From Candidatus Aminicenantes bacterium (GTDB taxonomy: Bacteria > Acidobacteriota > Aminicenantia > Aminicenantales > UBA4085): a stretch of 32,627 bases of DNA. Below, one piece after another: positions 1 through 32,627 of this stretch (within the stretch, counting starts at the first letter, position 1; every line of letters begins with the position of its first letter). The notes below the pieces were generated by a model. The model saw only the letters and a program-made list of their open reading frames with translations. It ran no database searches and had not been told where the DNA came from. The position numbers and the translations under genes are program-made. The stretch is taken from the NCBI GenBank assembly GCA_026393855.1, contig JAPKZJ010000027.1, positions 1 to 32,627 of the forward strand, read 5' to 3'.

Positions 1-1397
1 ACGGCGGTGAACTCGCCCTTAAAGAACGACACGGCGACTTGATTGCCGGCCTTAACGTCCGCGACGCTGATGATCGGGCGGCGGGCGGCTTCCGGCGCGG
101 CGCTTTCGCGGCCCCAAACCAGGGTGTAGCCCTTCTTCAGGACCGCCAGGGGGCTTTGGGCGTGCAGGCCGGCGGCCAGAGTCTCCCAATCTCCCCGCCA
201 GGCGGCCAGACGGGCCCGGAAGACCGAGGCGATCCGCTGCTCGACCAGGGCGGCCCGCGACGAGCCGTCCCGCAGGCGGGCCCGCAGCACGGATGCCATC
301 CGCTCTTCCCCCAGCACGGCGCGGGAGCGGGCTTCGGCGATCTGGCGCTGGCGGCTGCGGATCGCCTCCCAGGCTCGCCCTTCCAGGTCGTCAACGCCTT
401 GCTCCAGCCCGCGCAGGAGGAGACGGAAGCCCTGGAAGGCGCGATGCTGGGCCAGAGCGGTCAGCTCGTGGCGCCGCTCCTGTACGGAGAAGCGCAGGCT
501 TTGCCCGGCCCGGCGCTCCAGGTTGGCGATCCGATCGGCGAAGGCCTCCTCGGTCGCCACGACCAGCTCGGCCGCGGCCGTGGGGGTCGAGGCCCGGATG
601 TCGGCCACGAAGTCGGCGATGGTGAAGTCGACCTCGTGCCCGACGGCCGAGATGACCGGGATGGGCGAGGCGGCGATGGCGCGGGCGACTCGCTCCTCGT
701 TGAACGACCAGAGATCCTCGATCGAGCCGCCGCCCCGGCCGACGATAAGCACGTCGAGGCCGGGCATGGCGCCGAGCGTCTCGATCCCGGCCACGATATC
801 GTCGGCCGCGCCATCGCCCTGGACCCGAGCCGGATAGATCAGAACATGGAGCTTGGCCGAGCGGCGATCCAGGGTCCGCAGGATGTCGACGATGGCCGCC
901 CCGGTGGGCGAAGTCACAATCCCGATGCGCTTGGGCCGGAGCGGGAGCTTGCGCTTGCGGGCCGGGTCGAACAGGCCTTCGGCCTTGAGCTTCTCCTTGA
1001 GCTGTTCGAAGGCCAGCTGAAGGGCGCCCTTGCCCTTGGGCTCAACCCGGTCGATGATCAATTGATAGGCGCCGCGCGGCGGATAGACGTCGATCTTGCC
1101 GCGGCAGACGAACTGCTGGCCGTCCTTGATCTCGAACTTGAGCCGGGCGGCGTCGCCCCGCCAGATGACGGCCGGGATGGAGCTGCCCGCGTCTTTGAGG
1201 GTCAGGTAGATGTGGCCCGAACCGTATTTGCGGGAGTTGGAGACTTCGCCTTCGACCCAGACCTGGGGGAAGGCGGTCTCGAGGGCGATCTTGATGACCG
1301 AGGTCAGCTCGGTGACCGAGTAGATCTTGTCTTTGACGACGAGCGTGCCGGGGCGGACGACGTCGCGGCCGAGAGGGGGGGCGTTCTCTTCCTTCAT
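1..1397 (-). CDS. xseA: Exodeoxyribonuclease VII large subunit (3' end beyond window)
   Basis: Reading the reverse strand from the ATG at 1397 gives an uninterrupted 465-codon frame that runs off the left edge. XseA is the catalytic large subunit of exonuclease VII, which degrades single-stranded DNA to oligonucleotides in the cytoplasm together with XseB. The N-terminal OB-fold is recognisable (QVWVEGEVSN, then SGHIYLTLKD). It is followed by the exonuclease core motifs GIVTSPTGAAIVDILR, GRGGGSIEDLWSFNEE and VGHEVDFTIADFVAD with RASTPTAAAE. A long charged, Arg/Glu-rich helical region then leads to the C-terminal strand block (LKKGYTLVWG). The family is usually 400-500 residues, so only the last few codons are missing. 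The neighbouring rny-ymdB pair commonly precedes xseA in other genomes, but here a plus-strand cysQ separates them. Its own promoter would lie in 1398-1460. Confidence 0.96.
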   Translation of the reverse strand, partial: MKEENAPPLGRDVVRPGTLVVKDKIYSVTELTSVIKIALETAFPQVWVEGEVSNSRKYGSGHIYLTLKDAGSSIPAVIWRGDAARLKFEIKDGQQFVCRGKIDVYPPRGAYQLIIDRVEPKGKGALQLAFEQLKEKLKAEGLFDPARKRKLPLRPKRIGIVTSPTGAAIVDILRTLDRRSAKLHVLIYPARVQGDGAADDIVAGIETLGAMPGLDVLIVGRGGGSIEDLWSFNEERVARAIAASPIPVISAVGHEVDFTIADFVADIRASTPTAAAELVVATEEAFADRIANLERRAGQSLRFSVQERRHELTALAQHRAFQGFRLLLRGLEQGVDDLEGRAWEAIRSRQRQIAEARSRAVLGEERMASVLRARLRDGSSRAALVEQRIASVFRARLAAWRGDWETLAAGLHAQSPLAVLKKGYTLVWGRESAAPEAARRPIISVADVKAGNQVAVSFFKGEFTA

Positions 1398-1425
1398 GCC
1401 AAGATCCGAGGTCTTAATCAACGGT

Positions 1426-1431
1426 ATTATA
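1426..1431 (-). promoter_or_regulatory. Candidate -10 element (TATAAT) for xseA
   Basis: On the minus strand a perfect TATAAT lies 28 nt before the xseA ATG. It is embedded in a short palindrome (CGGTATTATACCG), so it may be coincidental, and no good -35 hexamer is visible 16-18 nt upstream. Confidence 0.35.
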
Positions 1432-1464
1432 CCGCAAGAATTTCATTTCGTCGTCCCGAGAAGG

Positions 1465-1539
1465 TAGGGGTCAGGTCTTAAGATATGAGATATCTAATGT
1501 TTCAGTTGAGAAAACTTATATCTTAAGACCTGACCCCTA
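1465..1539. repeat. Family A palindromic repeat, copy 1
   Basis: Left arm TAGGGGTCAGGTCTTAAGAT is answered at the right end by its reverse complement, giving about 22 paired bases before the arms diverge. It fills most of the 154-nt divergent gap between xseA and cysQ and ends only 12 nt before the cysQ ATG. It shares its arm sequence, including the inner AAGATATAAGTTTTCT on the right side, with copies 2 and 3, but the loop is unrelated. Confidence 0.9.
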
Positions 1540-1551
1540 TTGTTTGTTAAA

Positions 1552-2397
1552 ATGAAGCCGATGGACTCGATGACGCGCATTGCCCTGGCCCTGCGGGCCG
1601 CCGTCGCCGCGGGCGACGAGATCATGGCTGTCTATGGTGGGGAATTCGCGGTCGAACACAAGGATGACCGCTCCCCCCTGACCGAGGCGGATCGACGGGC
1701 CCATGCCCGCATAACCGAGATTCTCCTCCCCGCGGGCGTGCCCATCCTCAGCGAGGAAGGCCGCGATATCCCCTACGCAGAGCGCCGCGGGTGGCCGCTG
1801 CTCTGGATTGTGGATCCCCTCGATGGGACCAAGGAATTCATCAAGCGGAACGGCGAATTCACCGTCAACATCGCCCTGGTCCGGGAAGGGCGGCCTGTTT
1901 TCGGGGTGATCTACGCCCCGGCCGCGGACGTCCTTTATCTGGGCGAGGAGAAGCTGGGCGGATTCAAACTTGCGGCCGACAGGGCCATCCTGCGGGCCAT
2001 GGTTTCGCCGGGGGGGAATCCCGTCGAACGGTTTATCCGCCTGGCCATCCGGCTTCCGTTTGAATCGGAAGCGCGGCCATTTACGGTCGTGGCCAGCCGC
2101 AGCCATCGCAGCCCCGAGACCGAGGCTTATATCGAGGCACTGCGCTCCGAACACGGTGATCTGATCCTGGCCTCGAGCGGCAGTTCGCTCAAATTGGCGC
2201 TGGTGGCGGAGGGTTCGGCCGACATCTATCCCCGGTTCGCGCCGACTATGGAGTGGGATACCGCCGCGGGTCAGGCCGTGGCCGAGGCCTCGGGCGCGCG
2301 GGTTTTATCGGCTACGGACGGCACCCCCCTGGTTTACAACAAGCCCGCTTTGACCAACCCCTGGTTCATCGTAAAGGGGTCAGGTCTTAAGATATAA
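1552..2397 (+). CDS. cysQ: 3'(2'),5'-bisphosphate nucleotidase CysQ
   Basis: A 281-residue member of the inositol monophosphatase/FBPase superfamily. CysQ removes the 3'-phosphate of adenosine 3',5'-bisphosphate left over from sulfate assimilation and carrier-protein phosphopantetheinylation. The metal-binding signatures are in order: SPLTEADRRA (about residues 41-50), SEEG (67-70), IVDPLDGTKEF (86-96) and the C-terminal EWDTAAGQAVAEASG. Start choice is ATG 1552; ATG 1561, ATG 1570 or an upstream TTG at 1540 are possible, and no clear ribosome-binding site is seen because the repeat at 1465-1539 abuts the start. The last residues (KGSGLKI) and the stop are encoded by the left arm of the repeat at 2375-2470, so the native C-terminus appears to have been replaced or extended. 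The gene is oriented against its neighbours and bracketed by two related repeats. Confidence 0.95.
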   Translation: MKPMDSMTRIALALRAAVAAGDEIMAVYGGEFAVEHKDDRSPLTEADRRAHARITEILLPAGVPILSEEGRDIPYAERRGWPLLWIVDPLDGTKEFIKRNGEFTVNIALVREGRPVFGVIYAPAADVLYLGEEKLGGFKLAADRAILRAMVSPGGNPVERFIRLAIRLPFESEARPFTVVASRSHRSPETEAYIEALRSEHGDLILASSGSSLKLALVAEGSADIYPRFAPTMEWDTAAGQAVAEASGARVLSATDGTPLVYNKPALTNPWFIVKGSGLKI

Positions 2398-2470
2398 GTT
2401 TTCTGCCAACGATCGTTGACGTTAAGAGAGAACAATCTCTTCGAAACTTATATCTTAAGACCTGACCCCT
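2375..2470. repeat. Family A palindromic repeat, copy 2
   Basis: Arms of about 27 bases (AGGGGTCAGGTCTTAAGATA and onward through TAAGTTT) are nearly perfectly complementary. The loop holds two smaller hairpins: the palindrome CAACGATCGTTG, and AAGAGA pairing with TCTCTT. The left arm codes the cysQ C-terminus; the right end lies 3 nt from the ymdB stop. It sits between convergent genes and could act as a bidirectional transcription barrier; on the plus side it is followed by ATTTTAG, a weak U-tract. Confidence 0.92.
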
Positions 2471-2473
2471 ATT

Positions 2474-3265
2474 TTAGTTAATGATGATCAATTCGCGGGT
2501 GATGGACAAAGCCCGGCCCGAATCCGAGTCGATCTCGATATAGACCGCCGACAAGAACAGGTTGTCCTTGGCCGGCTCGAACCGGACCGGCCGCGCCAGC
2601 AGGAACTTCTCGATGGCCTGCTCCTTCTGGATGCCGATGACCGCGTCCCGGCTGCCGGCCATGCCGGCGTCCGTGATATAGGCCGTGCCGCCCGGCAGCA
2701 CCCGCTCGTCGGCCGTGGGCACGTGGGTGTGGGTGCCGACGACGGCCGAGACCCGCCCGTCCAGGTACCAGCCCATGGCTTGCTTCTCCGAAGTCGCTTC
2801 GGCGTGCAGGTCGACGAGGATGCACGGCGTCTCGCGCCGCAACGCCTCGACCGCGGCGTCGGCCGTCCGGAACGGGCAGTCCAGCGCCTCCATGAAGACC
2901 CGCCCCTGCAGGCTCAGCACACCCAGCTTCCGTCCGCCCGCCCCCGTCGCCACCGTCGTGCCCCGCCCGGGGTTTCCCGGCGGGTAGTTGGCCGGCCGCA
3001 GCAGCCGCGGCTCGTTCTCCATGAAGGCGATACCTTCCTTCTTGTCCCAGATATGGTTGCCCGAGGTCAGGACGTCGAGGACGGCGAAAAGGTCGCGGCC
3101 GATTTCCGTGGTCATGCCTGCGCCGCCCGCCGCGTTCTCGCCGTTGGCCACGACGAAGTGGGGGCGGTACTTCTCGCGCAGCCCGGGCAGGGCGGCGCGC
3201 AGGGCGTTGCGGCCCGGCCGGCCGATGATGTCCCCGACGAATAGGACCCCGGTTTTATCGGGCAT
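2474..3265 (-). CDS. ymdB: YmdB-type metallophosphoesterase (TIGR00282 family)
   Basis: A 263-residue calcineurin-like phosphodiesterase. Family members hydrolyse 2',3'-cyclic nucleotides and affect biofilm and sporulation decisions in Bacillus. Metal ligands are visible in the expected order: GDIIGRPGR (D12), ANGENAAGG (E43, N44), SGNHIWD (N70, H71), [12 protein letters not shown] (H154) and [11 protein letters not shown] (H179, H181). Length matches the family (about 260). The ATG lies 11 nt inside the end of rny, indicating translational coupling; rny and ymdB are neighbours in many bacteria. It is the last gene of the long minus-strand cluster, and the family A hairpin lies immediately after its stop. 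Confidence 0.95.
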
Positions 3266-4823
3266 ATTCGACCGCCCGCATCTCGCGGATCACGGTGACT
3301 TTGATCTGGCCGGGATAGTCGAGCTCGTTCTTGATCTTGGTGGCGATATCCTTGGCGATCAGCGCGGCCCGGTCGTCGGCCACCTTGCCGGCGTCGACCA
3401 TGATCCGGATCTCGCGGCCCGCCTGCAGGGCGAAAGCCTTGGCCACCCCGTCGAAGGTCTTGGCCAGGCCCTCGAGCTTTTCGAGCCGCTTGATGTAGGT
3501 CTCCAGCAGCTCTCGCCGCGCCCCCGGCCGGGCGGCCGACAGGGTGTCGGCCGACTGGACCAGGACCGCTTCGATGGAGGGGAAGTCGACGTCCCGATGG
3601 TGCGAGGCGATGGCGGCCACGACGGCCTCCTTCTCGCCGTACTTGCGGCAGAGCTCGACGCTGAGCTCGGTGTGGGTGCCCTCGACGTCCCTGTCCACGG
3701 CCTTGCCGATGTCGTGCAGCAGCCCCGCTCGCAGCGCGGTCTGGGTATCGAGCCCCAGCTCCGTGGCCATGGCCGCCGACAGAAAGGCGACCTCCTTGCT
3801 GTGCTGGAGGACGTTCTGGCCGTAGCTGGTGCGGTAGCGCAGCCGGCCCAGCATCTTGATCAGCTCGGGGTGGACATTCTGGACCCGCAGCTCGTAGGCG
3901 GCCGACTCGCCTTCCTGGCGGATCGTCTCCTCGAGCTCGGCCTTGACGTTCTCCACGACCTCCTCGATCCGGGCCGGGTGGATGCGCCCGTCCAGGACCA
4001 GCCGCTGGATGGCCAGCCGGGCGGCCTCGCGGCGAATCGGATCGAAGCTCGAGAGAATAACCGCCTCGGGCGTATCGTCGACGATGATGTCGACCCCGGT
4101 GGCCATCTCCAAAGCCCGAATGTTGCGCCCCTCGCGGCCGATGATGCGGCCCTTCATGTCGTCGCTGGGCAGGTCCACGACCGAGACGGTCGATTCGACC
4201 ACGTGCTCGGCCGCCGAGCGCTGGATGGCGCCGCTGATGATCTCGGCCGCCAGAATCCGGCTCTTGGACCGGGTCTCTTCCTCGATCCGCTTGACGACCT
4301 GCACGGACTCGAGCCGCGCCTCGTCCTCGATCTTCTTGATGATCTGGCCTTTGGCCTCTTCCTGGGTCAGCCCGGAAATGCGCTCCAGCTCGGCGATCTG
4401 GGCCTTGGTCATCTCGGCGACCTTGGCTTCCTCGGTCTCGATCTCCTTCTCCTTCTGCAGAAGGCGCTTTTCCTTGCCCGACAGCTCCCGCTCGCGCTGG
4501 TCGACGCCGCGATACTTGCGGTCGAGCGTCTCTTCCTTGTGGATGAGCCGGCGCTCCATGTCGGTCAGCTTGCGCTTCCTGTCCTGGGTCAGGCGCTCGA
4601 ACTCGGCGTCGGCCCCGGACAGCTTCTGGCGGCCCTTTTCCTGGGCGTCCTTGACGATGCGTTCGGCCTCCTGGCCGGCCTTGTCGACGACGGATTTGGC
4701 TTCCTGTCCGGCTTTCAGCAGGCCCTTGGCGCCGGAGCTTTTTTTGATCAGGATGAAGAGAACGGCGGCCGCGAGGATGACGAGCGCGGCCAATAGTCCG
4801 ATGGCGATCGGATCCTTGAACAT
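3255..4823 (-). CDS. rny: Ribonuclease Y
   Basis: A 522-residue membrane-anchored endoribonuclease that initiates mRNA decay. Architecture is classical: one N-terminal membrane segment (about residues 7-26), a long coiled-coil region rich in K/E/R (about 30-200), a KH RNA-binding domain with [15 protein letters not shown] (about 225-285), and an HD phosphohydrolase domain with QHSKEVAFL (H341) and [10 protein letters not shown] (H370, D371). A GGAGG motif stands about 9 nt before the ATG. The stop overlaps the ymdB start. It follows zapA after a 47-nt gap. Confidence 0.98.
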
Positions 4824-4870
4824 GGTCCCTAACCTCCTTCCGAGGTCAAGGCGAAGAGAGGCGGCGCGGA

Positions 4871-5194
4871 TTACGGCGCGGTTTTATCCAAACCGCGGTA
4901 GGCGCCGTCGGGGGCGAGGCTGCCCTCCACCCGATCGATTTCGGATTCCATCTGGCCGAGCACGGCGTCCAGTTGATCGAGCTCTTTCCGGCTGGCGAAA
5001 CATTCGTCGGCGATATTCATCAGCGCCAGGACGGCGATCTTCAGGGGATCGGAGGAGCGGGATTTCACGGCAATCTCATGCATCTTTTGATCAACGTAGG
5101 ACGTCAGGCGGCCGACGTAGTCTTCATCCTCTTCGCCTTTGACCCGAATCTTGTACATTCGGCCAAAGATTTCAATATCCAGAACCTTATCCAT
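4871..5194 (-). CDS. zapA: Cell division protein ZapA
   Basis: A 107-residue protein with the ZapA pattern: an N-terminal beta segment ([14 protein letters not shown]), the conserved region [20 protein letters not shown], then [10 protein letters not shown] leading into a C-terminal coiled coil (residues about 65-95). ZapA binds and bundles FtsZ at the division septum. Its ATG shares one base with the TGA of the upstream coiled-coil gene (TGATG), a coupled pair. The acidic tail after residue 90 is longer and less conserved. Confidence 0.9.
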
Positions 5195-5454
5195 CAGAGT
5201 CCCAGTTTGTCGATTTGGGCGATGATGGCGTCAATGCGTCCCTTCAACGTCTCCCTTTCATTTTCGTATCTTTTCGCTTCTTCGTCAAGCCTGGCGGCGC
5301 GCTTGGCCAGGTCCTCCATATCCTTCTTCTCGGCCCGCAGGTCCTTGACCTGGGCCTTGAGCTTTTCGTTCTCGGAGCTGAGGCGGTTGATGAACTCGAC
5401 GACGTGGCCGATCTTGGCCTCCAGCACTTTCAGGCGCTCGAGCTCGGTGGTCAT
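5194..5454 (-). CDS. Small ZapB-like coiled-coil protein
   Basis: An 86-residue protein that is almost entirely heptad-patterned and charged (for example EFINRLSSENEKLKAQVKDL), with no other domain. Size, coiled-coil character and position directly before zapA suggest a ZapB-like partner in Z-ring assembly; that function is inferred from context, not from a specific motif. Its ATG overlaps the pheT stop by 4 nt (ATGA) and its stop overlaps the zapA start by 1 nt, so it is firmly part of the operon. Confidence 0.75.
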   Translation of the reverse strand: MTTELERLKVLEAKIGHVVEFINRLSSENEKLKAQVKDLRAEKKDMEDLAKRAARLDEEAKRYENERETLKGRIDAIIAQIDKLGL

Positions 5455-7505
5455 GATGCTCCTCCTTCCCGGAGCCGGATCCCGAAGGCCGCCTTGAGGG
5501 CCTTGACGACCTTCTGCTCGGACTTGTCGACGTCTTCGGCCGTCAGAGTGGCCTTGGGGTTGCGGTACGAAAATCGCAGCGACAGCCCGACTTGCCCGTC
5601 GGGGGCATTGGGCCCGGCGTAGCGGTCGATGAGGTCGAAGCTTTCGAGGTGCGCGACGTCGAGCTTGGCCGCGGCTTGCCGAATCTCGGCGAAGGCGACC
5701 TCCCGTCCGACCCAGAACGACAGGTCGCGGACGACGGCCTGGTACTTGGGCAGGGGGACGAACTCGAACGGCCGCGGCTTGATCTTGAACAGCCGGCCGA
5801 GGTCGATCTCGGCCGCGAAAACCGGGCCTTTAAGGCCGTAGGCGGCGAGGAGGCCCGAGGCCAGGCGGCCCAGCCACCCCACCGGCTCGCCTTTGACTAG
5901 GAGAGCCAAGGATTCCTCCCCGTCGCAGACGGGGTGGGGCCGGGCGACGAAGCCCGTGGTTTCGTAGCGCAGCGATTCCAGGACCGATTCGACCGCCCCC
6001 TTGATGTGGAAGAGGTCGGTCTCGACGGGCGGGGTTTTCCAGTGGGCCGAGCCCAGGGGGCCGGTCGAGAGCAAGCCCAGGGTCAGGTCTTCGGCGGTAG
6101 CCGCGTCACCGGCCCAGCGGTAGACGTTGCCCGTCTCGAAGATGTGGACGCTCTCCAGGCCGCGGTTGAGGTTCCAGGCGGCGTTCTCCAGCAGCCCGCC
6201 GAGAAGGCTCGTCCGCAGGATGGCGGCTCGGGCCGAGAGCGGATTGCGGATGGCCACGGCCGTCTTGCCGGATCCCAGCCTTGCGTCGCGCTCGGGGTCG
6301 GCGAAGCTGGGGTTGATGGCCTCGTCGAAGCCGTAGTGGAAGAGGCGATCGGTCAGGCGGCGCATCTTCGGCTCGGGAGTCGGGACCGGCTCCAGGACTA
6401 AGAGAGGCGGCAGGACGACCGGAATCTTTTCGTAGCCGAAGAAGCGGGCGATCTCTTCGATCAGATCGGCCTCGCGCTCGATATCGACCCGGTGCGAGGG
6501 GACGAGGACCATCCAGGCGCCGGCGGAGCGGTGCCGCAGGCCGAAGCCGAGGTCGGTCAGCGTCTTCTCGATGAAATCCGGCGGCACCTCGACCCCCAGC
6601 AGGTCGGACGTGCGGCGGGCCCGCAGGGTGATCTCGCGCGTCTTGCGCGGGCGGGGATAGACGTCGATGAGGTCCTTGCTGGCCCGGCCTCCGAACTCGG
6701 TCATGAGCGAGGCGGCCATCAGCGCGGCTTGGGGGGCGAAGCCGACGTCGGCGCCCCGCTCGAACCGGTAGGAGGCGTCGGTGAGGACCTCCAAGGCCCG
6801 CCGGGTGCGGCGGATCGAGCCGGGCTCGAAGCAGGCGCTCTCGATGAAGATGTCGGTCGTCGTGTCGAAGACGCCGGAGTCGAGCCCGCCCATGACGCCG
6901 GCCACGGCCGAGGCTTTCTTTTCGTCGGCGATGACGAGCATGTCGGGCGAGAGGGCGACTTCGCGGCCGTCCAGAAGCGTCAGGCGCTCGCCCTTCTTGG
7001 CCCGGCGGACGAGGATGCGGGGGCCGGCCACCCGGGCCAGGTCGAAGGCGTGGATGGGCTGGCCGGTGGCGAAGAGGACGTAGTTGGTCACGTCGACGAC
7101 GTTGTTGACCGGGTTGAGCCCCATGGCCGCGACCCGCTTGCGGAGCCACTCGGGCGAGGGCCCGATCTTGACGCCGCGGACCACCAGCCCGCAGTAGCGG
7201 GGGCAGAGGTCGTCGTCCAGGATCTGGACGTCGACCAGCTCGGCCGTTCGGACGGGGAGCTCGGCCATCGGCCAAGTCTTTTCCTTGAGCGGTCTTCCGA
7301 GCATGGCTGCGACCTCGCGGGCCATGCCCAGGTGCCCCAGGGTGTCGGGACGGTTGGCGTAGGTCTCGACGTCCAGGATCACGTCGCCGTCCTTTTCCTC
7401 CCACTCCTCGGGGATGAGGCCGATCATGGTCATCCGGTCGATGAGGGCCTTGAGCGGGATGTCGACGTCGACGAAGTCCTTGAGCCAATCCAGACTGATC
7501 TTCAT
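5451..7505 (-). CDS. pheT: Phenylalanine-tRNA ligase beta subunit, short form
   Basis: A 684-residue PheT that pairs with PheS in the alpha2-beta2 synthetase charging tRNA-Phe. The B3/B4 domain begins near the motif NPVNNVVDVTNYVL (about 131-144) and QPIHAFD. A B5 domain follows (TRRTSDLLG-like, EREADLIEEIARFFGYEKIP), then the synthetase-like core, and a C-terminal anticodon-binding FDX-ACB domain from about residue 590 (KYQAVVRDLSFWV to SLRFSYRNPKATLT). The usual bacterial protein is about 800 residues and has an OB-fold tRNA-binding insertion at about 40-150. Here the sequence goes straight from IPEEWEEKDG into DVILDVETYANRPD, so that domain is absent. Start and stop overlap the neighbours by 4 nt (ATGA). 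Confidence 0.97.
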   Translation of the reverse strand: MKISLDWLKDFVDVDIPLKALIDRMTMIGLIPEEWEEKDGDVILDVETYANRPDTLGHLGMAREVAAMLGRPLKEKTWPMAELPVRTAELVDVQILDDDLCPRYCGLVVRGVKIGPSPEWLRKRVAAMGLNPVNNVVDVTNYVLFATGQPIHAFDLARVAGPRILVRRAKKGERLTLLDGREVALSPDMLVIADEKKASAVAGVMGGLDSGVFDTTTDIFIESACFEPGSIRRTRRALEVLTDASYRFERGADVGFAPQAALMAASLMTEFGGRASKDLIDVYPRPRKTREITLRARRTSDLLGVEVPPDFIEKTLTDLGFGLRHRSAGAWMVLVPSHRVDIEREADLIEEIARFFGYEKIPVVLPPLLVLEPVPTPEPKMRRLTDRLFHYGFDEAINPSFADPERDARLGSGKTAVAIRNPLSARAAILRTSLLGGLLENAAWNLNRGLESVHIFETGNVYRWAGDAATAEDLTLGLLSTGPLGSAHWKTPPVETDLFHIKGAVESVLESLRYETTGFVARPHPVCDGEESLALLVKGEPVGWLGRLASGLLAAYGLKGPVFAAEIDLGRLFKIKPRPFEFVPLPKYQAVVRDLSFWVGREVAFAEIRQAAAKLDVAHLESFDLIDRYAGPNAPDGQVGLSLRFSYRNPKATLTAEDVDKSEQKVVKALKAAFGIRLREGGAS

Positions 7506-8563
7506 CGGAGGGTGAACTGCCTATTGAAGCGAAGGTCGTTTTCGTAGAAGAAGCGGACGTCGGGGACACCCATGGAAAACATGGCCAGGCGTTCGATGCC
7601 CATGCCGAAGGCCCAGCCCGAGTACCGCTCGGGGTCGATATTGACGTTCTTGAAGACCTGCGGGTCGACCAGACCCGCACCCAGGATCTCCTTCCAGCCC
7701 GTGCCGCCGCAGACCCGGCAGGCCGGGTCCTTCTGGCCGCACTGCAGGCATTCGATGTCGACTTCGGCCGAAGGCTCGGTGAAGGGGAAGAAACTGGGCC
7801 GGAAGCGGACCTTGGTTTTCTCGCCGAACAGCCGCTTGAGGACGTACTCCAGGGTGCCCTTGAGATGGGCGAAGGTGACGCCTTCGTCCACGACGAGGCC
7901 CTCCATTTGGAGGAACATCGGGGCGTGGGTCGGGTCCGGAGTCTCCTTGCGGAAGACCTTGCCCGGGATGATGATCCGGATGGGGGGCTTCCTCTTCTCC
8001 ATGACCCGGATCTGGACCGGCGAGGTGTGGGTCCGCAGCATCAGATCGTCGGAGATGTAGAGCGTGTCCACGTTATCCCGGGCCGGGTGGTTGGGCGGAA
8101 AGTTAAGAGCCCCGAAGTTGTAGAAGTCGGTCTCGATCTCCGGCCCGTCCTCGATGGCGAAGCCCATGTCCAGGAAGATTTTTTCGATCTCCCGCTGGAA
8201 GAGGCGCAGGGGATGGGCGGCTCCGTAGGGCCGGCGCTCGCCCGGCAGGGTCGGGTCCGGGACGGCGGCGACGACGGCGTCCGCGGTCCCGGCCGTCGCC
8301 ACCCGGGCCTCCAGGGCGTCGAGGACCGACTGGGCCTCGGCTTTGAGGGCGTTGACCAGACGGCCGGCTTCGCGCTTGTCCTCAGCCGCGACCGACTTGA
8401 GGTCCTCGAAAAGAAGCGTGACGACGCCGCGCTTGCGGCTGAGGAGCTCGTTGCGGAGCTCCTCCAACGAGCGAGGGTCCCGGACTTCGTCCAGAGCCTC
8501 CTGCAGCCGGAGGCGGTGGGCGTCGATCCGGGCCTTCAGCTCGTCAAGGCTGGGCGACGGCAT
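7502..8563 (-). CDS. pheS: Phenylalanine-tRNA ligase alpha subunit
   Basis: A 353-residue class II synthetase subunit. An N-terminal coiled-coil arm (residues about 1-90) is followed by the catalytic domain with HPLRLFQREIEKIF, GPEIETDFYNFGALN, RTHTSPVQIR, the motif 2 region (GKVFRKETPDPTHAPMF), RFRPSFFPFTEPSAEVD and motif 3 (WAFGMGIERLAM). Inside the catalytic domain is a Cys-rich insertion (CLQCGQKDPACRVCGGTGW), resembling a small zinc knuckle. It is absent in E. coli PheS but found in other lineages. The ATG lies 20 nt inside the end of rplT, and the stop overlaps pheT (ATGA). Confidence 0.98.
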   Translation of the reverse strand: MPSPSLDELKARIDAHRLRLQEALDEVRDPRSLEELRNELLSRKRGVVTLLFEDLKSVAAEDKREAGRLVNALKAEAQSVLDALEARVATAGTADAVVAAVPDPTLPGERRPYGAAHPLRLFQREIEKIFLDMGFAIEDGPEIETDFYNFGALNFPPNHPARDNVDTLYISDDLMLRTHTSPVQIRVMEKRKPPIRIIIPGKVFRKETPDPTHAPMFLQMEGLVVDEGVTFAHLKGTLEYVLKRLFGEKTKVRFRPSFFPFTEPSAEVDIECLQCGQKDPACRVCGGTGWKEILGAGLVDPQVFKNVNIDPERYSGWAFGMGIERLAMFSMGVPDVRFFYENDLRFNRQFTLR

Positions 8564-8906
8564 CTTTGGCTTTCGCGGCGATGCGCCCGAAGGCCTCGGG
8601 CGCGTTCACGGCCAGCTCGGCCAGGACTTTGCGGTCCAGCTCGATCTGCAGCTTCTTCAGTCCGTTGATGAACCGGCTGTAGGTCACCCCGTTGAGGATG
8701 GCGGCGGCCTTGACCCGGATGATCCAGAGCCGGCGGAAGTCGCGCTTGCGGGTCCGCCGATCGCGGTAGGCGTACTGCAGGGCGTGCTCCACCGCTTCCA
8801 TGGCGGTGCGCTTGTTCGAGCTGCGGGCGCCCCAGAAGCCCTTGGCCAGCTGGAGCGTTTTGATGCGGCTGTTCTTTCTCTTCGGTCCGCGTTTGACTCT
8901 CGGCAT
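8544..8906 (-). CDS. rplT: 50S ribosomal protein L20
   Basis: A 120-residue L20. The opening MPRVKRGPKRKNSRIK, the basic helix KGFWGARSSNKRTA, the core AYRDRRTRKRDFRRLWI and the end KLQIELDRKVLAELAV are all typical. It binds 23S rRNA early in large-subunit assembly. The gene starts 12 nt after rpmI and overlaps the start of pheS by 20 nt, the standard infC-rpmI-rplT order. The stop follows a short non-conserved tail (AKAKDAVAQP). Confidence 0.98.
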   Translation of the reverse strand: MPRVKRGPKRKNSRIKTLQLAKGFWGARSSNKRTAMEAVEHALQYAYRDRRTRKRDFRRLWIIRVKAAAILNGVTYSRFINGLKKLQIELDRKVLAELAVNAPEAFGRIAAKAKDAVAQP

Positions 8907-8918
8907 AATCGTTCTCCC

Positions 8919-9119
8919 TCAGAATTCGTAAGGCAGAAATTTCTTGATCACGGCGCGGTCGGCTTTGCTGACCACCGCCTTCTGGCCGAGCCCGCGCTTG
9001 CGCTTGGACTCTTTCTTGGTCAAGATGTGGCCTTTATTGGCCTTCTTGTGGACCACCTTCTTGCGGGCGGTCACCTGGAACCTCTTGCTGGCTCCCTTGT
9101 GGGTTTTTAACTTTGGCAT
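8919..9119 (-). CDS. rpmI: 50S ribosomal protein L35
   Basis: A 66-residue L35 with the family start MPKLKTHKGASKRF and end KADRAVIKKFLPY. Its ATG is preceded by GGAGG with 7 nt spacing. That ribosome-binding site is fused to what looks like the former infC stop (TAGGAGG). As sequenced, the infC frame does not stop there and runs 86 nt into rpmI. Confidence 0.98.
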   Translation of the reverse strand: MPKLKTHKGASKRFQVTARKKVVHKKANKGHILTKKESKRKRGLGQKAVVSKADRAVIKKFLPYEF

Positions 9120-9672
9120 CTTTGCCTCCTATTTTCGTGGGTACGAGGAGGGCCGACACGGCCCAGTCCAATCTCCGCGGGCCTCCGTCCAGCTTGCCCA
9201 GCCCGTCGACGTCGATCGTGACCTTGTCCAGGACCTGCTGGCCGAGCTCGGGACGGGACTTTTCCCGGCCCCGCAGCATGACCGTGATCTTGACCTTGTT
9301 GCCTTCGTCGAGGAACCGTTTGACGTGGTTCAGCTTGAAGGTGTAGTCGTGGACCGAGATTTTGGGCCGGAACTTGATCTCCTTGATCTGGACCTGCTTC
9401 TGGTTCTTCTTGGCTTCGTGCTCCTTCTTGTGGAGCTCGTACAAGAATTTGCCGTAGTCCATGATCCGGCACACGGGCGGATTGGCGGTCGGGGCGATTT
9501 CGACCAGGTCCATTCCGCGCTGGCGCGCGAGGGCGAGAGCATCGGGGCCGGACATGACTCCCAGCGGCTTTTTCTCGTCGTCGAGCACGCGGATCTCGGG
9601 GTTCCGGATCATCTCGTTGGTCCGGTGCGGCCGCTGCTTGGTCGGGGGCGGAAACGGGTGTCTGCGGTAAAT
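9034..9672 (-). CDS. infC: Translation initiation factor IF-3 (AUU start; extended C-terminus)
   Basis: IF-3 binds the 30S subunit and proofreads initiation codons. The N-domain (PEIRVLDDEKKPLGVM, MDLVEIAPTANPPVCRIMDYGKF), the Lys-rich linker and the C-domain (KEIKFRPKISVHDY, VKRFLDEGNKVKITVMLRGRE) are intact. The first ATG (9612) would cut the usual basic leader. Twenty codons upstream, in frame, an ATT at 9672 follows AAGGAGGAG with ideal spacing and gives the expected Arg-rich leader (YRRH to KQRPHRTNE). AUU starts are the known basis of IF-3 autoregulation, so ATT 9672 is chosen. The frame runs past the family end (LLVPTK) for about 30 Gln/Gly/Glu/Pro-rich residues overlapping rpmI, most simply explained by one extra A in the AAAA at 9132-9135. 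Confidence 0.93.
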   Translation of the reverse strand: MYRRHPFPPPTKQRPHRTNEMIRNPEIRVLDDEKKPLGVMSGPDALALARQRGMDLVEIAPTANPPVCRIMDYGKFLYELHKKEHEAKKNQKQVQIKEIKFRPKISVHDYTFKLNHVKRFLDEGNKVKITVMLRGREKSRPELGQQVLDKVTIDVDGLGKLDGGPRRLDWAVSALLVPTKIGGKDAKVKNPQGSQQEVPGDRPQEGGPQEGQ

Positions 9673-9686
9673 GGGGGCTCCTCCTT
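9670..9686 (-). promoter_or_regulatory. infC translation start: strong ribosome-binding site plus AUU codon
   Basis: On the minus strand AAGGAGGAG (9678-9686) is followed by CCCCC and ATT. No ATG, GTG or TTG is in frame near this strong site. IF-3 discriminates against AUU, so this arrangement allows it to repress its own synthesis, as established for E. coli infC. Confidence 0.85.
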
Positions 9687-9702
9687 CGGAAATTCACATA
9701 AT

Positions 9703-11508
9703 TTATAGATTGACGGTCAGGGACCGCGAATCGATCAGGGTCTTGAGGCGGGCGAACAGGGATTCGATCTCGACGCCGCCCTTGTCGCCCTGCCCGTGGA
9801 CGCGCAGCGAGGCCGTGCCGGCGGCGGCTTCCTTGTCGCCGCAGATAAGCAGGATGGGCACCTTGTGGTGCTCGGCGTCGCGGATCTTGTAATTGAGCTT
9901 CTCCCGCCGCAGGTCGGCGTGGGGGCGCAGGCCCGCCGCCAGGCAGCGGGCGGCCAGCTGTTCGGCGTACTCGCCGTGGCGCTCGGCGATCGGGATGATC
10001 TCGATCTGCACGGGGGCCAGCCAGAGCGGGAAGTTGCCGTTGTAGTGCTCGATGAGGATGCCGAAGAAGCGCTCCAGCGAGCCCATTAGGGCCCGGTGGA
10101 CCATGTAGGGCTGGTGCTCCTTGCCGTCCTCGCCGATGTAGGTCATGCCGAAGCGGGCCGACATGTTGAAGTCGAACTGGATGGTGGTGCACTGCCAGTG
10201 GCGGCCGAGGGCGTCCTTGACCTTGATGTCGATCTTGGGGCCGTAGAAGACCGCCTCGCCCTCCATTCGCTCGTAGGGGAGGCCCCGGGTCTCCAGAGCC
10301 TTGACCAGCGAGGCCTCGGCCCGGCACCAGCGGTCGTCGCTGCCGCAGTATTTGGCCAGGTTGTGCGGGTCGCGGACGGATAGCTCGATCTTGTTCTCGA
10401 CGAACCCGAAGTCGGCCAGAATGCTCAGGGAGAAGTCCAGGACGCGCAGGATCTCGGCCTCGATCTGGTCGGGCGTGCAGAAGATGTGGGCGTCATCCTG
10501 GGTGAATCCCCGAACCCGGAGCAGGCCGTGCAGGGTGCCGCTCCGCTCGTAGCGGTAGACGGTGCCCAGCTCGGCCCAGCGCAGCGGCAGGTCGCGGTAG
10601 GAGCGCATCCGCGATTTGTAGATCTGGATGTGGAGCGGGCAGTTCATCGGCTTCATGTAGTAGTTCTGCCCGTCGATGTCCATGGGCGAATACATGCCGT
10701 CTTTATAGAAATCCAGATGGCCCGAGGTTTGGAACAGGATCTCGCGGGCGATATGCGGGGTGTAGAGGACGTCGTAGCCGCCGGCCCAGTGGCGCTCGCG
10801 CCAGTACTGCTCGATGATGGCCCGGATGCGGGCGCCTTTGGGGTGCCACAGGATCAGGCCGCTGCCGAGATCCTCGCTGGTGGAGAACAGGTCCAGCTCG
10901 GGGCCGAGGCGGCGGTGGTCGCGCTTCTTGGCTTCCTCGAGGAGGGTTAGATAGTCGGACAGCTCCTTCGCGGTCGGAAAGGCGGTGCCGTAGATGCGCT
11001 GCATCTGGACGTTGCGCTCGTCGCCTTTCCAGTAGGCGCCGGAGACCGAGGTCAGCTTGAAGTGCTTGAGCAGGCCGGTCGAGGCGACGTGCGGACCCAG
11101 GCAGAAATCGAGGAAGCCCTCCTGGCCGTAGGTGGAGACGATATCGCCGCCTTTCTCTTGGATCAGCTCGACCTTGAGGGCCTGGCCCCGCTCGGTGAAC
11201 AGGCGGACGGCCTCTGCCTTGGGCATCTCGCGGCGGACGATGGGGACATTCGCCTCGGCCAGCTCCCGCATCCGGGCTTCGATGGCGGCCAAGTCGTCGG
11301 AGGAGAAGGGCTCGGCCCGCAGGAAGTCGTAGTAGAAGCCGTTCTCGACGGCCGGGCCGATGCCCGCCTGGGTGCCGGGGAAGAGATCCAGGACGGCGTG
11401 GGCCAGGAGGTGCGCGGCGCTGTGGCGCAGGGTTTCGAGGGCGTCCCCCGCGGCCGCGGGGCCGGCGCTTCCGTGGGCTGTCTTGTCATCGTTCATCGTG
11501 CTGTCCAT
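9703..11508 (-). CDS. thrS: Threonine-tRNA ligase lacking the TGS domain
   Basis: A 601-residue class II synthetase. After a low-complexity 22-residue leader the protein begins directly with the editing domain (ETLRHSAAHLLAHAV, the HxxxH motif at H29/H33, and LDFCLGPHVASTG). The catalytic domain follows with the zinc-site region (PMNCPLHI), motif 2 (TVYRYERSGTLHGLLRVRG) and motif 3 (ALMGSLERFFGILIEHY), then the anticodon-binding domain (LAPVQIEIIPIAERH). The N-terminal TGS domain of about 60 residues seen in most bacterial ThrRS is missing. ATG 11508 has AAGGA only 2 nt upstream; ATG 11496 is an alternative. The 179 nt up to the tRNA hold no T-box motif that I can recognise. Confidence 0.97.
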   Translation of the reverse strand: MDSTMNDDKTAHGSAGPAAAGDALETLRHSAAHLLAHAVLDLFPGTQAGIGPAVENGFYYDFLRAEPFSSDDLAAIEARMRELAEANVPIVRREMPKAEAVRLFTERGQALKVELIQEKGGDIVSTYGQEGFLDFCLGPHVASTGLLKHFKLTSVSGAYWKGDERNVQMQRIYGTAFPTAKELSDYLTLLEEAKKRDHRRLGPELDLFSTSEDLGSGLILWHPKGARIRAIIEQYWRERHWAGGYDVLYTPHIAREILFQTSGHLDFYKDGMYSPMDIDGQNYYMKPMNCPLHIQIYKSRMRSYRDLPLRWAELGTVYRYERSGTLHGLLRVRGFTQDDAHIFCTPDQIEAEILRVLDFSLSILADFGFVENKIELSVRDPHNLAKYCGSDDRWCRAEASLVKALETRGLPYERMEGEAVFYGPKIDIKVKDALGRHWQCTTIQFDFNMSARFGMTYIGEDGKEHQPYMVHRALMGSLERFFGILIEHYNGNFPLWLAPVQIEIIPIAERHGEYAEQLAARCLAAGLRPHADLRREKLNYKIRDAEHHKVPILLICGDKEAAAGTASLRVHGQGDKGGVEIESLFARLKTLIDSRSLTVNL

Positions 11509-11687
11509 GTCCTTCGTTTTCGGTCCGCCCGGAGGGCAAAAAGGCCTGCCTCTCGAATAAAGCCGGTCACTGGACCCCTTCTTCCCAGGAAAAATCCGGT
11601 CCGGCCATCAAATGAATGCGGCCGGTGTCGCGGAAAACGTGAGGCGATGCATTTTATTCAAGCCGTTTCGCTTACTCGCGGCGTGAG

Positions 11688-11762
11688 TGGTAGGCGCGGA
11701 GGGGATTGAACCCACGACCTCTTCCGTGTCAGGGAAGCGCTCTCCCACTGAGCTACGCGCCT
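11688..11762 (-). tRNA. tRNA-Val (anticodon GAC)
   Basis: On the minus strand a 75-nt cloverleaf folds completely: acceptor AGGCGCG with CGCGCCT, D-stem GCTC/GAGC, anticodon stem CTTCC/GGAAG enclosing CTGACAC (anticodon GAC), T-arm with TTCAATC, discriminator A and an encoded CCA. The first pair is A-U. The T-stem (GTGGG/CCCTC) contains one U-U mismatch at 50-64. It is transcribed towards thrS. Confidence 0.95.
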
Positions 11763-11842
11763 GTTTATCAACGCTTTAAAGCGCGTATAGTCTAATGAAA
11801 ACGCCCCTGGAGGTCAAGAAAAAAGAGGGGGGCACGGAATAC

Positions 11843-11959
11843 AAAGGGCCAAACACACTCACACCCCCAGCGAGGGTGTTCGTTCCGGCCGGCTCGGTCG
11901 CTCTCCCTGCCAAGGGCAGGGAACCGTGCCCGCTCCCTCGCCGATGGGTTTGGCCCTTT
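11843..11959. repeat. Family C palindromic element, copy 1
   Basis: Terminal inverted repeats AAAGGGCCAAAC (11843-11854) and GTTTGGCCCTTT (11948-11959) bracket about 93 nt. Inside are an ACACCC-CCAGCGA-GGGTGT hairpin, the block TCCGGCCGGCTCGGTCGCTC, a TCCCTGCC/GGCAGGGA hairpin and the block CCCGCTCCCTCGCCGA. All but the third are shared with copy 2 at 28632-28887. It occupies most of the 271-nt gap between tRNA-Val and the phosphoesterase gene, which holds no convincing gene. Confidence 0.85.
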
Positions 11960-12021
11960 ATATTCCGAGCCCGAGAAAAAGAAGGCCTATATTGAAGCTT
12001 CGCTTAAATCGGCCCGGAGGG

Positions 12022-12027
12022 TATAAT
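12022..12027 (+). promoter_or_regulatory. Candidate -10 element (TATAAT), 6 nt before the phosphoesterase GTG
   Basis: TATAAT directly follows GGAGGG and lies 6 nt before the GTG at 12034. If used as a -10, transcription would begin at about the first base of the start codon (leaderless message). If GGAGGG is the ribosome-binding site instead, its spacing of 12 nt is long. The -35 position (TTCGCT) is weak. Confidence 0.4.
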
Positions 12028-12033
12028 CCGGAT

Positions 12034-12516
12034 GTGATTGGGATTTTATCCGACTCCCACGACAATCTGAACGCCATCAGGGATGCCGTCCGCCTGATTC
12101 GGGCCGCCGGTTGCGACCTGCTCATCCATGCCGGCGATTTCGTGGCTCCCTTCGCGGCCAAGGAACTGGAGGACGCCGGATGCCCGGTGAGGGCCGTTTT
12201 CGGCAATTGCGATGGGGAAAAAACGGGGTTGCGCAAGGCTTTACAGCCGTTCGGGTCGATCCGGGAGGCTCCGCTCGTCTTGGAACACGGTGGGCGCAAG
12301 ATCTTGGTCGCCCATCTGGATGTTTCGGTGGCTCAATATATCGCCAACAGGGGATACGATGTCGTCGTTTACGGCCATACGCATCGGGCGGAGGTCCGGC
12401 GGTCGGGCGGGACGGTCATCATCAACCCGGGGGAGACGGGCGGTTGGGTGACCAAAAAGAGGACAATCGCTCTTTACGATCCCGCGGCCCATGAAGCGGA
12501 GATCATCCCGCTTTAA
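12034..12516 (+). CDS. YfcE/MJ0936-type metallophosphoesterase
   Basis: A 160-residue single-domain calcineurin-like phosphoesterase. The metal-site motifs occur in order: ILSDSHDN (D-x-H), LIHAGDF (GD), VFGNCDG (GNxD), and VVYGHTHRA (GHTH), ending with IINPGE. Family members hydrolyse phosphodiesters such as bis-pNPP; the physiological substrate is unknown. GTG 12034 is chosen because the family begins with the beta strand VIGILSD right after the initiator. The open frame continues upstream through the repeat but without family similarity. The stop TAA precedes the family A repeat by 3 nt, and it is convergent with rfaE1. Confidence 0.92.
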   Translation: MIGILSDSHDNLNAIRDAVRLIRAAGCDLLIHAGDFVAPFAAKELEDAGCPVRAVFGNCDGEKTGLRKALQPFGSIREAPLVLEHGGRKILVAHLDVSVAQYIANRGYDVVVYGHTHRAEVRRSGGTVIINPGETGGWVTKKRTIALYDPAAHEAEIIPL

Positions 12517-12519
12517 TAA

Positions 12520-12625
12520 TAGGGGTCAGGTCTTAAGTTATAAGGTTTCTAGGATTATTGGCGGAAATTGTCAAAAAAAGCAAAAAATTGCTTGAGAAAA
12601 CTTATATCTTAAGACCTGACCCCTA
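12520..12625. repeat. Family A palindromic repeat, copy 3
   Basis: Arms begin TAGGGGTCAGGTCTTAAG on both strands and continue to about base 30 with two mismatches (GTTATAAGG against GATATAAGT). The loop is AT-rich. The first three bases of the right arm (read on the minus strand) are the TAG stop codon of rfaE1; the left end is 3 nt past the phosphoesterase TAA. It separates convergent genes. Confidence 0.92.
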
Positions 12626-13597
12626 ATTGTAGCGGTTGAGGGACTCGATGAGCTCCTCGGGAGAGCAGGTCGCCGTGCCGATTTTGCCGACGACCACACC
12701 GGCCGCGGCGTTGGCGATGACCGCGGCCTCCAGGATCGAGGCCCCGCCCAGCACCGCCAGGGCGGCGGCGGCGATGACCGTGTCCCCGGCGCCCGTCACG
12801 TCGAACACTTCGCGGGCGATGGTCGGGATGTGGATCGGCTTCTTGTTCCGCTCGAACAGCGACATGCCCTGCTCGCCCCGCTTGATGATCAGGTAGAGCG
12901 TCTCGATCAGGCTCATGATCTCGCGCCCGGCCCGCTCGACCTCGGCGTCGGTCAGGCAGGCGTGCCGGACGACCTTGGCGGCCTCGTGGTGGTTGGGCGA
13001 GATGAACGTGATCGGCGAATAGATGGCGAAGTTCTCGACCTTGGGGTCGACGAAGACGGGGATGCGCCGGGCCTTGGCCAGGGGCAGGACCCGCTCCATG
13101 AGCGTCCGGGTGACGATGCCCTTGTTGTAGTCCGAGACGATGATCCCCTCGGGCTCGTCCTTTTCGATGAAAGCCAGAATCCGGGCTTCGATCTCGGCCG
13201 GGACGGGCTTTTTACGCTCCTGATCCACCCGGACGACCTGCTGGTGATGGGCGATGATCCGGGTCTTGACGGTGGTCGGCCGGGTGCGGTCGACTAGGAT
13301 GCCGCGCGTTTCGGCCGCGTTGCGCTTGATCCAGACGCCTTCGGCGTCGTCGCCGACGAGCCCGACCAGGACGGGCGAGGCGCCCAGCCCGGCCAGGTTG
13401 CGCTCGACGTTGCCCGCTCCGCCCAGGGCTTGGGTGCTGCGCAGGACTTCGACCACCGGGACCGGGGCCTCGGGCGAGATGCGCGAAACCGTGCCCCAGA
13501 TGTACTTATCCAGCATCAGGTCGCCCAGAACGAGTACGCGCCGGTCCTTGAACTTCCGGACCAGGCGCCGCAGCTTGGCGGTATCGCAGGTGATCAT
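12623..13597 (-). CDS. rfaE1: D-glycero-beta-D-manno-heptose-7-phosphate kinase (RfaE1/HldA)
   Basis: A 324-residue PfkB-family sugar kinase. It phosphorylates heptose-7-phosphate at O1 in the ADP-L-glycero-D-manno-heptose pathway feeding LPS inner core. The N-terminal pattern VLGDLMLDKYIWGTVSRISPEAPVPVV and the ALGGAGNVERNLAGLG substrate region are diagnostic of RfaE rather than ribokinase. The anion-hole/base motif DVTGAGDTVIAA is near residue 266. Length fits the kinase-only form; no nucleotidyltransferase domain is attached. It is the last gene of a coupled trio with the PHP protein and the ligase-like protein (ATGA overlap upstream). The stop TAG lies in the repeat arm. Confidence 0.95.
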   Translation of the reverse strand: MITCDTAKLRRLVRKFKDRRVLVLGDLMLDKYIWGTVSRISPEAPVPVVEVLRSTQALGGAGNVERNLAGLGASPVLVGLVGDDAEGVWIKRNAAETRGILVDRTRPTTVKTRIIAHHQQVVRVDQERKKPVPAEIEARILAFIEKDEPEGIIVSDYNKGIVTRTLMERVLPLAKARRIPVFVDPKVENFAIYSPITFISPNHHEAAKVVRHACLTDAEVERAGREIMSLIETLYLIIKRGEQGMSLFERNKKPIHIPTIAREVFDVTGAGDTVIAAAALAVLGGASILEAAVIANAAAGVVVGKIGTATCSPEELIESLNRYN

Positions 13598-14772
13598 GGC
13601 TTGTCCTTGAATAAAAGGATGGAATTGGAGGCGATCCAGGGGACGTCGCTCCGCAGCGGCGTCCGTTCCCGCAGATAGACCTCGGCCCGGTAAGCCCCCG
13701 GCTCGATCGTCTCGTAGACGAGATCGGCTCCCCGGCTTGACGCGACCGGGCGCCCGTCCCGTAGCAGCCGGATCTCGTGGGCGAAGCCGAACGGCGCCCG
13801 GACGATCAGGCGGGCCGGGCCGCTTTGGCTCGAATCGACCGCGACGGAACTGCCCATGGGCGTGATTCTACCAGAACGGACGGCCCAAAAGCGAAAGCCG
13901 TCCGCATCCGCCGCCGCCTCGATCGCGTTGTAGAAACGCCCCGCATGGAGGGCGCCGAAGATCTGGCGGCGCGCGGCGTCGAATCCGCCGGCCGGCCTCT
14001 CTTCGAGCAGGACATGGAGATGGAAGAGGCGGAAAAGCGTTCGGTAGGCGAAGTGGGCGTCGGCGGCGTAATAAGCTCGAACCGAGCGGGCGGCCCCCCA
14101 GCGGTCCCAGGCCGCGATCTCGCGCTCGGGCCGGGTGACGAGCGCCAGCAGGGCCGCGTCCGGCCGCAGGAGCAGGAGCGGAGCGAAGAGGAGGGAGCGG
14201 GGCAGGGAGCGCTTGACCTCGGTGTCCGCGTTCAGAATTTCCAGCCCGGAATAGCCGGCCCACTCGCCCCAGGACCAGCTGACCTTGGAATAGGGGTGGG
14301 CGATGACCGTGAAACCGCCCAGCGCGGCGGCTTCGCCGGCCGCGATCTCGGCTGCCCGGTCAAAGTCGCGAGCCGGCGCGTCGAATCCCAGGGCGACGAG
14401 ATGCCCGCGGTTGGACGAGATCTCGGTGCCGCAAAGCACAAGCACGCCTTCGGCGCGGCCGGCGGCGGCCAGAGCTTCGCGGTTGGGCGCGCCGTGGTCG
14501 GTCAGAACGACGAAATTGAGCTTGGCCTCGGCCGCCGCGGCGGCGATGGCATCGACCGTGCCGCTGCCGTCCGAGAACCGGCTGTGCATGTGGTAGACGC
14601 CCTCGATCTCGAAGACGCGCGGGATGTCCGCGGCCGCGACAACACTCGGGGCGCCCGCCGCTTCACTAGTGCTGCCGTAGCGGCGAAAAGAGAGGCCGCG
14701 CCAGCCCAGCCAGAGGGCGTAGACAACGACGGCCAGGATGAGCCCGCGGCGGACGATGCGGCCGGCGCTCAT
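13594..14772 (-). CDS. Membrane-anchored PHP-domain metallohydrolase
   Basis: A 392-residue protein with one N-terminal membrane segment (about residues 9-25). The PHP phosphoesterase domain follows: EGVYHMHSRFSDGSGT (H61, H63), FVVLTDHGA (D92, H93), LCGTEISSNRGH (E117, H124), VIAHPYS (about H158) and YAADAH (about 240). These are the trinuclear metal ligands of the CehA/McbA-type PHP group. A C-terminal beta-rich region (LIVRAPFGFAHEIRLLRDGR) may be a carbohydrate- or Ig-like fold. The catalytic domain is predicted to face the periplasm because the anchor is N-terminal and Arg-flanked. It overlaps rfaE1 and the ligase-like gene by 4 nt each, so an envelope-polysaccharide role is likely. The substrate is unknown. 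Confidence 0.85.
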   Translation of the reverse strand: MSAGRIVRRGLILAVVVYALWLGWRGLSFRRYGSTSEAAGAPSVVAAADIPRVFEIEGVYHMHSRFSDGSGTVDAIAAAAAEAKLNFVVLTDHGAPNREALAAAGRAEGVLVLCGTEISSNRGHLVALGFDAPARDFDRAAEIAAGEAAALGGFTVIAHPYSKVSWSWGEWAGYSGLEILNADTEVKRSLPRSLLFAPLLLLRPDAALLALVTRPEREIAAWDRWGAARSVRAYYAADAHFAYRTLFRLFHLHVLLEERPAGGFDAARRQIFGALHAGRFYNAIEAAADADGFRFWAVRSGRITPMGSSVAVDSSQSGPARLIVRAPFGFAHEIRLLRDGRPVASSRGADLVYETIEPGAYRAEVYLRERTPLRSDVPWIASNSILLFKDKP

Positions 14773-15953
14773 GCCGACGGCTCGTCCGCCTCCGGGCCGA
14801 AGGGCAGCGCCAGCAGCAGGAGGAAGAGCTGGGCGACCTCGGAATCGCCGAAGTTGTATTCAAAGAAGCCGGCCACCAGGAGCAGGGCCAGGGCGGCCAA
14901 TCCGCCGGCGGCCAGGGGGCGGATCGCAGGGCCGCCTGTTCGGAATCGCCGCAGGAGATGAACGCCGGCCACGGCCAAAAACGCCAGCCAGGCGGCCAGG
15001 GCGGGGATCCCGCGCTCGGCGGCGATCTGAAGGTAATTGTTGTGTAGATGGACGCTGCGGCGGGCATAGTCGCCCAGGCCGTAGGCCGGATCCTGGAAAA
15101 GCTCGTCGACCGTATCGGGGCCCGTCCCGAAAATGGGCTTCTGCCCGATGATTTTCAGACCGGCCCGGGCATACTCGATGCGGGCGATATTGGAGGGGTC
15201 GCGGCGATCGAAGATGCTGCGGACTCGAGATTTGACGATCTCCGGCCCGGCGAAATAGAGCAGAACGGCCAGGACCGGGGCGACGATCAGGGCTTTGGGA
15301 TTCCAGAGCCCCAGAAGCAGCACCGCCGCTGCGCCCACGCCCAGCCAGGCATTGCGGGTCAGGGTCATGACCAGCGCTGCTCCCGAGGGAGCGAGAATGA
15401 TGGTCCAGGCCAGCCGGGCCTTGCCTTTGGCGAACAGCGCTTGGGCCATGGCGAAGGCGATGAACAGGCCGAGCAGGCCGGCCTGGGTCATGTAATGGCC
15501 CATGAAACCCTTGATCCGCTGGTCCGGGCGCTCCCGGCCGGCAAATTGGATGATGGCCAGGACGGAAGCCGCCGTGCCCGACAAAAAGAGAGCCGTAAGT
15601 GGGAACTTCAGGTCGGAGAGGCGGCGGAAGGCGGCGACGACGAGCGGGACGAGCAGCACGATCAGCAAGTCGCGCGAATCCTTCACGCTGGCCCGGCGAT
15701 CGATGGAGGCGGCCGCGGCCGCCAGCGACAGGGAGACATAAAGAAGAAGGGGCCAGAAGAATGCGGGGACCGAAAAAAGGATGTCTTTGCGGATGAGGAG
15801 ATATGCCCAGACGAGGAGGGCCAGGAACCAAAAGCCCTGCACGAGGCTGATCGAGATCAAGGAGAAGAGGACGGCGGCGGCCGAAGCGGCCAGCAGGGCG
15901 ATCTCGAGAGGCGCCCGGCCCGCGGCTTTGGGTTGCAAGTCGTTTGTAGTCAT
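14769..15953 (-). CDS. O-antigen ligase/Wzy-type polytopic membrane protein
   Basis: A 394-residue protein with about ten hydrophobic membrane segments and a large loop carrying the Wzy_C/WaaL signatures: TRNAWLG, RIEYARAGLKIIGQKPIFGTGPDTV and VHLHNNYLQIAAERGIPAL. WaaL joins O-antigen to lipid A-core, and Wzy polymerises it; sequence alone does not decide between them. Context with heptose kinase and heptosyltransferase favours LPS. ATG 15953 has a weak ribosome-binding site. A TATAAT lies 17 nt upstream and a family A hairpin just beyond, which separates this transcript from the GT9 gene before it. Confidence 0.9.
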   Translation of the reverse strand: MTTNDLQPKAAGRAPLEIALLAASAAAVLFSLISISLVQGFWFLALLVWAYLLIRKDILFSVPAFFWPLLLYVSLSLAAAAASIDRRASVKDSRDLLIVLLVPLVVAAFRRLSDLKFPLTALFLSGTAASVLAIIQFAGRERPDQRIKGFMGHYMTQAGLLGLFIAFAMAQALFAKGKARLAWTIILAPSGAALVMTLTRNAWLGVGAAAVLLLGLWNPKALIVAPVLAVLLYFAGPEIVKSRVRSIFDRRDPSNIARIEYARAGLKIIGQKPIFGTGPDTVDELFQDPAYGLGDYARRSVHLHNNYLQIAAERGIPALAAWLAFLAVAGVHLLRRFRTGGPAIRPLAAGGLAALALLLVAGFFEYNFGDSEVAQLFLLLLALPFGPEADEPSA

Positions 15954-15970
15954 GGAATTCCAACCGACCG

Positions 15971-15976
15971 ATTATA
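15971..15976 (-). promoter_or_regulatory. Candidate -10 element (TATAAT) for the O-antigen ligase-like operon
   Basis: On the minus strand TATAAT stands 17 nt before the ATG. The region where a -35 would lie falls in the end of the family A repeat (copy 4) and shows no TTGACA-like hexamer. It is a good candidate because the preceding hairpin followed by TTCTTTTGTT would stop upstream transcription. Confidence 0.5.
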
Positions 15977-15985
15977 ACAAAAGAA

Positions 15986-16088
15986 TAGGGGTACAGTATA
16001 CGTAAATCCCGATTTCCAGCGAGATCTGAGCCGCCCTTTCGTTGATGGAGAACAAAAGAAATAGGGATTTACGTATACTGTACCCCTA
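15986..16088. repeat. Family A palindromic repeat, copy 4 (divergent arm subtype)
   Basis: Arms TAGGGGTACAGTATACGTAA plus ATCCC are perfectly complementary over 25 bases. They share only the outer TAGGGGT with the other copies. The right arm encodes the last seven residues (LIGVQYT) and stop of the GT9 gene. On the minus strand the hairpin is followed by TTCTTTTGTT, resembling an intrinsic terminator. Confidence 0.9.
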
Positions 16089-17148
16089 TTAATTTTTCGC
16101 CGGCGGCGGCGACTTCGGCCGGGGTGATCGTCCGCAGGCATCGGTAATCCGCCGAGACGCAAACCCGCTGCGGGCAGGGCCGGCAGTCCATATCCTTTTG
16201 AATCAGGATGGCCCGGCCTTCCGTCCGCCAGGGCGCGAAATGAGCGATCTCGGTCGGGCCGAAGAGGGCCACGATCGGCGTCGGCGTCGAAGCGGCGATG
16301 TGCATCGGCCCGCTGTCCGGACCGACAAAAAGGGCGGCTCGGGCGACAAGCGCCCGCGTTTCGATCAGGTTGAGCCGTCCGGCCAGGCCAGCGACGCGGC
16401 CGCCGGCCGCGGCTCCGGTTATTACTTCTTCTTGGCGGGTGAGGTCGCCGGGGCCCCCGATCAAAGCGACTTTAAAATCGGGCCGGCGGGCCAGCGCCGC
16501 GGCAAGAACCGCATGATTTTCGCTTCCCCAGTCGCGGAAGGCGTTGCCCGCCCCGACGTGGAGAACGGCGTACTTTTTGTCGGCCAGACCGAATTCCGCC
16601 ATGACGGCCCCGACCCGCGTCTTTTCCTCGGCCGTGGCTTCGGGCAATTGGTAGGCAGGGAGCGCCGCGTCGTTAAACTCGAAGCCCAGGGCGCGCACCA
16701 GCTCGGCGTGCGACTGGGCGCTGTGCCGGACGCCGCGCTCCGGCTGCCTCGGCACGGCGCGGTCGTAGAGAAAGCTCTTGCCGCGCAAGGCGTAACCGAC
16801 CTTGAGCTTGGCCCCGGAGAAGGCCGTGATCCAGGAGGCCCGCGGGCCGCCGTGAAAGTCGAGCACGGCGTCGAACCGCTCCCGGCGCACTTGGCGGAGC
16901 AGGCCGAAGAAGGCCCGGCGGTCCTGCTTGGCCGGGACGGCCAGGACGCGGTCGACGGCCGGCAGGCCCTCGACCAGGCGTCGATAGGGCTCTTCGATCA
17001 GGTAGGTCAGGGCGGATTCGGGCAGAAACGATTTGAGCAGCGCCACGGCGGGAGTGGTCATGACGACGTCGCCGATGCGGCGCAGGCGGATGAGGAGGAT
17101 GTGGCGCGGGCGGGCGGGCTCAGCTTCGCGTCGGCCGGTCGGGCTCAA
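16069..17148 (-). CDS. Glycosyltransferase family 9 (LPS heptosyltransferase-like)
   Basis: A 359-residue GT-B enzyme of the heptosyltransferase family, which transfers L,D-heptose from ADP-heptose to LPS inner core at the cytoplasmic membrane. Seen: HILLIRLRRIGDVVMTTPA (residues about 16-34), VLHVGAGNAFRDW (donor domain), LIGGPGD, FVGPDSGPMHIAA and IVALFGPT. These are followed by the Cys-rich tail (DCRPCPQRVC, then C in YRCLRTI) typical of the RfaF group. The start is TTG 17148, 28 nt inside the Trm112-like gene, with AGAGG 8 nt upstream; no ATG precedes the first motif. The C-terminal LIGVQYT comes from the repeat. rfaE1 nearby makes its donor precursor. Confidence 0.93.
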   Translation of the reverse strand: MSPTGRREAEPARPRHILLIRLRRIGDVVMTTPAVALLKSFLPESALTYLIEEPYRRLVEGLPAVDRVLAVPAKQDRRAFFGLLRQVRRERFDAVLDFHGGPRASWITAFSGAKLKVGYALRGKSFLYDRAVPRQPERGVRHSAQSHAELVRALGFEFNDAALPAYQLPEATAEEKTRVGAVMAEFGLADKKYAVLHVGAGNAFRDWGSENHAVLAAALARRPDFKVALIGGPGDLTRQEEVITGAAAGGRVAGLAGRLNLIETRALVARAALFVGPDSGPMHIAASTPTPIVALFGPTEIAHFAPWRTEGRAILIQKDMDCRPCPQRVCVSADYRCLRTITPAEVAAAGEKLIGVQYT

Positions 17149-17308
17149 TCGTGGCCTCTTCGATGATCATGACGGGGATGTCGTCCTCGATCCGGTAGAC
17201 GCGCGCGCACTGGACGCACTTCAGGCCTTTCCCGTCGGCCGTCAGGTTGACGTCGGTCTTACACTTGGGGCAGGCGAGAATCTCGAGCAGCTCGGGGGCG
17301 ATGGCCAT
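17120..17308 (-). CDS. Trm112/UPF0434-type zinc-ribbon protein
   Basis: A 62-residue protein with LLEILACPKCKTDV (C13, C16), LKCVQCARVYRIEDDIPVMI (C31, C34), the Trm112p-like pattern. Small members bind zinc and in eukaryotes activate methyltransferases; in bacteria they often sit beside LPS genes such as lpxK/kdsB with unknown role. AAGGAGA lies 8 nt before the ATG. It overlaps the following GT9 gene by 29 nt. Weak hexamers TTGCAG-18 nt-TATCCT lie 20-50 nt upstream. Confidence 0.92.
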   Translation of the reverse strand: MAIAPELLEILACPKCKTDVNLTADGKGLKCVQCARVYRIEDDIPVMIIEEATIEPDRPTRS

Positions 17309-17412
17309 GGCGCGTCTCCTTACCGCTTGTAGGATACCGCAAGGGGCGTCTTGCCTGCAACAGCGAAAGGGCGGAACGGAAGCGATCCTTTATTTTTCGC
17401 GGCGAAAATCGT

Positions 17413-18567
17413 ATGTTAGGTCCGCATATGATCCCATCCTCCGGGCCGGCGGGCTTCGTCTTTTTCGGGGCCTACGACCCCGCCTATCCGCGCTCGGCCG
17501 TCATCCGCCGCGGCTTGCGGCAAAACGGCGCCGTCGTTTCGGAATGCCCCGCCTCGACCCACTGGCGGGTCTGGCTGCGCTACCCGATGCTCGTCCTCCG
17601 ATTTCTCCGCTCCCGGCGCGAGCGGCAGGCGGCCGAGGCGCGGGTCCTCCGCCGCTTTCTATTCGTACCCGAGTTCTGCGCCAAGGACGTCCCGCTGGCC
17701 AAGCTGATCGGGCTTCTCACGGCTCGCCGGGTCGTCTTCGATCCGTTGGCCGCCCGCTACGAAACCAAGATTCTGGATTGGCGGCGCAAACCGCCCTCTT
17801 CGCCGACGGCCTGGTGGAATTTTAAAATTGACGCGGCCGCCTTCCGGCTGGCCGACGTCATCCTGGCGGATACCGCGGCCCACAAGGATTATTTCTGCCG
17901 GACCTATCGAATCGATCCGGGCAAAGTCCGGGTCCTCTATCTCGGATTCGACGACGAGGCCTTCCGTCCCGCCGCCGTGTCGGCCCCCGCCCCCGACGCG
18001 GCCCGACCGTTCCGGGTGCTTTTCTTCGGTTCATTCCTCCCCCTGCACGGGGTCGAGATCGTCGTCGAAGCGGCCAAGCTTCTGGCCAAGGAGGCCGACA
18101 TCCGATTCCGATTCGTCGGCGACGGGCAGACTTTCCCGGCCGTGCGGGAGTTCACGGCACGGCACCGCCTGACCAATGTCGAGCTCGTCGGCCGCGTCCC
18201 GTTTCTCCGGCTGCCGGTGGAGATCGCCGACGCCGATCTCTGCCTAGGCGTTTTCGGGCGGACAGAGAAAGCCCGCCGGGTGATCCCGCATAAAATTTAT
18301 CAGGCGATGGCCGTGGGCAAGCCGGTCGTCACCGCCCGCACGCCTAGCGTCGAAGAAATCTTCGCCCACCGCCGAAACATCTATTTGTGCGACGAGCCGC
18401 TCGGCCCCGCCCTGGCGCTGGCCATCCTGGAGCTGAAGAGGGACGGCGCCCTGCGCGAGGCGTTGGGGACTGCCGGCGGCCGGCTGGTCCGGGAGAGGTT
18501 CGCGCCGAAGGCCATCGGCCGCACGCTTCTCGACGATCTGGCCGCATCCCGAAGGCGGCGCGGATGA
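17413..18567 (+). CDS. Glycosyltransferase family 4-like protein
   Basis: A 384-residue GT-B glycosyltransferase. The N-terminal acceptor domain begins FVFFGAYDPAYPRSAVIRRGL. The donor domain carries FRVLFFGSFLPLHGVEIVVEAA, FVGDGQ, VELVGRVPF and the GT4 E-x7-E-like region HKIYQAMAVGKPVVTARTPSVEE. The sugar and acceptor cannot be told from sequence. ATG 17413 is used; ATG 17428 is equally possible. A small inverted repeat (ATTTTTCG/CGAAAAT) lies about 5-20 nt before the start. It is the first gene of a three-gene plus-strand set joined by ATGA overlaps to the kinase-like gene, diverging from Trm112-GT9. Confidence 0.9.
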   Translation: MLGPHMIPSSGPAGFVFFGAYDPAYPRSAVIRRGLRQNGAVVSECPASTHWRVWLRYPMLVLRFLRSRRERQAAEARVLRRFLFVPEFCAKDVPLAKLIGLLTARRVVFDPLAARYETKILDWRRKPPSSPTAWWNFKIDAAAFRLADVILADTAAHKDYFCRTYRIDPGKVRVLYLGFDDEAFRPAAVSAPAPDAARPFRVLFFGSFLPLHGVEIVVEAAKLLAKEADIRFRFVGDGQTFPAVREFTARHRLTNVELVGRVPFLRLPVEIADADLCLGVFGRTEKARRVIPHKIYQAMAVGKPVVTARTPSVEEIFAHRRNIYLCDEPLGPALALAILELKRDGALREALGTAGGRLVRERFAPKAIGRTLLDDLAASRRRRG

Positions 18568-19355
18568 AGACGAAGATCCGGGTGGAGCCGCGCTTCGATT
18601 GTCCCGAATTCCGGGCCTGGCTGGCGACGATCGAAGGGCTCGCGGCAGTACCCGGCGCCGAAGTTCTTCACGCGGCCCGTAACTTGGTCACGGCCGTCCC
18701 GGTCCCGCTGGCCGATGGGAGCGCGCTCGACCTCGTAGTCAAGGAGTTCCGCCCGCGCGGGCTCCATCGCCTGCGGACGCTCGTCGGCCGGTCCAAGGCC
18801 GAACGGTCCGCGCGGGGCGCCGCGTGGCTCCAGGCGGCCGGCCTGCGCACGCCGGCTACGGCGGCCGTGTTGGAGCAGCGCCGGCGCGGCACGGTGGAAA
18901 AGGCCTGGTTCGTGGCCGAGCGGGTCCGGGGAGCGGTCGAGATCCGGTCGCTCTTGCGGGAGCTCGAGGCGCCGGAGCTAAGGCGGCTGCTGGCCGCCCT
19001 GGCCCGGGACCTCCGAGCCGCCCACGAGGCCGGAATCCTGCACCGCGATCTCTCCGACGGCAACATCCTGGTCGAGCGAGGGCCCGGCGGAGCATTCGTC
19101 TTTCACTTCCTCGACACCAATCGGGTCCGCCGGAAGCGCCGCCTCGGCCGGTCCGTCCGGGCCAAGAATCTCATTCGCCTCGGCGTGCCGGAAGGCGCGC
19201 GGCGCGAATTTCTAGGCTTCTATGCCGGCGAAGGCGGCCCGGATCCGTCTTTCGTCCGGCGGTACGAGAAGTCCAAGGCGGCCTTCGAGCGCTGGCTGCG
19301 CTTTAAAAAGAAGGCGCGTCTGCGGCAGTGGGCTCGGAGGCTCAAGCTCCAATGA
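18564..19355 (+). CDS. WaaP/Kdo-kinase-like LPS kinase
   Basis: A 263-residue protein of the lipopolysaccharide kinase branch of the protein kinase-like fold. Seen: LVVKEFRP (candidate ATP-binding K60), an Arg-rich helix with E80, the catalytic loop HEAGILHRDLSDGNILVE (H160, R161, D162, N167) and metal-binding FLDTNR (D184). WaaP/KdkA enzymes phosphorylate heptose or Kdo in the LPS core. ATG 18564 overlaps the upstream GT4 stop (ATGA). Very Arg-rich (interfacial) composition and the RLRFKKKARLRQWARR tail suggest membrane association. The heptose-kinase role is inferred from context. Confidence 0.88.
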   Translation: MKTKIRVEPRFDCPEFRAWLATIEGLAAVPGAEVLHAARNLVTAVPVPLADGSALDLVVKEFRPRGLHRLRTLVGRSKAERSARGAAWLQAAGLRTPATAAVLEQRRRGTVEKAWFVAERVRGAVEIRSLLRELEAPELRRLLAALARDLRAAHEAGILHRDLSDGNILVERGPGGAFVFHFLDTNRVRRKRRLGRSVRAKNLIRLGVPEGARREFLGFYAGEGGPDPSFVRRYEKSKAAFERWLRFKKKARLRQWARRLKLQ

Positions 19356-20632
19356 GCTTCAAATTCGACTGGAATCCGTTCGCCGACCAGCCGCACAACG
19401 TGGCCCCGCGGTCGGAGCGGATGCGGCATCATTACCGGCGCTGGCCGGTTTATCTGGGTATGCTGGGGTCCGACCTCGTTCACGGGCCGGCCATGGCCTT
19501 CCGATATTGGCGCAATCGCCGGCGCATGTACGGAGCGCCGGTCGTGATCCGGCCCGACATGTTTGCGGTTTCGGTCTCGCCCGAAGCGCTGCCGATCGGC
19601 GAGACCACGGCCCTTCTGCGCGAGATCGGCGTCCGCCAGACACTCTTCCGGGTTGCGTCGTGGGAGCGGGGGAAGCTGGCCGCAAGCGAAGCCTTTGCCC
19701 GCCGTCTGCGCGAAGCGGGGTTCGAGGTCGTTATCTCTATTCTCCAGCGCCGGGACGATGTGTTCGACGCGGCGGGCTGGACCGCTTTCCTCGAGGAAAC
19801 GTTCCGGAGGCTGGGCCCGATCGCCTCGGCCTTCGAGATCGGCCATGCCTGGAATCGGACCAAATGGGGCGTTTGGGATCACACCGAATACGTCAAGCTG
19901 GCCCGGGCCGCGGCCGCGGCGAGAGGCGGATCCGCGGCGAGACTCGCCGGTCCGGCGGTCATCGACTTCGAGTTCCACCTTTATCCGCCGGTGCTGCGGG
20001 CCGTGGAGTTCGACGTCGTGACGTCGCTTCTCTATGTCGACCGGATGGGCGCGCCCGAAAACGCCCAGGCCGGTTGGACGGCCGAGAAAAAGTTCGCTCT
20101 GTTCAAGGCCGCGGCGGGGTGCGGCCGGGTGAAAGATCCGGAGTTCTGGGTCAGCGAGGTCAACTGGCCGCTCGATGGCACCGGGAAATACTCGCCGGCC
20201 GCGGGCAAGCCGATGGTGTCCGAGGACGCCCAAGCCGATTATCTCGTTCGCTACTACATCCTCGGGCTTGCCTCGGGGCTCGTCGATCGGATCTATTGGT
20301 GGCAATTGGCCGCGCCGGGCTACGGGCTGGTGGATACGCGGGAGACGCCGGCCCGGCGCCGGCCCGCGTTTCACGCCTTTCGGACGATGGTAGAGAATCT
20401 TCAGGGCGCGGAATTCGTGCGCCGGGAGCAGCCGCGTGGAGGGAACGTCTTTTATTTCCGCAAAGGCGGATGCGAATTCGCGGTGGCCTGGACCAACGGC
20501 CCGGCTTTCAATCTGACGCTGGCTGCGGCGCCGGCCGCGGTGCTCGACCGCGACGGCGGGGCGCTTCCGGCCGCGCGGGTCGTGCGCGTCGACGGCCGCC
20601 CCCGCTATTTAATAGGGGGCAGGCCGGGTTAA
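19352..20632 (+). CDS. Glycoside-hydrolase-like TIM-barrel protein
   Basis: A 426-residue cytoplasmic protein without a signal peptide. The pattern of a clan-A-like glycosidase is visible: beta-strand/helix alternation, AFEIGHAWNRTKWG (candidate acid/base E162 with N168), IDFEFHLYP, and WVSEVNWPL (candidate nucleophile E269), ending in a beta-sandwich-like tail. I do not recognise the exact family. It is coupled to the kinase-like gene by ATGA, so a role in LPS or polysaccharide synthesis is inferred; it may have lost or altered activity. The final residues (LIGGRPG) and stop come from the left arm of a degenerate family A repeat. Confidence 0.7.
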   Translation: MSFKFDWNPFADQPHNVAPRSERMRHHYRRWPVYLGMLGSDLVHGPAMAFRYWRNRRRMYGAPVVIRPDMFAVSVSPEALPIGETTALLREIGVRQTLFRVASWERGKLAASEAFARRLREAGFEVVISILQRRDDVFDAAGWTAFLEETFRRLGPIASAFEIGHAWNRTKWGVWDHTEYVKLARAAAAARGGSAARLAGPAVIDFEFHLYPPVLRAVEFDVVTSLLYVDRMGAPENAQAGWTAEKKFALFKAAAGCGRVKDPEFWVSEVNWPLDGTGKYSPAAGKPMVSEDAQADYLVRYYILGLASGLVDRIYWWQLAAPGYGLVDTRETPARRRPAFHAFRTMVENLQGAEFVRREQPRGGNVFYFRKGGCEFAVAWTNGPAFNLTLAAAPAAVLDRDGGALPAARVVRVDGRPRYLIGGRPG

Positions 20633-20661
20633 TTCCGTCAAGAGTTAAGACCTGACCCCTA
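20613..20661. repeat. Family A palindromic repeat, copy 5 (short, degenerate)
   Basis: The right arm reads TAGGGGTCAGGTCTTAACTC on the minus strand; the left arm is decayed (TAGGGGGCAGGCCGGGTTAA). With almost no loop left it looks like a deleted or eroded copy. It lies between convergent genes: the left arm encodes the glycosidase-like C-terminus, and the right end is 1 nt from the beta-barrel protein's TGA. Confidence 0.75.
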
Positions 20662-20662
20662 C

Positions 20663-21904
20663 TCAGAACTTGAATTTCAACCCGGCCTTGAGGGAAATCC
20701 CCAGCAAGTCGAGGGTTGCTTCGCGGGCGTTGGCAACCCCGCCTTCGGTCGGCCGCTTGGAGCGGATGAAGGTCAGGGGGAATGAGTCGAACTGGGTCGG
20801 CTTGGCGTCATAGGCATAGAGCAGCCCCGTCTCCGTGACGGCCTCGTCGAGGGTCGAATCCAGGTAGGTCCCGGTGCCGTCGAATCCCGAGATTTTGCCG
20901 ATCTGGCCGCCGGCCTCGATGAGGAATCCGATGCTGGGCCCGAGGGTCAGCTCGATGCCTAGGGCGCCGTAGGCGCCGAAGCCGAAAGCCGAGGCCTCGC
21001 CCGTCCATTCCTGCCAAAACTGATCGTGCGTGAAATGATAGGTGTAGGAGGCCTTGGCCGGGACGACCATGAGGCCCGCCTTGGCGTAGAAGGACGGCAC
21101 GGGCGAATAGAGGAGGCCGGCCTTGATCGGGATGGCGGAAAAGCCGGGCCCGGCGCTGAAGGAGTTGGCCGACCCGGTCGTGGCGTAGGTCACGAGAGTC
21201 GTGGCGGAGGCGCCGGCGTATCCGGCACCGATGGTCAGGGCGAATCTTCCGCCGATGGGGATTTGAATCTCGGCTTCGAAGGGAAAGACGAGCCGCAATC
21301 GCGACAGCGTCAGATCGGCCGCGGCCCCGAGCTGGTATCCGAAATAATCGGCCAGCCCCTGGGAACCGTCGTTGAGGTCGCCCACGGCGGCGATCAGGCC
21401 GCCGCCCCCGATAACAAGGGCGGGGCGGAGCGGCTCGAAGCCGTAATTATCCGTCTTGGCCGCCGGCGTTTCCACGGCGGGCTCCGTTCGGTGGACCGGC
21501 GCGGGCTCGGTTCGCGCGGGAGGCGGCGTGGTCTCGGCCGGCTTGGGCTTCGGCTGCGTCACCCGCTCCACAATGCGCGTTTTCTTCTCGGGCACGGCCG
21601 GTTCGTCCAGCGGAAGCACCAGGCTCTCGTGGACATAGCCCGAATTCGTCCCCGTCTCGTCGGGCTCGAGGGCGACGAGGTACCACTCGCCGTCTTTGCG
21701 CGAAGCTTCGAGAAGCGCTCCCTCGGGGATCTGGCGCACGATCAAGCTCGAGATCGACGGCTTTTGGCGGATGTTGGCTATCTCGGCCGTGACTTTCAGC
21801 CGGATGATGGGGGCCGCAGCCGCAGCCGAAGCGGCTTCGACTCCAACGGCCATGGCCAGGAGGATTCCGAGAGCGGCGGTGAGGATCGAACGTCGGATCA
21901 TCAT
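20663..21904 (-). CDS. SH3b-domain outer-membrane beta-barrel protein
   Basis: A 413-residue exported protein. A signal peptide (MMIRRSILTAALGILLAMAV to about ASA) is followed by a bacterial SH3 domain (LKVTAEIANIRQKPSISSLIVRQIPEG to SGYVHESLV, about 36-100) and a Pro/Thr/Glu-rich linker (about 105-150). The C-terminal region has alternating hydrophobic strands ending in F (GISLKAGLKFKF), as in OmpA/OmpW-like barrels inserted by BAM. SH3b domains often bind peptidoglycan, so it may tether the outer membrane to the wall; this is inference. ATG 21904 has GAGG 6 nt upstream; ATG 21916 (MRST) is a weaker alternative. Confidence 0.85.
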   Translation of the reverse strand: MMIRRSILTAALGILLAMAVGVEAASAAAAAPIIRLKVTAEIANIRQKPSISSLIVRQIPEGALLEASRKDGEWYLVALEPDETGTNSGYVHESLVLPLDEPAVPEKKTRIVERVTQPKPKPAETTPPPARTEPAPVHRTEPAVETPAAKTDNYGFEPLRPALVIGGGGLIAAVGDLNDGSQGLADYFGYQLGAAADLTLSRLRLVFPFEAEIQIPIGGRFALTIGAGYAGASATTLVTYATTGSANSFSAGPGFSAIPIKAGLLYSPVPSFYAKAGLMVVPAKASYTYHFTHDQFWQEWTGEASAFGFGAYGALGIELTLGPSIGFLIEAGGQIGKISGFDGTGTYLDSTLDEAVTETGLLYAYDAKPTQFDSFPLTFIRSKRPTEGGVANAREATLDLLGISLKAGLKFKF

Positions 21905-21933
21905 AGTCGACCTCATGTTTGTTCTTTCATTTC

Positions 21934-21939
21934 ATTATA
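21934..21939 (-). promoter_or_regulatory. Candidate -10 element (TATAAT) for the SH3b barrel gene
   Basis: On the minus strand TATAAT within GTGCTATAATG predicts a transcription start about 23 nt before ATG 21904, leaving room for the GAGG ribosome-binding site. No clear -35 is present. Confidence 0.5.
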
Positions 21940-22000
21940 GCACAGCCGGGCGGGGACGGGAGGCGGTCGGGCGGGCCGCCGCGATGGGAGAAGAATCTTT

Positions 22001-22876
22001 TTATCTGAGCCGGAAGCGCAGGCCGGCCGAAACGTGAAGGAGCGAGGGATCGACCGCAAGCGGCCGCGTAGCCGTTCGGGCGGCCGCGGCCGAGGCCGCG
22101 TCGAGGGTCGCCGATAAGGCCGAGTCGTCCAGGCCGGGCATCGATCCCGGCTTCCAAGTCCAGTCGAAGGATTTGGCGGGCGAATGGAAATAGCGCACCT
22201 CAAAAAACAAGGCCGTAGAGGGACCGATCGGGAGGTCGGACGTCAGCCCCGCGTGCAGGCCTGCCGCGATCCAGGTTTGGTCGGGGATGGAAACGGAAGC
22301 GCGGTAAGCGCCTGCCGTTCCGGCCGCGGACGCGGCCAGCATGCCCGCCTCGGTCTCGATGACGATGGAATGGAGGATCAGGGCCGGTCCGGCCGAAAAA
22401 ATCAGTGACGAGCTGCGCCCCGTCCAGCGGACCGCCAAGCCGAGATAAATGGGGACGGCGGTGATCTCGCTGGGATCGGGGGACGCGGTCAGAGCGCGGG
22501 CCGTCGAGGGGGTCGTCCCTGCCGTCTTGAACCCGGCCGAAGCCGCGAGGCCGTTCTTGGCGTAGCCGAACCCGGCCACGATTCCAATGGCCCGGCCGAA
22601 GAAGCGGGTGTAGGAACCGCCGACGAAAAAGGACGTCGCGGGGGCGGCGGCCAACGCGTTCTGGGCCGACATCCCGGCCAGGGGCGGGGCTGTCCAGCTC
22701 TGATGGTGAAGGGACTCGGCCCCGGAGAAAGAGAAGGCAGCTCCGAGCGTTAGCCCGATTTCGCCCTGCGGGCGGGGCGGGGCTTGGGCGGCAAGGGAGA
22801 GGGGCCGGGCGGCGAGAATCGTCAGCCAAAGAGTCGCGGCGATTGCGGCGTATCGGCGGGCGTGGCACGGATTCAT
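22001..22876 (-). CDS. Outer-membrane beta-barrel protein
   Basis: A 291-residue protein with an N-terminal signal peptide (about residues 1-30, ending ARPLSLAAQA). The rest alternates short amphipathic strands and Gly/Ala/Ser-rich turns (GEIGLTLGAAFSFSGAES, FVGGSYTRFFGRAIGIVAGFGYAKNGL, IYLGLAVRWTGR, LHVSAGLRFRLR), as in an 8- to 12-stranded barrel. No named family is recognised. The gene lies 96 nt upstream of the SH3b barrel gene's start on the same strand and has its own candidate -10, so the two are probably separate transcripts with related roles. Confidence 0.78.
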   Translation of the reverse strand: MNPCHARRYAAIAATLWLTILAARPLSLAAQAPPRPQGEIGLTLGAAFSFSGAESLHHQSWTAPPLAGMSAQNALAAAPATSFFVGGSYTRFFGRAIGIVAGFGYAKNGLAASAGFKTAGTTPSTARALTASPDPSEITAVPIYLGLAVRWTGRSSSLIFSAGPALILHSIVIETEAGMLAASAAGTAGAYRASVSIPDQTWIAAGLHAGLTSDLPIGPSTALFFEVRYFHSPAKSFDWTWKPGSMPGLDDSALSATLDAASAAAARTATRPLAVDPSLLHVSAGLRFRLR

Positions 22877-22887
22877 TTTCGCTCGCG

Positions 22888-22893
22888 ATTATA
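22888..22893 (-). promoter_or_regulatory. Candidate -10 element (TATAAT) for the beta-barrel gene
   Basis: On the minus strand TATAAT in CTGCTATAATCG ends 11 nt before the ATG. Transcription would start about 5 nt before the start codon, leaving no room for a ribosome-binding site. The region where a -35 would lie falls in the adjacent family B hairpin. Confidence 0.45.
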
Positions 22894-22905
22894 GCAGGGA
22901 TTCCT

Positions 22906-22964
22906 TTGGAGGGGGAACCTTTGACGGGTTCCCCCTCCAACGCAATCGTCAAGGGGACGATTGC
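22906..22964. repeat. Family B hairpin, copy 1, with adjacent second hairpin
   Basis: A perfect 14-bp stem, TTGGAGGGGGAACC against GGTTCCCCCTCCAA, encloses the 7-nt loop TTTGACG. Directly after it GCAATCGTC pairs with GACGATTGC around a 5-nt loop (22942-22964). It lacks the longer left flank seen in the other family B copies. Confidence 0.9.
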
Positions 22965-22992
22965 TGCCACCCCTTCAAGGTAGCCTTCTCCC

Positions 22993-23332
22993 ATGAATGC
23001 GATTTTATCGTTTCTGAAAAGTCTTTTACTAGGGCGAGAGATGCGGGGGTGAGCGCCGATGCGGTCGCTTCGCAGTCCTCGTCACGACCGGCGCCTCGCC
23101 CGTCGTCGCGAGGGCGGAAATTTCGCCTAAGCGTAGCCGCATTCCAATTTCTTTTATTGGTATTACCCCTCCTGCCTCCCCTAAACAGGGGAGGATTCGT
23201 CATGCGGCTCCGAAAGGTGCGGCCCGGAAAGAGGCAGGACGGCGAGGATGTCTGAGCACTTTTCTTCCTATTCGGAAGAAAAGTACAGAGTTCCGAGCCG
23301 GCTAATTATTTTAATAGTTTCGAAAATCTAGG
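22993..23332. repeat. Composite intergenic region I: conserved block and several hairpins, no gene
   Basis: This is the central part of a 623-nt gene-free gap. The block ATTTTATCGTTTCTGAAAAG (23002-23027 in full) recurs with two changes at 31939-31964. It is followed by a GC-rich, imperfectly self-complementary stretch (ATGCGG near 23059 with CCGCAT near 23138; CCTCGC with GCGAGG). Then come a CCTCCCCT/AGGGGAGG hairpin (23175-23194) and a perfect 11-bp hairpin ACTTTTCTTCC/GGAAGAAAAGT (23258-23284). Short reading frames here have no coding character. Confidence 0.65.
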
Positions 23333-23455
23333 ATGGAATTCGAACGGCGAAGGCTCCATGGAGGGGTAGCAGAACCGCCGGCGCGTAGCCGGCGGGGCGT
23401 TGGAGGGGAACCCCGCTAAAGGGTTCCCCTCCAAGGGAGTCCGAGCCCTTCTTGA
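23333..23455. repeat. Family B element, copy 2 (full-length unit)
   Basis: Order of parts: TGGAATTC, CTCCATGGAGGGG, a CCGCCGGC/GCCGGCGG hairpin (23375-23395), GGGGCG, the 14-bp stem TTGGAGGGGAACCC/GGGTTCCCCTCCAA with loop CGCTAAA (23400-23434), then AAGGGAGTCC and GAGCCCTTCTT. The same parts in the same order occur at 32388-32520. It ends 45 nt before the DUF1573 gene. Confidence 0.88.
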
Positions 23456-23499
23456 ATTAGGCTTCCGTCTGGGTTAAATTGGCCCGGGGAGGTTATCCC

Positions 23500-24279
23500 A
23501 TGAACCCAATGCGCGCCCGCCGGATCGTCCTCATCGCCCTCCTGGCCCTGACGGCCGCGGCTTCCTTCGCCGCGCCGGGCGCGGCCAAGGGGCCCAAGAT
23601 CGCCTTCAAGGAAGACGCCTGGAACTTCGGCCGGGCCAAGATGGGGGCCGACCTCGTCCACGAGTTCGCTTTCAAGAACGAAGGGGACGCCACGCTCAAG
23701 ATCATCAACGTCGAAACCTCCTGCGGCTGCACCGCCGCCCTTGTCTCGGATAAAAAGGTCGAGCCGGGGAAATCGGGCAAGATCAAGGTCACTTTCAGCA
23801 CTCAGGGCTACGCCGGCGAAGTCGTCAAGTACATCTATGTGGAGACGGACGACCCCGTCCAGCCGCGCGTCCAGCTCAAGATCACGGCCGCCGTCGACGT
23901 CCCGCCCCAGCCGCGGATCGATTTCGACCGCTACTCCTTCGATGGCGGCCTACTGGTCGAGGGCGACAGCCTGGTCGCCCCCATCACCGTCTACAACAAG
24001 GGCGAGCTGGAACTGAGGTTCGAGTGCCAGCTGACGGGCGCCCAGGTTCTCTTCGCCGGCAAGCCTGCCGCCTATCCGATCAAGGTGGCCGCCGGCAAGA
24101 GCGTCGAGCTGGTCATCAAGATGGACCTGGCCAACCGCATGGGCCCCATCCGGGAGTTCGCCCTGTTCAAGTCCAACGACCCGCTGCGGTCGACCATCTC
24201 GGTCAACCTGAACGGCTACATTGTGACCAAGGAACAGCTCCGCCAAGTGTTTCAAAAATACAAAGACTTGATCAAATAG
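23500..24279 (+). CDS. Secreted DUF1573-domain protein
   Basis: A 259-residue protein with an N-terminal signal peptide (MNPMRARRIVLIALLALTAA to about APG). The DUF1573 signature follows: DAWNFGRAKMGADLVHEFAFKNEG, then IINVETSCGCTAALVS (C75, C77) and VEPGKSGKIKVTF. A second beta-sandwich half starts at about residue 140 (FDRYSFDGGLLVEGDSL). The fold is ASPM/SPD-2-Hydin (Ig-like) type; function is not established, though it is commonly envelope-associated. ATG 23500 has GGGGAGGT 7 nt upstream. The final TAG is the first three bases of the family A repeat at 24277. Confidence 0.92.
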   Translation: MNPMRARRIVLIALLALTAAASFAAPGAAKGPKIAFKEDAWNFGRAKMGADLVHEFAFKNEGDATLKIINVETSCGCTAALVSDKKVEPGKSGKIKVTFSTQGYAGEVVKYIYVETDDPVQPRVQLKITAAVDVPPQPRIDFDRYSFDGGLLVEGDSLVAPITVYNKGELELRFECQLTGAQVLFAGKPAAYPIKVAAGKSVELVIKMDLANRMGPIREFALFKSNDPLRSTISVNLNGYIVTKEQLRQVFQKYKDLIK

Positions 24280-24338
24280 GGGTCAGGTCTCAACATTCAA
24301 CACTTGACCTTAATGTTGAATGTTGAGACCTGACCCCT
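24277..24338. repeat. Family A palindromic repeat, copy 6 (third arm subtype)
   Basis: A 25-bp perfect stem has outer AGGGGTCAGGTCT as in copies 1-3 but inner CAACATTCAACA, with a short loop. Its first three bases are the DUF1573 stop codon, and it ends 40 nt before the dprA start. Confidence 0.92.
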
Positions 24339-24378
24339 TCTTTGAGATTTTTAGCAGGGCGGCGGCGTCTATCTAGAC

Positions 24379-25491
24379 GTGGCTGTTACAGACCAAGACC
24401 GCATCCTCCTGGTGGCGCTGGGGCTGGCGCTGGCCGAGTTTCCACGCTGGCGCAGCGCCGTCGAAAAAGCCTTTCCGCGCCTGGAAGAAGCGTTCTTGGC
24501 CCCGGCCCCGGAGCTCCGCGCCATTGGTTTGGACGAGGCCCGTACGGCCGCTCTCCTCGATCCCGACCTGATAGGCCGGGCCCAAAAAGAATTTGACACC
24601 CTGACCAGGAATGGCTATTCTCTCTTGACCTTCGGGGATGACGACTACCCGGTCGCCTTAAGGGAAATCTATGATCCTCCCTCGGCCCTTTATTGCGCGG
24701 GCCATGCGGAAGCCCTCCGGGGACCGGCGGTCGCCGTCGTCGGGGCGCGGCATCCCTCGGCTTACGGCAAGTCAATGGCCGAGCGCCTGGCGGAAGACCT
24801 GGCCCGCCGCGGGCTGGTCGTGGTCAGCGGCATGGCCCGGGGGATCGACACCCTGGCCCATACCGGAGCGCTGCGGGGCGGCCGGACCGTGGCCGTTCTG
24901 GGCTCGGGGCTGGGGCAGATCTATCCGCCCGAGAACCGCCGCCTCTTCGAGCGGATCATCGAAGGGGGAGGGGCCGTGGTCACGGAGTTCCCTCTCGGGG
25001 GAGAGCCCTTGGGCTTCCATTTCCCCCTGCGCAACCGCATCATCAGCGGTTTGTCGCTCGGACTCGTCGTCGTGGAGGCGACGCGCAAGAGCGGCTCGCT
25101 GATCTCGGCCGCGATGGCCCTGGAACAGGGCCGCGAGGTCATGGCCGTCCCCGGGCCGGCGACGTCCGAGCTGAGCGGCGGCACGAACGGATTGATCCGG
25201 ATCGGCGCCCGGCTCGTCGAGAGCTGGCGGGACGTGGCCGAAGAGCTTCCCGGCCCCGTGCGGGACTTTGTTTTCGCGCGCAGCCCGGACGAGCCGCCGC
25301 TGCTGCCGTCGCTGACGGCGGCCGAGGAGGCGGTGTTGGCCGGCCTCGGCCCCGACCGCGAGACGACCGTCGACGAGACGGCGGAACGGACCGGGATGAC
25401 GATCCCGGAGCTCCTGGCCGCGCTGCTGGGGCTGGAGATCAAGGGCCTGGCCGTCCAAGGCCCGGGCAAGACGTATCGGAGGAAATGGTGA
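24379..25491 (+). CDS. dprA: DNA-processing protein DprA
   Basis: A 370-residue DprA, which binds incoming single-stranded DNA during transformation and loads RecA. Parts: an N-terminal SAM-like region (1-75), a Rossmann-like DNA-binding core with DDYPVALREIYDPPSALYC, VAVVGARHPSAYGK, VVSGMARGIDTLAHTGAL, VAVLGSGLGQIYPPENR, FPLRNRIISGLS and REVMAVPGP, and a C-terminal winged-helix DML1-like domain (about 310-370). The start is GTG 24379, with no strong ribosome-binding site between it and the repeat. The stop overlaps topA by 1 nt (TGATG). dprA-topA-xerC is a common gene order. Confidence 0.96.
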   Translation: MAVTDQDRILLVALGLALAEFPRWRSAVEKAFPRLEEAFLAPAPELRAIGLDEARTAALLDPDLIGRAQKEFDTLTRNGYSLLTFGDDDYPVALREIYDPPSALYCAGHAEALRGPAVAVVGARHPSAYGKSMAERLAEDLARRGLVVVSGMARGIDTLAHTGALRGGRTVAVLGSGLGQIYPPENRRLFERIIEGGGAVVTEFPLGGEPLGFHFPLRNRIISGLSLGLVVVEATRKSGSLISAAMALEQGREVMAVPGPATSELSGGTNGLIRIGARLVESWRDVAEELPGPVRDFVFARSPDEPPLLPSLTAAEEAVLAGLGPDRETTVDETAERTGMTIPELLAALLGLEIKGLAVQGPGKTYRRKW

Positions 25492-27755
25492 TGGAGAAGT
25501 CGCTGGTCATCGTCGAATCGCCGGCCAAGGCGAAGACGATCAACAAATATCTGGGGTCGGACTATGTCGTCAAGGCCTCCATGGGGCACATCCGCGATCT
25601 GCCCAAGAGCAAGCTCGGCGTCGACGTCGAGAACAATTTCGCCCCTCTCTATGAGGTCATCCCCGAGCGCAAGAAGATCGTCGACGAGCTGAAGAAGGCC
25701 GCGGCCGAAGCCTCGGCCATCATCCTGGCGGCCGACCCCGACCGCGAGGGCGAGGCCATCTGCTGGCACCTCAAAGCCCTCCTGGGCGACGACACCAAGC
25801 CCCTGCACCGACTCAAGCTGCACGAGATCACCCAGCCGGCCGTGGAGGAGGCGATCCGCCATATGACCGTCCTGGATGCCGATATGTTCGACGCCCAGCA
25901 GGCCCGGCGGGTTCTTGACCGGCTGGTCGGCTACCTCATCAGCCCCCTGCTGTGGAAGAAGGTCGCCCGCGGCCTGAGCGCCGGGCGCGTCCAGAGCATC
26001 GCCCTGCGCCTCGTCTACGAGCGGGAGCTGGAGATCCGGGCCTTCGTGCCGGAGGAATACTGGACGATTTACGCCCATCTGGCCGCCGCCAACCCGCCGC
26101 CGTTCCGGGCCGCCCTGGCTAAGATCGACGGCAAGAAGGCCAAGGTCGGGGACGGGGCCGCCGCCGAGGCGATCCTGACCGATCTCAAAGACACCCCCTT
26201 CACCCTGGCCAAGATCAACGTCAAGGAGAAGAAGCGCAACCCTTCTCCGCCCTATATCACGAGCACGCTCCAGCAGGACGCCTACCAGCGGCTCCATTAT
26301 CCCGTCAAGCGGACGATGTCCATCGCCCAGAAGCTGTATGAGGGCATGGCCATCGGCGAGCGGGGCCCCGTCGGCCTGATCACTTACATGCGCACGGACT
26401 CTGTGCGCATCTCGGCCGAGTCCCTGGCCTGGGCCCGGGCCTATATCGAGAAGACCTATTCGGCCCGGCATCTGCCCTCCAAGCCGAACGTCTATAAGAA
26501 CAAGAGCGCCGCCCAGGACGCCCACGAGGCCATCCGGCCGACTTCGCCCGACCTGTCGCCTGAAGTGGTCAAGCCCTACCTTAAAAAGGAAGAGCTCAGC
26601 CTCTACACGATGATCTGGAATCGTTTTCTGGCTTCGCAGATGAGCCCGGCCCTGATCGAGGAGACCGAGTTCGAGGTCACGGCCAAGAAATATCTCTTTT
26701 CGGCCAAGGGCGAAGTCCTTAAATTCGCCGGCCATTTGGCCCTGACCCCCAAGGGCGAGAACGGTGAGAAGGAAACCCTGCCTGCCGCGACGGCGGGGGA
26801 GACGCTGGCCCTGCAGAGCTTGGAGCCCAAGCAGAGCTTTACCCAGCCTCCGGCCCGCTACACGGAAGGGACGCTGGTCAAGGAGCTCGAGGCCAAGGGC
26901 ATCGGCCGGCCGTCCACCTATGCCCCCATCATCTCCACCCTGCAGAACCGGACTTATGTCGTCAAGATGGAAGGCAAGTTCGTACCCTCCGAGCTGGGCA
27001 TGTTCGTGACCGAGTTTCTGATCAAGAACTTCCCCGACATCATGGAGATCCAGTTCACCGCCGGGATGGAGGAGGAGCTGGACAAGATCGAGGAAGGCAA
27101 GCTCGAGTGGACCGGCTCGCTCAAGGGGTTCTACGCCCGGCTGGAAAAGGACCTCAAAGCGGCGGCCAAGGTCGAAAGCGTCAAGGCCAGCGGCATCCCG
27201 CTCAACGAGATCTGCCCCAAGTGCGGCAAGCCGGTCGTCCTGAAGAGCGGACGCTTCGGCAGCTTCAAGTCCTGCTCGGGCTACCCCGACTGCGACTTCA
27301 AGGAAGCCATGGTCAAGAAGGAGATCGTGACCTTGGACGAGCTCTGCCCCGACTGCGGGAGCAACCTGGTCCAGCGCAAGGGGCGGTTCGGACTCTTCAT
27401 CGCTTGCTCCGACTATCCGACCTGCAAATACATCAAGAAGAAGAAGTCCGAGGACACCGGCTTGGCCTGCCCCACGGACTGCGGCGGGACGATCCTCAAG
27501 CGCGAGACCAAGCGGGGCCGGTTCTTCTACGGCTGCAGCCGCTTCCCCAAATGCCGCTACGCCACCTGGGACGAGCCCCTCAAACAGCCCTGCCCGAAAT
27601 GCGGCAAGCCGTTCGTCCTCCGCCACAGCACCAAGAAGGACGGCACCTACATCCACTGCCAGGACGAGGTTTGCGGCTGGCGGGAGGAGGCCGAGGGCGC
27701 TACAATAGCCCCGAAGGCCAAGGAGCCGGCCGTCAAGGATGCGCAAGGCGATTGA
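25491..27755 (+). CDS. topA: DNA topoisomerase I
   Basis: A 754-residue type IA topoisomerase relaxing negative supercoils. It opens with the Toprim domain (KSLVIVESPAKAKTINKYLG, ILAADPDREGEAICWHL). The active-site region follows (GLITYMRTDSVRIS, Tyr nucleophile), then KNKSAAQDAHEAIRPT, ARYTEGTLVKELEAKGIGRPSTYA and FTAGMEEELDKIEEGK. The C-terminus carries four zinc ribbons (CPKC/CSGYPDC, CPDC/CSDYPTC, CPTDC/CSRFPKC, CPKC/CQDEVC) used for single-strand binding. ATG 25491 has GGAGG 7 nt upstream; GTG 25488 is adjacent. The end overlaps xerC by 17 nt. Confidence 0.98.
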   Translation: MEKSLVIVESPAKAKTINKYLGSDYVVKASMGHIRDLPKSKLGVDVENNFAPLYEVIPERKKIVDELKKAAAEASAIILAADPDREGEAICWHLKALLGDDTKPLHRLKLHEITQPAVEEAIRHMTVLDADMFDAQQARRVLDRLVGYLISPLLWKKVARGLSAGRVQSIALRLVYERELEIRAFVPEEYWTIYAHLAAANPPPFRAALAKIDGKKAKVGDGAAAEAILTDLKDTPFTLAKINVKEKKRNPSPPYITSTLQQDAYQRLHYPVKRTMSIAQKLYEGMAIGERGPVGLITYMRTDSVRISAESLAWARAYIEKTYSARHLPSKPNVYKNKSAAQDAHEAIRPTSPDLSPEVVKPYLKKEELSLYTMIWNRFLASQMSPALIEETEFEVTAKKYLFSAKGEVLKFAGHLALTPKGENGEKETLPAATAGETLALQSLEPKQSFTQPPARYTEGTLVKELEAKGIGRPSTYAPIISTLQNRTYVVKMEGKFVPSELGMFVTEFLIKNFPDIMEIQFTAGMEEELDKIEEGKLEWTGSLKGFYARLEKDLKAAAKVESVKASGIPLNEICPKCGKPVVLKSGRFGSFKSCSGYPDCDFKEAMVKKEIVTLDELCPDCGSNLVQRKGRFGLFIACSDYPTCKYIKKKKSEDTGLACPTDCGGTILKRETKRGRFFYGCSRFPKCRYATWDEPLKQPCPKCGKPFVLRHSTKKDGTYIHCQDEVCGWREEAEGATIAPKAKEPAVKDAQGD

Positions 27756-28626
27756 CGAGTTTCTCGAACATCTGACTTACGGTCGAAACGCCTCGCCCCA
27801 TACCGTCTCCGGCTATCGCATCGACCTCCTGCAGCTGACCGCCCATCTTGAGGCCCGCGGGCTCGGTCTCCGCGACGTGGACAACGTCGTTCTGCGCGGG
27901 TACCTGCACGAGCTGGCCGCCGCCCATCAGGCCAAATCCTCGGTCGCCCGCAAGCTGGCCGCCATCCGATCCTTCTTCAAGTTCTGTCTCAAACAAGGCC
28001 TGGTCGACGACAATCCGGCCCAGGTCGTTTCCACTCCCAAGCTCGACCGGCCCGTGCCGGAATTTCTATCCGAGAACGAGATGCTGCGCTTCCTGGATGA
28101 GCCCGACAAGGACGACATCCTGGGGCTGCGCGACCGGGCCATCCTGGAGCTGTTCTACGCCACCGGCATCCGGCTGAGCGAGCTGACCGGGATCGATCTG
28201 GCCGACATGAGCCTGGAGGACCGCCTGCTCAAGGTCCGCGGCAAGGGCAAGAAGGAGCGGCTTGTGCCCTTCGGCCGCAAGGCGGTGGAGCGTATGGACG
28301 CCTACCTGCGGTTGCGGCCGACGCTGCTGGGCGCGAACTTCGGCGAGTCGGCGGTCTTCCTGAATTACCGGGGCGGGCGGATCTCCCCGCGTTCGGTCGA
28401 GCGGCTGGTCGAGAAGTATGTCAAGCGCTCGCTCCTGCGGCGCGGGGTCAGCCCGCACGCCCTGCGCCACTCCTTCGCTTCGCACCTGCTGGGTCGGGGG
28501 GCCGACCTGCGGGTCATCCAGGAGCTGCTGGGCCACGAGAGCCTGGCCACGACCCAGAAATACACTCACCTCAACGTCAAGCAATTGCTGGACGTGTACA
28601 AGAAGAGCCACCCCCGGGCCCGCTAG
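27739..28626 (+). CDS. xerC: Tyrosine recombinase XerC
   Basis: A 295-residue site-specific recombinase that with XerD resolves chromosome dimers at dif. The N-terminal SAM-like core-binding domain (about 1-95) is followed by the catalytic domain with all active-site residues: ATGIRLSEL (R145), KVRGKGKKER (K169), HALRHSF (H240, R243), LGHESLATTQKYTH (H266, Y275). Length is typical. Translation is coupled to topA by a 17-nt overlap. In many genomes hslV and hslU follow; here a 464-nt repeat-bearing gap follows instead. XerC could in principle act on palindromic mobile units, but nothing here shows that. Confidence 0.95.
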   Translation: MRKAIDEFLEHLTYGRNASPHTVSGYRIDLLQLTAHLEARGLGLRDVDNVVLRGYLHELAAAHQAKSSVARKLAAIRSFFKFCLKQGLVDDNPAQVVSTPKLDRPVPEFLSENEMLRFLDEPDKDDILGLRDRAILELFYATGIRLSELTGIDLADMSLEDRLLKVRGKGKKERLVPFGRKAVERMDAYLRLRPTLLGANFGESAVFLNYRGGRISPRSVERLVEKYVKRSLLRRGVSPHALRHSFASHLLGRGADLRVIQELLGHESLATTQKYTHLNVKQLLDVYKKSHPRAR

Positions 28627-28631
28627 ATCTC

Positions 28632-28887
28632 GGGGTTTGGGGGCCAAAGACGTTCGCTCCCCCAGCGAGGGAGCTCACTCCGGCCGGCTCGGTCGCTCCT
28701 CCTGAACTCTCACGAGAACTTGGGAATCGGAGAGTCATTGGAGGAGGCTACCATGAGGGGGAGGCAGCCCTTGGCGTTGGAGGGGGAACCCATCAATGGT
28801 TCCCCCTCCAAGGGAGTCCCCGCTCCCTCGCCGACCCTATGCTGAAGCATAGGGCTACAAAGCTCGTGGCTTTGGCCCCCAATACCC
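28632..28887. repeat. Family C palindromic element, copy 2, with a nested family B unit
   Basis: Terminal inverted repeats TTGGGGGCCAAAG (28637-28649) and CTTTGGCCCCCAA (28870-28882), with GGGGT flanks. Next to the left end is the hairpin GCTCCC-CCAGCGA-GGGAGC, then CTCCGGCCGGCTCGGTCGCTC as in copy 1. On the right are CCCGCTCCCTCGCCGA and a CCCTATGCT/AGCATAGGG hairpin (28835-28854). The middle is occupied by a family B unit (28740-28822). The xerC stop is 6 nt before the left end. Confidence 0.85.
28740..28822. repeat. Family B element, copy 3 (nested)
   Basis: The 14-bp stem TTGGAGGGGGAACC/GGTTCCCCCTCCAA with loop CATCAAT lies at 28777-28811. It is preceded by GGCTACCATGAGGGGGAGGCAGCCC and GGCG, a weaker match to the left flank of copies 2 and 4, and followed by the shared AAGGGAGTCC. 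Confidence 0.85.
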
Positions 28888-29090
28888 CTCGGTCAAGCAA
28901 TGTTTCTAAGAATTTGAATTGATCATCGTTATCTTCTGTAAACGCAGGGAGTCGGAAACGGCTCTCAAGACGACTCGCGTTGACGCGGACGTGGGGAAAA
29001 TCATGGTCATACACAGAGAATAAGGCGGGAAGAATCCGCGCCATACTGGCACGCCTTTCGCATTAGAAGAGAGCGAAAGGAGGTGCTCAC

Positions 29091-29378
29091 ATGAGAGCCC
29101 ATTTGATGAAAGGCGTTGCGACGGTCATGGTCCTCAGCCTGTTCCTGTCCCCGCTCCTGGCGATGCAGGGGCCGAACAAGGCCGCGGACAAGATCAACAT
29201 CAACTCCGCCTCGTCGGACGAGCTGCAGAAGCTGCCGCAGATCGGCCCCAAGATTGCCCAGCGGATCATCGACTTCCGCAAGCAGAACGGGCCCTTCAAG
29301 AAGGCCGAGGAGCTGATGAAGGTCACGGGTATCGGCGAGAAGATCTACGCCAAGCTCAAAGACCTGATCTCGGTTTGA
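29091..29378 (+). CDS. Secreted ComEA-like helix-hairpin-helix protein
   Basis: A 95-residue protein: signal peptide (MRAHLMKGVATVMVLSLFLS to LLA), a short linker, then two helix-hairpin-helix motifs in the ComEA arrangement (INSASSDELQKLPQIGPKIA and KVTGIGEKIYAKLKDLI). Such proteins bind double-stranded DNA at the envelope; ComEA retrieves transforming DNA in the periplasm. The presence of dprA about 5 kb away is consistent with a competence role, but single-domain HhH secreted proteins can have other uses. AAAGGAGGT lies 8 nt before the ATG, an excellent ribosome-binding site. A strong terminator follows. Confidence 0.88.
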   Translation: MRAHLMKGVATVMVLSLFLSPLLAMQGPNKAADKININSASSDELQKLPQIGPKIAQRIIDFRKQNGPFKKAEELMKVTGIGEKIYAKLKDLISV

Positions 29379-29415
29379 TCTCCTGCCCCCCAAGGGTGTG
29401 CCCTCCACCCTGCGT

Positions 29416-29452
29416 GCCCTCACTCCGCCCCCGGGCGGGGTGAGGGCTTTTT
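29416..29452 (+). terminator. Rho-independent terminator of the ComEA-like gene
   Basis: GCCCTCACTCCGCCC pairs with GGGCGGGGTGAGGGC (one G-T wobble) around a tiny C-rich loop and is followed by TTTTTACTTTT. It lies 38 nt past the stop. The minus strand lacks a T-run after the hairpin, so it is directional; the rdgB stop lies inside the T-tract. Confidence 0.92.
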
Positions 29453-30053
29453 ACTTTTCGGCGAGATAAGAGGCCATCTTGCGGAGGGCGCGGCCGCGAT
29501 GGCTGAATCCGTTCTTCACTTCCCCAGACAGCTCGGCGAAGGTTCGGCCGAGCCTTCGGTAAAAAAAGACCGGGTCGTAGCCGAAGCCGTGCCTGCCGCG
29601 AGGCTCTCGAAGGATCCGCCCGCGGACCCGGCCCGTCACCTGCTTGATCGCCCGGCCGTCGCGAGCCAAGACCATGCAGCAGATGAAGCGGGCGCCCCGT
29701 CGTGATTCGGGCACGGCCGCGAGATGGCGGAGAAGCTCGCGGTTGTTGCGGGCGTCGTTCGATCCCGGGCCCGAAAAGCGGGCCGAGACGACACCCGGCG
29801 CTCCGTTCAGGGCGTCGACCGCCAACCCCGAATCATCGGCCAGGGTTAGATGGCCCGTCAGGGCGGAATAGAACTCGGCCTTGCCGCGGGCGTTGGCGGC
29901 GAAGGTCAGGCCCGTCTCCTCGTAGTCCGCCGCGAGGCCCAGGTCGGCCAGGCTCAGGACGCGGAAAGGCAGGTCCTTCAGGACGATAGCGATCTCACGG
30001 GCTTTGCCGGCGTTGCCGGTGGCCACGACGAGCGGGGTGCGGGCGGGCTTCAC
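29451..30053 (-). CDS. rdgB: XTP/dITP diphosphatase (RdgB/HAM1)
   Basis: A 200-residue non-canonical purine NTP pyrophosphatase that keeps ITP, dITP and XTP out of nucleic acids. Family motifs: LVVATGNAGKAREI (8-21), YEETGLTFAANARGKAEFY, LADDSGLAVDALNGAPGVVSARF (D73/D74), GFGYDPVFF and FSHRGRALRKM. The GTG at 30053 is chosen as start because it gives the standard length and N-terminus. The open frame extends upstream inside ubiA in a frame without family similarity. It starts 5 nt after the stop of the prenyltransferase gene. Confidence 0.95.
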   Translation of the reverse strand: MKPARTPLVVATGNAGKAREIAIVLKDLPFRVLSLADLGLAADYEETGLTFAANARGKAEFYSALTGHLTLADDSGLAVDALNGAPGVVSARFSGPGSNDARNNRELLRHLAAVPESRRGARFICCMVLARDGRAIKQVTGRVRGRILREPRGRHGFGYDPVFFYRRLGRTFAELSGEVKNGFSHRGRALRKMASYLAEK

Positions 30054-30058
30054 GGCGG

Positions 30059-30967
30059 TCAGCGCCCGGCCGCGTCCAGGAAGAAGGACGCGACGAAAAG
30101 GGCCAGAAGAAACAGTGTGTAGATCGCGAACTTGGGGCTGGCCAGGAGCTTCTCCGGCTCTTCCATGACTTCCGCTTCGCGCAGGGTCTTGCGGAAGATC
30201 AGCAGGAAGAACACGACCAAAAACGGGGCGATGGCGAAGAAGGACGGCAGGCTCGTCCGGGCCCCGAAGAAGACGAAGGCCGCCAAGCAGACGACGGCGC
30301 TCAGAATCATGCCGGACAGAAGCTTGGTCCGGGTATACTTCTTCTGCGAGGTCCGGTAATCGCCGGCTTTCTCCTTGAGAAAGCGGAACTCGGACAGCCG
30401 CTTGGCCACCATCAGGAAATTGCCGAAGGCCCACCAGCTCAGCAGCACGGCGGCCGGCGGGAAGGGGGCGTGCGGCGCCATGGCGTACCATCCGATCAGG
30501 AACCGGATCGGGTTGTTGGCCGATTCGGAGATCGAGTCGAGGAACGGGATGTCCTTGGTCCGGATGGGCTTGACGTTGTAGACGATCCCGGCCAGAAGCA
30601 GCCCGGCCAGAGACAGCAGGAAGGGGACTTCGAAGACGACGCGGGCCAGCCCCAGGCAGGCTGCGATGAGGACCAGCCCGATCAGGGCGAAGGGACCTTT
30701 GCGGATCTCGCCGGCCACGAGAGGCCGCAATTTCTTGCTCGGGTGATGGATGTCGAAAGCCAGGTCGACGATCTCGTTGACGATATAGTTGGCCGTGGAA
30801 ATGCCCCAGGTCAGGAGGAAGGCGACCGCGGCCATCCAGGCCGGCTCGAAGTAGCCGGCCGGCGGGAACGAGCTGCGATGAAGGAAGGCATAGGCGGCGC
30901 AGCCCGAAAAAATAGCCATACTGCGCGGCCAGCGCTCCAGACGCATGGCCCGCAGGTAGGCGTTCAA
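30059..30967 (-). CDS. UbiA-family prenyltransferase (decaprenyl-phosphate phosphoribosyltransferase-like)
   Basis: A 302-residue protein with about eight membrane segments. The first Asp-rich motif is NEIVDLAFDIHHPSKKLRPL (N64, D68, D72), where the following HPxKxxRPL is typical of the decaprenyl-phosphate phosphoribosyltransferase branch. The second is KDIPFLDSISES (about 147-158). Members transfer an activated sugar phosphate to polyprenyl phosphate, or attach prenyl chains to aromatics; the phosphoribosyl branch is favoured but not proven. TTG 30967 overlaps the methyltransferase stop (TTGA); ATG 30946 is an alternative that would shorten the N-terminus by seven residues. Confidence 0.85.
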   Translation of the reverse strand: MNAYLRAMRLERWPRSMAIFSGCAAYAFLHRSSFPPAGYFEPAWMAAVAFLLTWGISTANYIVNEIVDLAFDIHHPSKKLRPLVAGEIRKGPFALIGLVLIAACLGLARVVFEVPFLLSLAGLLLAGIVYNVKPIRTKDIPFLDSISESANNPIRFLIGWYAMAPHAPFPPAAVLLSWWAFGNFLMVAKRLSEFRFLKEKAGDYRTSQKKYTRTKLLSGMILSAVVCLAAFVFFGARTSLPSFFAIAPFLVVFFLLIFRKTLREAEVMEEPEKLLASPKFAIYTLFLLALFVASFFLDAAGR

Positions 30968-31875
30968 ATGGTTTTGTCCTTCACGGCGTAGATTTCAAAG
31001 GAATCGCCGAGGGCTAATTTTATCGGAATCCTCTTCAAAAAAGAAGCGGGCCGGGAAGCGGCCCAGCCGCTCAGGGCGGAGAACCGGCTGACCAAATATT
31101 GGGCGCTGAAGGTCCAGGCGTATTTTCGGCGCAGCACGACCCGGAATCCGGCCGAGGCCAGCAGGGCGTCCAGACTGGCGTGCGAGAAATAGGCCAGGTG
31201 GCCGGGCCGCAGGTGCCACCAGCGCCGGCCGGCCAGCCGGGCGGCGAGGCTGTGGATGTCCGGGGTCACCAGACAGAGCACGCCTCCCGGCGCCAGGATC
31301 GAAGCCGCCTTGGCCACGGCCGCTCTCGGAGTCGGCGTGTGTTCGATGAAATCGACCATGGTCACGGCCCGGAAGCTTTGCGGCGGAACAGCGGCCTCCT
31401 CGAAGGACCCTTGCCGCAAGGGAATTCCATAGTGTTCCGCGGCCCAGCGGGCGGCCCAGGCGCTGGCGTCGATGCCGTCGACCTGCCAGCCGTCCCGGCG
31501 GGCCAGGTTGAGCAGGATGCCGGTCGCCGCCCCGACGTCGAAAAGCTTGCCCTTGCCGGGAGCGAGGCTTGCCAGTCGGCCGAGGATGGGGCGGAAGTTC
31601 TGCGAGCGGCCCTCGGACTCGGCGTCGTAGAGGGGGTCCTCAACCTCTTGGTAGAGGGAGAAGATGAACTCCGGGCGGGGCGAAGGGTCGGCGAAAAGAT
31701 GTCCGCAGTCCAGGCACGCGGCCAGATCCCAGACCTTGCCGTATTCGCGGTCGGTGATCTTGATCGCCTCGGCGTTCAGGGCCGCCCGGTCGAGGGTGCC
31801 GCGGCGGGCCGGGCGCAGACGGGTGCCGTCGCAGGCCGGGCAGCGGAGAATTCTCTCGAATTTCGCTTCGCTCAT
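30964..31875 (-). CDS. Class I SAM-dependent methyltransferase with zinc-ribbon N-terminus
   Basis: A 303-residue Methyltransf_23-type protein. The N-terminal knuckles RCPACDG (C12, C15) and ACLDCGHLF (C54, C57) form a likely zinc ribbon. The Rossmann domain shows motif I LFDVGAATGILL (112-122), the acidic GIDAS, MVDFIEHTPTP and LAPGGVLCLVTPD. Such two-part proteins are frequent in polysaccharide and lipid-linked sugar loci, which fits the coupled UbiA-type gene downstream. The substrate is unknown. There is no clear ribosome-binding site. TAAAAT lies 18 nt before the ATG and could be a -10. Confidence 0.88.
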   Translation of the reverse strand: MSEAKFERILRCPACDGTRLRPARRGTLDRAALNAEAIKITDREYGKVWDLAACLDCGHLFADPSPRPEFIFSLYQEVEDPLYDAESEGRSQNFRPILGRLASLAPGKGKLFDVGAATGILLNLARRDGWQVDGIDASAWAARWAAEHYGIPLRQGSFEEAAVPPQSFRAVTMVDFIEHTPTPRAAVAKAASILAPGGVLCLVTPDIHSLAARLAGRRWWHLRPGHLAYFSHASLDALLASAGFRVVLRRKYAWTFSAQYLVSRFSALSGWAASRPASFLKRIPIKLALGDSFEIYAVKDKTI

Positions 31876-31938
31876 CGTTTTGTCGGGCGGAATTTTAGCC
31901 TAAAAGCATCTTTCCGGATAGCCTGCCATTTGAAAACA

Positions 31939-31987
31939 ATTTTATCTTTTCTGAAAAGTTTTTTGTAACGGAGCGAAGGGAGCGGGG
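31939..31987. repeat. Conserved block shared with intergenic region I
   Basis: ATTTTATCTTTTCTGAAAAG and the following T-run match 23002-23027 with two changes over 26 bases. Both are followed by a G/A-rich stretch (GAGCGAAGGGAGCGGGG here; GGCGAGAGATGCGGGG there). It marks the left end of the second composite region within a 752-nt gene-free end of the window. Confidence 0.7.
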
Positions 31988-32003
31988 AAACAAAAAGTCC
32001 ATC

Positions 32004-32280
32004 GCCCAATTCCGGGGAGGGCGGTCCGGGGTGTCGTCCCGGCGGCGCGGGTTCACCACTCCTTTTTACGCTAATCCGCTCGGCGCCTCGGAACTCCGCA
32101 TTCGAGATCTCCCGGTCTTGGAGACCACCCACTCCGATTCGATTCCGGTAGATTGTCGCGTGCTCAAACAGCCCTCGGCGCCCGCTGGGTGCCCTCGCGG
32201 AGAGGCGTAAAAAGCCGGAACCCGCGCGGTTTCGCCGTTGGCCGACACCCCGAACCGCCTGATCTCCCCGGAATTGGGCG
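32004..32280. repeat. Long imperfect palindrome (about 277 bp)
   Basis: The arms match in successive blocks read inwards from each end on opposite strands: GCCCAATTCCGGGGA; CGGTCCGGGGTGTCG against CGGTTCGGGGTGTCG; GCGCGGGTTC; CTTTTTACG; and GGCGCC. The unpaired centre is about 80 nt around 32140. One RNA or single DNA strand could fold into a single large hairpin. No coding frame with family similarity runs through it. Confidence 0.8.
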
Positions 32281-32298
32281 AAGATCCAAATAAAACCA

Positions 32299-32345
32299 AT
32301 TAGCTTCGCAGCACTATGCTTCAGCGCAGGGTTGATGAGCGAGCG
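32299..32345. repeat. Inverted fragment resembling the right end of family C copy 2
   Basis: GCACTATGCTTCAGCGCAGGG followed by TTGATGAGCGAGCGGGC resembles the reverse complement of 28818-28862 (CCCTATGCTTCAGCATAGGG, TCGGCGAGGGAGCGGGG). The hairpin pairing is partly lost here. Confidence 0.6.
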
Positions 32346-32387
32346 GGCATGGTACAGCTCTTTTAAAAACTAATTCCGGTCAATACG

Positions 32388-32520
32388 ATGGAATTCAAGC
32401 AGAAGAAGCTCCATGGAGGGGTGGCAGCCCCGCCGGCTTTAAACTGGCGGGGCGTTGGAGGGGGACCCGGCTAAAGGGTCACCCTCCAAGGGAGTCCCCC
32501 ATACCCCGAGCCCTTCTTAG
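32388..32520. repeat. Family B element, copy 4 (full-length unit)
   Basis: The same order of parts as copy 2: TGGAATTCAAG, GAAGCTCCATGGAGGGGTGG, a GCCCCGCC/GGCGGGGC hairpin, then the stem TTGGAGGGGGACCC/GGGTCACCCTCCAA with one mismatch and loop GGCTAAA (32455-32489), AAGGGAGTCC and GAGCCCTTCTT. The TACAG and CTAATT words 20-35 nt upstream are also shared with copy 2. Confidence 0.88.
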
Positions 32521-32529
32521 AGGAAAAAA

Positions 32530-32586
32530 GTGATCGAAAACCGTGATCGAAAACCGTTGACTTCCGCCGACCGGATATGTTAGATA
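32530..32586 (+). promoter_or_regulatory. Candidate promoter with 13-bp tandem repeat upstream
   Basis: GTGATCGAAAACC occurs twice in exact tandem (32530-32542, 32543-32555) directly before TTGACT (32557-32562, a good -35). After 17-18 nt comes TTAGAT/TAGATA (32580-32586, a weak -10). The tandem could be a double regulator site. The start would serve a gene beyond the right edge. Confidence 0.45.
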
Positions 32587-32619
32587 ACTATGTCGATTGA
32601 ACTAGTCGACTACTAATAC

Positions 32620-32625
32620 GGAGGT
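32620..32625 (+). promoter_or_regulatory. Ribosome-binding site at window edge
   Basis: GGAGGT lies 2 nt from the window end, so a start codon would fall just outside. A perfect TAGTCGACTA palindrome (32603-32612) lies between it and the candidate promoter and would be in the 5' leader. Confidence 0.4.
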
Positions 32626-32627
32626 CC

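Follow-up and report, generated by a model that had tools for sequence, protein, structure and literature searches.

The two inverted repeats that flank cysQ in the window (the whole stretch of 32,627 nt analyzed here, from a Candidatus Aminicenantes genome, G000) are ordinary members of a family of small mobile DNA hairpins located at gene ends throughout the genome. The locus as a whole is very probably best explained by miniature elements linked to a TIRYT-type transposase, together with a separate arrival of cysQ. The features are listed in Table 1.

Table 1. Coordinates of the repeat units and genes (window positions, unless a contig is named).
Feature	Position	Strand	Remarks
xseA, exodeoxyribonuclease VII large subunit	1..1397	-	TIGR00237, E 1.1e-132; gene cut by window edge
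Inverted-repeat miniature element	1465..1539	.	short core, 71 nt counted from GGGG to CCCC; divergent xseA/cysQ gap
cysQ, 3'(2'),5'-bisphosphate nucleotidase	1561..2397	+	TIGR01331, PF00459; alternative start 1552
Inverted-repeat miniature element	2375..2471	.	94 nt from GGGG to CCCC; between convergent cysQ and ymdB 3' ends
ymdB-like phosphoesterase	2474..3265	-	TIGR00282; stop codon 4 nt from the 2375-2471 element
rny, ribonuclease Y	3255..4823	-	TIGR03319, E 7.8e-206
Third full unit, arm subtype as in the cysQ-flanking pair	12520..12625	.	between convergent 3' ends
Unit of sister arm class (GGGGTCAGGTCTCAACATTCAACA)	24277..24339	.	59 nt
Y1/HUH transposase gene, 345 aa	contig C36, L036:12266-13303

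Inverted-repeat units were found on both sides of cysQ, where the original prediction had placed them, each 71-94 nt long and reading GGGGTCAGGTCTTAAGATATAAGTTTTCT...reverse complement. The upstream unit had 31-nt arms (90% complementary) with 13 nt between them and folded at -46.3 kcal/mol (z -9.9). The downstream unit had 27-nt arms (100% complementary) with 42 nt between them and folded, on the plus strand, at -53.8 kcal/mol (z -10.9). Folding of three units gave one long hairpin each, with energies of -46 to -56 kcal/mol and z about -10. The repeats had been described as being of the same subtype, which held for the arms but not for the cores; these belonged to different sub-classes, and the two units are therefore not two copies of one identical unit. 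Elsewhere in the window, a kinase-like gene (12623-13597) took the last letter of its TAG stop, the G, from the unit at 12520-12625, and the unit at 24277-24339 shared the TAG stop of its upstream gene. A lone arm (TTAAGACCTGACCCCTA) without an exact partner was seen at a gene end at 20628-20661, with a half unit near 20645-20661, and probably represents a TTAAC-class unit that has decayed.

Other repeats were also present in the window. A long inverted repeat at 15979-16095 (TAGGGGTACAGTATACGTAAATCCC; arms 92% complementary and 41 nt apart), at the end of a glycosyltransferase-like gene, belongs to another hairpin family. A palindromic repeat family (GGCGTTGGAGGGGGAACC...GGTTCCCCCTCCAA) occurred in four copies (22902-22959, 23396-23453, 28773-28830, and 32451-32508), and a 64-nt direct repeat (CCCCCAGCGAGGG...CCGGCCGGCTCGGTCGCT, 83% identical) at 11846-11909 and 28641-28704.

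Half-sites (GGGGTCAGGTCTTAA, at most one mismatch) were counted 107 times in the own genome; the reversed control gave none. At least 38 full units (GGGGTCAGGTCT...AGACCTGACCCC, no longer than about 125 nt) were counted in G000. The congener G002 had 29, and G007, of the same family, had 23; G001 and G008 had a single unit each, and seven further members of the family had none. The counts leave out units with mutated ends, and the assemblies are fragmented, with contigs that may stop near such repeats. The backwards pattern gave 0 full units in every genome counted, so the repeats are not due to chance. Arm sequences were genome-specific across different genes, and the units of G002 read GGGGTCAGGTCT(AG/TA)AGATTCAAGATTTCT, an arm subtype of its own. 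Six close pairs of units (<1.5 kb) were observed against 0.6 expected by chance, and pairs bracketing about 1 kb also occurred elsewhere; bracketing of a gene is thus not special to cysQ. On contigs C74 (L107:210-1362) and C128 (L136:135-1284) of one assembly, two units enclosed a homologous segment, the arm classes being exchanged between the two sites; it would be a paralogue or come from a second strain. A literature search with the arm sequence returned unrelated papers only.

Three Y1_Tnp (PF01797) genes were found in the G000 genome. The one on contig C36 scored 41.5 bits (cut-off 23), and its product contains the HUH motif NHYHLF and a downstream tyrosine (TYAVNLSIYIHLNP); these motifs mark it as a Y1 transposase with a predicted catalytic tyrosine. 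On one side the gene was bounded exactly by TAGGGGTCAGGTCTTAAGATATAAGTTTTCT and on the other by almost the same sequence in inverted orientation; these terminal repeats lay at 12262(+) and 13497(-), with arms that matched over about 30 nt. The equivalent gene in G002 (C225) was flanked by that genome's own arm subtype, and the transposase gene of G007 sat among TTAACATTTAAC units; arms and transposase thus correspond to one another in three species. A Y1 gene of G004 (L077:2180) was accompanied by the arm GGGGACAGATCACTCAATCCCCGAATTCATA, resembling the G004 unit behind ymdB. The terminal repeat of the C36 transposase gene itself codes for the last residues of the protein (ENLYLKT) and for the TGA stop, and the same was seen in the G002 homologue (NLKT). 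The nearest NCBIfam model was the REP-associated tyrosine transposase (NF047646), with 66.1 and 68.1 bits, below the cut-off of 80, and no PDB relative of the transposase was found by sequence.

The elements fit the described TIRtron/TIRYT kind with REPIN-like non-autonomous copies. The motif GGGGWSAS has been reported in the terminal inverted repeats of some groups of TIRYT genes (PMC3733652), and the arm GGGGTCAG fits it. As in TIRtrons, a Y1/HUH gene is bounded by long inverted repeats with this motif, and copies of the repeats are dispersed as dimers (at least 38 in G000, 29 in G002). Unlike in the described cases, a single genome here carries at least 38 dimeric units that fall into three arm classes, and its congeners have different arms. 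The likeness to TIRtrons was judged by the HUH/Tyr motifs, the flanking repeats, GGGGWSAS, and the dispersed dimers. With REPINs and RAYTs (PMC3116915; NF047646) the units share the form of short, hairpin-forming inverted-repeat doublets, extragenic, in high copy number, and associated with a Y1 transposase, but the small palindrome preceded by a GTAG tetranucleotide is replaced by 27-31 nt inverted repeats around a variable core. A GTAG-type REP/REPIN with RAYT was rejected, as the tag is lacking and the transposase falls under the NF047646 cut-off. Bacterial MITEs such as RUP, NEMIS, and Nezha, which are thought to be mobilized by a parent transposase (PMC3733652), are similar in size (70-120 bp), in having terminal repeats of about 30 bp, and in lacking coding capacity; in contrast to them, the parent here encodes an HUH/Y1 enzyme, and target-site duplication was not demonstrated.

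A simple gene finder based on codon usage was applied to the surroundings of 68 units in G000 and G002. Most gene 3' ends beside a unit (72 of 78) were at -41 to +12 nt from the element, and in 42 of the 78 the stop codon came partly or wholly from the unit: 21 as TA/G of TAGGGG, 11 as TAA of GGTCTTAA, and the others at positions deeper inside the unit. At the 53 gene 5' ends, the positions of which are approximate, the distance to the unit was at least 12 nt with one exception. In convergent pairs, the host DNA besides the element had a median length of 6 nt, against 58.5 nt in ten element-free pairs. In tandem pairs, all units (33/33) were nearer the 3' end of the upstream gene, and none of 10000 uniform placements was as extreme. 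Some units were located in divergent gaps. The commonest flank was TA before GGGGTCAGG; no target sequence beyond this frequent TA and no clean empty site were found. A similar habit has been described for GTAG REPs, the termini of which supply a TAG stop (PMC3733652).

The order of genes around cysQ was as first described: the plus-strand gene (TIGR01331, 259.2 bits over a cut-off of 228.8, E 4e-77; PF00459, E 3.4e-43) lies between minus-strand ymdB and xseA, which matched TIGR00282 and TIGR00237. The ymdB loci were read in 30 genomes (G000, G002, and 28 relatives, 27 of them outside the genus). In 28/28 relatives xseA adjoined ymdB without cysQ, which confirms rny-ymdB-xseA as the recurrent order, and cysQ as a reversed insertion in a conserved cluster; it was found there, on the opposite strand, only in G000 and its congener G002. 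In the congener G001, about 19 nt separated ymdB from xseA, and a CysQ with 56% identity was encoded on another contig with no repeats near. The neighbor of that gene was searched for in G000 and G002 with no match, which by itself shows little. Other family members gave just weak matches of the wider phosphatase family. The nearest public relatives of CysQ were mostly from Bacteroidota (50-57% identity), among which the G000/G002 pair was also placed in the CysQ tree; an AU test of one acquisition in the genus against two favored neither (p 0.51), and the G001 gene may or may not be sister to the pair.

The G002 site is half empty. Its cysQ has the same place and orientation and, upstream, other DNA with no unit; it keeps a downstream unit, so only half of the repeat-free arrangement expected if the original prediction were wrong is realized. 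This downstream unit is of the G002 arm subtype and starts at the same cysQ codon as in G000 (FIV-K/V-GSG), and an element may therefore predate the arrival of cysQ, with a possible role in the insertion. The cores of G000 and G002 at the cysQ/ymdB junction were unrelated (similarity rank 25 of 29). The DNA upstream of cysQ in G002 (L005:1389-1465) was GC-rich and partly palindromic (TACTCGCGAAGCGAGTGCGTGGGGAC); it was rejected as a second abundant repeat family, having few near copies in both genomes. Behind ymdB, G004 (L048) had a different hairpin element (GGGGACAGATCACT) 2 nt from the stop, and G011 had short palindromic DNA, both with cysQ absent there.

The downstream unit supplies the last six residues of CysQ (GSGLKI) and the stop codon. 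The C-terminus had been called rewritten, which is correct to the extent that about four residues (the repeat-free G001 protein ends in SEGR) are replaced by six, with the protein motifs intact. Given the position of units at gene 3' ends in general, this rewriting is a habit of the unit family. The cysQ start that aligned with the G002 start was 1561, 23 nt from the upstream element. No evident Shine-Dalgarno sequence preceded 1552 or 1561, nor was one found in G002; because G002 has no upstream unit, the earlier suggestion that the repeat removes the ribosome-binding site is unsupported. No promoter or terminator consensus was found in the region. Down-regulation of translation has been reported for Escherichia coli REPs located no more than 15 nt from a stop codon (PMC12306157). 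By analogy, the downstream hairpin right behind cysQ and ymdB, within the same distance of a stop, may modulate translation or protect mRNA 3' ends; unlike in the E. coli case, about half of the 3' junctions here have the stop partly or wholly inside the element.

Ten gene junctions, matched by both flanks, were occupied by a unit in both G000 and G002, against about 0.4 expected (an estimate from 39 and 29 units and an assumed number of roughly 3000 junctions). Their arms were species-specific and their cores mostly unrelated. The position agreed to the nucleotide on one side in some and differed by 5-20 nt in others. Core similarity was slightly above random (55 of 2000 random pairings were as high) and was carried mainly by one or two pairs; the test took in an eleventh pair (L107:5588/L133:1840) that on inspection was one small gene off. 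In-place conversion of orthologous units is thus weakly supported, since core similarity barely exceeded random pairing. We regard it as possible, though rather doubtful, that the same gene ends are repeatedly re-occupied, by replacement of units in situ or by very strong targeting of particular gene ends. If so, a mobile element would supply host stop codons time and again.

The bracketing of exactly one gene, foreign to the cluster, by two units of the same subtype had suggested a composite cassette or recombination between the repeats; the excess of close pairs also speaks for a cassette. In a cassette, the outer arms of the two units would have served as ends and cysQ would have been the passenger of one transposition event. 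G002 shares the insertion and has no such unit upstream, and the unit it carries downstream is of a different arm subtype, with a core that is unrelated. The different core sub-classes of the two G000 units, the G001 cysQ without repeats, the G004 hairpin behind ymdB without cysQ, and the like behavior of units beside many other genes also argue against a cassette, which we consider very improbable. As a recurring block, cysQ with both units was rejected, G002 having one unit and G001 none. Homologous recombination at a unit already present behind ymdB, a repeat-mediated entry other than transposition, is in keeping with the presence of a unit at the cysQ/ymdB junction, at the same cysQ codon, in both cysQ-bearing genomes, and with the hairpin or palindromic DNA in that gap in G004 and G011. 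For the same reason, namely the unit in both cysQ-bearing genomes, recombination on the cysQ/ymdB side during the original insertion retains some small probability. It is nevertheless unlikely, as no donor cysQ copy with an adjacent unit was found and the cores at the junction are unrelated, as expected for separate insertions. 

The strong folding and the extreme 3'-end bias would also suit hairpins that are not mobile but were selected at gene ends as transcription terminators or regulatory RNAs. Against this, no terminator-like site was found, the transposase gene is bounded by identical arms, the arms differ by genome rather than by gene, and divergent gaps also hold units; the probability of this explanation is accordingly low. 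Under the preferred reading of TIRYT-linked miniature elements and a separately acquired cysQ, both repeats would be non-autonomous REPIN/MITE-like elements with arms equal to the terminal repeats of the resident TIRYT-type Y1 (HUH) transposase gene, which probably spreads them in trans. Units persist almost only at gene 3' ends, where they abut or form the stop, and in short promoter gaps. We infer that cysQ, probably a Bacteroidota-like acquired gene, entered the ymdB-xseA junction in a separate event, before the divergence of G000 and G002. The convergent ends and the divergent gap made by its entry would then have been occupied by units, the downstream one giving cysQ its six-residue tail and stop and putting a strong hairpin behind both cysQ and ymdB.

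An unsupported cassette story is thereby replaced by a testable rule, that of a TIRYT-linked miniature element found on stop codons so regularly that dozens of host genes obtain stop codons and C-terminal residues from it. The paired genomes share sites and differ in arm subtype, which makes them a natural test case for distinguishing gene-end targeting from mere survival there, and for following the turnover of the arms along with that of the transposase.
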